Shown here piece after piece: positions 1 to 64,000 of a stretch of DNA of 64,000 nucleotides. The stretch spans positions 248,001 to 312,000 of the forward strand of contig PEKW01000007.1 in assembly GCA_002796995.1 (NCBI GenBank). Reading direction: 5' to 3'. Made by a program: the position numbers and the translations under genes. Positions within the stretch are counted from its first letter, which is position 1. Each line of letters opens with the position of its first letter. The notes beneath the pieces were generated by a model that ran no database searches, had not been told where the DNA came from, and was given only the letters and a program-made list of their open reading frames with translations. Source of the DNA: Rhizobium sp. Lineage in GTDB: Bacteria; Pseudomonadota; Alphaproteobacteria; Rhizobiales; Rhizobiaceae.

Positions 1-2
1 AC

Positions 3-1091
3 CTGCGCGACACCTATCCCTTCGGCATGTTCGCCGTTCCCCGGGAAAAGCTGGTCCGCATTCACGGCTCATCCGGCACCACCGGCAAGCCTACGGTGGT
101 CGGCTACACCAAGCATGACATCGACGTCTGGGCCGACGTCGTCGCCCGCTCGATCCGGGCGTCCGGGGGCCGTCCCGGCGACATCGTGCATGTCGCCTAT
201 GGCTACGGCCTGTTCACCGGCGGCCTTGGCGCGCATTACGGCGCCGAGCGGCTCGGCTGCACCGTCGTGCCGATCTCCGGCGGCATGACCGAGCGTCAGG
301 TCACGCTGATGAACGACTTCAAGCCGCGTATCATCATGGTGACGCCCTCCTACATGCTGTCGATCCTCGACGAATTCCGTCGCCAGGGCATCGATCCGCG
401 CGAAAGCTCGATCGAGGTCGGCATCTTCGGCGCGGAACCCTGGACCAATGCCATGCGCAGCGAGATCGAGCAGGCCTTCAACATGCATGCCGTCGACATC
501 TACGGCCTCTCCGAGGTCATGGGGCCGGGCGTCGCCAATGAGTGCGTCGAGACCAAGGACGGCCTGCACGTCTGGGAAGACCATTTCTATCCGGAAATCA
601 TCGACCCGGTGACGGGTGCCGTATTGCCCGATGGCGAACTCGGCGAGCTTGTCTTCACCACGCTGACCAAGGAAGGCCTGCCGATGGTGCGCTACCGCAC
701 CCGCGACCTGACGCGTCTTCTGCCCGGCACGGCGCGATCGATGCGGCGCATCGAGAAGATCACCGGCCGCAGCGACGACATGATCATCCTGCGCGGCGTC
801 AACGTCTTCCCGACGCAGATCGAGGAACAGATCCTGAAATGCGGCGGCCTTGCCCCGCATTTCCAGATCGAACTCACGCGCGCCGGCCGCATGGACAACA
901 TGACAGTCCACGTCGAATGCGCGGCCAATTACACCGATGCGGCAGCACGCGCCCAATCGGCCAAGGAATTGGCACATCACATCAAGAGCGTGGTGGGCAT
1001 CACGACCAAGATCGAGGTTCAGGACCCGACGTCCATCGCCCGCTCGGAAGGCAAGGCCAAGCGCGTGGTGGACAACCGCCCCAAGAGCTGA
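3..1091 (+). CDS. paaK: phenylacetate-CoA ligase, 5' truncated by window edge
   Basis: Open frame from window start; LRDTYPFGMFAVPREKLVRIHGSSGTTGKPTVVGYT and YGLSEVMGPGV motifs of adenylate-forming PaaK; adjacent paa genes. Confidence 0.93.
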   Translation: MRDTYPFGMFAVPREKLVRIHGSSGTTGKPTVVGYTKHDIDVWADVVARSIRASGGRPGDIVHVAYGYGLFTGGLGAHYGAERLGCTVVPISGGMTERQVTLMNDFKPRIIMVTPSYMLSILDEFRRQGIDPRESSIEVGIFGAEPWTNAMRSEIEQAFNMHAVDIYGLSEVMGPGVANECVETKDGLHVWEDHFYPEIIDPVTGAVLPDGELGELVFTTLTKEGLPMVRYRTRDLTRLLPGTARSMRRIEKITGRSDDMIILRGVNVFPTQIEEQILKCGGLAPHFQIELTRAGRMDNMTVHVECAANYTDAAARAQSAKELAHHIKSVVGITTKIEVQDPTSIARSEGKAKRVVDNRPKS

Positions 1092-1188
1092 ACGGCCACC
1101 CGTGACAGCTCAAAGGCAATTGTTATAGTGAAGCGGGGGCATGCGTGCCCCCCTATTGCAGGCGTTCTGCAAGCAGGAAAGCGAAAAC

Positions 1189-1788
1189 ATGGCTCGGACC
1201 CGGGCAACCGACTTTGAGGAAAAACGCCGCGGCATTCTCGACAATGCCGCCGCCGTATTTGCCGAGCAGGGCATGGAAAAGGCATCCATGTCCCAGATCG
1301 CCACCCATTCGAGCGTCTCCAAGGCGCTGCTTTATCACTACTATCCCAGCAAGGATGCGCTGATCTACGCGATCATCATCACCCATCTGGAAGAGCTGGA
1401 CGAGGCGATCGAGGCGGCCGACGATCCGAACGAGGCGCCGGAGAAGCGACTTCGGCGGCTGGTGGGTGTGGTGCTGGAAAACTATCGCGGCGCCGACAAC
1501 CAGCACAAGGTGCAGCTCAACGCCACGTCGGCCCTCTCCGACGAGCAGAAGGCAGGCATCACCGCGATCGAACGGCGGATTGTGCGTCGATTCTCGAACG
1601 TGCTGAAGGAAATCAATCCGGAGCTCGACAGCAAGGAGAGACCCCTGCTGATGCCGGTCACCATGTCATTGTTCGGCATGATGAACTGGGTCTACATGTG
1701 GTTCCGCGACGGCGGCCGCATCACCCGGGAAGACTATGCCGACGTGGCGACCACGCTTATTCTCGAAGGCATCAAGGCGGTTCGCTGA
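1189..1788 (+). CDS. paaR: TetR/AcrR family regulator, PaaR-like
   Basis: N-terminal TetR HTH (ILDNAAAVFAEQGMEKASMSQIATHSSVSKALLYHYYPSKDALIYAI); follows paaK. Start chosen at MARTRATDF inside ORF 1141..1788. Confidence 0.75.
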   Translation: MARTRATDFEEKRRGILDNAAAVFAEQGMEKASMSQIATHSSVSKALLYHYYPSKDALIYAIIITHLEELDEAIEAADDPNEAPEKRLRRLVGVVLENYRGADNQHKVQLNATSALSDEQKAGITAIERRIVRRFSNVLKEINPELDSKERPLLMPVTMSLFGMMNWVYMWFRDGGRITREDYADVATTLILEGIKAVR

Positions 1789-1831
1789 ACCCCGTCCATC
1801 ACCCTTCCATTCTTCCTTCGTTCATCTTCGA

Positions 1832-1865
1832 ACCGACGGCCGGCTGACGCCCGCCGTCGGTTTTC
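1832..1865. terminator. Rho-independent-like bidirectional terminator between convergent paaR and paaZ
   Basis: ACCGACGGC-CGGCTGACGCCC-GCCGTCGGT followed by TTT. Confidence 0.75.
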
Positions 1866-1873
1866 GTTTGTGG

Positions 1874-3937
1874 TCAGGCCGCCGTCCAGGTCTTGGCGAC
1901 CATGGTCAGCACGTCGTATTGCGCGACGACCGCACCGTCCTGGTTGGTCACCTGGCAGTCCCAGCGCACCTCGCCGTGATCGGCATTGGCGCGCGGATTG
2001 ATCTCCTTGCAGGTGAGCCGCACCTGCAGCGTATCACCGGGATTGACCGGGGTCAGGAAGCGCAGATTGTCGACGCCATAGTTGGCGAGCACCGGACCCG
2101 GATCGGGATCGACGAACAGGCCCGCGGCAAACGAAACGATCAGATAGCCATGGGCGACGCGCCCGTCGAAGAACGGATTGGCCTTGGCGGCTGCCTCGTC
2201 CATGTGGGCGTAGAAGGTGTCGCCGGTGAAGCGGGCGAAGTGCTCGATGTCCTCGAGCGTCACGGTGCGCTTGGCCGTGACGATCTGGTCGCCGATCTTA
2301 AGTTCGGCAAGGGACTTGCGGAACGGATGCACGCTGGTGTCGGCGGCGCCGGCGCCTTCGAGCCAGCGGCCGGTGACGGCCGAGAGAAGTCGCGGCGTGC
2401 CCTGCACGGCCGTGCGCTGCATGTAGTGCTTCACGCCGCGCATGCCGCCCATTTCCTCGCCGCCGCCGGCGCGACCGGGACCGCCATGCACCAGGCCGGC
2501 GAGCGGCGATCCATGGCCGGTCGAGGTCTTGGCCGAGGCGCGGTTTCCGATCAGAATACGACCGTGATACGGCGCCATGCCGATCACCATCTCCTCGGCG
2601 ACCTTGGGATCGTTGGTGAAGACGGACGCCGCCAGCGAACCCTTGCCCATCTGGGCCAAGGCAATCGCTTCCTCCAGCCCCTCATAGGGCATCACCGTGG
2701 AAACCGGACCGAACGCCTCGACATCATGGACCGCAGAAGCCGTAAACGGCTTGTCGCAGTAGAGCAGCACCGGATTGAGGAAGGCGCCCTTGTCGGCATC
2801 GCCGGAGAAGACGCGGACGTTGTCAGGATCGCCGGAGACGATCTCGGCATCGGCTGACAGGTCGCGGATGCGTTCGCGCACTTCGTCGCGCTGGGCAAGG
2901 CTTGCCAGCGGTCCCATGCGCACGCCCTCGTCAGAGGGGTTGCCGAGCGTGGTCTTCGAGAGACGCTCGCTGAGCGCGGCGACCAGGGCCTGGACATGGG
3001 CCTTGGGCGCAATCACACGGCGGATCGCCGTGCACTTCTGGCCGGCCTTCGAGGTCATTTCGCGGGCCACTTCCTTGACGAAGAGATCGAACTCCTCGGT
3101 GCCAGGACCGGCATCAGGCCCGAGGATCGACGCGTTCAGGCTGTCGGCCTCCATGGTGAAGCGAACCGAGTTGGCAACCACCGCCGGATGCGACTTGAGC
3201 TTGCGGCCTGTCCAGGCCGAGCCGGTGAAGGTCACGGCGTCCTGTCCCCCGACATGGTCGAGCAGGTCGCCGACCGAACCGGACACCAGCTGCAACGCAC
3301 CTTCCGGCAGGATGCCGGTCTCGATGATCCGCCGAACCACGAGTTCGGTCAGATAGGCGGTCTGGCTTGCTGGCTTGACCAGCGACGGCACGCCGGCGAT
3401 CAGCGTCGGGGCGATCTTCTCGAGCATGCCCCAGACGGGGAAGTTGAAGGCGTTGATGTGCACGGCGATGCCGTGCAGCGGGGTGAGGATGTGCTGGGCG
3501 GAAAAGCTGTTGTCCTTCGACAAAAGTTCGACGTCGCCATCGAGCAGCACGCGGGTGTTCGGCAGTTCTCGCCGGGCCTTGGACGAATAGGACAGCATGG
3601 TGCCGATGCCGCCTTCGATGTCGACCCAGCCGTCGGCACGGGTGGCGCCGGTGAGAGCGCTCTCGGCGTAGAATTCCTCCTTCATGTCCATCAGGACCTG
3701 GCCGAGAGCTTTCAGCATCTGCGCCCGTTCGTGGAACGACAGGGCGCGCAGGTTCGGTCCGCCGACCTCGCGGCCATAGGCGAGTGCTGCGGCAAAATCG
3801 ATGCCGGTCGAGTCGATGAATGCGATTGCGGCACCCGTCGAGGCATCGAGCAGCGGTACGCCTTGCTTGTCGCCGGGTGTCCAGCGGCCACAGACATAGC
3901 TTTCGAGACGGCGCGGAACGCGAGCCGAAACATTCAT
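1874..3937 (-). CDS. paaZ: bifunctional oxepin-CoA hydrolase / 3-oxo-5,6-dehydrosuberyl-CoA semialdehyde dehydrogenase
   Basis: 687 aa; N-terminal aldehyde dehydrogenase fused to C-terminal MaoC-like hydratase (HFARFTGDTFYAHMDEAAAKANPFFDGRVAHGYL). Confidence 0.93.
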   Translation of the reverse strand: MNVSARVPRRLESYVCGRWTPGDKQGVPLLDASTGAAIAFIDSTGIDFAAALAYGREVGGPNLRALSFHERAQMLKALGQVLMDMKEEFYAESALTGATRADGWVDIEGGIGTMLSYSSKARRELPNTRVLLDGDVELLSKDNSFSAQHILTPLHGIAVHINAFNFPVWGMLEKIAPTLIAGVPSLVKPASQTAYLTELVVRRIIETGILPEGALQLVSGSVGDLLDHVGGQDAVTFTGSAWTGRKLKSHPAVVANSVRFTMEADSLNASILGPDAGPGTEEFDLFVKEVAREMTSKAGQKCTAIRRVIAPKAHVQALVAALSERLSKTTLGNPSDEGVRMGPLASLAQRDEVRERIRDLSADAEIVSGDPDNVRVFSGDADKGAFLNPVLLYCDKPFTASAVHDVEAFGPVSTVMPYEGLEEAIALAQMGKGSLAASVFTNDPKVAEEMVIGMAPYHGRILIGNRASAKTSTGHGSPLAGLVHGGPGRAGGGEEMGGMRGVKHYMQRTAVQGTPRLLSAVTGRWLEGAGAADTSVHPFRKSLAELKIGDQIVTAKRTVTLEDIEHFARFTGDTFYAHMDEAAAKANPFFDGRVAHGYLIVSFAAGLFVDPDPGPVLANYGVDNLRFLTPVNPGDTLQVRLTCKEINPRANADHGEVRWDCQVTNQDGAVVAQYDVLTMVAKTWTAA

Positions 3938-4007
3938 GAAGTCATCCTTCCTGGATCGGTTTATTCAGTGCGGTCGGCGGGGCGCCATGGCCCCGCCGCC
4001 TGGGAGG

Positions 4008-5084
4008 TTATTCGTCGTAGGAGAGCACGACCTTCTCGGTCAGCGGGTGACACTGGCAGGTCAGTACGTAGCCGGCTTCGACCTCGTAGTCCTCGAGCGC
4101 ATGGTTGGTGTCCATCTCGACCTCGCCTTTCAGCACCTTCGCCCGGCAGGTGGAGCAGACGCCCGCCTTGCAGGAGAAGGGGGCATCCATGCTCTGGGCG
4201 ATCGCGGCTTCGAGAATGCTGACGCCGTGCTTGGGCATGTTGAAGGTCCGCGTCGTGCCGTCGAGCGTGATGGTCGCCTCGACCACGGCCGCCGCCTCCT
4301 CGGCGCTGACCGAAGCGACACGGTTCTTGGCGCGGCCCGGTTGACCCGAAGCAAACAGCTCGAACTTGATCTGCTCGTCCTTCAGCCCGTGCGCCTTGAG
4401 GCTCGCGACGATGGTGAGCATCATCGGCTCCGGCCCGCAGATGAACGCGGCGTCGATCGACTTCGGGTCGATCCAGGTGGAAAACAGCGCGGAGAGCTTG
4501 TTCTCGTCGAGACGGCCGGTGAACAGGTCGATCTCCTGCGCTTCGCTTTCCAGCACATGCAGGACGGAGAAACGGCCGAGATAGGTGTTCTTCAGATCCT
4601 CCAGCTCCTCGCGGAACATGATCGAGTTGATCTGCCGGTTGGCATAGACCAACGTGAACTGGGATTTCGGCTCGCGTGCCAGGACCGTCTTGATGATTGA
4701 CAGCAGCGGGGTGATGCCGGAGCCGCCGGCGAAACCGAGATACTGCTTCCCGGCAACCGGATCGATGTCCATGTAGAAGCGGCCCATCGGCGGCATGGCC
4801 TCGATCACGTCGCCCGGCGCCAGATTGCCGTTGGCCCAGTTGCTGAAGGCGCCGCCGTCGACGCGCTTGATGCCGACCTTGAGGACGCCCTCGTCCTTGC
4901 CCGCACAGATCGAGTAGGACCGGCGCAGTTCCTCGCCCTCGAAATCGCGGCGGAAGGTCAGGTACTGGCCCTGGGTGAAGTCGAAGGCCGCGCGATCCTC
5001 CTCGCGCGGCTTGAGCGTCACCACAACCGCATCACGGGTCTCGTGGCGGATGTCGGTCACGGTCAGGGGATGAAAGCGTGCCAT
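4008..5084 (-). CDS. paaE: 1,2-phenylacetyl-CoA epoxidase reductase subunit
   Basis: Ferredoxin-NADP reductase fold (RRSYSICAG) plus C-terminal 2Fe-2S domain (CKAGVCSTCRAKVLKGEVEM). Confidence 0.93.
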   Translation of the reverse strand: MARFHPLTVTDIRHETRDAVVVTLKPREEDRAAFDFTQGQYLTFRRDFEGEELRRSYSICAGKDEGVLKVGIKRVDGGAFSNWANGNLAPGDVIEAMPPMGRFYMDIDPVAGKQYLGFAGGSGITPLLSIIKTVLAREPKSQFTLVYANRQINSIMFREELEDLKNTYLGRFSVLHVLESEAQEIDLFTGRLDENKLSALFSTWIDPKSIDAAFICGPEPMMLTIVASLKAHGLKDEQIKFELFASGQPGRAKNRVASVSAEEAAAVVEATITLDGTTRTFNMPKHGVSILEAAIAQSMDAPFSCKAGVCSTCRAKVLKGEVEMDTNHALEDYEVEAGYVLTCQCHPLTEKVVLSYDE

Positions 5085-5104
5085 GCGTTATGTCCTCCGC
5101 ATCC

Positions 5105-5626
5105 TCAGATGCACTTGAAATAGTCGAAGGGTTCCAGACAGTCGCGGCATCGGTAGCTCGCCTTGCACGGGGTCGAGCCGAACTGGCTGACTTTCTCGGT
5201 CCTGGTCGAGCCGCATCGCGGGCAGGCGACGGCCAGATTGGAGCCGGCAAGCCGGTTCGCCCGGGCCATCAGTCGCCCGTCGGCGGCCGTTCCGTCGATC
5301 GGCGGCGCAATGCCGTAGGCGCGAAGCTTGTCGCGCCCCTCGGCGCTGATCCAGTCCGAGGTCCAGGCCGGCGACAACCGTCGTTCGAGGCGCAGTTTGT
5401 CGATACCACGGGCTTTCAGCGCCGATTCGATGTCGAGGTTGATGACCGTCGTTGCCGGACAGCCCGAATAGGTCGGGGTGACGGCGACGACGAGGGTATC
5501 GCCCTCCCAGGCGACATCCCGGATGATGCCGAGATCGGTCAGGCTGATGACGGGAATTTCCGGATCCGGCACCTCGCCCAGCCAGCGCCAGACCTCTTCC
5601 GGTTCGGGCAACGTCCTGGCGTCCAT
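5105..5626 (-). CDS. paaD: PaaD, Fe-S maturation protein of phenylacetyl-CoA epoxidase
   Basis: MDARTLPEPEEVWRWLGEVPDPEIPVISLTDLGIIRDV and C-terminal Cys motifs CPRCGS..CKASYRCRDCLEPF; start chosen inside ORF 5105..5758. Confidence 0.9.
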   Translation of the reverse strand: MDARTLPEPEEVWRWLGEVPDPEIPVISLTDLGIIRDVAWEGDTLVVAVTPTYSGCPATTVINLDIESALKARGIDKLRLERRLSPAWTSDWISAEGRDKLRAYGIAPPIDGTAADGRLMARANRLAGSNLAVACPRCGSTRTEKVSQFGSTPCKASYRCRDCLEPFDYFKCI

Positions 5627-5636
5627 GGCATGACCC

Positions 5637-6416
5637 TCACCAGACCGAGTTCGGATAGGCCCGCTGCAGGAACTGCATGTCGGCGAGAATGTAGCCCAGA
5701 TGCTCCGTATGGATGCCGCGCTTGCCGCCCTTGTGCTGGTAGCTGCCCTCGGGAACAACTAGCGTGGCCTCGGCAAGCACTTCGCCGACCGAACTGTCCC
5801 ATGCCGCCTTGAGCGCCGAGGGAAGCGGTGCGATGCCCGCTGCCGCGACCGCCTCGTCGGCGGAATCGGCGAGGAACATCTCGGCCGTATAGGGCCACAG
5901 ATCATCAAGCGCCTTCTGCATCCGGCGATGGCTTTCCTCGGTACCGTCACCGAGACGGATGACGAGGTCGGCCGAACGCTCGAAGTGGTAGGACACTTCC
6001 TTCAGCGCCTTCTGGGCGATTTCCACGACGCGCGGATCGCTGGAGGCGACCAGCGCGCGGAGCATTTCGATGTGGAAGGCGTCGAACAGGAACTGCCGCA
6101 TCAGCGTCTTGCCGAAATCGCCGTTCGGGCGTTCGACCAGCAGCACGTTGCGGAAGGCCGCGGCATCGCGCAGATAGGCGAGATTGTCGGCGGTGCGCCC
6201 CTTGCCTTCGACCTCACCCGCAAGACCCAGCCAGAACTGTGTCTGGCCGATCAGGTCGAGCGCTACGTTGGCAAGCGCGATGTCCTCTTCCAGCACGGGC
6301 GAATGGCCGCACCATTCGGACACGCGGTGTCCGAGGATCAGCGTGTTGTCGCCCATTCTGAGGAGCCATTCGAAGAATGCGGCCTGATCGACCGCCGGGA
6401 TCGCGGTTGCCATCAC
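5637..6416 (-). CDS. paaC: 1,2-phenylacetyl-CoA epoxidase subunit C
   Basis: 259 aa; EWLLRMGDNTLILGHRVSEWCGHSPVLEEDIALANVALDLIGQ; position between paaB and paaD. Confidence 0.92.
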   Translation of the reverse strand: MMATAIPAVDQAAFFEWLLRMGDNTLILGHRVSEWCGHSPVLEEDIALANVALDLIGQTQFWLGLAGEVEGKGRTADNLAYLRDAAAFRNVLLVERPNGDFGKTLMRQFLFDAFHIEMLRALVASSDPRVVEIAQKALKEVSYHFERSADLVIRLGDGTEESHRRMQKALDDLWPYTAEMFLADSADEAVAAAGIAPLPSALKAAWDSSVGEVLAEATLVVPEGSYQHKGGKRGIHTEHLGYILADMQFLQRAYPNSVW

Positions 6417-6697
6417 ATGTGCCCCACTTCAGCCGGGATGTCGAAGAAGGTCGGGTGACGGTAGACCTTGGAGTTCGACGGTTCGAACAGCGGGCCCTTT
6501 TCCGACGGCGACGACGCCGTGATGTCGACCGACTTCACCACCCAGATCGACACGCCTTCGTTGCGGCGGGTGTAGACGTCACGGGCATTGCGGATCGCCA
6601 TCTCGGCATCCGGAGCATGCAGGCTGCCGACATGGCGATGGTTGAGGCCATGTTGACCGCGGATAAAGACTTCCCAAAGGGGCCATTCGCTGGACAT
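6413..6697 (-). CDS. paaB: 1,2-phenylacetyl-CoA epoxidase subunit B
   Basis: MSSEWPLWEVFIRGQHGLNHRHVGSLHAPDAEMAIRNARDVYTRRNEGVSIWVV. Confidence 0.93.
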   Translation of the reverse strand: MSSEWPLWEVFIRGQHGLNHRHVGSLHAPDAEMAIRNARDVYTRRNEGVSIWVVKSVDITASSPSEKGPLFEPSNSKVYRHPTFFDIPAEVGHM

Positions 6698-6760
6698 TGC
6701 TATTCCTCCCAAGTTCAGGTGACGGACGGGAACGGGTGCACCGCTCCCGAATTGGATCGA

Positions 6761-7759
6761 TCAGGCAGCCTTGCGACCGGCGCGGCGCGCTTCCTGCTTT
6801 TCGGCATGGGCCATCAGGCCGTCGCGGAACCAAGCGCCCTCTTCCCAGGCGGTGACGCGGGCGCCGAGGCGCTCGGCATTGCAGGGTCCGTTGCCGGCGA
6901 TGACGTTGAAGAACTCTTCCCAGTCCGGCTCGGAGAAGTCGTGACCGCCCTTCTCCTCGTTCCAGCGCAGGTTCTCGTCGGGAATGGTCAGCCCGAGATA
7001 CTTGGCCTGCGGCACCGTCTGGTCGACGAATTTCTGGCGCAGTTCGTCATTGGTGTTGATCTTGATCTTCCACTGCATCGACTGCGCGGAATGCACCGAA
7101 TCCTTGTCGGACGGACCGAACATCATCAGCGACGGGTACCAGAAGCGGTTGAGCGCATCCTGCGCCATGGCCTTCTGCTCCGGCGAGCCGGCGGCCATCT
7201 TCATCATGATGTCGTAGCCCTGGCGCTGGTGGAAGCTTTCTTCCTTGCAGATGCGGATCATCGCGCGGCTATAGGGACCGTAGGAGGTCTTCTGCAGCTG
7301 CACCTGGTTCATGATCGCCGCACCGTCGACCAGCCAGCCGACCGCGCCGATATCGGCCCAGTTGAGCGTCGGGTAGTTGAAGATCGACGAATATTTCATC
7401 TTGCCGGAATGCAGCAGCGCGAGAAGCTCGTCGCGGCTGACGCCGAGCGTCTCGGCGGCGGAATAGAGATAGAGGCCGTGGCCCGCCTCATCCTGCACCT
7501 TGGCCAGAAGGATCGCCTTGCGTTCGAGCGTCGGCGCACGGGTGATCCAGTTGCCCTCCGGCAGCTGGCCGACGATCTCGGAATGGGCGTGCTGGCCGAC
7601 CTGGCGGATCAACGTCTTGCGATAGCTCTCCGGCATCCATTCCTTGGGCTCGATCTTCTCGCCGCGGTCGATGCGCTCCTGAAAGGCCCTCTCCTCCGGC
7701 GACATCTCGTTCAGCGACTTCACCCGATCACTGTCGGTCTTGACCATTTGCGCATACAT
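6761..7759 (-). CDS. paaA: 1,2-phenylacetyl-CoA epoxidase subunit A (catalytic)
   Basis: 332 aa; di-iron motifs [20 protein letters not shown] and [16 protein letters not shown]. Confidence 0.95.
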
Positions 7760-7776
7760 GGCGGTTTCCTCCCTGC

Positions 7777-8982
7777 TCAGATCCGTTCAATGATGATGGC
7801 GATGCCCTGGCCGACCCCGATGCACATGGTGCAGAGCGCGTAGCGCCCGCCGGTGCGGTGCAGCTGGTACATGGCGGTGGTGACGAGGCGGGCGCCGGAC
7901 ATGCCGAGCGGATGGCCGAGCGCGATGGCGCCGCCATTCGGATTGACATGCGCGGCATCGTCGGCAAGCCCGAGCTCCCGAAGGACCGCCAGCGCCTGCG
8001 CGGCGAAGGCCTCGTTGAGCTCGATCACGTCCATCTGCGAAAGCGAGAGGCCGGCGCGGGCCAGGACCTTGCGGACCGCCGGCACCGGGCCGACACCCAT
8101 GATGCGCGGCTCCACGCCGGCCGCGGCCATGGCGACGACCCGTGCGCGCGGCACGAGACCCTGTTCCCTGGCCATGGCTTCCGACGCGATCGCCAGAGCG
8201 GCCGCGCCATCGTTGACGCCCGAGGCATTGCCGGCGGTGACGCTAAGGTCCGGGCCATTGACGCCCTTGAGCTTCGACAGCTGTTCCGCCGTGGTGCCGG
8301 GACGCGGATGTTCGTCGACCGAGACGATCAGCGGTTCGCCCTTCTTCTGCGGAATCGTGACGGGCACGATCTCGTCGGCGAAGACGCCGGCGGCCTGGGC
8401 GGCGGCCCAGCGGGCCTGGCTGCGGGCTGCGAATGCGTCCTGGTCGGCGCGGCTGACATTGTACTGCTCGGCGACATTGTCGGCCGTTTCCGGCATGGAA
8501 TGGGTGCCGAACTTCTTCTTCAGTTCGGGATTGGGGAAGCGCCAGCCGATCGTCGTGTCATAGACCGCGTTCGAACGGGAAAAAGCCGCGTCCGCCTTCG
8601 GCATGACGAAGGGCGCGCGCGTCATGCTCTCGACGCCGCCGGCGATCACCAGATCGCAATCGCCGCCGCGAATGGCGCGTGCCGCCATGCCGACGGCATC
8701 CATGCCGGAGCCGCACAGACGGTTGACAGTGGTTGCCGGAACGTTGATCGGCATGCCGGACAAAAGCACGGCCATGCGGCCGACATTGCGGTTGTCTTCA
8801 CCGGCCTGGTTGGCGCAGCCGTAGATCAGGTCATCGACCTTGGACCAGTCGACGCCGGGATTGCGCGCCATCAGCGCGGCAAGCGGCAAGGCAGCGAGAT
8901 CATCGGCCCGCACGGATGCGAGGGCCCCACCATAGCGGCCGACAGGCGTGCGCACGGCATCACAGATGAAGGCTTGCTGCAT
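7777..8982 (-). CDS. paaJ: 3-oxoadipyl-CoA / 3-oxo-5,6-dehydrosuberyl-CoA thiolase (PaaJ/PcaF type)
   Basis: Thiolase family; [42 protein letters not shown]. Confidence 0.88.
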
Positions 8983-9035
8983 TGATCGACTCCTCCTCGA
9001 GCATCAGATGCGGCCGGCTTGTCTCCAATTCGCCA

Positions 9036-9045
9036 ACCGATCGGT
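9036..9045. promoter_or_regulatory. Palindrome ACCGATCGGT, candidate PaaR (TetR) operator
   Basis: Perfect 10-bp palindrome (context CCAACCGATCGGTCAA) directly upstream of the paaJ-paaABCDEZ operon. Confidence 0.5.
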
Positions 9046-9059
9046 CAACTTATAGCGAC

Positions 9060-9106
9060 AAAACATCACATAGAAAAGCGATTTCTTGATATTGGCGTGA
9101 TGTTTT
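9060..9106. promoter_or_regulatory. Widely spaced inverted repeat AAAACATCAC-N27-GTGATGTTTT, candidate PaaX operator
   Basis: Perfect 10-bp arms in the AT-rich region between paaX and the paa operon. Confidence 0.45.
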
Positions 9107-9154
9107 AAGATTCGGATTAGACCAACTGGCTATATCCTACGAATTTTCAGCTAC

Positions 9155-10030
9155 TTAGCGACCGCCCTCAAACGCCAGCGATTCCAGCCGCGCCGCGGTC
9201 TCGGCGGTTTCGGCGGGCAGAGGGCCATCGCGACCCTCGAACTGCGCCGCGATATAGGCATCGGCCAGGGGCGAGAGGGCGCGGTAAAGCCGGGCAAAGA
9301 GACGGCGCGCCGCAGCACCGGACCAGTCCTCGGGAAGCGCCTCGACCGGCAGTCGAGGATCGCGCAGCAGCACGGCGCGATAGGCCTGGACCAACAGAAG
9401 CCGCGCGCTCACCGCATCGGCCGGAAGCAATGCCTCGCCCTGCTCCAGCGCCGCCGAGAGCGGCGAGAAGAGATCGATCATCGCGTGGTATTCGTCGGCG
9501 AAGGACTGAAGGTTCCACAGGGTCGCCGCATAGTCGGCCAGCAAGACGCCATCCTTCGTCACCTCGGCCTTGAAGGTCAGCCCCGGAACCGGAACGCTCC
9601 CCGGATGATGGGGGCGCAGATAGAGGTCCGGCCCCATGCGGCCGAGCCCGGCACGGCGGATCATCTCGTCGGAAAGACCCGGCGCATGATGGATGAGGAA
9701 ACCGTCCGCCTCGACCTGCTGGCCGTAGAGCAGCCGCGCCGCGGCGGCAAATTCCGTCCGTGCGCCGGATGCCAGCCGATAGTAGGACCGCCGGCCATCC
9801 CGCTCCCCGACCAGTTGCTCGGCCGCGACCAGACGCGAAACCGCGGTGCGCACCAGTGTCTCGCTGATCCCGAGCCGCGCGCAGATCTCGACCAGCGTGC
9901 CCATCCACAACACGCCGCCACGCGGTACGACGATGTCGCCGTAAATGGTGACGATCATTGCCGGAGCGCGCACCGTGAACTGCTGCTGGATCAGTTGAAA
10001 CCCATCGAATCCGCGCGCCGCTACAGTCAT
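9155..10030 (-). CDS. paaX: PaaX-family transcriptional repressor
   Basis: 291 aa; MIVTIYGDIVVPRGGVLWMGTLVEICARLGISETLVRTAVSRLVAAEQLVGERDGRRSYYRL typical of PaaX. Confidence 0.88.
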   Translation of the reverse strand: MTVAARGFDGFQLIQQQFTVRAPAMIVTIYGDIVVPRGGVLWMGTLVEICARLGISETLVRTAVSRLVAAEQLVGERDGRRSYYRLASGARTEFAAAARLLYGQQVEADGFLIHHAPGLSDEMIRRAGLGRMGPDLYLRPHHPGSVPVPGLTFKAEVTKDGVLLADYAATLWNLQSFADEYHAMIDLFSPLSAALEQGEALLPADAVSARLLLVQAYRAVLLRDPRLPVEALPEDWSGAAARRLFARLYRALSPLADAYIAAQFEGRDGPLPAETAETAARLESLAFEGGR

Positions 10031-10317
10031 CTCACCTCCGGAACTCCAACCGGCGAGCAGCCTCGCTCACCGGACAGACATTACAATATTGCGGCCGCAG
10101 GAGGTAGGGCCGTGACATATCAATGTCAAATCATGGCGCGAACTGCGATCTTGCCGCACTGATGGGCGGCAGCAGGTTACACGCCGGCCATGCCGAGTCC
10201 GCGGATTCGCAGACGCGGAGCCTGCGGGAGCCGGAAGCCCACCGCCCATCTGGCAAAAAGACTGCAGGCCATCGGCCTCTACGAATGGGCAACGGACCCG
10301 CCCGACCGGGCGCCGCG

Positions 10318-11598
10318 TCAGCTCCGGCAGGCCTGCGCGTAGTCGCCGACCACTCGCTGAACACTGGCGATCAGCAGGTTGCGCGGCGTGGGTACGAGAT
10401 CGCCGCCGGCGACCTGCGGGTAGAGCGCGCCGAGATACTGGCTGACGAGCGTTTCGGGGATGGGGCGATCGCCAAGGAGGGCGGTCAACCGGTCGACGGC
10501 GGCCTGTGCCGTGGCATGGGGCCAATAGTAGCGGATGCGGTCGCTGTAGCTGAAATGGCGCTGGATGCGCAGCGCCTGCTCGTCGCCGTGATAGTATTTC
10601 CCCCAATGGTTCGGCTCCGCCAGCATCAGCCGCTCCATGGCCGCATGCAGGGTCTGCTCTCCGGGAATATCGAACAGGAAGGCGGCGATCTGGTCCAGGC
10701 CGTAGAGGGCCTCCCGCAGAGCGAAGGTCAGGCCGGGGCCGACCTTCAGGATACGGAAGCCGTCGTCGACCAGCGCCGACAGGGCCGGCACCGGCTGGTA
10801 GTCGGTAGAATGGGCCTCGAAGACGAATTGCGGCATCCGGCCGAGCACGGCGCTCAGATCCCTGGCCGCCGGACGATCGTAGAAGACCACGTTCTCATTG
10901 CCGAACTCGACGCCGGGCTGCACCACCACTGCGATGGCACGCTCGAAGGCAGCCTGCAGGCCCAGAGTTGCAAAGGCGGTGCGATGGACCTCGACGGTCT
11001 CCAGTGCCGCCTGCGGCGTCGTCACCTGCAGATGCTCGACCACCTCCATCGCGCCGCCGGGAATGGGCACTTCGGTGCCGATCACATAGACCGGCTTGTC
11101 GAAGCCGGACCGCGCCGCCGCCGCTTCCGAGACCTTCGCCAGGCGTGCGGCGCGTTGCGCCGTCACCTGGTCGGCAAGGGCTGCTCCCTCGCCGGAACAT
11201 CCCATGCTGGTGTCGAGGTGCATCTTGGTGAAGCCGGCGGCGACGAAGGCGTCGATCATGACTTCCGCCCGCGACAGCGCCTCTTCGGCCGGCAGATGCT
11301 TCCACGGATTGGGGCCGAGATGATCGCCGCCGAGGATCAGCTGCCCCGGATCGAACCCGACCTTTGCGGCGATGTCTTCGACGAAGCGCCGGAACCCGGC
11401 GGGCGTCATGCCCGTATAGCCGCCTTCCTGGTTGACCTGATTGCAGGTCGCCTCGATCAGGACCTGGCTTCCGCTCTCCTTGCCGTGCAGCAGCGCGGCC
11501 TCGATCACCAGCGGATGGGCCGAGCAGATGGAGGCAATGCCGCCCTTGATGCCGGCCGCATGGCGCTGCGCCAGGCTTTTCAGGGTTTCTGTCGTCAT
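10318..11598 (-). CDS. agaZ: D-tagatose-1,6-bisphosphate aldolase non-catalytic subunit-like (KbaZ/GatZ/AgaZ)
   Basis: GGIASICSAHPLVIEAAL, EATCNQVNQEGGYTGMTPAGF, GGDHLGPNPWKHLPAEEAL; start chosen at MTTETLK inside ORF 10318..11718. Confidence 0.87.
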   Translation of the reverse strand: MTTETLKSLAQRHAAGIKGGIASICSAHPLVIEAALLHGKESGSQVLIEATCNQVNQEGGYTGMTPAGFRRFVEDIAAKVGFDPGQLILGGDHLGPNPWKHLPAEEALSRAEVMIDAFVAAGFTKMHLDTSMGCSGEGAALADQVTAQRAARLAKVSEAAAARSGFDKPVYVIGTEVPIPGGAMEVVEHLQVTTPQAALETVEVHRTAFATLGLQAAFERAIAVVVQPGVEFGNENVVFYDRPAARDLSAVLGRMPQFVFEAHSTDYQPVPALSALVDDGFRILKVGPGLTFALREALYGLDQIAAFLFDIPGEQTLHAAMERLMLAEPNHWGKYYHGDEQALRIQRHFSYSDRIRYYWPHATAQAAVDRLTALLGDRPIPETLVSQYLGALYPQVAGGDLVPTPRNLLIASVQRVVGDYAQACRS

Positions 11599-11661
11599 TG
11601 CGGACTCCTTCTCACGGCGTTTTCGACCTCTGCTGCGGGCAACGATAGAAGCTAAATGATC

Positions 11662-11695
11662 AAAATCAATCATAATCACGATTGACATTGATTTT
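11662..11695. promoter_or_regulatory. Inverted repeat AAAATCAAT-N16-ATTGATTTT in divergent agaZ/DeoR promoter
   Basis: Perfect 9-bp arms in an AT-rich intergenic region. Confidence 0.5.
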
Positions 11696-11728
11696 TTCTC
11701 GTGGCTTTTTATTCTCACCTAATCAGAT

Positions 11729-12547
11729 ATGAGGTCCCGGCGCATGAAAGACGATCGCTTCTCGGCCATTCGCCAGCACCTCTTCAGCCACGGCTATTCG
11801 TCGATTCAGGAGATTGCCGATGCGGTCGGCGCCTCGCCGGCGACCATCCGCCGCGATCTGCTGGCACTTGAGGCGGAAGGGGCCATCTCGCGCACCCATG
11901 GCGGCGCCCGGATCGCCGAGAGCGCCGGTATCGAGGTCGCCTTTGAGGTCCGCGAGCAGCGCAATCTTGCCGCCAAGCGCGCCATCGGCGACGCCGCCTT
12001 CGAAACCATCCGTCCGCACAGCGCCATCTTCCTCGACGCCGGAACAACCGTGCTGCAGGTGGCCAGGCGCATTCGCCTCAACCCGCTGCCGCTCTCGGTC
12101 TTCACCAATTGCGTGACGGTCGCCCAGGTCCTGATGGATGTGCGCGATCTCAAGATCACCCTGCTGGGCGGCCATCTGCGCCCGCAGAATGCCTCCATGG
12201 TCGGCAGCCTCGCCGAGGACATGCTGGATCGCCTCTGGTTCGACCAGCTGTTTCTCGGCGCCGGCGCCGTCGCCGAGGATTGCTGCATCTACAGCCTCGA
12301 CGAGCAGGAGGCCCAGCTCAACGCCAAGATGCTGTCGCGCGCCTCGGTCAGGAACCTGCTGGTCGATTCCAGCAAGTTCGGCCAGCGGCTGACCTACAAG
12401 GTCGCCGGGCTCTCGGCCGATATCGGCATCATCACCGACGACGGGCTCGACAGCGCCTGGGCAACGCGCCTGCAGGACGCCGGCTGCACGCCGCGCCTGG
12501 TGGCGGGCAATGGCGCCGACGTCATCGCGCTGACGGCGCGCGCATGA
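11729..12547 (+). CDS. agaR: DeoR-family regulator (AgaR-like)
   Basis: DeoR HTH (SSIQEIADAVGASPATIRRDLLALEAEGAISRTHGGARI) and DAGTTVLQVA effector motif. Confidence 0.8.
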   Translation: MRSRRMKDDRFSAIRQHLFSHGYSSIQEIADAVGASPATIRRDLLALEAEGAISRTHGGARIAESAGIEVAFEVREQRNLAAKRAIGDAAFETIRPHSAIFLDAGTTVLQVARRIRLNPLPLSVFTNCVTVAQVLMDVRDLKITLLGGHLRPQNASMVGSLAEDMLDRLWFDQLFLGAGAVAEDCCIYSLDEQEAQLNAKMLSRASVRNLLVDSSKFGQRLTYKVAGLSADIGIITDDGLDSAWATRLQDAGCTPRLVAGNGADVIALTARA

Positions 12548-13497
12548 GCCTTGTCCTCGGCCTCGACAGCGGCGGCACGAAAACGGTCCTGGCCCTCGCC
12601 GAGCGGAGCGGAGACGTGACGGTGCTGCGCCATGGACCTGGACTCGACCCGTCGACCGGCCGCGACTGGGCACAGGATTTAAAGGGCTTGCTGGCCACCG
12701 ACGGCCAAGGTCTGGAAGGCGCCGTTCTCGGCCTGCCGTTCCACGACGAGGTCGAGCGCTACAGCCGCGAACAGACAACGGTCGCCTCGACGCTCATCCC
12801 CGGCCGCACGCTGGTGCAGAACGACGTGCGCATCGCCTTCGATGGCGCCCTGGCCGGCAAGGCCGGCGTGCTGGCGCTTGCCGGCACGGGTTCGATGGCT
12901 TGGGCAAGCCTCAACGGCCCCGACGATCCGCATATCCGTGTCGGCGGCTGGGGCGATGCCTTCGGCGACGAGGGCAGTGCCTTCTGGATCGGCCGGGAAG
13001 CGCTCGCCATCGTCAGCCGGCATCTGGACGGGCGCATCTCAGCGCCTGAATTCTGCGACGGCATTCTCGGTGCCATCGGCGTCGGGTCCGAGGCCCTGCT
13101 CGGCTGGTGCTACGCGGTCGAAAACCGACGGGTGGAATTCGCCCGGCTCGCCGTCACCGTCTCGGCGCTGGCCGAGCGAGGCGATCCCTCGGCGCAATCC
13201 CTTCTGCAGGCCGCGGCCGATCAGCTGGCCGCACAGGTCATGGCCGCCTGGCAGAAAACCAAGTCGGCTGCGCCGTTGTGCTGGAGCTATGCCGGCGGCG
13301 TGCTGTCGAGCGAACCCATGCGCCGGCTCATGGCCGAAAAGCTGGGCTCGGATCCCGTGCCGCCGCGCCTGCCGCCGGTCGGCGGAGCGCTGCTGCGCGC
13401 CGCAGCGCTTGCCGGCTGGGCCACCGACGATGCCTGGATCGACCGGCTATCGAAATCACTGCGCCTGACTTCTGCCAACGACGGTCTTCAACAATAA
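12544..13497 (+). CDS. BadF/BadG/BcrA/BcrD-type sugar kinase (amino-sugar kinase-like)
   Basis: MSLVLGLDSGGTKTVLALAE phosphate 1 motif, LALAGTGSMAWA, GGWGDAFGDEGSAFWIGREAL; starts inside the regulator stop. Confidence 0.8.
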   Translation: MSLVLGLDSGGTKTVLALAERSGDVTVLRHGPGLDPSTGRDWAQDLKGLLATDGQGLEGAVLGLPFHDEVERYSREQTTVASTLIPGRTLVQNDVRIAFDGALAGKAGVLALAGTGSMAWASLNGPDDPHIRVGGWGDAFGDEGSAFWIGREALAIVSRHLDGRISAPEFCDGILGAIGVGSEALLGWCYAVENRRVEFARLAVTVSALAERGDPSAQSLLQAAADQLAAQVMAAWQKTKSAAPLCWSYAGGVLSSEPMRRLMAEKLGSDPVPPRLPPVGGALLRAAALAGWATDDAWIDRLSKSLRLTSANDGLQQ

Positions 13498-13507
13498 GGG
13501 GAATACC

Positions 13508-14779
13508 ATGAAAAGACGTTTGTTTCTGTCCACCGTCGCCGCCCTGCACATGGCCTTTCTGGTGCCCGCCATGCCGGCGTTCGCACAGGATGCCAAGCCG
13601 CTCGCCGGCCAGAACCTGACCGTGCTCCTGCCGCCATGGGTGACCTTGCCCAAGGAGATGACGGAGAAATTCACCGCCAAGACCGGCATCAATCTCGACA
13701 TGCAGACACTGGGCTGGGACGAGATCCGCACCAAGATCGTCACCTCGATGGTGGCCAACACGGCGCCCGCCAGCGCCACTGAGATCGACTGGTCGTGGGT
13801 CGGCCAGTTCGGCGCTGCCGGCTGGTACCAGCCGCTCGACGGCATTCTCGACCCGGCCGTCCTTGCCGACCTGCCGACCTCGAAGATCTTCACCTATGAC
13901 GGCAAGCTGATCGCCGTCCCCTACAACAACGACTTCCGGGTGATGATCTACAACAAGGCTCATCTCGACAAGGCGGGCATTGCCGCCGCGCCGAAGACGC
14001 CGGATGAATTGCTGGCCGCCGCGAAGGCGATCAAGGACGCCAAGATCGCCGAGTTTCCGATCGGCCTGCCGCTCTCGGCCACCGAAGGCAGCGCCACAGC
14101 CTGGTACCTGCTGACCAAGGCCTTCGGCGGCGAACTGTTCGACGACAAGTTCGAGCCGCTGTTCGTCTCTCCGGATTCGGCCGGCTACAAGGCGATGGCC
14201 TTCGAGATCGAGGCGCTGAAGGCCGGGCTGATCGACCCCGCCGCCACCGGCCTCAAGGACGTCGAGATCCAGGAACTGTTCAAGAGCGGCAAGATCTCCT
14301 TCGACGTCGCCGGCTGGGCCGGCAACCTCGCCGTCTACACCGACGCCTCCAAGTCGCAGGTCTCGGCCGATGCCAAGGCGGCGCTGATGCCGTCGGTCAC
14401 CGGAAAGTCGCGCACCTTCGGCCTGCCCGGCGCGCTCGGCATCCCGACATCGGCGGAGAACAAGGACGCGGCCGTCGCCTTCATCAACTGGATGCTGGAG
14501 CCGGAGACCGCAATCGCCGACTACACGCTGCTCGGCAACCTGCCGACACGGCTCAGCGTGCTGAAGCAGCTGAACGACGACGGCAAGCTGAAGGAAGGTG
14601 ACGTTCTGCTGGAGCAGGCCGGCCTGGTCGAGCCGCTGTTCGCCCAGGGCACGCCCGGCTGGTATCCCGAGTTCTCGAGCGCTGTTGCCAGCGCGCTGAA
14701 CCAGGCGGCCAAGGGCCAGATCTCCGTCGACGACGCCGTCAAGCAGATCGCCGCCGAAGCCAAGGCCGCCCAGCAGTAA
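13508..14779 (+). CDS. ABC sugar transporter substrate-binding protein
   Basis: Signal peptide MKRRLFLSTVAALHMAFLVPAMPAFA; family 1 extracellular solute-binding features. Confidence 0.9.
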   Translation: MKRRLFLSTVAALHMAFLVPAMPAFAQDAKPLAGQNLTVLLPPWVTLPKEMTEKFTAKTGINLDMQTLGWDEIRTKIVTSMVANTAPASATEIDWSWVGQFGAAGWYQPLDGILDPAVLADLPTSKIFTYDGKLIAVPYNNDFRVMIYNKAHLDKAGIAAAPKTPDELLAAAKAIKDAKIAEFPIGLPLSATEGSATAWYLLTKAFGGELFDDKFEPLFVSPDSAGYKAMAFEIEALKAGLIDPAATGLKDVEIQELFKSGKISFDVAGWAGNLAVYTDASKSQVSADAKAALMPSVTGKSRTFGLPGALGIPTSAENKDAAVAFINWMLEPETAIADYTLLGNLPTRLSVLKQLNDDGKLKEGDVLLEQAGLVEPLFAQGTPGWYPEFSSAVASALNQAAKGQISVDDAVKQIAAEAKAAQQ

Positions 14780-14805
14780 CAACGAGCGCTCAGAAGAGGC
14801 CGCAC

Positions 14806-15711
14806 ATGACTTCCGTACCCTCACATGGGCGGCCTCGCTTCTACAATGGCGAGGCCGGCCTCGGGCTGGCCTTTGCCATCCCGATCATCGTCATCATGGG
14901 CGCGCTGGTGTTCATGCCGCTGGTGACGACGTTCATCGACAGCCTCTACCGCGTCGAACCGATGCGGGCGGGAACGCCGTTCGTCGGGCTCGACAATTAT
15001 GCGGCGCTGGCTTCCGACAGCAATGTCCAGCTCGCCTGGATCAACACGCTGATCTACGTGGTCATCGCCGTCGTGCTCGAAACGATCGGCGGTCTCGCCG
15101 CCGCCCTGCTGCTCAACAAGGTCAAGCTCGGCCGCCGCTGGCTGCTGGCCGCGCTGATCCTGCCCTGGTGCCTGCCGCCGGTGGTCAACGCCGTGGTCTG
15201 GCTGTGGATCTACAATCCGAGCTACGGACTGTTGAACGGCATCCTGCAGGCCGTCGGGCTGACATCCGAAAACAAGGTCTGGTTCAACGATCGCGAGACG
15301 GCGCTGTTTCTCGTCGCACTCGTGCATGTGTGGCGAATGCTGCCGCTGACGGCGATCATCCTGCTCGCGGCGCTGCAGAGCATTCCGGCCGATCTCTACG
15401 AGGCCGCCAAGCTGGACGGCGCCGGGCCGATCAAGTCCTTCCGGCTGGTGACCCTGCCGCTGATCTCCGGAGGCCTGGCCATCGCGCTCAGTCAGTCGAC
15501 GGTGTTTGCCTTCAACCTGTTCGACGAAGCTTGGATCCTCACCGGGTCCAGCCTCGACACCCGCACCGTCATCATCCAGGTCTACATGTCGGCCTTCCAG
15601 AACCTGAAATTCTCCTTCGGCATGGCGCTCTCGATCGTCGCCATGATCGCCTCGCTTCTGGTGTCGCTGGTCTATGTGCTGAAGGTCTACCGCGAAACGA
15701 GGTTCGACTGA
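14806..15711 (+). CDS. ABC sugar transporter permease (MalF/UgpA type)
   Basis: Multiple TM segments; EAAKLDGAGPIKSFRLVTLPLI EAA motif. Confidence 0.9.
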   Translation: MTSVPSHGRPRFYNGEAGLGLAFAIPIIVIMGALVFMPLVTTFIDSLYRVEPMRAGTPFVGLDNYAALASDSNVQLAWINTLIYVVIAVVLETIGGLAAALLLNKVKLGRRWLLAALILPWCLPPVVNAVVWLWIYNPSYGLLNGILQAVGLTSENKVWFNDRETALFLVALVHVWRMLPLTAIILLAALQSIPADLYEAAKLDGAGPIKSFRLVTLPLISGGLAIALSQSTVFAFNLFDEAWILTGSSLDTRTVIIQVYMSAFQNLKFSFGMALSIVAMIASLLVSLVYVLKVYRETRFD

Positions 15712-16589
15712 TGAACCGCCAGATCCTTACCACCGCCGCATCGAAGATCGGCCTGACGCTCGCCGTCATCCTGCTGCTCGTCTGGTCGGTCGGGCCGATC
15801 TACTGGTCGCTCGTCACCAGCCTGAGCTCTCCCACCGACATGGTTTCGGCGACGCCGCATTTCTGGCCGCCGACGGTCACCTTCGAGCACTATGCCAAGC
15901 TCTTGGGCGCCAGCAGCCTGTCGCAGGGCAACGAGGTGCAGTCGGTCTGGCCGCAGTTCTCGAAGGCCTTTCTCAACAGCCTGGTGACATCGATCGCCAG
16001 CACCGTGCTGACCGTGCTGATCGCCGCCTTCGGGGCCTATGCCTTCGTGCGCCTGCGATTTCCCGGCCGCGACCTGCTGTTCATACTCGTCGTCGCGACG
16101 CTGGCGATCCCTGCCTATACGGTGATGATCCCGCTCTACCGCTTGATGATCTCGCTGAAGCTGATCGACACCTATACCGGCGTGACGCTGATCTATGTCT
16201 CGGCCTTTCTGCCGCTCGCGCTGTGGCTGATGCGCAGCGTCTACCAGGCCATGCCGGTGTCGCTCGAAGAGGCCGCCTGGCTCGACGGCGCCAGCAAGAC
16301 CTACACGCTGGTGCGCATCGTCATGCCGCTTGCCGCGCCCGGGCTGATCGCCAGCGCCATTCTCACCTTCCTCAATGCCTGGGGCCAGTTCATGATTCCG
16401 CTGGTCTTCTCGCCGACGCTGGCCACCAAGCCGCTCACCGTGCTGATCCCGGAATTCGTCACCCGCAACTATGTCGACTACGGCCTGATGAACGCCGCCG
16501 GCATCCTGGCGATCATTCCGCCGGTCCTGCTGGTGCTGTTTCTCAACCGCTATCTGGTGCAGGGCCTGATGGCCGGCGCCAGCAAATGA
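15711..16589 (+). CDS. ABC sugar transporter permease (MalG/UgpE type)
   Basis: Multiple TM segments; EEAAWLDGASKTYTLVRIVMPLAAPG EAA motif; start at MNRQILTTAAS overlapping previous stop. Confidence 0.9.
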   Translation: MNRQILTTAASKIGLTLAVILLLVWSVGPIYWSLVTSLSSPTDMVSATPHFWPPTVTFEHYAKLLGASSLSQGNEVQSVWPQFSKAFLNSLVTSIASTVLTVLIAAFGAYAFVRLRFPGRDLLFILVVATLAIPAYTVMIPLYRLMISLKLIDTYTGVTLIYVSAFLPLALWLMRSVYQAMPVSLEEAAWLDGASKTYTLVRIVMPLAAPGLIASAILTFLNAWGQFMIPLVFSPTLATKPLTVLIPEFVTRNYVDYGLMNAAGILAIIPPVLLVLFLNRYLVQGLMAGASK

Positions 16590-16621
16590 CATCCCTGACA
16601 ATCGATAAAGGAAACCCCGCG

Positions 16622-17575
16622 ATGAACGTCACCGAACGCGTCATTTTCGAACAATTCCCATTCTGGGAGGGCGCGCTGACCATCGACCTGCCCAAGGTCG
16701 CCGCCAAGACCGTGATCGTCGTCGGCTGCGGCACGTCGTTCTATCTCGCCCAGACGATCGCCGCCGCGTTCAACCTCAATGGCCGGGGCGCGCTGGCCGT
16801 GCCGGGCGCCGAATGGGCGCGCCGCCGCAACGCCTATGTCGCCGACCAGTCCGATCTCTGCGTCATCGCGCTGTCGCGCAGCGGCGAATCGACAGAGACC
16901 GTGCAGGCCGTCGACGTCAGCCGTGCTGCCGGCATCCCGACGATCGCGCTCACCTGCGCCGAAGGCAGCTCGATCACAAAGGCCGCCGAGACCGTCGTCT
17001 ATCTCGAAACGCATGCCGAGGAAGGTATCGTCATGACCTCGTCGGCGAGCCTGATGCTGATCGCCGGCCTGCGCATGGCTGGCGTCGGTCTCGACGCCAG
17101 CGTCATTGCGGCTGCCAAGGCCGGGCTTGCCGCCATGGATGCCGGCATCCGCGCCATCATCAAGGGACGCAGCCATTTCGTCTATCTCGGCGCCGGCCCC
17201 TTCTACGGCATGGCGACCGAAGGTTCGCTGAAGCTGCAGGAGATGAGCATCAGCTATTCGCAGGCCTTCCACCCGATGGAATACCGCCACGGCCCGATCA
17301 GCCTGGTCGACGACAAGACCGTCGCCGTGATTCTTTACAGCGAGGACACCCGCGATGAGGAGGCCAAGGTCGCCAACGATATTCGGGCCAAGGGTGCGGC
17401 AATCGTCGGTCTCGGCGGTCCGGGCGACCTGTCGATCAAGGCTGAGGCTACGGGGCTGGCGCAGACGCTGGCCATCCTGCCGACGCTCCAGATCATCGGC
17501 GAGCGCGTGGCCGAAGCGAAGAACATCGACACCACCGCACCGCGGCACCTGAACAAGGTCGTGGTCCTCGCCTGA
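16622..17575 (+). CDS. agaS: SIS-domain sugar-phosphate isomerase/deaminase (AgaS-like)
   Basis: VIVVGCGTSFYLAQTIAAAF, ALSRSGESTETVQAV, KLQEMSISYSQAFHPMEYRHGPISLVD. Confidence 0.78.
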   Translation: MNVTERVIFEQFPFWEGALTIDLPKVAAKTVIVVGCGTSFYLAQTIAAAFNLNGRGALAVPGAEWARRRNAYVADQSDLCVIALSRSGESTETVQAVDVSRAAGIPTIALTCAEGSSITKAAETVVYLETHAEEGIVMTSSASLMLIAGLRMAGVGLDASVIAAAKAGLAAMDAGIRAIIKGRSHFVYLGAGPFYGMATEGSLKLQEMSISYSQAFHPMEYRHGPISLVDDKTVAVILYSEDTRDEEAKVANDIRAKGAAIVGLGGPGDLSIKAEATGLAQTLAILPTLQIIGERVAEAKNIDTTAPRHLNKVVVLA

Positions 17576-17651
17576 CGGCAAGGAAGCGAACGCCGGCAGG
17601 GACAGAGAACCTGCCGGTGACGACAAGACATTCGGAAGAACGAGGATCGTC

Positions 17652-18728
17652 ATGGCTACTGTAGAAATCGCCGAGCTGCGCAAGAGCTATGGCCACGAAG
17701 AGGTCATCCACGGGGTCGACCTGTCGATCGGGGACGGCGAGTTCGTGTCGCTGATCGGCGCTTCGGGCTGCGGGAAGTCGACGCTGCTGCGCATGGTGGC
17801 CGGGCTCGAAAGCATTACCTCGGGCACGATCTCGCTCAACGGCCGGGTGATCAACGACGTGGCGCCGAAGAACCGCGACATCGCCATGGTGTTCCAGAAC
17901 TACGCGCTCTATCCGCATCTGACGGTCGCGGAGAACATGGGATTCAGCCTGAAGCTCAGAAACGTGCCGGCGGCGCAGATCCGTTCCGAGGTCGAGGCGA
18001 CCGCCGAGTTTCTCGGCCTGAAGCCTTATCTCGACCGCTACCCGAAGGCACTGTCCGGCGGCCAGCGCCAGCGCGTCGCCATGGGCCGGGCGATCGTGCG
18101 CAAGCCGCAGGTCTTCCTGTTCGACGAACCGCTGTCCAATCTCGACGCCAAGCTACGCGTGCAGATGCGCATCGAGATCAAGTCGCTGCAGAAGCGGCTC
18201 GGCACCACCTCCATCTACGTGACCCACGACCAGATGGAAGCCATGACCATGTCGGACCGCATCGTCATCCTCAACGGCGGACGGGTCGAGCAGGCCGGCG
18301 CGCCGCTTGACGTCTACGATCGCCCGGCCAATCTCTTCGTCGCCACCTTCATCGGTTCGCCGGCTATGAACCTGCTCGACGGCGTGCTGGTGCGCGACGG
18401 CGACAAGGCCTTCGCCCAGATCGACGGAACCCGAATTGCGCTTGACCGATCGATCGACGCTGCCTCCGGGACCGCCATCGTGCTTGGCGTGCGACCGGAA
18501 CATCTTTCGCTGCAGCCCGCCCCGGCCCCGGAGGACCAGTTCCAGTTCCAGGTGGACCTGATCGAACCGACAGGCGCCGAATCGCATGTCTATGGACGCT
18601 GCGGCGGCGTACCGATGATCCTCGCGCTCGCCGGCCGCTCGCCGCTCGGCCCGGGCGACACGGTGCAACTCGCAGCCAGGCCGGAGCTGCTGCACGTGTT
18701 CGACAAGACGACGGGCAACCGGCTGTAA
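17652..18728 (+). CDS. ABC sugar transporter ATP-binding protein (UgpC/MsmK type)
   Basis: Walker [47 protein letters not shown]-terminal TOBE-like region. Confidence 0.93.
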   Translation: MATVEIAELRKSYGHEEVIHGVDLSIGDGEFVSLIGASGCGKSTLLRMVAGLESITSGTISLNGRVINDVAPKNRDIAMVFQNYALYPHLTVAENMGFSLKLRNVPAAQIRSEVEATAEFLGLKPYLDRYPKALSGGQRQRVAMGRAIVRKPQVFLFDEPLSNLDAKLRVQMRIEIKSLQKRLGTTSIYVTHDQMEAMTMSDRIVILNGGRVEQAGAPLDVYDRPANLFVATFIGSPAMNLLDGVLVRDGDKAFAQIDGTRIALDRSIDAASGTAIVLGVRPEHLSLQPAPAPEDQFQFQVDLIEPTGAESHVYGRCGGVPMILALAGRSPLGPGDTVQLAARPELLHVFDKTTGNRL

Positions 18729-18793
18729 CCGGATCGGACCGAAGGACAGGTTGCGCGCGTCCTATTTCAGCAGGCGGTCAATTTGCGCCAGTT

Positions 18794-20047
18794 TCAGCCT
18801 TCGATGAAGATCAGCGCTGGCGTTTCCAGCAGTGCCTTGAGCCGTTGGACGAAGGTTGCCGCGTCCCAGCCGTCGATCACGCGATGGTCGAAGCTGGACG
18901 ACAGGTTCATCATCTTGCGGGGCAGGAACTGGCCCCTGCCGTCCCAGACCGGCCGGGTGGCGATCTTGTTGACGCCGATGATCGCCACCTCGGGGTGATT
19001 GATGATCGGGGTCGAGACGATGCCGCCCAGCGAACCGAGCGAGCTGATGGTGATCGTGGAGCCGGTGAGTTCCTCGCGTTGGGCGCTGCCGCTTCGCGCC
19101 GCTTCGGCGACGCGCGCCAGTTCCGTCGCGCAGTCCCAGAGGCCGCGGCCCTCCGCGTGGCGAACGACCGGCACGGACAACCCGGCCGGCGTCTGGGTGG
19201 CGATGCCGATATGCACGGCGCCGTGGCGGGAAATCACGCCCGCCTCGTCGTCGAAGGTGGCGTTCATCGCCGGCTGCTCGTCCACCGCCCTCACCAGCGC
19301 CCGCATGAGAAAGGGCAGGATCGTCAGCTTCGGCTGATCCGGCTTGCGCCTGGCGTTCATCACCGTGCGAAGGTCCTCGAGAGCGGTGACGTCGATTTCC
19401 TCAACATAGGTGATGTGGGGGATGCGCGAGACTGACAGCGCCATCTTCTCGGCGATCTTGCGCCGCATCCCGGTGATCCTGATCTCCTCGACGCCGGTCC
19501 GTCGGGTAAGGCCGGCCATCGTGCCTGAAGGCGGCGTGCCGGCCGACAGCAGGCGATCGAGATCCTCGTGCGTGATCCGACCGTCCGGCCCCGTCCCCGA
19601 CACCTGGCCGAGATCGATGCCAGCCTGCTCCGCTCGGTGGCGCACCGCTGGAGCGGCCAGCGGCTTTGAAGCGGGCTCGGCGGCCGGCGTCGCTGACGAT
19701 ACGGTTTGCGGCGAGACCGTTTCAACCGCGCGGTCGACGGGCGCCTCAGTCTCGACGGCCCCTGCCGCCTGCCGGTCTTCGGCCGGCGCCGGCCCTGCCG
19801 CCTCATCAGCAATCTCGATCCGCACCAGCGGCGCCTTGACCGCGATCAGATCGCCCACTTCGGCGGCAAGCCAGATCACGACGCCGGCCACTGGGGACGG
19901 GATTTCCACCGTCGCCTTGTCGGTCATCACGGCGGCCAGCACCGTGTCCTCCCGGACAGGATCGCCGGGTTTCACATGCCATTCGACCAGTTCGGCCTCG
20001 GCGACGCCTTCGCCGACATCGGGCATATGGAGAACATATTCGCTCAT
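18794..20047 (-). CDS. bkdB: branched-chain 2-oxoacid dehydrogenase E2
   Basis: Lipoyl domain (AAVMTDKATVEIPSPVAG), peripheral binding domain, catalytic SSSFDHRVIDGWDAATFV. Confidence 0.88.
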   Translation of the reverse strand: MSEYVLHMPDVGEGVAEAELVEWHVKPGDPVREDTVLAAVMTDKATVEIPSPVAGVVIWLAAEVGDLIAVKAPLVRIEIADEAAGPAPAEDRQAAGAVETEAPVDRAVETVSPQTVSSATPAAEPASKPLAAPAVRHRAEQAGIDLGQVSGTGPDGRITHEDLDRLLSAGTPPSGTMAGLTRRTGVEEIRITGMRRKIAEKMALSVSRIPHITYVEEIDVTALEDLRTVMNARRKPDQPKLTILPFLMRALVRAVDEQPAMNATFDDEAGVISRHGAVHIGIATQTPAGLSVPVVRHAEGRGLWDCATELARVAEAARSGSAQREELTGSTITISSLGSLGGIVSTPIINHPEVAIIGVNKIATRPVWDGRGQFLPRKMMNLSSSFDHRVIDGWDAATFVQRLKALLETPALIFIEG

Positions 20048-20050
20048 GGC

Positions 20051-21064
20051 TTAGCCTTTCATGATGTCTTGGAGCGCCTTGCCGACGCGCAGAGGTCCGG
20101 GGAAATAGTCCCATTCCTGGGCATGGGGATAAGGCGTGTCCCAGCCGGCGACGCGCATGACCGGCACTTCCAGATGGTAGAAGCAATGCTCCTGCACGAG
20201 CGCGACCACTTCCGCGCCGAAGCCGGAGGTGAGCGTCGCCTCATGGACCATCACGCAGCGGCCGGTCTTCGAGACGGATTGAACGATCGTGTCGAGATCG
20301 AGCGGCAGGAGGCTCCGAAGGTCGATGACTTCGGCATCGATGCCGGTCTCCTCGGCAGCGGCCAGGGCCACATGCACCATGGTGCCGTAGGCAATCACGG
20401 TCACGTTGCTGCCGGGCCGCCGGATCTCGGCCTTGCCGAACGGCACGGTATAATGGCCATCGGGAACGTCGCCGAGCGCATGGGCCGACCAGGGAACGAC
20501 GGGCCGGTCGTGATGGCCGTCGAAGGGGCCGTTGTAGAGGCGTTTGGGTTCGAGAAAGATCACTGGATCCGGATCCTCGATCGCCGAGATCAACAGGCCC
20601 TTGGCATCGACCGGGTTCGACGGAACGATGACCTTCAGGCCGCAGACATGGGTGAACAGCGCTTCCGGACTCTGGCTGTGCGTCTGGCCGCCGAATATCC
20701 CGCCGCCGGTCGGCATGCGCAGCACGATCGGGCAGGTGAAATCGCCGTTGGAGCGGTAGCGGATGCGCGCCGCCTCCTGGGTGATCTGGTCATAGGCGGG
20801 ATACATGTAGTCGGCGAACTGGATCTCGACGCAGGGCTTCAGGCCATAGGCGGCCATGCCGATGGCGGTGCCGACGATGCCGGATTCGCTGATCGGCGCG
20901 TCGAAGCATCGCGTGCGGCCGTATTTCGCCTGCAGACCCTGGGTGGCGCGGAAAACACCGCCGAAATAGCCCACATCCTCGCCGAAAACGACGACATCGT
21001 CGTCGCGCGCCATCGACACGTCCATGGCGCTGCGGACCGCTTCGATCATGGTCATTCTGGTCAT
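20051..21064 (-). CDS. bkdA2: branched-chain 2-oxoacid dehydrogenase E1 beta
   Basis: MTRMTMIEAVRSAMDVSMARDDDVVVFGEDVGYFGGVFRATQGL; start chosen inside ORF 20051..21163. Confidence 0.9.
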   Translation of the reverse strand: MTRMTMIEAVRSAMDVSMARDDDVVVFGEDVGYFGGVFRATQGLQAKYGRTRCFDAPISESGIVGTAIGMAAYGLKPCVEIQFADYMYPAYDQITQEAARIRYRSNGDFTCPIVLRMPTGGGIFGGQTHSQSPEALFTHVCGLKVIVPSNPVDAKGLLISAIEDPDPVIFLEPKRLYNGPFDGHHDRPVVPWSAHALGDVPDGHYTVPFGKAEIRRPGSNVTVIAYGTMVHVALAAAEETGIDAEVIDLRSLLPLDLDTIVQSVSKTGRCVMVHEATLTSGFGAEVVALVQEHCFYHLEVPVMRVAGWDTPYPHAQEWDYFPGPLRVGKALQDIMKG

Positions 21065-21065
21065 C

Positions 21066-22364
<1,299 letters not shown>

Positions 22365-22666
22365 TCACCTTTCATGGCGATGGCCGTCGCGGTGCTTGCG
22401 GTCAGGTCGGCGCGCGGGTTCCAGCCAAGGCGATGCGGCCGAAGCGCCGAACGCGTCATGAAGGCGTACGCATCTGTGGCGCCATCCGGTCTCGTCCGGA
22501 AGGCGGCAGGGATGGAACCGACAATAGAAACAGAATCATGCTCAGCCACTTTCCACCTCCTTGGAAAGAACCTTGCCCGCATCCGGCTCCTCCAAGCCTG
22601 AATGCATCGCCGCAGCGGAGTTCAGATGAACCGTCGATGCAGGCGCTGGTAAACGCTATCACTATC

Positions 22667-22691
22667 CAGAATTCGTTTCAAAGCAATTCTG
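22667..22691. promoter_or_regulatory. Inverted repeat CAGAATT-N11-AATTCTG upstream of Lrp-type regulator
   Basis: Perfect 7-bp arms in the divergent bkd/Lrp intergenic region. Confidence 0.35.
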
Positions 22692-22758
22692 ATTGACAGA
22701 AAAGCCGATCACGGTATCTTTGTTCCATCATTACGAAAAACTGTAGATCGTTTGATCC

Positions 22759-23232
22759 ATGGAAGAACTCGACGGTTTCGATCAGAAAATCCTGCATGCC
22801 CTCAGCGAGGACGGGCGGATCAGTTGGCGTGACCTCGCCTCCCGGATCGGACTTTCGCTTACGCCGACGCTTCGGCGCGTGCGCAAGCTGGAAGACACGC
22901 AGATCATCCGCGGATACACGGCGGTGTTCGACGAGAACCGCCTGCTCGGCACGATGGGCGTGTTCATCTCGGTGACGCTCGAACGGCAGATCAAGGACGT
23001 GCTGACGACCTTTGAGCAGAGCGTCTCCTCTCTTCCGGAAGTGGTCGGCGGCTACCAGACCAGCGGCAATACGGATTATTTGATCCATGCCATGGTGCGC
23101 GACCTGCCGCATTACCAGCAGCTTCTCGATTTTCTGACCACGGTTCCAGGCGTGGCCCGCATCCAGTCCAATTTTGCCATCAAGACCTTCGTGCGCCGTT
23201 CGGCGGCTTTCACCGGAGGCGAAGCGACATAG
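22759..23232 (+). CDS. Lrp/AsnC-family regulator (BkdR-like)
   Basis: MEELDGFDQKILHALSEDGRISWRDLASRIGLSLTPTLRRVRKLED; divergent from bkd. Confidence 0.88.
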   Translation: MEELDGFDQKILHALSEDGRISWRDLASRIGLSLTPTLRRVRKLEDTQIIRGYTAVFDENRLLGTMGVFISVTLERQIKDVLTTFEQSVSSLPEVVGGYQTSGNTDYLIHAMVRDLPHYQQLLDFLTTVPGVARIQSNFAIKTFVRRSAAFTGGEAT

Positions 23233-23319
23233 AATACGGCAACTGGCGTGGAGGAGACGCCGGCCGCTTTCAACGCAGGAGACGGCTGCGTCATCATCCG
23301 TCGGGAGGAGGAGTAAACG

Positions 23320-24492
23320 ATGAGCCAGGACCTCGCGGCAGTCTTCGACGTCGATCTCGGGGAGGAGATCGCCGCCTTGCGCGACAGCGTTCGCCGGTTC
23401 GCCCAGGACCGGATTGCGCCGCTGGCAGACGAGATCGACCGGGAAGATCGCTTTCCCCGTGCCCTCTGGCCGGCGATGGGTGCACTCGGCCTGCACGGCA
23501 TCACGGTCTCCGACGAATTCGGCGGGGCCGACATGGGTTATCTCGCCCATTGCGTGGCGATGGAAGAGATCAGCCGCGCCTCCGCCTCCATCGGCCTCTC
23601 CTACGGGGCGCATTCCAATCTCTGCGTCAACCAGATCCATCGCTGGGGAACGCCCGAGCAGAAGCGGCGCTATCTGCCCATGCTCATCTCCGGAGAGCAT
23701 GTCGGCTCGCTGGCCATGAGCGAGACCGAAGCCGGGTCCGACGTGGTGTCGATGCGGCTGAAGGCCGAGCGCAAGGGCGACTTCTACGTGCTGAACGGCA
23801 CCAAGATGTGGATCACCAACGGCCACGAGGCCGACACGCTGGTGGTCTACGCCAAGACCGACATGGCCGCCGGTCCGCGCGGCATCACCGCGTTCATCGT
23901 CGAGAAGGGGTTCCAGGGTTTTCGCCCCGGCCAGAAGCTCGACAAGCTCGGCATGCGCGGCTCGCCGACTTCGGAACTGGTCTTCGAGGAGTGCGAAGTG
24001 CCGGCGGAAAACGTGCTCAGCAAGGTGGATGACGGCGTCACCGTGCTGATGAGCGGGCTCGATTTCGAGCGCGCCGTGCTGGCGGCCGGCCCGATCGGCA
24101 TCATGCAGGCGGCCTTCGACCTCGTCCTGCCCTACAGCCGCGAGCGACGCCAGTTCGGCAAGCCGATCGGCGAGTTCCAGCTGGTGCAGGGCAAGATCGC
24201 CGACATGTATACGGCGATGAACGCCTCGCGCGCCTATGTCTATGCGGTGGCGCGCGCCTGTGACAACGGCCGGATCACCCGGCAGGATGCGGCAGGCGCC
24301 ATCCTCTTCGCCGCCGAGCGGGCGACCCAGGTCGCCCTCGACGCCATCCAGCTTCTGGGCGGGACCGGCTACATGAACGACAGCGCGGCCGGCCGCCTGC
24401 TGCGCGACGCCAAGCTCTACGAGATCGGCGCCGGTACCAGCGAGATCCGGCGCATGCTGATCGGTCGCGAACTGTTCAAGAGCAATGCGTGA
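23320..24492 (+). CDS. liuA: isovaleryl-CoA dehydrogenase
   Basis: Acyl-CoA dehydrogenase motifs ([61 protein letters not shown]); first gene of leucine operon. Confidence 0.9.
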
Positions 24493-24496
24493 GGGG

Positions 24497-26103
<1,607 letters not shown>

Positions 26104-26104
<1 letters not shown>

Positions 26105-28107
26105 TGGTGATGTTTTCCAAGATCCTTGTCGCCAATCGCGGAGAAATCGCCTGCCGGATCATCCGCACTGCGCGCCGGATAGGCCTCGCCACGGTCGCCG
26201 TCTATTCCGAAGCGGACCGTGATGCCGCCCATGTGGCGTTAGCCGACGAGGCCTATGCGATCGGCCCCGCGCCGGCGCGCCACTCCTATCTCGACGGCGA
26301 GAAGATCATTGCCGCCGCGCTGGCAAGCGGGGCCGAGGCGATCCATCCCGGCTACGGCTTCCTGTCGGAGAATGCGGATTTCGCCGAAGCCTGCGCGGCT
26401 GCCGGGCTGGTTTTCATCGGTCCTCCCCCGTCGGCGATTCGTGCCATGGGCGGCAAGAGCGCGGCCAAGGCCCTGATGGCGGATGCCGGCGTGCCGCTGG
26501 TTCCCGGCTATCATGGCGACGACCAGTCCCCCGCGCTGCTGGCCGACGAAGCGGCCAAGATCGGCTATCCGGTCCTCATCAAGGCGTCCGCCGGCGGTGG
26601 CGGCAAGGGCATGCGCATCGTCGCCCGGCCGGAGGACTTTGCCGGCGAACTGGCCGGGGCCAAGCGCGAGGCGCTGGCGGCCTTCGGCGACGAGCGCATG
26701 CTGATCGAGAAATATCTGGCCCGGCCACGTCACGTGGAGCTTCAGGTCTTCGCCGACAATCACGGCAACTGCCATTCGCTGTTCGAGCGCGATTGCTCGA
26801 TCCAGCGCCGCCACCAGAAGGTGATCGAGGAGGCTCCCGCCCCCGGCCTGCCGGAGGATCTGCGCCGGCGCATGGGCGATGCCGCCCTCGCCTGCGCCCG
26901 CGCCATCCGCTATTCCGGCGCCGGAACGGTCGAATTCCTGCTCGATCAAAGCGGCGCATTCTACTTCATGGAGATGAACACCCGCCTCCAGGTCGAACAT
27001 CCCGTCACCGAATTCATCACCGGTCTCGACCTGGTCGAGTGGCAGTTGCGGGTGGCAGCGGGCGAACGCCTGCCGGAGAGCTGGGCCGATCTCAAGATCC
27101 AGGGCCATTCCATCGAGGCGCGGCTCTATGCCGAAGATCCGAACCATGAATTCCTGCCCTCGACCGGCCGGATCAGCCATCTTGTCCTGCCCGAGCCGGA
27201 CGCCCATGTCCGCATCGACAGCGGCGTGCGTGCCGGCGATGCCATCACCGTGCATTACGATCCGATGATCGCAAAACTGATCGTCTGGGACACCGATCGT
27301 GCCTCGGCGGTGCGTCGTCTGCGCGGCGCTCTCGGCAGCACGGCCATTGCCGGCGTGACCAGCAATGCGGGCTTTCTCACCAGGCTGTCGCGCCTTGCAG
27401 ATTTCGCCGATGCCAATCTCGACACCGGCTTCATCGCCCGCAACGAGGCAAACCTTTTGTCCGCATCTAAACCTGACCGGACGGCGGTGGCCATGGCGAC
27501 GCTCAGCCTGCTGCTGGCCCGAAAGGCCGCGACTGAGCGCCAGTCGATGGCGACGGCCGATCGCCATAGTCCGTGGAATAGGACGAACGGCTTCCGGCTC
27601 AACGGCCCGGCGCGTGAGAGGTTGCGGCTCGTCCTTGGGCAGGATGGGATCGAAACGGAGATCCTCCATCTGAGGCGGGGCTTCGAGATCGGCATCGGCG
27701 ACGAAGCCCTTGCGGCGGACGGCGTGCTGGCCGAGGACGGCGGGCTCTCGGCGATGATCGGCGGACGCAAGCACACCGGCTATTTCCTTTCGGACGGGGA
27801 AGCCTTCGATCTCATCGTCGGCGCAAATCGCTACCGCGTCACCACTCCCGATCAGGCTGGCGCTGCTGCTCCGGAGGCCTTGACGGGCGGGCTGACATCG
27901 CCGATGCCGGGCCTCATCCGCGCCGTCCTGGTCGCGGTGGACGATGCGGTCGATGCGGGCCAGGCGCTCGTCATCATGGAAGCCATGAAGATGGAACACA
28001 CGATCCGTGCACCATCAGCCGGTCTGATCAAGTCGCTGAACTGCGAGCAGGGTGCGATGGTCGAGGCGGGCATCGTGCTGGTCGATTTCGAACCGGAGGC
28101 CGGCTGA
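26104..28107 (+). CDS. liuD: 3-methylcrotonyl-CoA carboxylase alpha (biotin) subunit
   Basis: Biotin carboxylase N-term FSKILVANRGEIACRIIRTARRIG; biotin attachment VIMEAMKMEHTIRAP; start inside ORF 25768..28107. Confidence 0.93.
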
Positions 28108-28108
28108 C

Positions 28109-29023
28109 ATGGGGATGCCGCAAAACGTGAGGATCGTCGAGGTCGGCCCGCGCGACGGGCTGCAGAACGAGAGCGGCGAACTGCCCGTCGCAGTGAAGGT
28201 AGAGCTCGTCGAGCGCCTTGCCGCCGCGGGATTGCCGGCGGTGGAGGCCGGTTCCTTCGTTTCGCCCAAATGGGTGCCGCAAATGGCGGGGTCGGGCGAG
28301 GTTCTCCGCCAGATCGCGCGACGGCCGGGCACCGCCTATCCAGTGCTGGTGCCCAATCTCAAGGGGCTGGAGGCAGCGATTGCGGCGGGGGTCGAGGAGA
28401 TCGCGGTCTTCGTCTCCGCATCGGAAGGCTTCAGCCGGAAGAATCTTGCCTGTTCGCGGACGGAAAGCCTCGATCGGTTGCGCGAGGTTTTCGAGCGCGC
28501 CGGCGCCCGCGGCATGAAGATCCGCGGCTATGTCTCCTGCATCGCCGGCTGCCCCTTCGACGGCGATGTTCCGCCCGCCGAAGTCGCGGCCATGGCGAGC
28601 GAACTGATCGCCATGGGTTGCTACGAAATCTCGCTCGGCGACACGATCGGCGTGGGCACGGCAAGGCAGGTCCGCGGCATCATAAGTCAAGTGACCGCCG
28701 ATTTGCCGCGCGAAAGAATCGCCATGCATTTCCACGACACCTATGGCCAGGGCCTCGCCAATGTGCTGGCGAGCCTCGAAGAAGGCATTTCCGTCTTTGA
28801 CAGTTCCGTCGCCGGCCTCGGCGGCTGCCCCTATGCGCCGGGCGCCACCGGCAATGTCGCGACCGAAGACGTGCTCTACCTGCTGCGGGGCCTCGGCATT
28901 TCGACAGGGGTGGATCTGTCGGTGGTTGCGGAGACGGGTGCCTGGATCAGCGGCCTGCTCGGCCGACGCAATGAATCGCATGCCGGGCGGGCGCTGCTTG
29001 CCAGACGACAGGCGGGAGGATGA
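28109..29023 (+). CDS. liuE: hydroxymethylglutaryl-CoA lyase
   Basis: VRIVEVGPRDGLQNESG, GVGTARQVRGII, AGLGGCPYAPGATGNVATEDVLYLL. Confidence 0.93.
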   Translation: MGMPQNVRIVEVGPRDGLQNESGELPVAVKVELVERLAAAGLPAVEAGSFVSPKWVPQMAGSGEVLRQIARRPGTAYPVLVPNLKGLEAAIAAGVEEIAVFVSASEGFSRKNLACSRTESLDRLREVFERAGARGMKIRGYVSCIAGCPFDGDVPPAEVAAMASELIAMGCYEISLGDTIGVGTARQVRGIISQVTADLPRERIAMHFHDTYGQGLANVLASLEEGISVFDSSVAGLGGCPYAPGATGNVATEDVLYLLRGLGISTGVDLSVVAETGAWISGLLGRRNESHAGRALLARRQAGG

Positions 29024-29026
29024 AGA

Positions 29027-29797
29027 ATGACCGATGAACTGCTCGTCGAACGCCGCGGCAAGGTCCTGTGGCTGACGCTCAATCGTCCGAACGTGCATAA
29101 TGCGCTCAACGCAGCCGTGGTGGAGGCGCTGGTCGACGCTCTCGAGGCTGCCTCGATCGACGAGGCGCTGCGGGCCGTGGTGCTGACCGGCGCCGGCGCG
29201 CGCAGCTTCTGCTCCGGCGCCGATCTCAAGGAGAGCGCCGGCGCCATGTTCAGCTCGAAGGACGGAGCCAATCCGATCGCCGAGGTGCTGCGCGCCATCG
29301 AGACCTGCAGCAGACCGGTCATCGCTCGCATCAACGGTTCGGTCCTCGCCGGCGGCATCGGCCTCGTCGCCGCCTGCGACCTCGCCTATGCCGCCGAGCA
29401 TGCGAAGTTCGGCCTGCCGGAAGTGCGGGTCGGCCTGTTCCCGATGATGGTGGCGGCAAAGCTGTTGCCCGTGATGGATTTCAGGCGCCTTCAGGAAATG
29501 GCCTATCTCGGCGAGGGCTTTACCGCGGCCGCCGCCGAGGCGTGCGGGCTGATCACCCGTTGCGTGCCCTCGGCCGAGCTGGACACGGTCCTGTCCGCCG
29601 CTCTCGCCGCGCTTGACCAAGGTTCCCCCGCGGCGATCCAGGCCGGCAAACAGGCCCTGCGCGAAATGCGGGACATGGACGGCCGTGACAGGCTGGCCTT
29701 CGCCGAGCGCGCCATTGCCGACCTCTCCGACACCGCCGAGGCGCGCGAAGGCCGAGCGGCCTTTGCCGAAAAGCGGAAACCGCGGTGGGTGGACTAG
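29027..29797 (+). CDS. liuC: enoyl-CoA hydratase family, probable methylglutaconyl-CoA hydratase
   Basis: Crotonase fold; SFCSGADLKESAG, GSVLAGGIGLVAACDLAYAAEHAKFGLPEVRVGLFP. Confidence 0.85.
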   Translation: MTDELLVERRGKVLWLTLNRPNVHNALNAAVVEALVDALEAASIDEALRAVVLTGAGARSFCSGADLKESAGAMFSSKDGANPIAEVLRAIETCSRPVIARINGSVLAGGIGLVAACDLAYAAEHAKFGLPEVRVGLFPMMVAAKLLPVMDFRRLQEMAYLGEGFTAAAAEACGLITRCVPSAELDTVLSAALAALDQGSPAAIQAGKQALREMRDMDGRDRLAFAERAIADLSDTAEAREGRAAFAEKRKPRWVD

Positions 29798-29990
29798 CTC
29801 TGCGCCGCATGCCGGGAATCCTGCTCGTCATTTCGGGGCGAGCGATGACAGGTGGTCGGATTTCAACCCGAAAGGGAGAGAGATTTACGCTTGCGCGATT
29901 AGTCCGCAAAACCTATCTATTTGGACGAAAACTTCCTTAAGAACAGCCTTCCGGACGCTGTGGCTTTCGCCAACACAATCGAGTTCTTCC

Positions 29991-30455
29991 ATGCTCACGA
30001 AAAAAGGCAAATACGGATTGAAGGCGCTGGTCGATCTGGCGCGGCTCGATCCAGGCGAGACCGCTTTTGTCACCGACATCGCCACGCGCAACAACATCCC
30101 GAAGAAATTCCTCGATACGATCCTGCTGGAGCTGCGCAACAACGGAATCCTGCGCTCGAAGAAGGGGCCGAACGGCGGGTACTCGCTTTCGAAACCCTCC
30201 GACGACATCATGATCGGCCAGGTCATCCGGGCGCTGGACGGCCCGCTGGCCCCAATCCGCTGCGCCAGTCGCACCGCCTTCGAAGCCTGCGACGACTGCG
30301 CCGATCCGGCGACCTGCCAGGTGCGCCTGTCGATGAGCGAGGTGCGCGATGCCATCGCCACCATTCTCGACAACATGACGCTGACCCAGTTCGTCGCGCG
30401 CGAAACGACCGCGGGTTCGGAGAGCACGCCGCGGCTTGAGCCGCAGGTCCGCTGA
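29991..30455 (+). CDS. Rrf2-family transcriptional regulator with four-Cys motif
   Basis: MLTKKGKYGLKALVDLARLDPGETAFVTDIATRNNIPKKFLDTILLELRNNGILRSKKGPNGGY; Cys pattern CASRTAFEACDDCADPATC. Confidence 0.88.
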   Translation: MLTKKGKYGLKALVDLARLDPGETAFVTDIATRNNIPKKFLDTILLELRNNGILRSKKGPNGGYSLSKPSDDIMIGQVIRALDGPLAPIRCASRTAFEACDDCADPATCQVRLSMSEVRDAIATILDNMTLTQFVARETTAGSESTPRLEPQVR

Positions 30456-30476
30456 TTCAACTAAGCGGCTGATGAA

Positions 30477-31493
30477 CTAGACCGACCCTTGCTCCCCGCC
30501 GGCGATCAGCTGCAGGCCAAGGGCGGCAACGAGCGCCTCTTCCTCTTCGCCGGCGGTTATGCCGGTCTGCATGCGTTGCGTGGTGATGCCCAAGATAGTC
30601 GCGAGCCGATGAGCCTCGGCGATCGTCCCGCCCGCCGGATTGACCTGGGCAGCGTCGATCGCCGCAGCCACGCGCAGGATCAGCGCATGGATCGTCTCGA
30701 TCTCGACCTGGCGCCAGCCGATCACCTGGGCCGATGCGACGGTTGCATCCCCTTCGGCAGGGATCACCGCAACAAGGGTGTCGAGCTCTTTCCGGGCCTG
30801 GCCAAGTATGGCCGCGGCGAGCAGCAGCCTGTCCACGCTCTCCACCATGCGGGCGGCGTGACGGGTCGGCGCCAGGACGCTGTCGGCGGCGACGTGAACG
30901 CCGGCAAGGACGAGCCGCGATGAGGCGTCGTCCCCCGTTTCGGAAATCGTGACACCGGGTGCGTTGCGCGGCACGAGAAGCAGAGCGTTTTCTCCGGACG
31001 GATCGGCCGCAGGGATCGCAAGCCAGTCAGCATCCGCCGGCGCGGCAATTTTCGCCTCCCCTTCAAGACGAAAGCCCATGCCTTCGGGCCGGAACTGCGC
31101 ATCGCTCTCGAGCCGGGCAGCGGCCCGGCCCGCCAGGAGGAAACCCTCACCTGCAGCGGCGCGGGCAAAGGCGCTACGGCGCTGCTCTTCGCTGCCGGCA
31201 TTGCGGATCGCCTCCAGCGCGGAGAAGTGGGATGCGAGGATCGCTGCCGCCCTAGTCGAGACGGCGGCGAACAGCGATACCGCTTCGGCGAGCACGAGGT
31301 TCGAGACATCGAGGCCGCCGAAATCGCTCGGCACGGAGACGGCGAGAAGGCCGGATCGGCCGAGAGCCTCGGCGACCGGCATTTGCGCCAGGGCGGGAAG
31401 GACGGCGGATGCGACCGTCAGCACGTCGCCTTCCGTGTCGATGCGGTTGGGAACGGCGCGCAGACGCTCATGCAGATGCGTGATGGTTCCCAT
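30477..31493 (-). CDS. acyl-CoA dehydrogenase-like protein (SfnB-like, sulfur acquisition)
   Basis: 338 aa with acyl-CoA dehydrogenase-like layout (LGRSGLLAVSVPSDFGGLDVSNLVLAEAV...); genomic context with sulfonate genes. Confidence 0.6.
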   Translation of the reverse strand: MGTITHLHERLRAVPNRIDTEGDVLTVASAVLPALAQMPVAEALGRSGLLAVSVPSDFGGLDVSNLVLAEAVSLFAAVSTRAAAILASHFSALEAIRNAGSEEQRRSAFARAAAGEGFLLAGRAAARLESDAQFRPEGMGFRLEGEAKIAAPADADWLAIPAADPSGENALLLVPRNAPGVTISETGDDASSRLVLAGVHVAADSVLAPTRHAARMVESVDRLLLAAAILGQARKELDTLVAVIPAEGDATVASAQVIGWRQVEIETIHALILRVAAAIDAAQVNPAGGTIAEAHRLATILGITTQRMQTGITAGEEEEALVAALGLQLIAGGEQGSV

Positions 31494-31559
31494 TTTCGCT
31501 CCTTGGGTTCTGCCGGCCGGTCACGCCGCGCCTTCGCAGGCGGCAGCCCGTCACCACCA

Positions 31560-31691
31560 TCAGAGCAGGATGAGAACGGCCACAAGAAACACGACGGCCG
31601 AGACTGCCGCGACCGGCGCCATGCGTTCAGCAAGGGCGCTGGCTGCGGTTTTACGGCGCTGGCCGGCCGGATTGTCCAGAACGTGAGCCAT
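31560..31691 (-). CDS. 43-aa predicted single-TM microprotein
   Basis: MAHVLDNPAGQRRKTAASALAERMAPVAAVSAVVFLVAVLILL; AGGAGG Shine-Dalgarno six bases upstream of ATG (ccAGGAGGctatcATG). Confidence 0.6.
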   Translation of the reverse strand: MAHVLDNPAGQRRKTAASALAERMAPVAAVSAVVFLVAVLILL

Positions 31692-31704
31692 GATAGCCTC
31701 CTGG

Positions 31705-31893
31705 CTAGAGTACGGGAAACATGCCCCAGAAGAAATGCTCCTGGTCCCGGGCGTGTTCCGCCGGCGTGTCGGTCTTCGCATCCGGGGCATCCGCCGGAAG
31801 TCTGCGGTCGCCGGACTGGTGGCGGTCGGTCGGCTTGGCCCGCCGCGTGATCCCGAACAGATCGAAGGAAAAGCTGTCTATACCCATCGGCAT
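31705..31893 (-). CDS. 62-aa hypothetical microprotein
   Basis: MPMGIDSFSFDLFGITRRAKPTDRHQSGDRRLPADAPDAKTDTPAEHARDQEHFFWGMFPVL; upstream gcAGGAGGaatgaggcATG. Confidence 0.58.
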   Translation of the reverse strand: MPMGIDSFSFDLFGITRRAKPTDRHQSGDRRLPADAPDAKTDTPAEHARDQEHFFWGMFPVL

Positions 31894-31960
31894 GCCTCAT
31901 TCCTCCTGCTGCGCCCATCATGGGCTGATGTCGCAGTGTCGCCGCATTTTCATCGGCCGT

Positions 31961-31980
31961 CAATATTTTCTATAAAAACA
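31961..31980 (-). promoter_or_regulatory. AT-rich motif (TTTTTATAGAAAATATTG on - strand) upstream of microprotein pair
   Basis: Plus strand CAATATTTTCTATAAAAACA; near-identical core upstream of the second ssuA. Confidence 0.4.
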
Positions 31981-32071
31981 CTATTCTATTATGGCGGACG
32001 CCTTGGGCACAGCGTTTCCCGCACCGGGCAGGTCAGAGCAAAAGTGCGAGAACCGGCGGCAGGCCGCCGCA

Positions 32072-32620
32072 TCAACCGTCGAGCGATACATAGCGCCCGT
32101 TGCCGTAGACCAGCGAGCCGCCACCCAGGATGCGCAGCCCGACGACACGACCGATGACGATGGCATGGCTGTGCCGCTCCAACACCTCTTCGACCTCGCA
32201 GTCGATGGCGGACGCCGCATCCTCGAGAACCGGCGCACCGGAGGCGAGCGTGGTCCAGGAGGACCCGCGATAGCGATCCGGCCCCTTCAGGCCGCCCCTC
32301 CCGGCAAACTGGTTGGCGAGCCCTTCATGCAGCGGGCCGACGACGTTGACGCAGAAATGGCCGAAGCGCTCGACTACCGACCACGTCGAGGAGGTGCGAT
32401 TGAGCGAGACCAGCATGCGCGGCGGCTCCACGGAGAGCGCGGTCGCCGAGGTAACGGTCGCGCCGGTGCGCGCTTCGCCTTCGCCAGCCGTGACGATGCT
32501 GACCCCGCCGCCCAGATGGCGCAATGCGGCCTTGAGGCCGTCCGCGTCGACGGAAGGTTCTGCGGCGTCAAAGACCGGTTCGTGTCTGACCTGGCCCAGA
32601 TTGATAAGAGAGCGGTTCAT
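32072..32620 (-). CDS. flavin reductase family protein
   Basis: LGGGVSIVTAGEGEARTGATVTSATALSVEPPRMLVSLNRTSSTW, FCVNVVGPLHEGLANQFAG. Confidence 0.88.
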   Translation of the reverse strand: MNRSLINLGQVRHEPVFDAAEPSVDADGLKAALRHLGGGVSIVTAGEGEARTGATVTSATALSVEPPRMLVSLNRTSSTWSVVERFGHFCVNVVGPLHEGLANQFAGRGGLKGPDRYRGSSWTTLASGAPVLEDAASAIDCEVEEVLERHSHAIVIGRVVGLRILGGGSLVYGNGRYVSLDG

Positions 32621-32792
32621 CGGGAGCTCCGTGAAGGGTGGCGATCGGTGTCTGGAACCTTTCTAGCAGTGCAGACTTACTCTCCGTAGACATTCGTTTT
32701 TATAATCTATATATTTTGTAGAAAATAAGCCTGCATGTTCCCGTTGGGGAACGACGTCGTAGCCGTGAGGCTTCAGCTGAAGGGAGAACGCC

Positions 32793-34265
32793 ATGCTGCG
32801 AATGACCCTGCCCTCTGAAAGACCCATGATTTCCACCGGTCACGGATCGTGCCGGGTCGCCATCATCGGCGGCGGCTTCGCCGGTGCCTCGCTCGCCCGC
32901 CAGCTGGCGATCGCCGAGGATTGGGACGACCAGCAGATCACCGTCTTTGAGCCGCGCGCCAGCCTCGGCGCCGGCCTTGCCTATGACACCGCGGATCCCG
33001 CTCTCCGGCTGAACGTCGAGGCCTCGCGGATGCGGGCCATTCCCGGAGAGCCCGACGCGTTCGTCCGCTGGCTTGAACTGAGCGGAACGAAGGAGGCCGA
33101 CCCCGGTTCGCAGGTCGGCAGCGGCAGCATTTATGCCCGCCGATCCGACTTCGGCCGCTTCATGGCCGAGCGTATGCAGCCTCCTCTCGACCGCGGCATC
33201 GTGCGGCATGTGCAGGAGCGGGTCGAGAAGATCACGCGGTCGGGACCGCGATGGCGCGTGACCGGCAATCGCGGAACCGAGATCGTCGCCGACATCGTCG
33301 TGGTTGCCACGAGCCATCCCAAGCCCAAGGCGCCAGGCATGATTGCTCAGGCGCTCAACGGTCATCCGCGTTTCATCACCGATCCTTCGCGCACCGATTT
33401 GCTCGCCCATATTAGCCCGGACGAGCGGGTCTTTGTCCTGGGAGCGGGCCTCACGGCCTTCGACGTCGTCGCGTCCTTGCGAAGCCGCGGGCACACCGGC
33501 AGGATCGTCGCCTTCTCCCGTTACGGCTTGTTGCCGCAGCCCCAGGTCGGCGGCGCACTTGCGCCGACGGGAAGCTTTGTCAATCCGTCCGCGACGAGCG
33601 CACCCGGCCTTCTTCGACGCGTGCGTCTCGCGATCGCCGAGGCCGAGCGTTCGGGCCTTCCCTGGCAGAGCGTCTTCGATGCGCTCAGGCAGCAGGGGCA
33701 GACCATCTGGCAGGCACTGCCGTACCAAGAGCAGGCGCGTTTCCTGCGCCATCTGCGCCGGCGCTTCGAAACCCACCGCTACCGTATGCCGCCGCAGGTC
33801 GCGGACCTCATTGCCCAGAACATGCGGAACGGTAGCCTCATTGCGCGGGCCGGGCGGATCTGCCGGGTGGAGCGCGCGCCCGATGCGATTTCCATCGACC
33901 TGATCGTCAAGCCGGACGGCGTCGTCGAACGGCAATCCTTCGAATGGGTGGTGGTGGCAACCGGACCCGATCATACGGCCGCGATCGGCTCGCAGCCCTA
34001 TCTTGCCGAACTCGATCGCCAGGGCATCCTGAAAGCCGACGAGCACGGCCTCGGCATCGCCTGCGACCGGGAAAGCCGCGCCATCGGTCTCGACGGCCAT
34101 CCGACCGAAGGCCTCTTCATCGCCGGTCCGCTCGCCCGTGGCACGTTCGGCGAGCTGACCGGCGTTCCGGAGATCGCGGCCCAGTGCGAACAGATCGCCC
34201 GGCGCATCATCGAAACCGTCAATGGCTGTCGTCCCGGCTGTCGCCCGATGATGCACCACTCCTAG
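32793..34265 (+). CDS. FAD/NAD(P)-binding oxidoreductase
   Basis: Rossmann GxGxxG (CRVAIIGGGFAGASLARQLAI), AYDTADPALRLNVEASRMRAI. Confidence 0.8.
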   Translation: MLRMTLPSERPMISTGHGSCRVAIIGGGFAGASLARQLAIAEDWDDQQITVFEPRASLGAGLAYDTADPALRLNVEASRMRAIPGEPDAFVRWLELSGTKEADPGSQVGSGSIYARRSDFGRFMAERMQPPLDRGIVRHVQERVEKITRSGPRWRVTGNRGTEIVADIVVVATSHPKPKAPGMIAQALNGHPRFITDPSRTDLLAHISPDERVFVLGAGLTAFDVVASLRSRGHTGRIVAFSRYGLLPQPQVGGALAPTGSFVNPSATSAPGLLRRVRLAIAEAERSGLPWQSVFDALRQQGQTIWQALPYQEQARFLRHLRRRFETHRYRMPPQVADLIAQNMRNGSLIARAGRICRVERAPDAISIDLIVKPDGVVERQSFEWVVVATGPDHTAAIGSQPYLAELDRQGILKADEHGLGIACDRESRAIGLDGHPTEGLFIAGPLARGTFGELTGVPEIAAQCEQIARRIIETVNGCRPGCRPMMHHS

Positions 34266-34272
34266 AATGGAA

Positions 34273-34300
34273 AAGGCCCCCGACACGGTCCGGGGGCCTT
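34273..34300. terminator. Bidirectional terminator hairpin between convergent genes
   Basis: AAGGCCCCCG-ACACGGTC-CGGGGGCCTT. Confidence 0.8.
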
Positions 34301-34358
34301 CGAACGTCCCGGCCAGGCGCCTCAGGCATTTCCGAGGATCGCCTCCAGCAACTGCCGT

Positions 34359-35213
34359 TCAAGCGCGGCAAGCTCTGGATCCGTGACGCCGCGGATGCGC
34401 TGCCTCAACCTCGACATCGAGCGCAATCCGCCCCTCGTCGAGCACGATCACCCGGTCGGCCAGATTGACCGCCTCGCTGACGTCGTGGGTGACGAGCACG
34501 GCCGTGAATCCCAGTTCGCGCCAGACGCGGGCCACGAGCTGTTGCATGGTGATGCGCGTCAGCGCGTCGAGCGCGCCGAGCGGTTCGTCCAGCACGAGCA
34601 GGCCCGGCTTGCTGACCAGAGACCGGGCGAGCGCCACGCGCTGCCGCTGCCCGCCCGACAGGCGCGAAGGCCATTGATCGGCCTTTTCCGAAAGCTGTAC
34701 TTCCTCGAGCGCCGCCAGCGCCTCGCGGCGGGCCCCGTCCCTGTCGACGCCTTCGCCGAGGCCGACCAGAACGTTGTCGAGCACGGTCGCCCAAGGGAGC
34801 AGCCGCGGCTCCTGGAAGACGATGCGTGCATTGGGCACGGCCTCGACGCCCGACAAGTCGGAGAAGGCGATCGTGCCGCCGCTCTGCTCGTCCAGGCCGA
34901 CCAGCAGGCGAAGCAGCGTGCTCTTGCCGCAACCGCTCTTGCCGACGATGGCGATGAACTGGCCGGCGGGCACGTCGAGATCGATGCCGCGCAGGACCTT
35001 GTTTTGACCGAAGGACTTCTCGACGTTGCGAAGCCGGATCGCCACCGGCCCGGCGGCCGTTGCTGCTTGCCGCGTCACCGCATGATCGCCCGCCGCTTCG
35101 GATGGGTCTGGCCGTTCCGCCAGGGCATAAGAGGTCTGTCGCATGATCGGGCGATCCTCATTTCTGATAGACGGGGTTCCATGACAGGCTGTAGCGCTCC
35201 AGCGCCCGGGCAA
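34359..35213 (-). CDS. ssuB: aliphatic sulfonate ABC transporter ATP-binding protein, apparently frameshifted at C-terminus
   Basis: [55 protein letters not shown]; canonical-looking C-terminus lies in the neighbouring frame to 34322. Confidence 0.88.
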
Positions 35214-35994
35214 TCATGTCGGCGAGCTTGCCAAGGGCCGCGTAGATCAGCAGCGACAGGACGACGACATCCGTCATCATGAATTCGCGCGCCTCGTTCG
35301 CCATGTGGCCGATCCCCGAGGAGGCGGCGATCGATTCCGAGACAATGAGCGTCAGCCACATGATGCCGAGCGCGTAACGCAGACCGACGAAGATCGACGG
35401 CAGCGCACCCGGCAGGATCACCTTGCGGAAAAGCGTGAGGCTGCTCATGCCATAGATCCGGCCCATCTCGAGGAGGTCACGATCGACGTTGCGCACGCCG
35501 TGGAACGTGTTGAGGTAGACGGGGAAGAGCACGCCGAGCGCAGTAAGGAACAGCTTAGATTCCTCGCCGATGCCGAACCACAGGATGACCAGCGGGATCA
35601 TCGCCAGATGCGGAATGGTGCGCAGCATCTGCAGGGTCGTGTCCGTCAGCTGCTCCGACAGCTTCGAAACTCCGTTGGCGATGCCGAGCGCCAGACCGAT
35701 CGATCCGCCGACGACAAGGCCGGCCAATGCCCGAGCACCGCTGACGGCGATGTCATGCACCAGGGCGCCCGAGCTCAGCTGATCGACGAAGGCGAGGCCC
35801 ACATCGGTCGGGGCGGGCATGATCCGCGAGGATATCCAGCCAAGGGAGGAAAGGAGCTGCCACGCCACGACGACGACGGCGGGCAGCAGATATGGCAAGA
35901 GCCCCGAGGGCTGGATCCTCGGCAGGCTGAAGCCGGGTATTGTGAGGCGGGCGCGGCGCGCCTCCGCATCGGTCACGATCTCATATGCCGTCAT
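35158..35994 (-). CDS. ssuC: aliphatic sulfonate ABC transporter permease
   Basis: Multi-[48 protein letters not shown]. Confidence 0.93.
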
Positions 35995-36074
35995 GTCCTG
36001 TCTCCTGGTCGGAAGGTTTTGCCACCCGGCATGCCGGGCGGCCGAAGCGCGAAAGACGTATCGGTCACGTAGGA

Positions 36075-37244
36075 TCAGGAACCGGATACGAGCCTGACAT
36101 TGCCGCCATGGCCGCCGCCGCCGAACACCTGGCGTTCGCCGAAGGACGAGCGGATCTGGTTTCGCGGGCCGCCAAGACCGATTTCCGGGAAGAGCAGCTC
36201 GGAGACGGTGTAGGCCTCCTCCAGATGCGGATAGCCGGAGGCGACGATCGTATCGATGCCCAGCGCCTGGTATTCGCGCAGGCGCGCGGCGACGGTCTTC
36301 GGCGAGCCGACCAGCGCCGTGCCGGCCCCCGAACGGACGAGACCGATACCGGCCCAGAGATTGGGCGAGACTTCCAGCTTGTCGCGCCGGCCGTTGTGAA
36401 GCGCCGCCATGCGCGCCTGGCCGACGGAATCGGAGTTCCTGGCAAAGGCCTCCTGGGCCGCGGCGATCGCCTCATCGGAGAGTTTGGATATCAGCTTGTC
36501 GGCGGCGGCCCAGGCCTCGTCGTCCGTCTCGCGAACGATGAAGTGCAGGCGGATGCCGAAGCTTGCCTCCTTGCCCCTGGCGGCTGCGGCCTTGCGGACG
36601 GAGGTGATCTTCTCGGCCACCTGCGCCGGCGGCTCGCCCCAGGTCAGGTACTTGTCGACGCGACCGCCGGCAAAGTCGATCGCCGCATCCGACGAGCCGC
36701 CGAAATAGAGCGGCGGGCGCGGTTCCTGGACCGGCGGGATACCGAGCTGGGCATTCAGAGCCTTGATATACTTGCCGTCGAGATTGGCCTTGCCGGTCTC
36801 GATCAGCTGATTGAAGACCTGGAAGAACTCGTCCGCATGGGCGTAGCGTTCGTCATGCGGCAGGAAGATGCCGTCGCCCGCCAGTTCCTGGGGGCTGCCG
36901 CCCACCACGATGTTCAGCAGCAGGCGTCCATTGGAGACGCGGTCGAGCGTCGAGGCCAGACGCGCATAATAGGCGGGCGAAGCCGTGCCGGGACGGATGG
37001 CGACGAGGAATTTCAGCTTCTCGGTGACGGCCGCAAGATGGCCGGCCAGCACGAAGGATTCCTCGCAGGCGACACCGGTCGGGATCAGCACGCCGGTATA
37101 GCCGAGGCGGTTGGCGGCGATGGCGATCTCGCGGAAATAGCCCGGATCGGCCGGCCGGCTGCGATCGTCGGAACCGAGATAGGATCCGTCACCCGAGGTC
37201 GGGATGAACCAGAGGAAGTCGAGGGGCTTTTCAGTCTTGGTCAT
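36075..37244 (-). CDS. ssuD: FMNH2-dependent alkanesulfonate monooxygenase
   Basis: 389 aa; [51 protein letters not shown]. Confidence 0.94.
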
Positions 37245-37269
37245 GTCCAGGTCCTTTCAGGATTGGGGG

Positions 37270-38235
37270 TCAGCTGGCCTTCGGCCGCCAGACGATGTCG
37301 GAAATGGTGAGCTTCTTCGGCAGGATGCCAAGGCCGTGGAACTCGTCGGCCAGCGCCTGCTGATAGGAGATCGCTTCATCGGTCAGGGGATGAACCCTGC
37401 CGAGGTCGGCGCCCTTGCGGGTCAGCACCGTACGCGTCACCTCGATCGGAACGCCGGTGATTTCCGAGAGGGCGGAAATCGTCTCCTCGATGTGCGATTG
37501 CGCCCAGGCGCCGGTCTTTGCCAGTTCGTCGATGACCTCCGACAGCACGTCGGGATTGGCGGCCGTGAAGTCGCCATTGCCGAAGTAGAAGCTCCAGCTG
37601 TCGACGATTCCCTCCGCGGTGGTCAGCACGCGCGTCTGCGGATCGGCTTCGGCGATCGCGTAGTAGGGATCCCAGATCGCCCAGGCGTCGATGCTGCCGG
37701 TCTTGAAGGCGGCGGCCGCATCCGGCGGAGGAAGGTCGATCGCCTCGACGTCGCTCACCGCCAGACCCGCCTTGCGCAGCGCCTTGACGGTGAAATTATG
37801 GGCGCTGGATCCGCGCTTGAACGCGACTTTCCTGCCCTTCAGATCTTCGAGCGAAGCGATCGGCGAGTCCTTGTGAACCAGGATGGCCGAGCCCGTCGAG
37901 GGGCCGCGATAGGTGCCGACATAGAGCAGGTTGCCGCCGGCGGCCTGGGCGAAGAGCGGCGGAACGTCGCCGGTCGGGCCGAAGTCGAGCGAGCCGGCAC
38001 CCAGCGCTTCGAGCAGCGGCGGACCGGAAGTGAATTCCGACCAGGTGACGCTGATGCCGCGCGGCGCCAGCCTTTTTTCGAGTGCGCCCGTACGCTTCGC
38101 CAGCGCGAGCACGCCATTCTTCTGCCAGCCGATCCGAAACTCGGTCGCCGCCGCCCGGGCGGGGCGGAGGGCCGGCATGGACAGCGTGGTCGCCGCCGCT
38201 CCGATCAGTGCCAAACTTTGCCTGCGCGTGATCAT
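37270..38235 (-). CDS. ssuA: sulfonate ABC transporter substrate-binding protein (copy 1)
   Basis: FRIGWQKNGVLALAKRTGALEKRL...TGDVPPLFAQAAGGNLLYVGTYR. Confidence 0.93.
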   Translation of the reverse strand: MITRRQSLALIGAAATTLSMPALRPARAAATEFRIGWQKNGVLALAKRTGALEKRLAPRGISVTWSEFTSGPPLLEALGAGSLDFGPTGDVPPLFAQAAGGNLLYVGTYRGPSTGSAILVHKDSPIASLEDLKGRKVAFKRGSSAHNFTVKALRKAGLAVSDVEAIDLPPPDAAAAFKTGSIDAWAIWDPYYAIAEADPQTRVLTTAEGIVDSWSFYFGNGDFTAANPDVLSEVIDELAKTGAWAQSHIEETISALSEITGVPIEVTRTVLTRKGADLGRVHPLTDEAISYQQALADEFHGLGILPKKLTISDIVWRPKAS

Positions 38236-38264
38236 GGTCTTTCTCCAATTTGGGTTGGCGGGGA

Positions 38265-39239
38265 TCAGCTGGCCTTGGGGCGCCAGACGATGTCCGAGAT
38301 GGCGAGCTTCTTCGGCAGGACGCCGAGCGCATGGAAGTCGTCGGCGAGCGCCTGCTGATAGGCGACGGCCTCCTCCGACACAGTGCCGACCTTGCCGAGA
38401 TCGGATCCGGCGCGAGTCAGCGTCACTCGGGTCACGTCGGCGGGAACTCCGGTGATTTCCGACAGTGCCGCGGTGGTTGCCTCGATGTCCGCTTGGGCGG
38501 CCGTGCCGACTTTGGCGAGCTCATCGAGGATCTCGGTGGTCAGTTGCGGATTCTGCGACGCGAAGGCGCCATTGCCGAGGAAGTAGCCCCAGGCCTCGAC
38601 GATGCCCTCCGAGGTGGTCAGCAGGCGGGCGTTCGGGTCCTTCTCGGCGATGGCGAAATAGGGATCCCAGATCGACCAGGCGTCTACGCTGCCGGTCTTG
38701 AAGGCGGCGGCCGCATCGGGTGGCGGCAGGTCGACGCTTTCGACGTCGTCCGGGGTCAGACCGGCCTTGGCCAAGGCCTTGAAGGCGAAATTATGGGCGC
38801 TCGATCCACGCTTGTAGGCGAGCCTGACGCCCTTGAGATCGGCCAGCGTCTTGATCGGGGAATCCTTGTGGACGAGGATGCCGTGGAAGGCGGCCGGCGG
38901 CTTGTAGGTGCCGACATAGACGAGATCACCGCCCGCAGCCTGGGCAAAGAGCGGCGGCACGTCGCCGGTCGGGCCGAAATCGAGCGCTCCGGCACCGAGT
39001 GCTTCGAGCAGCGGCGGACCAGAGGTGAACTCCGACCATTCGATGCCGATGCCGCGGTCGGCAAAGCGCTTTTCCAGCGCGCCCTGCTGCTTGGCAAGCG
39101 CCAGCACACCGAACTTCTGCCAGCCGATGCGTATGGTCTTCGCCTCTGCCGACGCCGCCCGCGGGAGTGGCAGGCTGGTTACGGCAAGGGCTGCGGCAAG
39201 CTTGAGACCCTGTCTCCTGGTAATCATCTTTATCTCCAT
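38265..39239 (-). CDS. ssuA: sulfonate ABC transporter substrate-binding protein (copy 2)
   Basis: IRIGWQKFGVLALAKQQGALEKRFADRGIGIEWSEFTSGPPLLEALGAGALDFG; start inside ORF 38265..39359. Confidence 0.92.
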   Translation of the reverse strand: MEIKMITRRQGLKLAAALAVTSLPLPRAASAEAKTIRIGWQKFGVLALAKQQGALEKRFADRGIGIEWSEFTSGPPLLEALGAGALDFGPTGDVPPLFAQAAGGDLVYVGTYKPPAAFHGILVHKDSPIKTLADLKGVRLAYKRGSSAHNFAFKALAKAGLTPDDVESVDLPPPDAAAAFKTGSVDAWSIWDPYFAIAEKDPNARLLTTSEGIVEAWGYFLGNGAFASQNPQLTTEILDELAKVGTAAQADIEATTAALSEITGVPADVTRVTLTRAGSDLGKVGTVSEEAVAYQQALADDFHALGVLPKKLAISDIVWRPKAS

Positions 39240-39280
39240 TGCGGGCCGGACGCGGCCGAACTGAACCAATGGAGCCAAGG

Positions 39281-39300
39281 CAATATTCTCTATAGTTTTT
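39281..39300 (-). promoter_or_regulatory. AT-rich motif (AAAAACTATAGAGAATATTG on - strand) upstream of ssuA copy 2
   Basis: Plus strand CAATATTCTCTATAGTTTTT; matches the motif at 31961. Confidence 0.4.
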
Positions 39301-39530
39301 GTAAGGAATTTTATTCCAGCGGATAGGGTGGCGCGGAAATTATCCGTCGCGTCATGCACGGCTGTTGGAGATCATTCGTCGGCGGGGAACTTTTGCGGGC
39401 GATTCTGGAACGGCCATGCCGATATGATCCGCGTCCTTGGCGATGACTAAATGCAGACGCGGAAAACCAGCGGTCTATGCCGCGGGTCTCCTGTCTGTTG
39501 AAGGGGCGTCGCGCTTGACCCTGGAGGTTT

Positions 39531-39911
39531 CTACGGCTTGAGGCCCTGCATGGTGGCGACGAGGCGCGACATGTCGGAAGGCTTGCCGATGTTTTCGACG
39601 CCGGCAAAGGCGGCTTCGTAGGCCAGGTCCTGGGGATCGCCCGCGCTGGCCAGGACGAAGGGGATTTCCTGGGATTTCAGATAGGCCGCCACTGGCGTCA
39701 CCCGATCCCCACCCAGATTGACGTCGAGGACAGCCGCGTCCGGACGAACGTCGCCCAAAAGCCGGAACGCATCGTCGATGGACGCTGCCGGCCCGAGAAC
39801 CTCGAATCCGGCACTTGCCAGCACATCGGCGATGTCCATAGCGATGAAAAGCTCGTCCTCTACGACAAGCACGCGAAACTCAGGGGTCGGATCGGCGGGA
39901 GAGATGGTCAT
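39531..39911 (-). CDS. stand-alone response-regulator receiver domain
   Basis: 126 aa; VLVVEDELFIAMDIADVLASAGFEVLGPAASIDDAFRLLGDVRPDAAVLDVNLGGD. Confidence 0.88.
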   Translation of the reverse strand: MTISPADPTPEFRVLVVEDELFIAMDIADVLASAGFEVLGPAASIDDAFRLLGDVRPDAAVLDVNLGGDRVTPVAAYLKSQEIPFVLASAGDPQDLAYEAAFAGVENIGKPSDMSRLVATMQGLKP

Positions 39912-39917
39912 CAGGCC

Positions 39918-40922
39918 TCACAGTGGAATTCGGATCGAGGCAGCTAAACCCTGCGGACCGTAATTCAGTTCCGCGGACCCGCCGAGATGGGCAGCCGTGC
40001 CTTTGATCAGCTGCGTGCCATAGCCGCTGCGGACGGGTTCCGGGACCGGCGGTCCGTCGAGTTCGCGCCAATGACAAACGAGGAACGACTTTCCCTTCGG
40101 ACCATGCTCCTCGGACCAACGGGCATGGATGCGGCCATCCGGAACGGACAGTGCACCGTATTTCACCGAGTTAGTGGCCAGTTCGTGAAAAAGCATGCCC
40201 GTGGACAGAACGCGCGAACTCTGCAGCTGGATCTGGGGCCCGTCACATTCCATCCGGTCGGAGCCCAGCTCACCGACCGCCTGCGTCAGCAGATGCTCGA
40301 AATCGACCGAGCTGCTCGTATCGGCGATCTCCTGGGACCGGAGCGTGACTTCGAGACGTCCCAGAAGCGCGTCACGATATTCGACGGCCGTGCGATCCTT
40401 CGTCTCCGTCTGCCGGGCGATGGCGCGCACGATGGCGAAGAGATTTTTCATCCTGTGCCGCATCTCGGCGATGATGAATCCCATCTCCGCTTCGTTGCGC
40501 TGGCGATCGGTGACGTCGTCGAAGAGCACGAGCACATTGGTGCTGTTGTCGTCGGGATGCACGAGGCGGCGGGCATCCACCAGAAAGGTCCGCTGGCCGA
40601 TGACCGCGAAATCGTGTTTCACCTCGAAGCCGATCACGGCGGCAGCCTTCGGGATGACATTGCCGATCAGCTGGCGCAGTTCCGGAATGTTCCACTGGCC
40701 ATGGCCGAGGTCGAAGAACGGCCGGCCGAGAATATCGTCGCGCTCGATCTTGAAGGTGCGGATGAATGCATTGTTGGCTGTGGTGACGCAGAAATTCTGG
40801 TCGAGGACGACGATCGGTTGGGTGATCGTGTCGACCACACCCTGAGCCTGAACATGCCCGCTTCTCAACAGACGGTACAGATCTTCCAGCATCATTCCGT
40901 AACTCTCCAGAAGCGTTGACAT
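39918..40922 (-). CDS. PAS-domain HWE/HisKA_2-type sensor histidine kinase
   Basis: PAS region then EMRHRMKNLFAIVRAIARQT H-box and LFHELATNSVKYGALS N-box. Confidence 0.87.
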   Translation of the reverse strand: MSTLLESYGMMLEDLYRLLRSGHVQAQGVVDTITQPIVVLDQNFCVTTANNAFIRTFKIERDDILGRPFFDLGHGQWNIPELRQLIGNVIPKAAAVIGFEVKHDFAVIGQRTFLVDARRLVHPDDNSTNVLVLFDDVTDRQRNEAEMGFIIAEMRHRMKNLFAIVRAIARQTETKDRTAVEYRDALLGRLEVTLRSQEIADTSSSVDFEHLLTQAVGELGSDRMECDGPQIQLQSSRVLSTGMLFHELATNSVKYGALSVPDGRIHARWSEEHGPKGKSFLVCHWRELDGPPVPEPVRSGYGTQLIKGTAAHLGGSAELNYGPQGLAASIRIPL

Positions 40923-41106
40923 TCACCTTGGGCGCTTTGCTGGAGCTAACGCGCAAACTTCGCATTTGTTGCGATTGCCAGGTCTTGGTGATGTCCAGTT
41001 GGGAGCATTTTTCGGGAATGGAGTCGTTCAGGAACCGATCTCCGACGCGGACCTACGCGACGGGGTCCGCCCGTTCTTGGCGTATCGTTTTCAGACCGGA
41101 AAACGA

Positions 41107-42111
41107 CTAGACGGAGAGCCGTTCCACATCCAGTCGCAGGGCCACGAGCAGGCCATCGGGGGCCCAGTCGTGCTCGATGGTGCCGCCAAGATGGCCCGAC
41201 AGGGTGCGGCGCAGGAGCTTGCTTCCATAGCCGCCGGCGCCTTCGGGTATCTGCACGCCCGGACCGCCTCGTTCCGACCACCGGATTTCGATGGAGCCGT
41301 CGCTTTGGGTGCCGGATACGTCGAGCGTGCCCTCGGGTACGGAGAGAGCGCCGTATTTGACGGAGTTGGTCGCCAGTTCGTGGATGACCAGGGCCAGACC
41401 CGTCGCAGCCGACTGGCCGACTCCCATGCGCGGAACGGCGATGCGAATGCGGCCGGCGAAGGCGCCCTCGTCGTCATAGGGGGCCAGAAGCACGGTGAAG
41501 AGATCGCCCAGCAGGGCGGCATTGCCCTGGCCGCCGGGCAGCGGGCGAACAAGATCATGGGCGCGGCCGAGCGCCATGAGGCGGGCCGTCAGCTGCCGGC
41601 TCATATCCTCGACCGAGGTCGACGTGCGCGACGTGATCGAGGTCAGGCCCGATGCGAGCGCCAAGAGGTTCTTGACGCGGTGGCTCATTTCCCCGGCGAG
41701 AAGCTCATGGCTTTCTTCCGCCTGCTTGCGTGCCGTGACGTCGAGAAAGACGCCGGTCATCGAGCGATCGTGCATGCCCGCATCGTCGCCTTGACCGCGA
41801 GCGGAAATCCAGCGCACTTCCTCGCCGACGAGAATGCGGAAATCGATCTCGTAGGGACCGACAATCGCTCGCGTCGCCGAAAAGGCGGCGCGGACCCGGT
41901 CACGGTCGGCGGGGTGTATCTTCTCCGATAGACGCTCGAACGTCAGATCGACATCGTCCGAAACGTCCCACAGCGTGTAGCTGTGGCTGTCCATGATCAG
42001 GCTGTCCGTATCGACGTTCCATGCCCACAGTGCGACACCCGCCGCTTCGAGCGCGCGGCGCAGCTGGGCGGGACCCCAGTCGACATGGCCTTTGGTGCTA
42101 TTGACGCTCAT
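41107..42111 (-). CDS. PAS-domain HWE/HisKA_2-type sensor histidine kinase
   Basis: EMSHRVKNLLALASGLTSIT H-box and VIHELATNSVKYGALSVPEG N-box; N-terminal PAS/PAC. Confidence 0.87.
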   Translation of the reverse strand: MSVNSTKGHVDWGPAQLRRALEAAGVALWAWNVDTDSLIMDSHSYTLWDVSDDVDLTFERLSEKIHPADRDRVRAAFSATRAIVGPYEIDFRILVGEEVRWISARGQGDDAGMHDRSMTGVFLDVTARKQAEESHELLAGEMSHRVKNLLALASGLTSITSRTSTSVEDMSRQLTARLMALGRAHDLVRPLPGGQGNAALLGDLFTVLLAPYDDEGAFAGRIRIAVPRMGVGQSAATGLALVIHELATNSVKYGALSVPEGTLDVSGTQSDGSIEIRWSERGGPGVQIPEGAGGYGSKLLRRTLSGHLGGTIEHDWAPDGLLVALRLDVERLSV

Positions 42112-42348
42112 GAACCGATCTGACCTCCCTGCGCCTGGCGGGAGCTGCCAGCCTGCAGCTCAAGTGTGCGCTTCTTTTGTAGCACGCGAAGGTCGTTGCG
42201 AGAGACTCCTTTTTTCCCCCAGCCGTTCCCCGGCGAATGCATGCTCAAACACAGGACTGACGGGCGGCCGGACGGCGGTGCGGCGATTGGCCGAACTCTC
42301 CATTCCACCGCCCATTGAAACGGCCGGACCGAGGCACATATTGCCGGT

Positions 42349-42666
42349 ATGGAAAAGAACCAGATAGACGACATCAACGCCCAGATCATCAAGCTTCGCG
42401 CAGCCCTGCCGATATGGGGCGTGGAAGCCAGCGACCTGGTGGAACTCGCGCGCAACGCCGAGCGGGCGGCGACCAGGGTGGACGAGCGGACGATGCAACG
42501 CGTCCGGGGTCTGATCGAGACCACCACCGGCTGGCACAACACCCTCCTCTATTGGGAGGAACAGGATGCCGCACCGTCGCTGAGCTCGGATATCCGGGTC
42601 ATTCGCGGATCGCTGGATGCGATGCGGGCGGAAGTCGCGGCCGCGACGGCGATGTTCCTGGTCTAG
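42349..42666 (+). CDS. hypothetical protein, 105 aa
   Basis: Complete ORF between divergent kinase and convergent carbonic anhydrase; helical, no family recognised. Confidence 0.5.
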   Translation: MEKNQIDDINAQIIKLRAALPIWGVEASDLVELARNAERAATRVDERTMQRVRGLIETTTGWHNTLLYWEEQDAAPSLSSDIRVIRGSLDAMRAEVAAATAMFLV

Positions 42667-42678
42667 TCCGGGCTCAGT

Positions 42679-43344
42679 TCATGACGTCTGCCCCGGAGAT
42701 CCGACGGGGACGTCTGGCGGCGCAAAACTCTCCTCACATCGAAATGCCGCGCTGCTGCTGTCGCAACTGCATTTCAGATCGCGCAGCAAGCCATCCTTCA
42801 GGCCGTAGATCCAGCCATGGATGGTGAGCGGACGCCCACGCTTCCAGGCGGATTGCAGGATCGGCGTCTGCGACAGGCTGGCGACCTGCGAGGCGACCGT
42901 CAGTTCGCAGAGCCGGTTCAGCTTCTCTTCACGGTCGTCGACATTCGAGAGTTCGGCGCAATTTGCCTCCGCCACGTCACGAATCGCCTGCAGCCAGTGG
43001 TCGATGATGCCATGCCGTTGGCCGTCCATGGCCGCGCGGATCCCGCCGCAGCCATAATGTCCGCAGACGATGATATGCTTGACCTCGAGCGTTTCCACGG
43101 CGAATTCCACCACCGACAGGAGGTTGAGATCGGCCCGGTGGACGAGATTGGCGACGTTGCGATGGACGAAGACCTCGCCCGGCTCAAGCCCGGTGATGAC
43201 ATTGGCGGGAACCCGGCTGTCGGAACAGCCGATCCAGAGATATTCCGGCCGCTGCAACGCCGACAGCCTGTCGAAATAATGCGGGTCCTCCGCGCATTTG
43301 CCCGAAGCCCAGCGGACATTGTGTTCGAAGAGATCAGAAATCAT
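42679..43344 (-). CDS. beta-class carbonic anhydrase
   Basis: YLWIGCSDSRVPANVITGLEPGEVFVHRNVANLV and VCGHYGCGGIRAAM. Confidence 0.95.
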   Translation of the reverse strand: MISDLFEHNVRWASGKCAEDPHYFDRLSALQRPEYLWIGCSDSRVPANVITGLEPGEVFVHRNVANLVHRADLNLLSVVEFAVETLEVKHIIVCGHYGCGGIRAAMDGQRHGIIDHWLQAIRDVAEANCAELSNVDDREEKLNRLCELTVASQVASLSQTPILQSAWKRGRPLTIHGWIYGLKDGLLRDLKCSCDSSSAAFRCEESFAPPDVPVGSPGQTS

Positions 43345-43746
43345 AAGGTTACTCCGGCCTGACGTTCCTTTCGGGCGAAACGGAAGGACCCGGCGAAACG
43401 TTCCGGGGTCCCGCCCGCTTCGCTGGCGATCCTTTCCGTCACCGCCGATCCGTTATTGCATCAAGGCTCCGTCGGCGCCAAGCACGTCGACCCCGGTGAT
43501 CGTAGGATCGGCGGCGAGAATGGCAATGAACTGCGCAAAGGCCCTGGACCAGGCCGGGACTTCCAGTCAGGCGATCCGGAGAGGCTGGAACACGGGCGCC
43601 GCGATGCCGCGGCGTTACCCATTTCCTTGCGTCACGACAAAGAAAGGCGGCGTGACATGATGGATGTTCTCTTCGCTGATGGGCGACGTCTGACCTTCGA
43701 TCAATAGACGGTTCGAAAGAGTCAGGCCGCGCCAAGGGAGACGAAC

Positions 43747-44220
43747 ATGTCCATGACCATCGATCTGGATGCCGCAGGACTCGTGGAGCTCGAGTGCAAT
43801 CACGCCGCGTTGCTGCGCCTTTGCCTGACCCTCGAGGAGATTTCCGATTCCATTCCCTTCGATGTCGAAAGCGCGGTGTGCCTTCACGTTGCCGAAGGCC
43901 TCGGTCCGCTGCTGGCGCAGGCGCACAGACTGGAGGAGCGGATCCTTTTTCCCGACTTCGACAAGAATGCCGGCTCATGTTTTGCCGCGATGATGATCGA
44001 GCGGCTGAAGGCGGAGCATCGCTGTGACGGGCTGGCCTGCGAGGAAATGGTCGAGACGCTGACGACGATGGCCGAGGGACGATGCCCGCTGCCGCCGGAA
44101 ACCGTCCGCTACATGCTGCGAGGATTCCTCGAGGGCCTGCGCCGGCACGTGTCTTCCGAGAGGCTGATGATCGAGACGCTGCTGGCCGCCAAGGCGGAGG
44201 GGCGGGAAGTCTTCGCCTGA
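43747..44220 (+). CDS. hemerythrin-like (HHE) domain protein
   Basis: Spaced His/Glu helices: ELECNHAALLRL, AQAHRLEERILFPDFDKN, LKAEHRCDGLACEEM, LRRHVSSERLMIETLL. Confidence 0.7.
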   Translation: MSMTIDLDAAGLVELECNHAALLRLCLTLEEISDSIPFDVESAVCLHVAEGLGPLLAQAHRLEERILFPDFDKNAGSCFAAMMIERLKAEHRCDGLACEEMVETLTTMAEGRCPLPPETVRYMLRGFLEGLRRHVSSERLMIETLLAAKAEGREVFA

Positions 44221-44277
44221 TTCGCAACAGGCCGCCGAGTATGTCTATCCTGGCTCAAGGAAGAGCGATGGGGACGG

Positions 44278-44706
44278 TCGCGGAAGGTCGAGGTGATTCG
44301 TGAGGCCGTCGAACTGCAGCGCGGTTCGATCACTGACGGACTCGATGCCTTGCGCATTCTGGGCGGGCGCGAGATCGCCGCCATCGCGGGGTCGATCCTG
44401 GCCGCCCGCCTGCTGGGCATACCGGTCATGCTCGACGGCTTCATATGCTCGGCCGCAGCCCTTGCGCTCCATTGCAGCGGACCTCAGAGCCTTGCTCATT
44501 GCATGGTCGGTCACGCCTCGATGGAGCCTGGACATCGCCGCCTTCTCGCCCATCTCAACATGCGCCCGCTTCTCGACCTCGATCTGCGGCTGGGCGAAGG
44601 AACGGGCGCAGTGCTGGCCGCGATCGTCGCGCGCGCGGCCCTGCATTGCCATCTCGGCATGGCGACATTCGCCGAGGCCGGCGTGGACAGCGGCATCGCG
44701 CACTAG
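44278..44706 (+). pseudogene. cobT: C-terminal remnant of nicotinate-nucleotide-dimethylbenzimidazole phosphoribosyltransferase (cobT)
   Basis: RKVEVIREAVELQR..LRILGGREIAAIAGSILAARLLGIPVMLDGFICSAAALAL..HCMVGHASMEPGHRRLLAHLNMRPLLDLDLRLGEGTGA..GMATFAEAGVDSG; N-terminal part absent. Confidence 0.82.
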
Positions 44707-44801
44707 CCTCGCTCGGGAAAGCCGCGAGATTGCACGGAAAGGCGCAATCCCGCGGATTCGATCCGGGCTTCAGCCGATGGGGTGCCGGATCGCACCCGTT
44801 C

Positions 44802-47051
44802 TCAGCCGATCAGGTTCTCGATGCGGATCGGGAACTTGCGCACCCGGACACCCGTCGCGTGCCAGACGGCGTTGGCCACCGCACCGACCGTGCCGGTCAC
44901 GCCGATTTCGCCGACGCCCTTTACCCCGAGCGGGTTCACATACGGGTCCTCCTCGGGAATGAGGACGGCCTCGAGCGAGGGAATGTCGGCGTTGACCGGC
45001 ACATGATATTCGGCGAGATCCGCGTTCATGATCCGGCCGGTGCGGCGGTCGACGATGGCTTCCTCGTGCAGGGCGAAGGACGCCCCCCAGATCATGCCGC
45101 CGAAATACTGGCTCTCGACCAGCCGCGGATTGATGATCCGGCCGGCGGCGAACGCGCCGACCAGGCGCGTGACGCGGACCTGACCGAGATCCGGATCCAC
45201 CTTTACCTCAGCAAAAACGGCACCATGGGAATACATGGCATAGGCTTGGCCAAGCTGCGGATCGCGGGCGGACTGGCCCGTTCCGACGATTTCCCGCTGA
45301 CCGGCACGCGCCAGCAATTCGGCATAGGCTTCGCTCCGGCTTTCGTCGTCGCGTCGGTGGAGCCGGCCGGCGCGGGCGACGACACCGACATTGCCGGCGC
45401 CGAAAAGCGGGGATGCCGGATCACTGGTGGCGAAAACCGCCAGCTGGTCGATGACGTCTCTGCCGGCATTGTGAAGCGCAAGGCCGGCGCTGGCCGTATG
45501 AGCGGAACCGCCGGCCACGCCGGCGTCCGGCAAAGTCGACACGCCTGAATGAAACTCGACCTTGTCGGGATCGAGACCCAGGGATTCCGCGGCGATCTGG
45601 GCAAGGGCCGTCCAGGCGCCCTGGCCCATGTCGACACCGGCCGTCTCCACCAGTGCCGTTCCATCCGCACGCAGCGTGGCCCGGGCCTGCGCGGGGAAGT
45701 GGGGACAGGGAAAGAGCGCCGTACCCATGCCCCAGCCGACCAGGAAGCCGTCTTCGTCGCGCAGGCGACGCGGGGCCAGCGGGCGGGACGCCCAGCCGAA
45801 GCGCCTGGCGCCTTCGGCATAGCACTCCCGCAGCGCCTTCGACGAATAGGGTCTGCCGGTGCCGGGCTCCTTTTCGGCATAATTCTTCAGCCGGAATTCC
45901 AGCGGATCCATGCCGCAGGCCTCGGCGGCCTCGTCCATGGCCACCTCCAGCGCCGCAGAGCCCGATGCCTCGCCCGGCGCCCGCATCGGCCCCGGCGTTC
46001 CGACGTCCAGCCGTATCGCCTGGTGCTCAGAAAGCAGGGCGGGGCTGGCATAGAGATGCGTGGAGGCATTGGCGGCCGGCTCGATGAAGTCGTCGAAGGA
46101 GGAGGTCGCAGACAGGGCGCGGTGGTGGAGCGCGGTGATCCGCCCTTCTCCATCCATGCCGATTCGCAGCGTCTGCCAGGTGTTCCCGCGGTGCCCGACG
46201 GGTCCGTACATCTGCGAACGGCTGAGGGCGAGCTTGACCGGCCGGCCAAGCATGCGCGCGGCGATCATCGCGAGAATCTGCGGTCCGTTGAGGATCGCCT
46301 TCGATCCGAAGCCACCGCCGAGGAAGGGCGAACGGATGACGACGTTTTCCGGCGGGATGCCGAAATAGGCGGCATAGGAGGCGCAGCTCATCGCCAGGGC
46401 CTGGTTCGGCATGTCGAGCGTCAGCTTGTCGCCATCCCATTGGGCCACCACCGCATGGGGCTCCATCGCATTGTGGTATTGCGCCGGCGTTTCGTAATCC
46501 GCCTCGATCACCTTGGCCGCCCTTGCCATGCCGGCGTCAAGGTCGCCATGCGCGGAGCGCGGAGACGCACCGATGCCGACGGCGGCCGGATCGAATCGGA
46601 CTCCGTTGTCGAGTCCGGTGCGCGGTTCCTCGACCTCATATTGTGGGTTCAGCAGGGCGGCACCCTCGGCTGCCGCCTCGAGCGTCTCGGCGACGACGAC
46701 AGCGATGGGCTGATTGGCATATCGCACGCTATTGTCCTGCAGCACCTCGATGCGGAAACCGAAGCGCTCCATCTTCACGTCGGGATCGTGGGCGAGCGGC
46801 GGCCGGTTCTCGGGCGTGAGGACCTCGATGACGCCCGGATGGGCCTTGGCCGCGGCGATGTCGAGGGCGGTGACGCGGCCGCGTGCGATCGTGCTGACCG
46901 CCGTGACGGCATGAAGCAGGCCGTCGGGGTTGTTGTCGGCCGCATAGGTGGCGCGTCCGGTGACCTTCAGCAGGCCATCGCGGCGGGTCAAGGGCTGGCC
47001 GGCATTGGAGCCGTAGCGGGTGTTCTGCATGGATGTCACGTCAGGCGACAT
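44802..47051 (-). CDS. paoC: xanthine dehydrogenase family molybdopterin-binding subunit (PaoC-like)
   Basis: 749 aa; SPFLGGGFGSKA, GTPGPMRAPGEASGSAALEVAMDEAAEACGMDPLEFRLKNY, GVKGVGEIGVTG. Confidence 0.9.
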   Translation of the reverse strand: MSPDVTSMQNTRYGSNAGQPLTRRDGLLKVTGRATYAADNNPDGLLHAVTAVSTIARGRVTALDIAAAKAHPGVIEVLTPENRPPLAHDPDVKMERFGFRIEVLQDNSVRYANQPIAVVVAETLEAAAEGAALLNPQYEVEEPRTGLDNGVRFDPAAVGIGASPRSAHGDLDAGMARAAKVIEADYETPAQYHNAMEPHAVVAQWDGDKLTLDMPNQALAMSCASYAAYFGIPPENVVIRSPFLGGGFGSKAILNGPQILAMIAARMLGRPVKLALSRSQMYGPVGHRGNTWQTLRIGMDGEGRITALHHRALSATSSFDDFIEPAANASTHLYASPALLSEHQAIRLDVGTPGPMRAPGEASGSAALEVAMDEAAEACGMDPLEFRLKNYAEKEPGTGRPYSSKALRECYAEGARRFGWASRPLAPRRLRDEDGFLVGWGMGTALFPCPHFPAQARATLRADGTALVETAGVDMGQGAWTALAQIAAESLGLDPDKVEFHSGVSTLPDAGVAGGSAHTASAGLALHNAGRDVIDQLAVFATSDPASPLFGAGNVGVVARAGRLHRRDDESRSEAYAELLARAGQREIVGTGQSARDPQLGQAYAMYSHGAVFAEVKVDPDLGQVRVTRLVGAFAAGRIINPRLVESQYFGGMIWGASFALHEEAIVDRRTGRIMNADLAEYHVPVNADIPSLEAVLIPEEDPYVNPLGVKGVGEIGVTGTVGAVANAVWHATGVRVRKFPIRIENLIG

Positions 47052-48095
47052 GGCTCACTCCCGGGATCGTGGAAAAGGGCGAGGCTGGCAAGGCCGGCAT
47101 GACTTGCGGCGTTCCTTCGGCCGCAAGGGAAAGCGCGCGCACCGCGATGCGGTGCGCCAACTCGATCTTGAAGGCGTTGTCACCGGAGGGGCGAGCGCCC
47201 TCGAGCGCGATCTCGGCCGCCCGAGCAAAGGCGGCGGTACCGGGCGCGCTGCCGACGAGGGCATTCTCCGCTTCGCGAACACGCCATGGCTTGGCTGCCA
47301 CTGCGCCGAGCGCCAGCCGTGCCTGCCGGATCAGGCCGTCTTCGATATCGAGCGCGGCCGCCGCCGAGACGACGGCAAAGGCGTAGGACGTGCGTTCGCG
47401 GAGCTTCAGGTAACGCGCGTTCGCCTTGAACCGGGCAGCCTCCGCCGGTAGATGCACCGCCGTAATCAGCTCACCCGGAGCAAGGACCGTCTCCTTTTCA
47501 GGCGTCTCCCCCGGCAGGCGGTGGAAGCTTTCGAGCGGGACCTTCCGCTGCCCTTCTGGCCCCACGACCTCGACGACCGCATCGAGTGCGACCAGCGGGA
47601 CGCAGAAGTCGGAAGGGTGGGTGGCGATGCAGCGGTCGCTCCAGCCGACGACCGCATGCAGGCGGTTTTCGCCCTCGAGGGCATCGCAGCCGGAGCCCGG
47701 TTCACGCCGGTTGCAGCGGCTGGCCGTGTCCTGGAAATAGGCGCAACGCGTCCGCTGCATCAGATTTCCGCCGACCGTGGCGGCGTTGCGCAGCTGAGCG
47801 GAGGCGCCGGACAGCAGCGCTTCCGCAACCGCCGGGAAGGCGGTGGCGAACTGCGTGTCGTAGGCGAGATCGGAATTGCGCACCATGGCGCCGATGCGAA
47901 CACCGCCATCGGCCTGCCACTCGATCGCGTCGAGGCCCGGCAGCCTGGTAATGTCGATCAGACGAACGGGCCGCGATACGCCGATCTTCATCAGGTCGAG
48001 CAGGTTGGTACCGGCAGCCAGATAGGCGGAGCCCGGCTCGGCCGCGGCGCTCACGGCTTCGGCAATGCTGCCGGGACAGATATAATCGAATCGGT

Positions 48096-48099
<4 letters not shown>
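47041..48099 (-). CDS. paoB: xanthine dehydrogenase family FAD-binding subunit (PaoB-like)
   Basis: MNRFDYICPGSIAEAVSAAAEPGSAYLAAGTNLLDLMKIGVSRPVRLIDITRL; ATVGGNLMQRTRCAYF; start inside ORF 47041..48456. Confidence 0.9.
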
Positions 48100-48593
<494 letters not shown>

Positions 48594-48721
48594 GGGATAC
48601 TCCATTCAGTGACAGTGATATATGGATAGGAACCGCCGGATCGGCGGGATTGCCAAGAAGGGCGCAACTGAAGCGCCGCCATGGCCGGAGCTGTCTATGC
48701 TTGTCCGGCGCAATGATTTAT

Positions 48722-48738
48722 ACGGAGGCATCCTCCGT
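48722..48738. promoter_or_regulatory. Inverted repeat ACGGAGG-CAT-CCTCCGT, candidate TetR operator
   Basis: Perfect 7-bp arms between divergent paoA and the TetR gene. Confidence 0.55.
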
Positions 48739-48770
48739 TTAGCAAGAGGAAAAAGATCCTGACCAGGGAG

Positions 48771-49346
48771 ATGGGCTCACAAGAGGAAAAGACAAGGCGG
48801 CCGCGGGCGGATTCCATCCGCAACCGGCAGCGCCTCCTGGAGGCTGCGACGGAGATCTTCAGCGCCGGCGCGCAGCAGGCAAGCCTGGAGGCCGTGGCGC
48901 GCCGGGCGGGGGTCGGCATCGGCACGCTCTACCGGCATTTCCCCACGCGAGACAGCCTGTTCGAGGCGGTCTATCGCCACGAGGTCGACCTGCTTGCAGA
49001 CCTGGCGGAGCAGCTGACCCGGGAAGAGGATCCGGTCGACGCGCTGAAACGATGGATGCAAGCCAATGTGCGTCTCGTGGCGACGAAGAAGGGCATGATC
49101 GAGGCGCTGCAGCTTGCCGCCGTCGGCTCCTCGGAACTCAAGGCCTATTCCTCGGAGCGGCTGGTCGGGGCGATCCGCCTGCTGCTCGAGCGAGCCGTCA
49201 AGGCCGGCGCGCTTCGCGACGACGTGCCGGCGGAGGACCTGCTCAGGACGATGGTCGGCATCTTCTATGCGCAGGGGCCGAGCGACTGGCAGCCCACTGC
49301 GCTGCGCATGGTCGATATCTTCATCGACGGCTTGCGCAAACGCTGA
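48771..49346 (+). CDS. TetR/AcrR family regulator
   Basis: RQRLLEAATEIFSAGAQQASLEAVARRAGVGIGTLYRHFPTRDSLFEAVY. Confidence 0.92.
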   Translation: MGSQEEKTRRPRADSIRNRQRLLEAATEIFSAGAQQASLEAVARRAGVGIGTLYRHFPTRDSLFEAVYRHEVDLLADLAEQLTREEDPVDALKRWMQANVRLVATKKGMIEALQLAAVGSSELKAYSSERLVGAIRLLLERAVKAGALRDDVPAEDLLRTMVGIFYAQGPSDWQPTALRMVDIFIDGLRKR

Positions 49347-49441
49347 TTCGGGAACGATCGAGGGGCGGCCGAGAGGAAACGTTTCGTCGTCCATGGCCTT
49401 GCCGGCCACGTCGACACCATAAGCAAATGAGGGAGACAACC

Positions 49442-49744
49442 ATGTCCAGTTGGAAGCGATTTCTGCCAGTCCTGGCTTGTGCCGGCATTCTGCCCGCCTT
49501 GTTCGCCTGTACGGCTCCGGTCGCACCCGAACCTCCGGTTTCGGGGCGCTGCGATCCGGAACGGGCGCAGAGCCTTGTCGGCAAGCCGAAGCCAACGGAG
49601 GCTGAGGCAAAGCGCCAGAGCGGCGCAGCCGTCGTGCGCCAGATCGCGCCCGGGGATCCAGTCACCCAGGATTTCAGCGATGGAAGGGTGACCGTCGAAA
49701 CCGATCCGGTCACCGGGCTTGTGGTCAAGGTGACGTGCGGTTGA
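49442..49744 (+). CDS. small lipoprotein-like, I78 peptidase inhibitor-type protein
   Basis: Lipobox-like LPALFACT; CDPERAQSLVGKPKPTEAEAKRQSGAAVVRQIAPGDPVTQDFSDGRVTVETDPVTGLVVKVTCG. Confidence 0.75.
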   Translation: MSSWKRFLPVLACAGILPALFACTAPVAPEPPVSGRCDPERAQSLVGKPKPTEAEAKRQSGAAVVRQIAPGDPVTQDFSDGRVTVETDPVTGLVVKVTCG

Positions 49745-49772
49745 GGACTTCGATCAGGCCCGGTTGCCGGCG

Positions 49773-50579
49773 TCAGAGGCTGGCGCGGTTCGTCCGGTCC
49801 TGAACGCCGCCGAAGCCGAGCTTTTCCGAGATTTCGCGCGAGGCGCCGACGAGGCTCTCGATATAGGCACTGCGGTTTCGCAGTCCGTCTTCGCGTGGCG
49901 CGACCAGACACAGCGTGGCGATGCAGACACCGTCGGCCTGGTAGATCGGGGCAGCGAAGCAATGGGTGAAATTCTCGACCTCGCTGTTGAAGGTGAAGAA
50001 GCCGTCCTTGGTCGCCTGGCGGACCTGGGCGATGAAGTCCGCCGGCTCGATCCGCCGGCCGCTCGGCAGAACGAAGTCTTCCGGCGGAATGAAGTCGAGC
50101 ATCTCGGCTTCGGACAGATGCGAGACGAGCAGGCGCCCGGACGCGGTCCACGGGATCGGAACCAGCTCGCCGACGCTCGACGAAATGCGGAAAGGCCGCA
50201 GGCCCTCCCGCATCATGGCAACGGTATATTTGTTGCCTTCGAGAAGGCACATCTGCGCCGTCTCGCGGGTCTCCTCGACGAGACGGACGAGCATGCGATC
50301 GCATTCCCGCATCAGGTCGAACTGCTCGGCATAGGCCGAGCCGAGGAAATAGAGCTTTCGACCGAGAAACACCCGGCCCTCGCCGCCCTGATAGTCGAGC
50401 ATGCCGTGGCGCAGCAGCAGGTTCACCAGTTCATAGACCGAAGAACGCGGCGCGCCAATCTCCGACGCGATCTCGTTCGGCCGCATCGGCTGACGCTTCT
50501 GCCGCAGGAATTCGAGGATGTCGAAAGCCCGGTCCAGACCTCGCGTCCGGCGCGATACGATATCTTCGGCATCAGCCAT
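49773..50579 (-). CDS. IclR-family transcriptional regulator
   Basis: LDRAFDILEFLRQKRQPMRPNEIASEIGAPRSSVYELVNLLLRHGML and C-terminal effector domain. Confidence 0.9.
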   Translation of the reverse strand: MADAEDIVSRRTRGLDRAFDILEFLRQKRQPMRPNEIASEIGAPRSSVYELVNLLLRHGMLDYQGGEGRVFLGRKLYFLGSAYAEQFDLMRECDRMLVRLVEETRETAQMCLLEGNKYTVAMMREGLRPFRISSSVGELVPIPWTASGRLLVSHLSEAEMLDFIPPEDFVLPSGRRIEPADFIAQVRQATKDGFFTFNSEVENFTHCFAAPIYQADGVCIATLCLVAPREDGLRNRSAYIESLVGASREISEKLGFGGVQDRTNRASL

Positions 50580-50630
50580 GGTGTTCCTCATCTGGAAGAA
50601 ACGGGCCAGACCGGCGGCCGCATCCCTCGA

Positions 50631-51020
50631 TCAGGCGCGGTCCGCGCGGTAGGCCACGCAGTCGACTTCGACCTTGCAATCGACCATCATCCGGGACTGA
50701 ACGCAAGCGCGAGCCGGCGGGTTGGCGCCGAAAAACTCGGCATAGACCCCGTTGAAGCTCCAGAAGTCGCGGGGGTCGTCCAGCCAGACGCCGACGCGCA
50801 CAACGTCCTCCAGTGCGTAACCTGCCTCCCTGAGGATGGCGATCATGTTCTCGATCGCCTTGCGGCTTTCGGAAACGATGCCCCCGCTGACGATCTCGCC
50901 CTTTTCCATCGGCACCTGGCCGGACACATAGAGCCAGCCATTGGCTTCCACCGCGCGGGCAAAGGGCAGCGGCTGTCCGCCGGCCCCGGTTTCGCCCGCG
51001 CCGTAACGCTTGATAGTCAT
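50631..51020 (-). CDS. RidA family protein
   Basis: LPFARAVEANGWLYVSGQVPME, GGIVSESRKAIENMIAILREAGYALEDVVRVGVWL. Confidence 0.9.
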   Translation of the reverse strand: MTIKRYGAGETGAGGQPLPFARAVEANGWLYVSGQVPMEKGEIVSGGIVSESRKAIENMIAILREAGYALEDVVRVGVWLDDPRDFWSFNGVYAEFFGANPPARACVQSRMMVDCKVEVDCVAYRADRA

Positions 51021-51037
51021 GTGATCTCACTTTTCTT

Positions 51038-51808
51038 CTAGTTGAAACTCGATGTCTTCAGGAACTCCGCCAGCCGCTCGGTCTGCGGCCGGACGAACAT
51101 CTCTTTCGGGTCGCCCTCCTCGCAGATCATCCCCTGGTTCATGAAGATGACGCGCGTCGAGACGTCGAATGCGAAGCGCATTTCGTGGGTTACCAGCAGC
51201 ATGGTCATACCGTCGGAGGCGAGCCCCTTGATGACCTGCAGGACCTCGCCGACCAGTTCGGGATCGAGCGCCGACGTGACCTCGTCGAACAGCATCAGCC
51301 GCGGATTCATGGCGATCGCCCGGGCGATCGCGACGCGCTGCTGCTGGCCGCCGGACAGTTGGCCGGGATAGTGATCGGCTCTGGTGCCAAGGCCGACCCG
51401 GTCGAGCCAGGTCTCGGCGATCGCCCGCGCCTCGGGCCGGCCCATCCTCTTCACCTTGACGGGGCCGAGCATGACGTTTTCCGCCGCCGTCAGGTGGGGA
51501 AAGAGGTTGAACTGCTGGAAGGCCATGCCGGTCAGCGCACGCTGGCGTGCGATTTCCTTTTCCGCCTTTCGACGCCGCCGGCTACCCTCGACATGATAGC
51601 CGATCTCCTCGCCGTCGAGCCTGATGGTCCCGTCCTGGAACTCTTCCAGCATGTTGATGCAGCGGAGCATGGTGGTCTTGCCCGAGCCGGAAGAGCCGAT
51701 GATCGAAATCACCTCCCCTTCCCTGACTGTGCAATCGACGCCCTTGAGCACTTCGAGCGTGCCGTAGGTCTTTCGCAGTCCGGAGATTTCGAGAATTGTC
51801 TTTGCCAT
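51038..51808 (-). CDS. polar amino-acid ABC transporter ATP-binding protein
   Basis: [65 protein letters not shown]. Confidence 0.92.
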
Positions 51809-51821
51809 CGGTGTGGGATCC

Positions 51822-52487
51822 TCAGGTCGGCACGGCCGTCTTGCGCTCGACATATTTGCCGAAGCGCTCGATGGTGAAATTGACGACGAAGTAGAGCAGG
51901 CCGGCGAAGAAATAGAACTGCAGGCTCATGAAGTTGCGGGAAATGACCTCCTGCGTGCGCAACAGGAGTTCCGTCACGCCGATCACCGAGAGCAGCGTCG
52001 AGGCCTTGACCATCTCCGCCGCGGTGTTGACCCAGGCGGGCAGGAACTGGCGCAGAGCCTGCGGCCAAAGCACATTGGCGAAGGTCTGGACGAAGGTCAG
52101 TCCGATCGCCTTGGCGGCCTCGGTCTGGCCGATCGGGATCGCCTGAAGGCCGCCCCGCACGATCTCGCCGACATGCGAGGAGCAGAAGACGGCCAGGGCC
52201 AGGACGCCGGCCGAAAACGGGCCGAGATCGACCCCGACCGCGGCGGAGACATAATAGCTCGCGAGGACGAGCACGAGCACCGGCGTGCCCCGGACGATAT
52301 CGGTATAGGCCCGGACGGCGAAGCGCACCGGCCCCCTGCCATAGGCCAGGGCCAGACCGACGAGAACGCCGAGCGCCGAACCGAAGGCGATCGCCAGAAG
52401 AGAGATCGAGACGGTGACGCCGAGGCCCTTGAGGATGACGAAACGGGCGAGCCAGAGCTGTTCGAAGAAGGCGGGAAGATCGCTCAC
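51822..52487 (-). CDS. amino-acid ABC transporter permease
   Basis: HisM/GlnP-type [40 protein letters not shown]. Confidence 0.92.
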
Positions 52488-52491
52488 GACA

Positions 52492-53154
52492 TTACCTCAC
52501 AACTGCCAGCCGGCGCTCGGCCAGACGCATCAGTGCCGCCAGCGCCGTGCAGGTGACGACATAGAGGCCGGACGCCACGATCCAGGTTTCGATGACCCTG
52601 AAACTCTCGACATTGATCTTGCGCGCCTCGAAGGTGAGCTCGGGAACGGCGATCGCTGCGGCGAGCGATGTATCCTTGAAGAGCGAGATTACGGTCGACG
52701 AGAGCGACGGCAGCACGTTGCGCAGCATGAGCGGCATGATGATGGAGGTGCGGATCTGCATCGGCGTCAGACCGATCGCCAGCCCCGCCTCCGGCAGTCC
52801 CTTGGGAATGGACAGCAAGCCTCCGCGGAAGACTTCCGCCAGATAGGCGCCGGAATAGATCGACAGGACCGCGACGAAGCTCTCGATCTTGCCTAGCCTC
52901 ACGCCCATCTGCGGCAGGGCGAAATAGGCAAACAGCACCAGCACCAGAATGGGCAGGTTGCGGATGACCGTGACATAGGACGTCGCGGGCCAGGACGCGA
53001 TCCTGTGCTTCGAAATAAGCGCAAACGCCACGACGAGCCCGATCAGCACGCCGACCAGGATGGAGACGAAGGCGAGCCCGAGGCTGAGCGCCAGACCTTC
53101 CAGAAGCTGGTCGAAGTTGCGCCAGACGGCTGCAAAATTCAGTGTGTAACCCAT
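52492..53154 (-). CDS. amino-acid ABC transporter permease
   Basis: TVIRNLPILVLVLFAYFALPQMG; EAGLAIGLTPMQIRTSIIMPLMLR. Confidence 0.92.
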   Translation of the reverse strand: MGYTLNFAAVWRNFDQLLEGLALSLGLAFVSILVGVLIGLVVAFALISKHRIASWPATSYVTVIRNLPILVLVLFAYFALPQMGVRLGKIESFVAVLSIYSGAYLAEVFRGGLLSIPKGLPEAGLAIGLTPMQIRTSIIMPLMLRNVLPSLSSTVISLFKDTSLAAAIAVPELTFEARKINVESFRVIETWIVASGLYVVTCTALAALMRLAERRLAVVR

Positions 53155-53212
53155 GACTACCCGTCACCCGGAGGGAATGAAACGGGAGAGATTTCTCCCG
53201 CTTCATGATCGC

Positions 53213-54058
53213 TTACTTGTATTCGACCGGGAAGCCGATCTGCGGCGGGGCAAGCTCCTTGCCGAACCAGGTCTTGTAGGACTTGGCGTAGAAGTCGAAC
53301 TCGACGCCGGTCATGGCTTCGTGCAGCGCGGTGTTGACGAAGTTCAGCCAATCCTGGTCGCCGCGCTTGACGCCGCAGGCATAGGTCTGCGGGTTCCAGC
53401 CGTATCCGGAATCCTTGTAGCGGCCCGGGTTCTGCGTCATGTACCAGGCCAGCGAGGACTGGTCGGTCGCGGCGGCATCCGAACGGCCCGATTCCAGCGC
53501 CTGGTAGATCAGGTCGACGGAATCATACTGGTCAACGGTGGCTTCCGGCAGGGCCGCATGCACCATGTCCTCGGCATAGACGTTCTGCAGGACCGAGATC
53601 GTCACCGACGAACCGGCGGCCTTCAGCGCTTCATAGTCTGCATACTTGCCGTCTGCCTTCAGCATGAGGCCAACGCCCTCGCGATAATAGGGAATGGTGA
53701 AGGCCACCTGTTGTGCACGCTCGCCCGTCACCGTCATGAACTGGCAGGTCAGGTCGACTTTGTCGGTGGTGATGTTGGGAATGCGGGCATCAGACGACTG
53801 GTTGACGTATTCGATCTTGTCGGGATCGCCGAACAGGGCCTTGGCGACGATGCGGCCCATATCGACGTCGAAGCCCTGAAGCTTGTCGTCGGCGCTCTTG
53901 AAATGCCAGGGCGCGTTGGTCGACCCGGTGCCCAGCACCAGATGGCCGCGGGCGAGGACCTCATCCAGCTTGCTCGCCTGCTGGGCGGCGGCCGGCATGG
54001 AAATCAGGAAGGTGGCGGCCGCCAGCATGACGGCGCCGGCGCGGAAGGAAATAGTCAT
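53213..54058 (-). CDS. amino-acid ABC transporter substrate-binding protein
   Basis: Signal peptide MTISFRAGAVMLAAATFLISMPAAAQQ; family 3 SBP features (GFDVDMGRIVAKALFGDPDKIEYVNQS). Confidence 0.92.
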   Translation of the reverse strand: MTISFRAGAVMLAAATFLISMPAAAQQASKLDEVLARGHLVLGTGSTNAPWHFKSADDKLQGFDVDMGRIVAKALFGDPDKIEYVNQSSDARIPNITTDKVDLTCQFMTVTGERAQQVAFTIPYYREGVGLMLKADGKYADYEALKAAGSSVTISVLQNVYAEDMVHAALPEATVDQYDSVDLIYQALESGRSDAAATDQSSLAWYMTQNPGRYKDSGYGWNPQTYACGVKRGDQDWLNFVNTALHEAMTGVEFDFYAKSYKTWFGKELAPPQIGFPVEYK

Positions 54059-54093
54059 GACGTTCCCCTTTTATTGACTGGTCGCTCCGAATG

Positions 54094-54127
54094 TCCAATA
54101 TAACGGACATATGTCTGTGTTATTGGA
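54094..54127. promoter_or_regulatory. 34-bp dyad TCCAATATAACGGACAT|ATGTCTGTGTTATTGGA, candidate IclR operator
   Basis: 14 of 17 positions symmetric around 54110/54111, in the divergent SBP/aldolase promoter. Confidence 0.55.
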
Positions 54128-54249
54128 TTGACGTATTCAGGGACAGCCGTCATAAATTGTCAATAGACGGTCGTGCGCCTTTTCAAGAAAAAGCTCCGGC
54201 CCCATTGTCAGCCGCTGAAACACGCCATTTTCCGCTCCTTGAGGTCCCC

Positions 54250-55323
54250 ATGCCCCTTTCCGACGACCGCCTCCGCCAGATCGACACGCCTTCGGTGCTG
54301 GTCGACCTCGACATTGCGAAAGCCAATATCGCGCGCTTCCAGGCTTATGCGGATGCCCATGGACTGAAGGTCCGGCCGCATATCAAGACCCACAAGCTGC
54401 CGATGATGGCCGAACTCCAGCTCGCCGCCGGTGCAGTCGGCATCACCTGCCAGAAGATCTCGGAAGCCGAGGCGATGGTTGAAGGCAGCGCGGCCATTCG
54501 CGACGTGCTGATCACCTACAACATCGTCGGCGAGCAGAAGCTCCAGAGGTTGAGGGCGTTTGCGCAGAAGGTCGCTCTCTCCGTGGTGGCGGACAGCACG
54601 GCGGTAATCGACGGCCTGTCGTCGACCTTCCGGACGGCGGACAAACCATTGCCCGTCCTGGTCGAGTGCAATACCGGCGCCAACCGCTGCGGGGTCGCCT
54701 CTCCGTCCGAGGCCGAGGCACTGGCCGTCCAGATCAACGACGCGCCGGGCTTAATCTTCGGCGGGTTCATGACCTATCCGCCCGCCGGCGGCGAGGCCGC
54801 GGTCGAGGCCTTCATGACCGAGGCCAAGGCTCGGGTCGAGGCACGCGGCATCGCCGCACCTGTCATCACCTCCGGCGGCACGCCGACGATGATGCATGCC
54901 GGCGACGCCCCGGTGACGACGGAATACCGCCCCGGCACCTATATCTACAACGACCGCTCCCTCGTGGGGCGCGGGGCCTGCGGCTGGGAGGATTGCGCCC
55001 TGACCGTCCTTGCCACGGTCGTATCGGTTCCGGCGGAAAACCGCGCCATCATCGACGCGGGCTCGAAGACGCTGACCTCCGATCTGCTGGGGCTCTCAGG
55101 CTACGGCCATGTGCTGGGGCGGGACGATATCGCGATCGACCAGCTCTCCGAAGAGCACGGCAGGCTCATCAGCTCCGGTCCGATCAATCTGAAAGTCGGC
55201 GATCGCGTGCGGATCGTGCCCAATCATGCCTGCGTCGTGACCAACATGGTGGACGAGGTCACGGTGATCGACGGGGACGATATCACCGCCGTTTCCGTGG
55301 CAGCGCGCGGTCGCCTGACCTAG
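54250..55323 (+). CDS. PLP-dependent D-threonine aldolase / D-serine dehydratase-like (DSD1) enzyme
   Basis: [39 protein letters not shown] (PLP Lys region), metal-site-like [14 protein letters not shown]. Confidence 0.85.
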
Positions 55324-55466
55324 GCACGACGCCGCTGCAAGCGGGGCCGCCACGCCCCACCTCCGGCAAAAGTTCGCGGTCGTGGCTATTGCCTCACCTG
55401 AAATCCTTGCCGTACAGCGCCTTGATCGGTAATGCGGTAACGTCGCACTCAACCAACGAGGATATC

Positions 55467-55670
55467 ATGGCAACTGGTACGGTAAAATTTTTCGCCCAGG
55501 ACAAGGGCTTCGGCTTCATCACCCCGGACAACGGCGGTCCGGATGTATTCGTCCACATCTCCGCAGTCGGCTTCGGCGGCGCGCTGCAGGACGGTCAGAA
55601 AGTCAGCTACGATGTGGGACAGGACCGGAAGACTGGCAAGTCGAAGGCTGAAAACGTCACCGTCATCTGA
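55467..55670 (+). CDS. cold-shock domain protein (CspA family)
   Basis: [34 protein letters not shown]. Confidence 0.95.
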
Positions 55671-55677
55671 TCAAGCC

Positions 55678-55710
55678 GATCTGGCCCTGTCGACCCGGCG
55701 GGGCCAGATC
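55678..55710. terminator. Strong hairpin after csp, between convergent genes
   Basis: GATCTGGCCC-N13-GGGCCAGATC perfect 10-bp stem; no T-tract on the + side. Confidence 0.55.
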
Positions 55711-55712
55711 AC

Positions 55713-56365
55713 TTACGCGAGCAATCCGCCCGCTCCTGCGGCCGGCCGCCCGTGTTCCGGCCATGGATCGGCCCAGGCAGGAATGCGCATCATTCGGTCT
55801 ATCCAGGCCGTCAGGTTGGCATACTCCGCGAAGGGCATCGCAGACGTTTTCCAGTAGCTTGCCATCGAGGCCAGCTGGAAATCGGCAATCGTCAGCCTGT
55901 TGCATGCGGCATAGTCCCGACCTTCGAGATGCTGATCGAGGACGTCCGCATATCTCCTTGCGGCCTCGATCTTGTCCTTGAGCACTTCGGCATCGGGCTT
56001 ACCAACGCCGAAAGTCGGCTTCACCACATATTCGAAATAGAATGGCGAGACGGCGGGCGACCAATGGCTGTCGCACCATGAGAGCCAACGCAGAACCTCG
56101 ACCTGTTCCGCCGGCGCATCGACCGGCCACATGTCGGATCCGGCCATGGTGCACAAATGGGCCATGATCGCGCTCGATTCCTATAGAACCAGATCGCCAT
56201 CCACCAAGGTGGGAGCCTTCCTGTTGGGATTGATGGCAGCATAGCGGGCCTGGCGAGTTCCCCGCCCATGAGATCCATCTCGATGTATTCGACATCGAGG
56301 CCGAGGTGCTTGACGAGCGCCAGCACGCGCCGCGGAGCCTGAGCCTTGATCCAGTAAAGCTGCAT
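55713..56365 (-). pseudogene. glutathione S-transferase pseudogene (frameshift plus in-frame TAG)
   Basis: MQLYWIKAQAPRRVLALVKHLGLDVEYIEMDLMGGELARP / frameshift / RYAAINPNRKAPTLVDGDLVL*ESSAIMAHLCTMAGSDMWP...; TAG at 56181..56183 on - strand. Confidence 0.85.
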
Positions 56366-56533
56366 GCCTGTTCCCTTTCCATGGTCTTGGTTCATGTCGC
56401 CGCGAGCGATCCCGGGCGATACGGGCTGCCCGCCTCGGCGTACAGATTGTTTCGGGACGTCGATTTTCCACAGCGGCTTGCTGATAGCGTCAACCGACTT
56501 GCCAGACCCTATCGTAACTGTTTAAATGGTTAC

Positions 56534-57205
56534 ATGAACACATCCGGACTATCAAGCGCCGAGCCCCGCGCCTATTTTTCCGCTCTCGGGCGCATTCGCA
56601 TGCTGGCGGGCGATCCTGCGCTCGACTTCGCCAACACGCTGCACTGGCGCGGCGCCCAACAGATGGACTTTCTGCCGGACTATCAGGCGCTCGCGGAGTG
56701 GTCGGTGCCGGCCGGCCTGTTGAGCGAGCAGGAGATGGGCATGCTCGTTCTCCTGGCGCCTCGCTTTCCGCGCGCTGCCGAGGCGGCCCATTCCGCGGCC
56801 ATTGCGCTGAGGACTGCTTGGCGCGCCGGGCTCGAGGAGAGAACGGGCGGCGGGCCCAATCCCGAGACGCGCAGCCCGTCCTCCCCGCTTCTGGAGCAGT
56901 TGTTGACATCGGCCCTGTCCGATCCGGGCCTGCTCATGTCCGCCGGCGCGCGACGGGAGGATGACGAGCGCATGTTGTTTCTGCCGGTCTCCCGCATCGC
57001 CCTGGCGGTCGCCAGCCTCGCGCTCATTCCTGCCGAACGCGCGATGGGGCGCTGCGAGGGCGACCCTTGCGGCGGCTTCTTCCTGAACACCAGCCGCTCC
57101 AAACCCAGGCGATGGTGCTCCATGGACAGCTGCGGCAACCGGGCCAAGGCGCGCGGCTTCCGCAGCCGCATGATGGCGGAGGAGATCCGCAAGCCGGGCG
57201 ACTGA
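56534..57205 (+). CDS. ABATE/CGNR zinc-finger domain protein
   Basis: DPALDFANTLHWRG N-term and C-terminal GRCEGDPCGGFFLNTSRSKPRRWCSMDSCGNRAKARGFRSR. Confidence 0.88.
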   Translation: MNTSGLSSAEPRAYFSALGRIRMLAGDPALDFANTLHWRGAQQMDFLPDYQALAEWSVPAGLLSEQEMGMLVLLAPRFPRAAEAAHSAAIALRTAWRAGLEERTGGGPNPETRSPSSPLLEQLLTSALSDPGLLMSAGARREDDERMLFLPVSRIALAVASLALIPAERAMGRCEGDPCGGFFLNTSRSKPRRWCSMDSCGNRAKARGFRSRMMAEEIRKPGD

Positions 57206-57257
57206 TCCGCCCGCCGCCACTGGATCCGGGAACAAAAATCATCATTGGAGACTGCCT

Positions 57258-57668
57258 TTGAGAGTAAGGGGCACATTCAAGACCACGGACTTCAAGGCCA
57301 CCTCGCTGGCTGTCGTTCCGCCCGTCGAGACGGCATTGGCCGTCGGCGTCCATACGATGCAGAAGCACTACTCAGGCGACATCGTCGGTCACTCGTCGAC
57401 CTTGTTCACATCCGCCTTCGACCCCGCGCTTGGCGTGGGCTCCTATGTCGCCATGGAGAGTTTCGAAGGCGCGATCGGCGACAGGGCCGGAACCTTCAAT
57501 TTCCTGCATTCGGCCTCGGCCAGAGGCAAGGAGCGCGGGAACGAGTTCTTCGCCATCGTCGAGGGAAGCGGCACGGGAGACCTGAAGGGTCTGACCGGAT
57601 CGGGCGGCATATCCATCGACCCCGATGACACGCATCACATCTGGTTCGACATCGAATTCGCTCCCTGA
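57258..57668 (+). CDS. DUF3224 domain protein
   Basis: KHYSGDIVGHSSTLFTSAFDPALGVGSYVAMESFEGAIGDRAGTFNFLHSA...GTGDLKGLTGSGGI. Confidence 0.82.
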   Translation: MRVRGTFKTTDFKATSLAVVPPVETALAVGVHTMQKHYSGDIVGHSSTLFTSAFDPALGVGSYVAMESFEGAIGDRAGTFNFLHSASARGKERGNEFFAIVEGSGTGDLKGLTGSGGISIDPDDTHHIWFDIEFAP

Positions 57669-57803
57669 CCCTGGCGGGTCATCCGACGCATCATCGACCT
57701 TCCCCCAAAACCGGAGTGCCGTTTCATCAACGGATGGCGCTCCCACCCTTGTGAAGCGGACATCAACAGCATGTCCCGGCAGCAGCATCAGGAGGATTTT
57801 TCC

Positions 57804-58214
57804 ATGACCGACCACTCGTCTTCCGATCCGTTCTATCACGGCACGCGCGCGGATCTTGCCGTGGGAGACATGATCCGCGTGGGTTACACGTCGAACTACC
57901 GCGAGGGCCTGATTCTTTCCTGGGTCTATTTCAGCCAGACGCTGGAGGCCGCCACCTGGGGCGCCGAACTGGCCGTCGGCGAGGGACGGCAGAGGATCTA
58001 TATCGTCGAGCCGACGGGCCCTTTCATGGACGATCCCAATCTCACGGACAAGAAATTCCCGGGAAACCCGACCAAGTCCTATCGCTCGCGCCACCCGCTT
58101 CTGATCGTCGGAGAACTGACGGAATGGCAGGGCCATACGGCCGAGCAATTGCAGCAGATGAGAGACGGCCTCGCCCGGCTGCGGGCAGAAGGCAGGGACG
58201 TCATCATCGACTGA
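57804..58214 (+). CDS. arr: rifamycin ADP-ribosyltransferase-like protein (Arr family)
   Basis: FYHGTRADLAVGDMIRVGYTSNYR, AATWGAELAVGEGRQRIYIVEPTGPFMDDPNLTDKKFPGNPTKSYRSRHPLLIVGELTEWQGH; AGGAGG upstream. Confidence 0.9.
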   Translation: MTDHSSSDPFYHGTRADLAVGDMIRVGYTSNYREGLILSWVYFSQTLEAATWGAELAVGEGRQRIYIVEPTGPFMDDPNLTDKKFPGNPTKSYRSRHPLLIVGELTEWQGHTAEQLQQMRDGLARLRAEGRDVIID

Positions 58215-58256
58215 GCGCGCCCGGCCGCGCCGGAACCTGACCAGCTAAACCGGCCG

Positions 58257-58706
58257 TCAGGATGCGCAGCGTTGCGTTCCGCCGGCATTGGCAAGCGGCG
58301 GAAAACCCTTGGCGATATCGGCGAGGGTCACGCCGGCAAACCGGCTGCGCAGCAATTCCTCGGCATCGTCGAAGACGCCCTTCAAGGTGGCGTTGACGGC
58401 CTGCTCGATGGGGCATCCCGGCATGTCAAAGGCCGGGCCGATGGCAAAGACGGACGGCTCGCCGACGGCCCGATAGATGTCGAGAAGGGTGAGCTCCTCG
58501 AGAGGGCGCGCCAGCGTCCAGCCGCCGCCGTGGCCCTTTTCCGAGCGCACATAGCCCATCTCGCGCAGCCCGGACATCGTCCGACGGATCACGACGGGAT
58601 TGGCGTCCAGCATGCGCGCGATCATCTCTGAGGTCATCGAACCGCCGTGGCTGCCCATGTGAATCAAGACGTGCAGCATGCGCGACAGCCGACTGTCCTG
58701 CCTCAT
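58257..58706 (-). CDS. Rrf2-family transcriptional regulator
   Basis: RLSRMLHVLIHMGSHGGSMTSEMIARMLDANPVVIRRTMSGLREMGYVRSEKGHGGGW. Confidence 0.9.
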   Translation of the reverse strand: MRQDSRLSRMLHVLIHMGSHGGSMTSEMIARMLDANPVVIRRTMSGLREMGYVRSEKGHGGGWTLARPLEELTLLDIYRAVGEPSVFAIGPAFDMPGCPIEQAVNATLKGVFDDAEELLRSRFAGVTLADIAKGFPPLANAGGTQRCAS

Positions 58707-58768
58707 GGGTCGTTCCTTTTACAGTGCATCCTCGATGGCGTCATCCTAGCACGGTGGGGACATACGAC

Positions 58769-58821
58769 ACAACAAAAGTGATATGACTGTTGACTCCGCA
58801 ATATCACGCCACTTATGTTGT
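58769..58821. promoter_or_regulatory. Inverted repeat ACAACAAAAGTG / CACTTATGTTGT in divergent Rrf2/oxidoreductase promoter
   Basis: 11 of 12 arm matches; second nested pair GTGATAT / ATATCAC. Confidence 0.5.
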
Positions 58822-58842
58822 TTCGAGAGCAGGGAGGCCACC

Positions 58843-59757
58843 ATGAGCCAGAGCATTCACGACGTCATCATTATCGGCGGGAGCTATGCCGGCCTGTCAT
58901 CCGCCATGCAGCTCGGCCGGGCCCGCCGCAAGGTGCTGATCATCGACGAGGGTCTGAGGCGCAACCGGTTCGCCAGCCACTCGCACGGGTTCCTGACGCA
59001 GGACGGCATCGATCCCGCCGTCATCGCCGCCAAGGCCCGCACCCAGGTGCTGGACTATCCGACGGTGCAGTGGCTGTCGGCGCGCGCAGACGCGGCGCGG
59101 CGGATCGAGAATGCCGAAGCGGCAGACGCCTGCTTCGAAGTCACGGTCGGTAGCGACCGGCATCTCTCCCGCCGCCTGCTGTTGGCGACGGGGGTGAAAG
59201 ACATTCTCCCGGAGATCGCCGGACTGAAACAGCGCTGGGGTAGCAGCGTCTTCCACTGCCCCTATTGCCATGGCTATGAACTGAACCAGGGCGAGATCGG
59301 CGTGATCGGCATATCCGCCCTTTCCATGCACCATGCACTGATGCTGCCGGACTGGGGACCGACGACCTTCCTGGTCAACGATGCCTTCGAGCCGGATGTG
59401 GATCAGCTCGCAGCCCTCGAAGCGCGTGGGGTAACGGTCGAACGCAGCCCGATCGAGGCGATTACCGGTCACGCCGACGTCAATCTCGCCGATGGCCGCA
59501 TGCTCTCCTTCGCCGGCCTGTTTACGCTGGCGCCGTTTGAGCTGGCGAGCCCCATCGCAGAGCAGCTGGGGCTGGAGATGGAGCCGGGGCCGGTCGGCTC
59601 CGTCATCAGGACCGATCCCATGAAGGAAACCAGCATGCCGGGGGTCTTCGCATGCGGAGACACGGCTCGGCTCATGGCGTCCGTGGCGCTCGCCGTCGGC
59701 GACGGGAACCTTGCAGGCGCGGGCCTTCATCGGTCGTTGATGTTCGGCACGATCTGA
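58843..59757 (+). CDS. NAD(P)/FAD-dependent thioredoxin-reductase-like oxidoreductase
   Basis: HDVIIIGGSYAGLSSAMQLGRARRKVLIIDEG; FHCPYCHGYEL; GVFACGDTARLM. Confidence 0.88.
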   Translation: MSQSIHDVIIIGGSYAGLSSAMQLGRARRKVLIIDEGLRRNRFASHSHGFLTQDGIDPAVIAAKARTQVLDYPTVQWLSARADAARRIENAEAADACFEVTVGSDRHLSRRLLLATGVKDILPEIAGLKQRWGSSVFHCPYCHGYELNQGEIGVIGISALSMHHALMLPDWGPTTFLVNDAFEPDVDQLAALEARGVTVERSPIEAITGHADVNLADGRMLSFAGLFTLAPFELASPIAEQLGLEMEPGPVGSVIRTDPMKETSMPGVFACGDTARLMASVALAVGDGNLAGAGLHRSLMFGTI

Positions 59758-60036
59758 AAGGCAACGCGACCTCAACAAACCAGCGAAGACTTTGGAGCGT
59801 TGCCGATCCTTTGCCGCATCTGGGGCATGGTCCGCCTCACCAGCAACCGCAACTTCGCGACAGGCGGCGCCTCCGGGCAGGCAAACTCGACGTCGGACAA
59901 TGCCGTTGTATCCATCTCGCGCCGGGCGCATAATGTTACGAGCACTCCAATAACGAGTATGGACGAGCTGGCGACGGGTGCGCTTTCGGCTCGAACCGGT
60001 GTCGCCATCGTCCTTTGAACCGAATGGAGGCGTGAG

Positions 60037-60585
60037 ATGATATCGACGACCAATTCCCCTTCGAGCCTTTCCGGCCGACCCGGCATCGCCTGGCTCGGCG
60101 CTGGAATTATCGCGACCGCAGGCGGCGTGCTCGCACTTCTCAACCCCATGGCGGCGACGCTGACGGTCGAGCAGATCGCGGGCTGGATCTTTCTCTTCGT
60201 CGGCGTCCTCCAGGGGATCGACGCCTTTCGCGCCGGTAGCTGGGGCGGCAAGGCGCTTGCGATCGTGCTGGCAGTGTTGCTGGTCCTGCTCGGCATGTCC
60301 CTGCTTGCGGAGCCGCTGAGGGGCATATTGGCGTTGACCTTCACCGTGGCGATCCTTTTCCTGGCCAGCGGGATCGCCAAGATGTCGCTTGCCTGGCGGA
60401 TGCGCCGGCATCGGTATTTCTGGCCGGTGCTGATATCGGGCGCTTTGTCGATCCTGTTCGCGCTGCTGATCTTCTTCAATTTTCCCTGGTCCGCGGTCAC
60501 CGTGCTCGGCCTGCTGCTCGGCATCGACCTTGTCTCCTGGGGAATCTCGTTGATCGCCATCTGGGCGGTCGGGAACGCGACGTAA
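60037..60585 (+). CDS. HdeD/DUF308-like membrane protein
   Basis: Six hydrophobic segments; GIAWLGAGIIATAGGVLALLNPMAATLTVEQIAGWIFLFVGVLQGIDAFR. Confidence 0.78.
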   Translation: MISTTNSPSSLSGRPGIAWLGAGIIATAGGVLALLNPMAATLTVEQIAGWIFLFVGVLQGIDAFRAGSWGGKALAIVLAVLLVLLGMSLLAEPLRGILALTFTVAILFLASGIAKMSLAWRMRRHRYFWPVLISGALSILFALLIFFNFPWSAVTVLGLLLGIDLVSWGISLIAIWAVGNAT

Positions 60586-60732
60586 CGATCCGGGCGGAGC
60601 AAAGGAGTCCGACTTGCCGGTGGACTCAGGGGCGACACGAGCCTGTCGCCCTTCCCAGGCTGTGCCTGTATCGGCGACCCTTGATGCGCCCTCATTGACC
60701 GCCTTTCGGGAAGATGCGAGATTCTGGCCATC

Positions 60733-61758
60733 ATGACGTATGGCATAGCGCACCCCGAAAGACCGATGACCTTGCTGTGGTTGCAGGCAGGAAGCTGCGG
60801 TGGCTGCACCATGTCGGTGCTCGACAATGGCGCTCAAGGGTGGCCGCGTGAGTTGCGCAGCTTCGGCATCGATCTGCTCTGGCATCCGTCGCTCAGCGAA
60901 GAAAGCGGCGTCGAGGCCATTGCGATCCTCGAAAGCGTAGCATCCGGCGAGACGCCGCTCGACATCCTCTGCATCGAGGGATCGATCCTCAGGGGGCCGT
61001 CGGGCACGGGTCTTTGCAATCGCCTGGCCGGCACCGGCCGGACTATGCTCGAATGGGTTCGCCGGCTTGCGCCGCTCGCAGAATACTGTGTGGCCGTCGG
61101 CACCTGCGCATCTTATGGCGGCATCCACGCCGCATCTCCCGATCCCGCCGAGGCCTGCGGCCTTCAGTATGAAGGCGCCGAATCCGGCGGCGCGCTGGGC
61201 GGCGGCTTCCGCTCGCGGTCGGGAATGCCGGTGATCAACGTTGCCGGCTGTGCGCCGCATCCCGGCTGGATCATGGAAACGATCGCCGCGCTGAAGATGG
61301 GTGATTTCGACGAGCGCGATCTCGACCGGCTCGGCCGGCCGAAATTCTACGCCAAGACGCTCGCCCACCATGGCTGCGAGCGCAACGAATATTACGAATT
61401 CAAGGCGAGCGCGGAAAAGCTCTCCGATCTCGGCTGCATGATGGAGCATCTCGGCTGCAAGGCCACGCAGGCCGTCGGCGACTGCAACCAGCGCGGCTGG
61501 AACGGCGGCGGCTCCTGCACCCATGGCGGCTTTTCCTGCATCGCATGCACCTCCCCCGGCTTTGAAGAGACCAACGGCTTTCTCGAAACGCCGAAGATCG
61601 GCGGCATACCGGTCGGCCTGCCCCTCGACATGCCCAAGGCCTGGTTCGTGGCGCTGGCAGCGCTGTCGAAATCGGCGACGCCGGAGCGGGTGCGGACCAA
61701 CGCCACCTCCGACCGCGTGATCCGCGATCCCAAGCGCAAGGGGAGCCCGAACGAATGA
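60733..61758 (+). CDS. hupU: regulatory (H2-sensing) [NiFe]-hydrogenase small subunit
   Basis: LLWLQAGSCGGCTMSVLD, VAVGTCASYGGIHAA, VAGCAPHPGWIMETI; no Tat signal peptide. Confidence 0.88.
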   Translation: MTYGIAHPERPMTLLWLQAGSCGGCTMSVLDNGAQGWPRELRSFGIDLLWHPSLSEESGVEAIAILESVASGETPLDILCIEGSILRGPSGTGLCNRLAGTGRTMLEWVRRLAPLAEYCVAVGTCASYGGIHAASPDPAEACGLQYEGAESGGALGGGFRSRSGMPVINVAGCAPHPGWIMETIAALKMGDFDERDLDRLGRPKFYAKTLAHHGCERNEYYEFKASAEKLSDLGCMMEHLGCKATQAVGDCNQRGWNGGGSCTHGGFSCIACTSPGFEETNGFLETPKIGGIPVGLPLDMPKAWFVALAALSKSATPERVRTNATSDRVIRDPKRKGSPNE

Positions 61759-63200
61759 GCCGCATCGTCGCCGGTCCGTTCAACCGCGTCGAGGGCGACC
61801 TCGAAGTGACGCTCGACATCAAGGACGGCGTCATCGAGAAAGCCGAGGTGACGACCACGCTCTATCGCGGCTTCGAGCAGATCCTGTGCGGCCGGCCGGC
61901 GCCCGATGCCCTGGTGATCGCACCGCGCATCTGCGGCATCTGTTCGGTATCCCAATCGATCGCCGCGTCGACGGCGCTGCGCAACCTCGCCGGCGGCCGG
62001 GCCGCGCCGAACGGCTATCTCGCCGCGAACCTTGCCCATGCGGCGGAGAACATCGCCGACCACCTCACCCATTTCTACCTGTTCTTCATGCCGGATTTCG
62101 CCCGGGCCGAGTATGCGGCCCGTCCCTGGCACGAGGAGACCGTCAATCGCTTCAAGGCGGTGAGCGGCAGCGGATCCGCCCGTTTCCTGCCGATGCGCCG
62201 GCGCCTGCTCGAAGTGATGGGCGTGGTCGCCGGCAAGTGGCCGCATTCGCTGGCCTTCCAGCCGGGTGGAACGACGCGCGCCATCGACATCGGCGAGCGC
62301 GTCCAGCTCGCCGCGTTGATGGGCGAGTTCCAGCTCTTTCTCGAAGAGGCGGTCTACGGTGTGTCGCTCGACACGATCCTGTCCATGGCCACCATCGCGG
62401 ATCTGGAGGACTATGCCGCCGGACCGTCCGGCGCGGATTTTGCCCTGTTCCTGCGGCTGGCCGAGGACCTGTCGCTCGCGAAGATGGGCAAGGGACCCGG
62501 CCCGCTGATCTCCTTTGGCGCCTATCACGACAGCCAGTCGTCGCTGCTGCCAGGGGGTGTTACGGATGCGTTGGGACAGAGCCGCCCCCTCGACGTCGCC
62601 GGTATTTCGGAGGATGTCGCCCATGCCTGGTTCGCCGACACCGACCGACGGCCGGATCACTCCGACACCGTGCCGGTTGTTGCCAAGGACGGCGCCTATT
62701 CCTGGGCCAAGGCACCGCGGCTCGCCGGCAGCCCGGCCGAGACCGGAGCGGCCGCGCGCCTGGCCGTGGCCGATCATCCGCTGATCGCCGAACTGCTTCG
62801 CCTCGATGGCGGTACGTCGGTCAGGACCCGCATCGTCGCCCGGCTGGTGGAGACGGCGATCCTCGTCCACGCAATGCACGGATGGCTGAGGCAGCTGCGC
62901 CTCAAGGACGAATTCTGCAGCCATTTCGCCATACCCGACGATGCGGTCGCCTCCGGTCTCGTCGAAGCGGCCCGGGGCGCCCTCGGCCACTGGGTCAGCC
63001 TCAAGGGCGGAGAAATCAGCCGCTACCAGATCATCGCGCCGACGACCTGGAATTTTTCGCCGCGCGATGCGGCCGGGGTGGCCGGTCCGCTCGAGCAGGC
63101 CCTGGCCGGCCTCGATACCGGCGGGCTCGGCGCCCAGTCGGCCGCGCTTCAGCACGTCATCCGCTCCTTCGATCCCTGCATGGTCTGCACGGCCCACTAG
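61755..63200 (+). CDS. hupV: regulatory (H2-sensing) [NiFe]-hydrogenase large subunit
   Basis: RICGICSVSQSIAAS and terminal FDPCMVCTAH; overlaps hupU stop. Confidence 0.9.
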   Translation: MSRIVAGPFNRVEGDLEVTLDIKDGVIEKAEVTTTLYRGFEQILCGRPAPDALVIAPRICGICSVSQSIAASTALRNLAGGRAAPNGYLAANLAHAAENIADHLTHFYLFFMPDFARAEYAARPWHEETVNRFKAVSGSGSARFLPMRRRLLEVMGVVAGKWPHSLAFQPGGTTRAIDIGERVQLAALMGEFQLFLEEAVYGVSLDTILSMATIADLEDYAAGPSGADFALFLRLAEDLSLAKMGKGPGPLISFGAYHDSQSSLLPGGVTDALGQSRPLDVAGISEDVAHAWFADTDRRPDHSDTVPVVAKDGAYSWAKAPRLAGSPAETGAAARLAVADHPLIAELLRLDGGTSVRTRIVARLVETAILVHAMHGWLRQLRLKDEFCSHFAIPDDAVASGLVEAARGALGHWVSLKGGEISRYQIIAPTTWNFSPRDAAGVAGPLEQALAGLDTGGLGAQSAALQHVIRSFDPCMVCTAH

Positions 63201-63359
63201 GGACCGCTGCGCGACGGCGGGCAACCGGTCAGCGCCTTTCCAGCAATGAAAAACATGCTTGCATCCGAGACCCCGCGGCAGGTATGCGCGGACAATCCCA
63301 TCTGAAAATAAGCGAATGAAAATAACGAACTAGGACGGATTTTCGCCGGCGGTTCAATC

Positions 63360-63375
63360 TGGTCTGCTTCTTGCA
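63360..63375 (+). promoter_or_regulatory. sigma54 (-24/-12) promoter upstream of hupS
   Basis: TGGTCTGCTTCTTGCA matches TGGNNNNNNNNTTGCW with GG-N10-GC spacing. Confidence 0.72.
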
Positions 63376-63445
63376 AACACCATCCCATCACACCCGCTCA
63401 CATGCTTGAAGCGGGTCGCAAGGGTGGAAAGGCTGGAGGAGCACC

Positions 63446-64000
63446 ATGGCAGCAACAGAAACTTTTTACGATGTCATTCGCCGTCAAGGCATCACCAGGC
63501 GCAGCTTCACCAAGTTCTGCAGCCTGACGGCCGCCAGCCTCGGCTTCGGCCCGGGCGCGGCTACCGCGATGGCCCAGGCGCTCGAAACCAACGAGCGGGT
63601 ACCGGTCATCTGGATGCACGGCCTGGAATGCACCTGCTGTTCGGAGAGCTTCATCCGCTCGGCCCACCCGCTGGTGAAGGACGTCGTGCTGTCGATGATA
63701 TCGCTCGACTATGACGATACGATCATGGCGGCGGCCGGCCATCAGGCCGAGGCGATCCTCGAAGAGACCAAGCAGAAGTACAAGGGCAAATACATCCTCG
63801 CCGTCGAGGGCAATCCGCCGCTCAACGAGGACGGCATGTTCTGCATCGACGGCGGCCGGCCCTTCGTCGAGAAGCTGAAATGGATGGCGGAAGACGCCAT
63901 GGCGATTATCGCCTGGGGCGCCTGCGCTTCCTGGGGCTGCGTCCAGGCGGCCAAGCCGAACCCGACCCAGGCCACCCCGATCGACAAGGTCATCCGCGAC
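63446..64000 (+). CDS. hupS: uptake [NiFe]-hydrogenase small subunit, 3' truncated by window edge
   Basis: Tat signal [68 protein letters not shown]; open to window end. Confidence 0.95.

Follow-up and report, generated by a model that had tools for sequence, protein, structure and literature searches.

Two very short open reading frames lie inside an organosulfur locus of a Ciceribacter-like soil bacterium, and they raise the question of whether they encode proteins at all and, if so, what such proteins would do for a cell that runs short of sulfur. The locus sits in a 64,000-nucleotide stretch of DNA, which was analysed as a whole and is referred to below as the window; its main features are collected in Table 1. 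A first-pass annotation had described two minus-strand frames of 62 and 43 amino acids, separated by 13 nt, each with a ribosome-binding site and both lying between a flavin reductase gene and an acyl-CoA-dehydrogenase-like gene, and on re-reading, the coordinates, the spacing and the flanking genes all proved correct. We refer to the two products as A and B. Read on the minus strand over positions 31500-32000, the gene order is promoter region, A, B and acyl-CoA-dehydrogenase-like gene, the last of which probably belongs to the same operon, and good ribosome-binding sites stand upstream of both small frames (GCAGGAGGAATGAGGCATG for A and CCAGGAGGCTATCATG for B). The ORF listing places B inside a 76-aa frame that begins at an ATG further upstream; it is the 43-aa start that relatives keep.

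Table 1. Features of the A/B locus and its surroundings, in coordinates of the window.
Feature	Position	Strand	Remarks
Rrf2-family regulator gene	29994..30455	plus	candidate regulator of the operator
Acyl-CoA-dehydrogenase-like gene (SfnB-like, short)	30477..31493	minus	downstream of B, 66-nt gap
Microprotein B, 43 aa	31560..31691	minus	single C-terminal transmembrane helix
Microprotein A, 62 aa	31705..31893	minus	MPMGIDSFSFDLFGITRR...DQEHFFWGMFPVL-stop; end motifs conserved, linker hypervariable
Sigma-70-type promoter of the AB operon	31935..31963	minus	TTGACG, 17-bp spacer, weak -10 GACACT
Operator-like element TAGAATAGTGTTTTTATAGAAAATA	31964..31988	minus	directly upstream of the -35 box of A
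Flavin reductase-like gene	32072..32620	minus	upstream of A
Dyad CTATATATTTTGTAG, same operator class	32707..32721	plus	flavin reductase / FAD-oxidoreductase divergent promoter
SsuD alkanesulfonate monooxygenase	36075..37244	minus	TIGR03565, 576 bits, above the cut-off of 518
Same-class operator TTACAAAAACTATAGAGAAT	39285..39304	minus	upstream of the first ssuA copy

Comparison of homologous loci answers the first part of the question: A and B are conserved proteins and not chance reading frames. Conservation of start, stop and frame had been proposed at the outset as a test of the claim; all three are kept across dozens of loci, and both ends of A are under purifying selection. An alignment of homologues gives a nearly invariant N-terminus (MPxGIxxFSFDLFGLxRR) and a nearly invariant C-terminus (FFWGMFPVL-stop), joined by a linker that is hypervariable in both length and sequence. 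The protein measures 46-50 aa in some genomes and 98 aa in others; at one locus (L114) a frame change alters the C-terminal end. A is, by these comparisons, a protein under selection at its two ends, because pairwise counts give a low dN at both of them (0-0.13 over the first 18 codons; mostly below 0.13, and never beyond about 0.2, over the final 12 codons) and a dN in the middle that is often near dS, which is the outcome, strong selection at the ends and weak in between, of the Ka/Ks check that had been suggested for A. The SFDLF segment prompted a comparison with beta-clamp-binding peptides (QL[SD]LF), and this candidate was rejected: S, T or G replaces the Q, which never appears in the members seen.

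The first-pass annotation had recognised no family for either peptide, and the libraries agree. Neither A nor B has a match in Pfam-A, NCBIfam or PADLOC by family profile searches, NCBIfam holds no model for a microprotein family like A or B, a profile of A matched nothing in the PDB, and among PHROGs nothing rose above noise, the best value (E = 0.064) belonging to a relative of A. The A family is new to the libraries searched, and the literature searched contains no description of the A/B system, although its coverage was partial and an earlier account elsewhere is possible. We have read A at more than 50 loci, every one of them in Rhizobiaceae, in Ciceribacter/Rhizobium, Agrobacterium, Allorhizobium, Neorhizobium and other genera. 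Among 60 relatives, a first search recovered A in 15, each sharing the start, the stop and the motifs, and a profile search raised this to 23, all within the genus, in 3 of which the profile matched the N-terminal part only and the remainder was read by hand. Family-wide, A is carried by 20 of 398 genomes, spread over 7 of 109 genera; copies were read at 17 loci of named genomes (Ciceribacter, Rhizobium, Agrobacterium, Allorhizobium) and on megaplasmids of Neorhizobium galegae. No homologue was found in the 24 genomes of other families included in the 60-relative searches, nor in 298 genomes besides the window's own in an order-wide search whose first-look filter scored some of the candidates only and which also missed family members recovered by later profiles. 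On these searches, with that limit, the family looks lineage-restricted.

B is found behind A at about 60% of the loci, and its homologues are single-transmembrane peptides of 41-56 aa that in most Ciceribacter/Rhizobium-type loci usually lie 7-21 nt past A. The hydrophobic C-terminal stretch pointed out for B was correctly seen: AlphaFold predicts a helix over residues 15-42 that reaches the C-terminus, and block pLDDT there exceeds 90 for about the final 13-20 residues. Basic residues mark the N-terminal part, and the protein as a whole, which combines a single hydrophobic helix some 20 residues long with positive residues on one side of it, has the make-up of a single-pass membrane protein. 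B was not found beside A in genus g140, in Neorhizobium or in a few other lineages; because A is thus sometimes kept without B, it forms the module's core, and an anchor provided by B cannot be essential for A everywhere.

The connection to sulfur comes from the control region and from the neighbours. Across loci, the -35 box of the A promoter, together with the second A and the last T of its -10 box, is nearly invariant and the spacing is fixed; a consensus promoter scan missed the AB promoter because its -10 is weak. Directly 5' of TTGACn-N17-nAnAnT, the A loci carry a conserved block, TAGAATAnTAATTTTGTAGAAAATA, and when it is scored with a template drawn from those same A promoters, 41 of 45 loci score 12 or more out of 25, a level that 3 of 2056 random windows of the same DNA reach. 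The strict pattern, at no more than 3 mismatches, has a single copy in its own genome, which marks the A operator as a diverged form of the regulon site and not as a copy of it. Its relatives are the operators of the ssuA, ssuD, sbp and flavin-reductase promoters: with a matrix built from 19 hand-picked sites of other sulfur promoters (dyad CTAY-N7-RTAG), the stretch upstream of A falls in the top few percent of windows at most loci, in a ranking whose competing windows include those other sulfur promoters themselves. Several copies of A that lack an operator of their own are explained because the operon upstream carries the site: at L033, L109 and L110, A lies 50-55 nt after an operator-bearing RBBP9-type hydrolase gene, and at L069 and L104 it stands behind ssuD and flavin reductase genes in what looks like one operon, the site preceding ssuD. 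An operator of the kind that the ssu, sbp and flavin-reductase promoters carry is accordingly found either before the A gene or before its operon, a probable sulfur operator of the CTAY-N7-RTAG class is indicated, and A/B very probably constitutes, as far as sequence can tell, a sulfur-regulon microprotein operon. As a separate observation, an RBBP9/YdeN-type alpha/beta hydrolase gene stands beside A at about 12 loci (among them L025, L027, L028, L033, L109 and L110, where it lies upstream of A); several copies carry the same operator, and the hydrolase may likewise belong to the sulfur regulon.

For the protein that reads this site, the neighbouring Rrf2-family protein is the likely candidate, judging from its co-occurrence with A. 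At many loci it is encoded near A, with 70-95% identity, and its gene is present, at an identity of at least about 72%, in 23 of 23 A-positive genomes of the same genus and absent from 9 of the 13 that are A-negative (Fisher p = 7.6e-6, in a test that ignores the shared ancestry of the genomes). A cysteine cluster, RCASRTAFEACDDCADPATC, was read by eye in the Rrf2 protein and suggests a metal or Fe-S centre. Beyond the Rrf2 gene, positions 24485-29797 of the plus strand hold genes that, from ORF reading only, encode an acyl-CoA carboxylase, an HMG-CoA-lyase-type enzyme and an enoyl-CoA hydratase, a cluster that resembles leucine degradation.

Besides SsuD, the organosulfur locus of the window contains SsuA, SsuB and SsuC of the expected kinds. 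Two ssuA-type binding-protein genes form a tandem (37270-39227, minus strand; 69% identical) that is kept in several relatives. The acyl-CoA-dehydrogenase-like gene was also considered as an SfnB equivalog and rejected, its score against TIGR04022 being 88.5 bits where the cut-off is 430.9. In a manual count made without a random-gene baseline, 34 of 52 distinct A loci adjoin sulfur genes or the Rrf2 gene: 31 have at least one sulfur gene within about 8 kb and 3 have the Rrf2 gene only, where the set counted comprises ssuA-D, flavin reductase, FAD oxidoreductase, SfnB-like genes, the sulfate-binding protein with cysTWA, and sulfurtransferase with the thiosulfate importer. At the other 18 loci, no sulfur neighbour was recognised within about 8 kb of A; in genus g140, for example (L065, L068, L096-L099), A without B is found next to a class-V-aminotransferase-like gene and not next to sulfur genes. 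The sulfur gene set itself differs by locus (cysTWA at L023 and L024, thiosulfate genes at L073, ssu at L027), and paralogous copies of A within one genome lie at different sulfur loci, as in G023, G527 and G624. A gene for a 1-Cys-type peroxiredoxin was also seen near A at several loci (L026, L029, L030, L061, L102, L107 and L108). Synteny and the shared operator together lend good support to the earlier proposal of a co-transcribed pair linked to sulfur starvation.

As to what the pair does, A/B is probably a small helper, tethered to the membrane and produced when sulfur runs short, and on balance we lean towards a fuller reading, that of a two-gene sulfur-limitation module, present in part of Rhizobiaceae, in which B anchors and A acts as a bivalent tether. 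Sulfur shortage would induce the module, with the neighbouring Rrf2 protein as its likely regulator; B would sit in the membrane with its basic N-terminus in the cytoplasm; A would be a flexible tether, its two motifs each binding one of two partner surfaces at the membrane; and the module would thereby tune uptake or turnover there. Since A has no enzyme or transporter gene as a constant companion, its partner would probably be a conserved cellular component, or else the sulfur importers as a group.

The best-placed alternative, a serious one that we nonetheless consider unlikely, makes AB an accessory or regulatory subunit of sulfur importers (SsuABC, CysTWA, TsuA) that might, for example, stabilise a permease or gate uptake. 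That B is a transmembrane protein and that three kinds of transporter genes adjoin many loci speak for it, but the neighbouring transporters are mutually unrelated, A survives without B in g140 and Neorhizobium, and no such transporter was recognised in the stretch examined at L025, L060, L076, L103 and L113-L115. The earlier suggestion of a membrane or transporter accessory thus stands in part: it is plausible for the single-transmembrane B, whereas a dedicated subunit of one transporter is disfavoured because the pair adjoins several unrelated sulfur genes and A sometimes occurs without B.

Next in order, and rather improbable in our estimation, is a reading by analogy with NblA, in which A would be an adaptor that feeds a protease or remodels a core machine in sulfur shortage and B would recruit it to the membrane. 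Two short conserved motifs flanking a hypervariable linker are the layout of a bivalent adaptor, no neighbouring enzyme is constant, and A modelled alone by AlphaFold is disordered, without a confident structure; against this, the family searches found no likeness to a known adaptor family. A bolder version, of which we are just as doubtful, would make A the founder of a new family, in which disordered tethers with two invariant end motifs on a freely evolving linker are produced under sulfur shortage and bring a core machine (a protease, a replisome or a translation component) to the membrane via B; A/B would then be an adaptor module of Rhizobiaceae dedicated to sulfur starvation.

Small size, adjacent genes and a hydrophobic B might also recall a toxin-antitoxin pair, with B as a toxic membrane peptide and A as its antidote, a candidate that was rejected as very improbable, since there is no known-system match (none in PADLOC, and nothing above noise in PHROGs) and the partners are not co-inherited, A being better conserved than B and retained without it in several genera, and the promoter is moreover of a nutrient type in synteny with sulfur genes. 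Least probable of all is that the frames are spurious and the conservation that of a regulatory or structured RNA, for although the DNA upstream of A is very strongly conserved, the ends of A show purifying selection at the codon level while synonymous sites change freely, length differences preserve the frame, and the only Rfam match is sub-threshold (24 vs 71 bits).

Small proteins of nutrient stress have mostly been found singly and in model strains; for A, a whole family can be read from genomes together with the partner, the promoter and the probable regulon. The fixed ends and free linker predict which residues of A matter, and its role in sulfur scavenging is open to direct study in culturable rhizobia, since Neorhizobium galegae and Ciceribacter species carry it.

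Among known systems, the SfnB and Ssu clusters (TIGR04022, TIGR03565) are the nearest in setting: the cluster of the window has a true SsuD and an SfnB-like gene with AB inside, whereas the Ssu and SfnB families are themselves enzymes and transporters. Plant-specific sulfur-shortage proteins, whose molecular function is likewise not known, offer a likeness that carries no claim of homology. NblA is a starvation adaptor of cyanobacteria, and adaptors of its type share with A a size of about 60 aa and a starvation-linked adaptor logic, but the family searches found no sequence match between them. DUF1127 small proteins act on PhoR in Agrobacterium tumefaciens (PMC12501420). They bear no sequence relation to A or B, which have no Pfam match, and their system concerns phosphate where that of A/B concerns sulfur; the likeness is that of very small alphaproteobacterial proteins tuning nutrient uptake by protein-protein contact, and the DUF1127-PhoR case indicates, as an analogy and not as a membership, that in this bacterial group nutrient uptake can be under the influence of proteins of very small size (PMC12501420).
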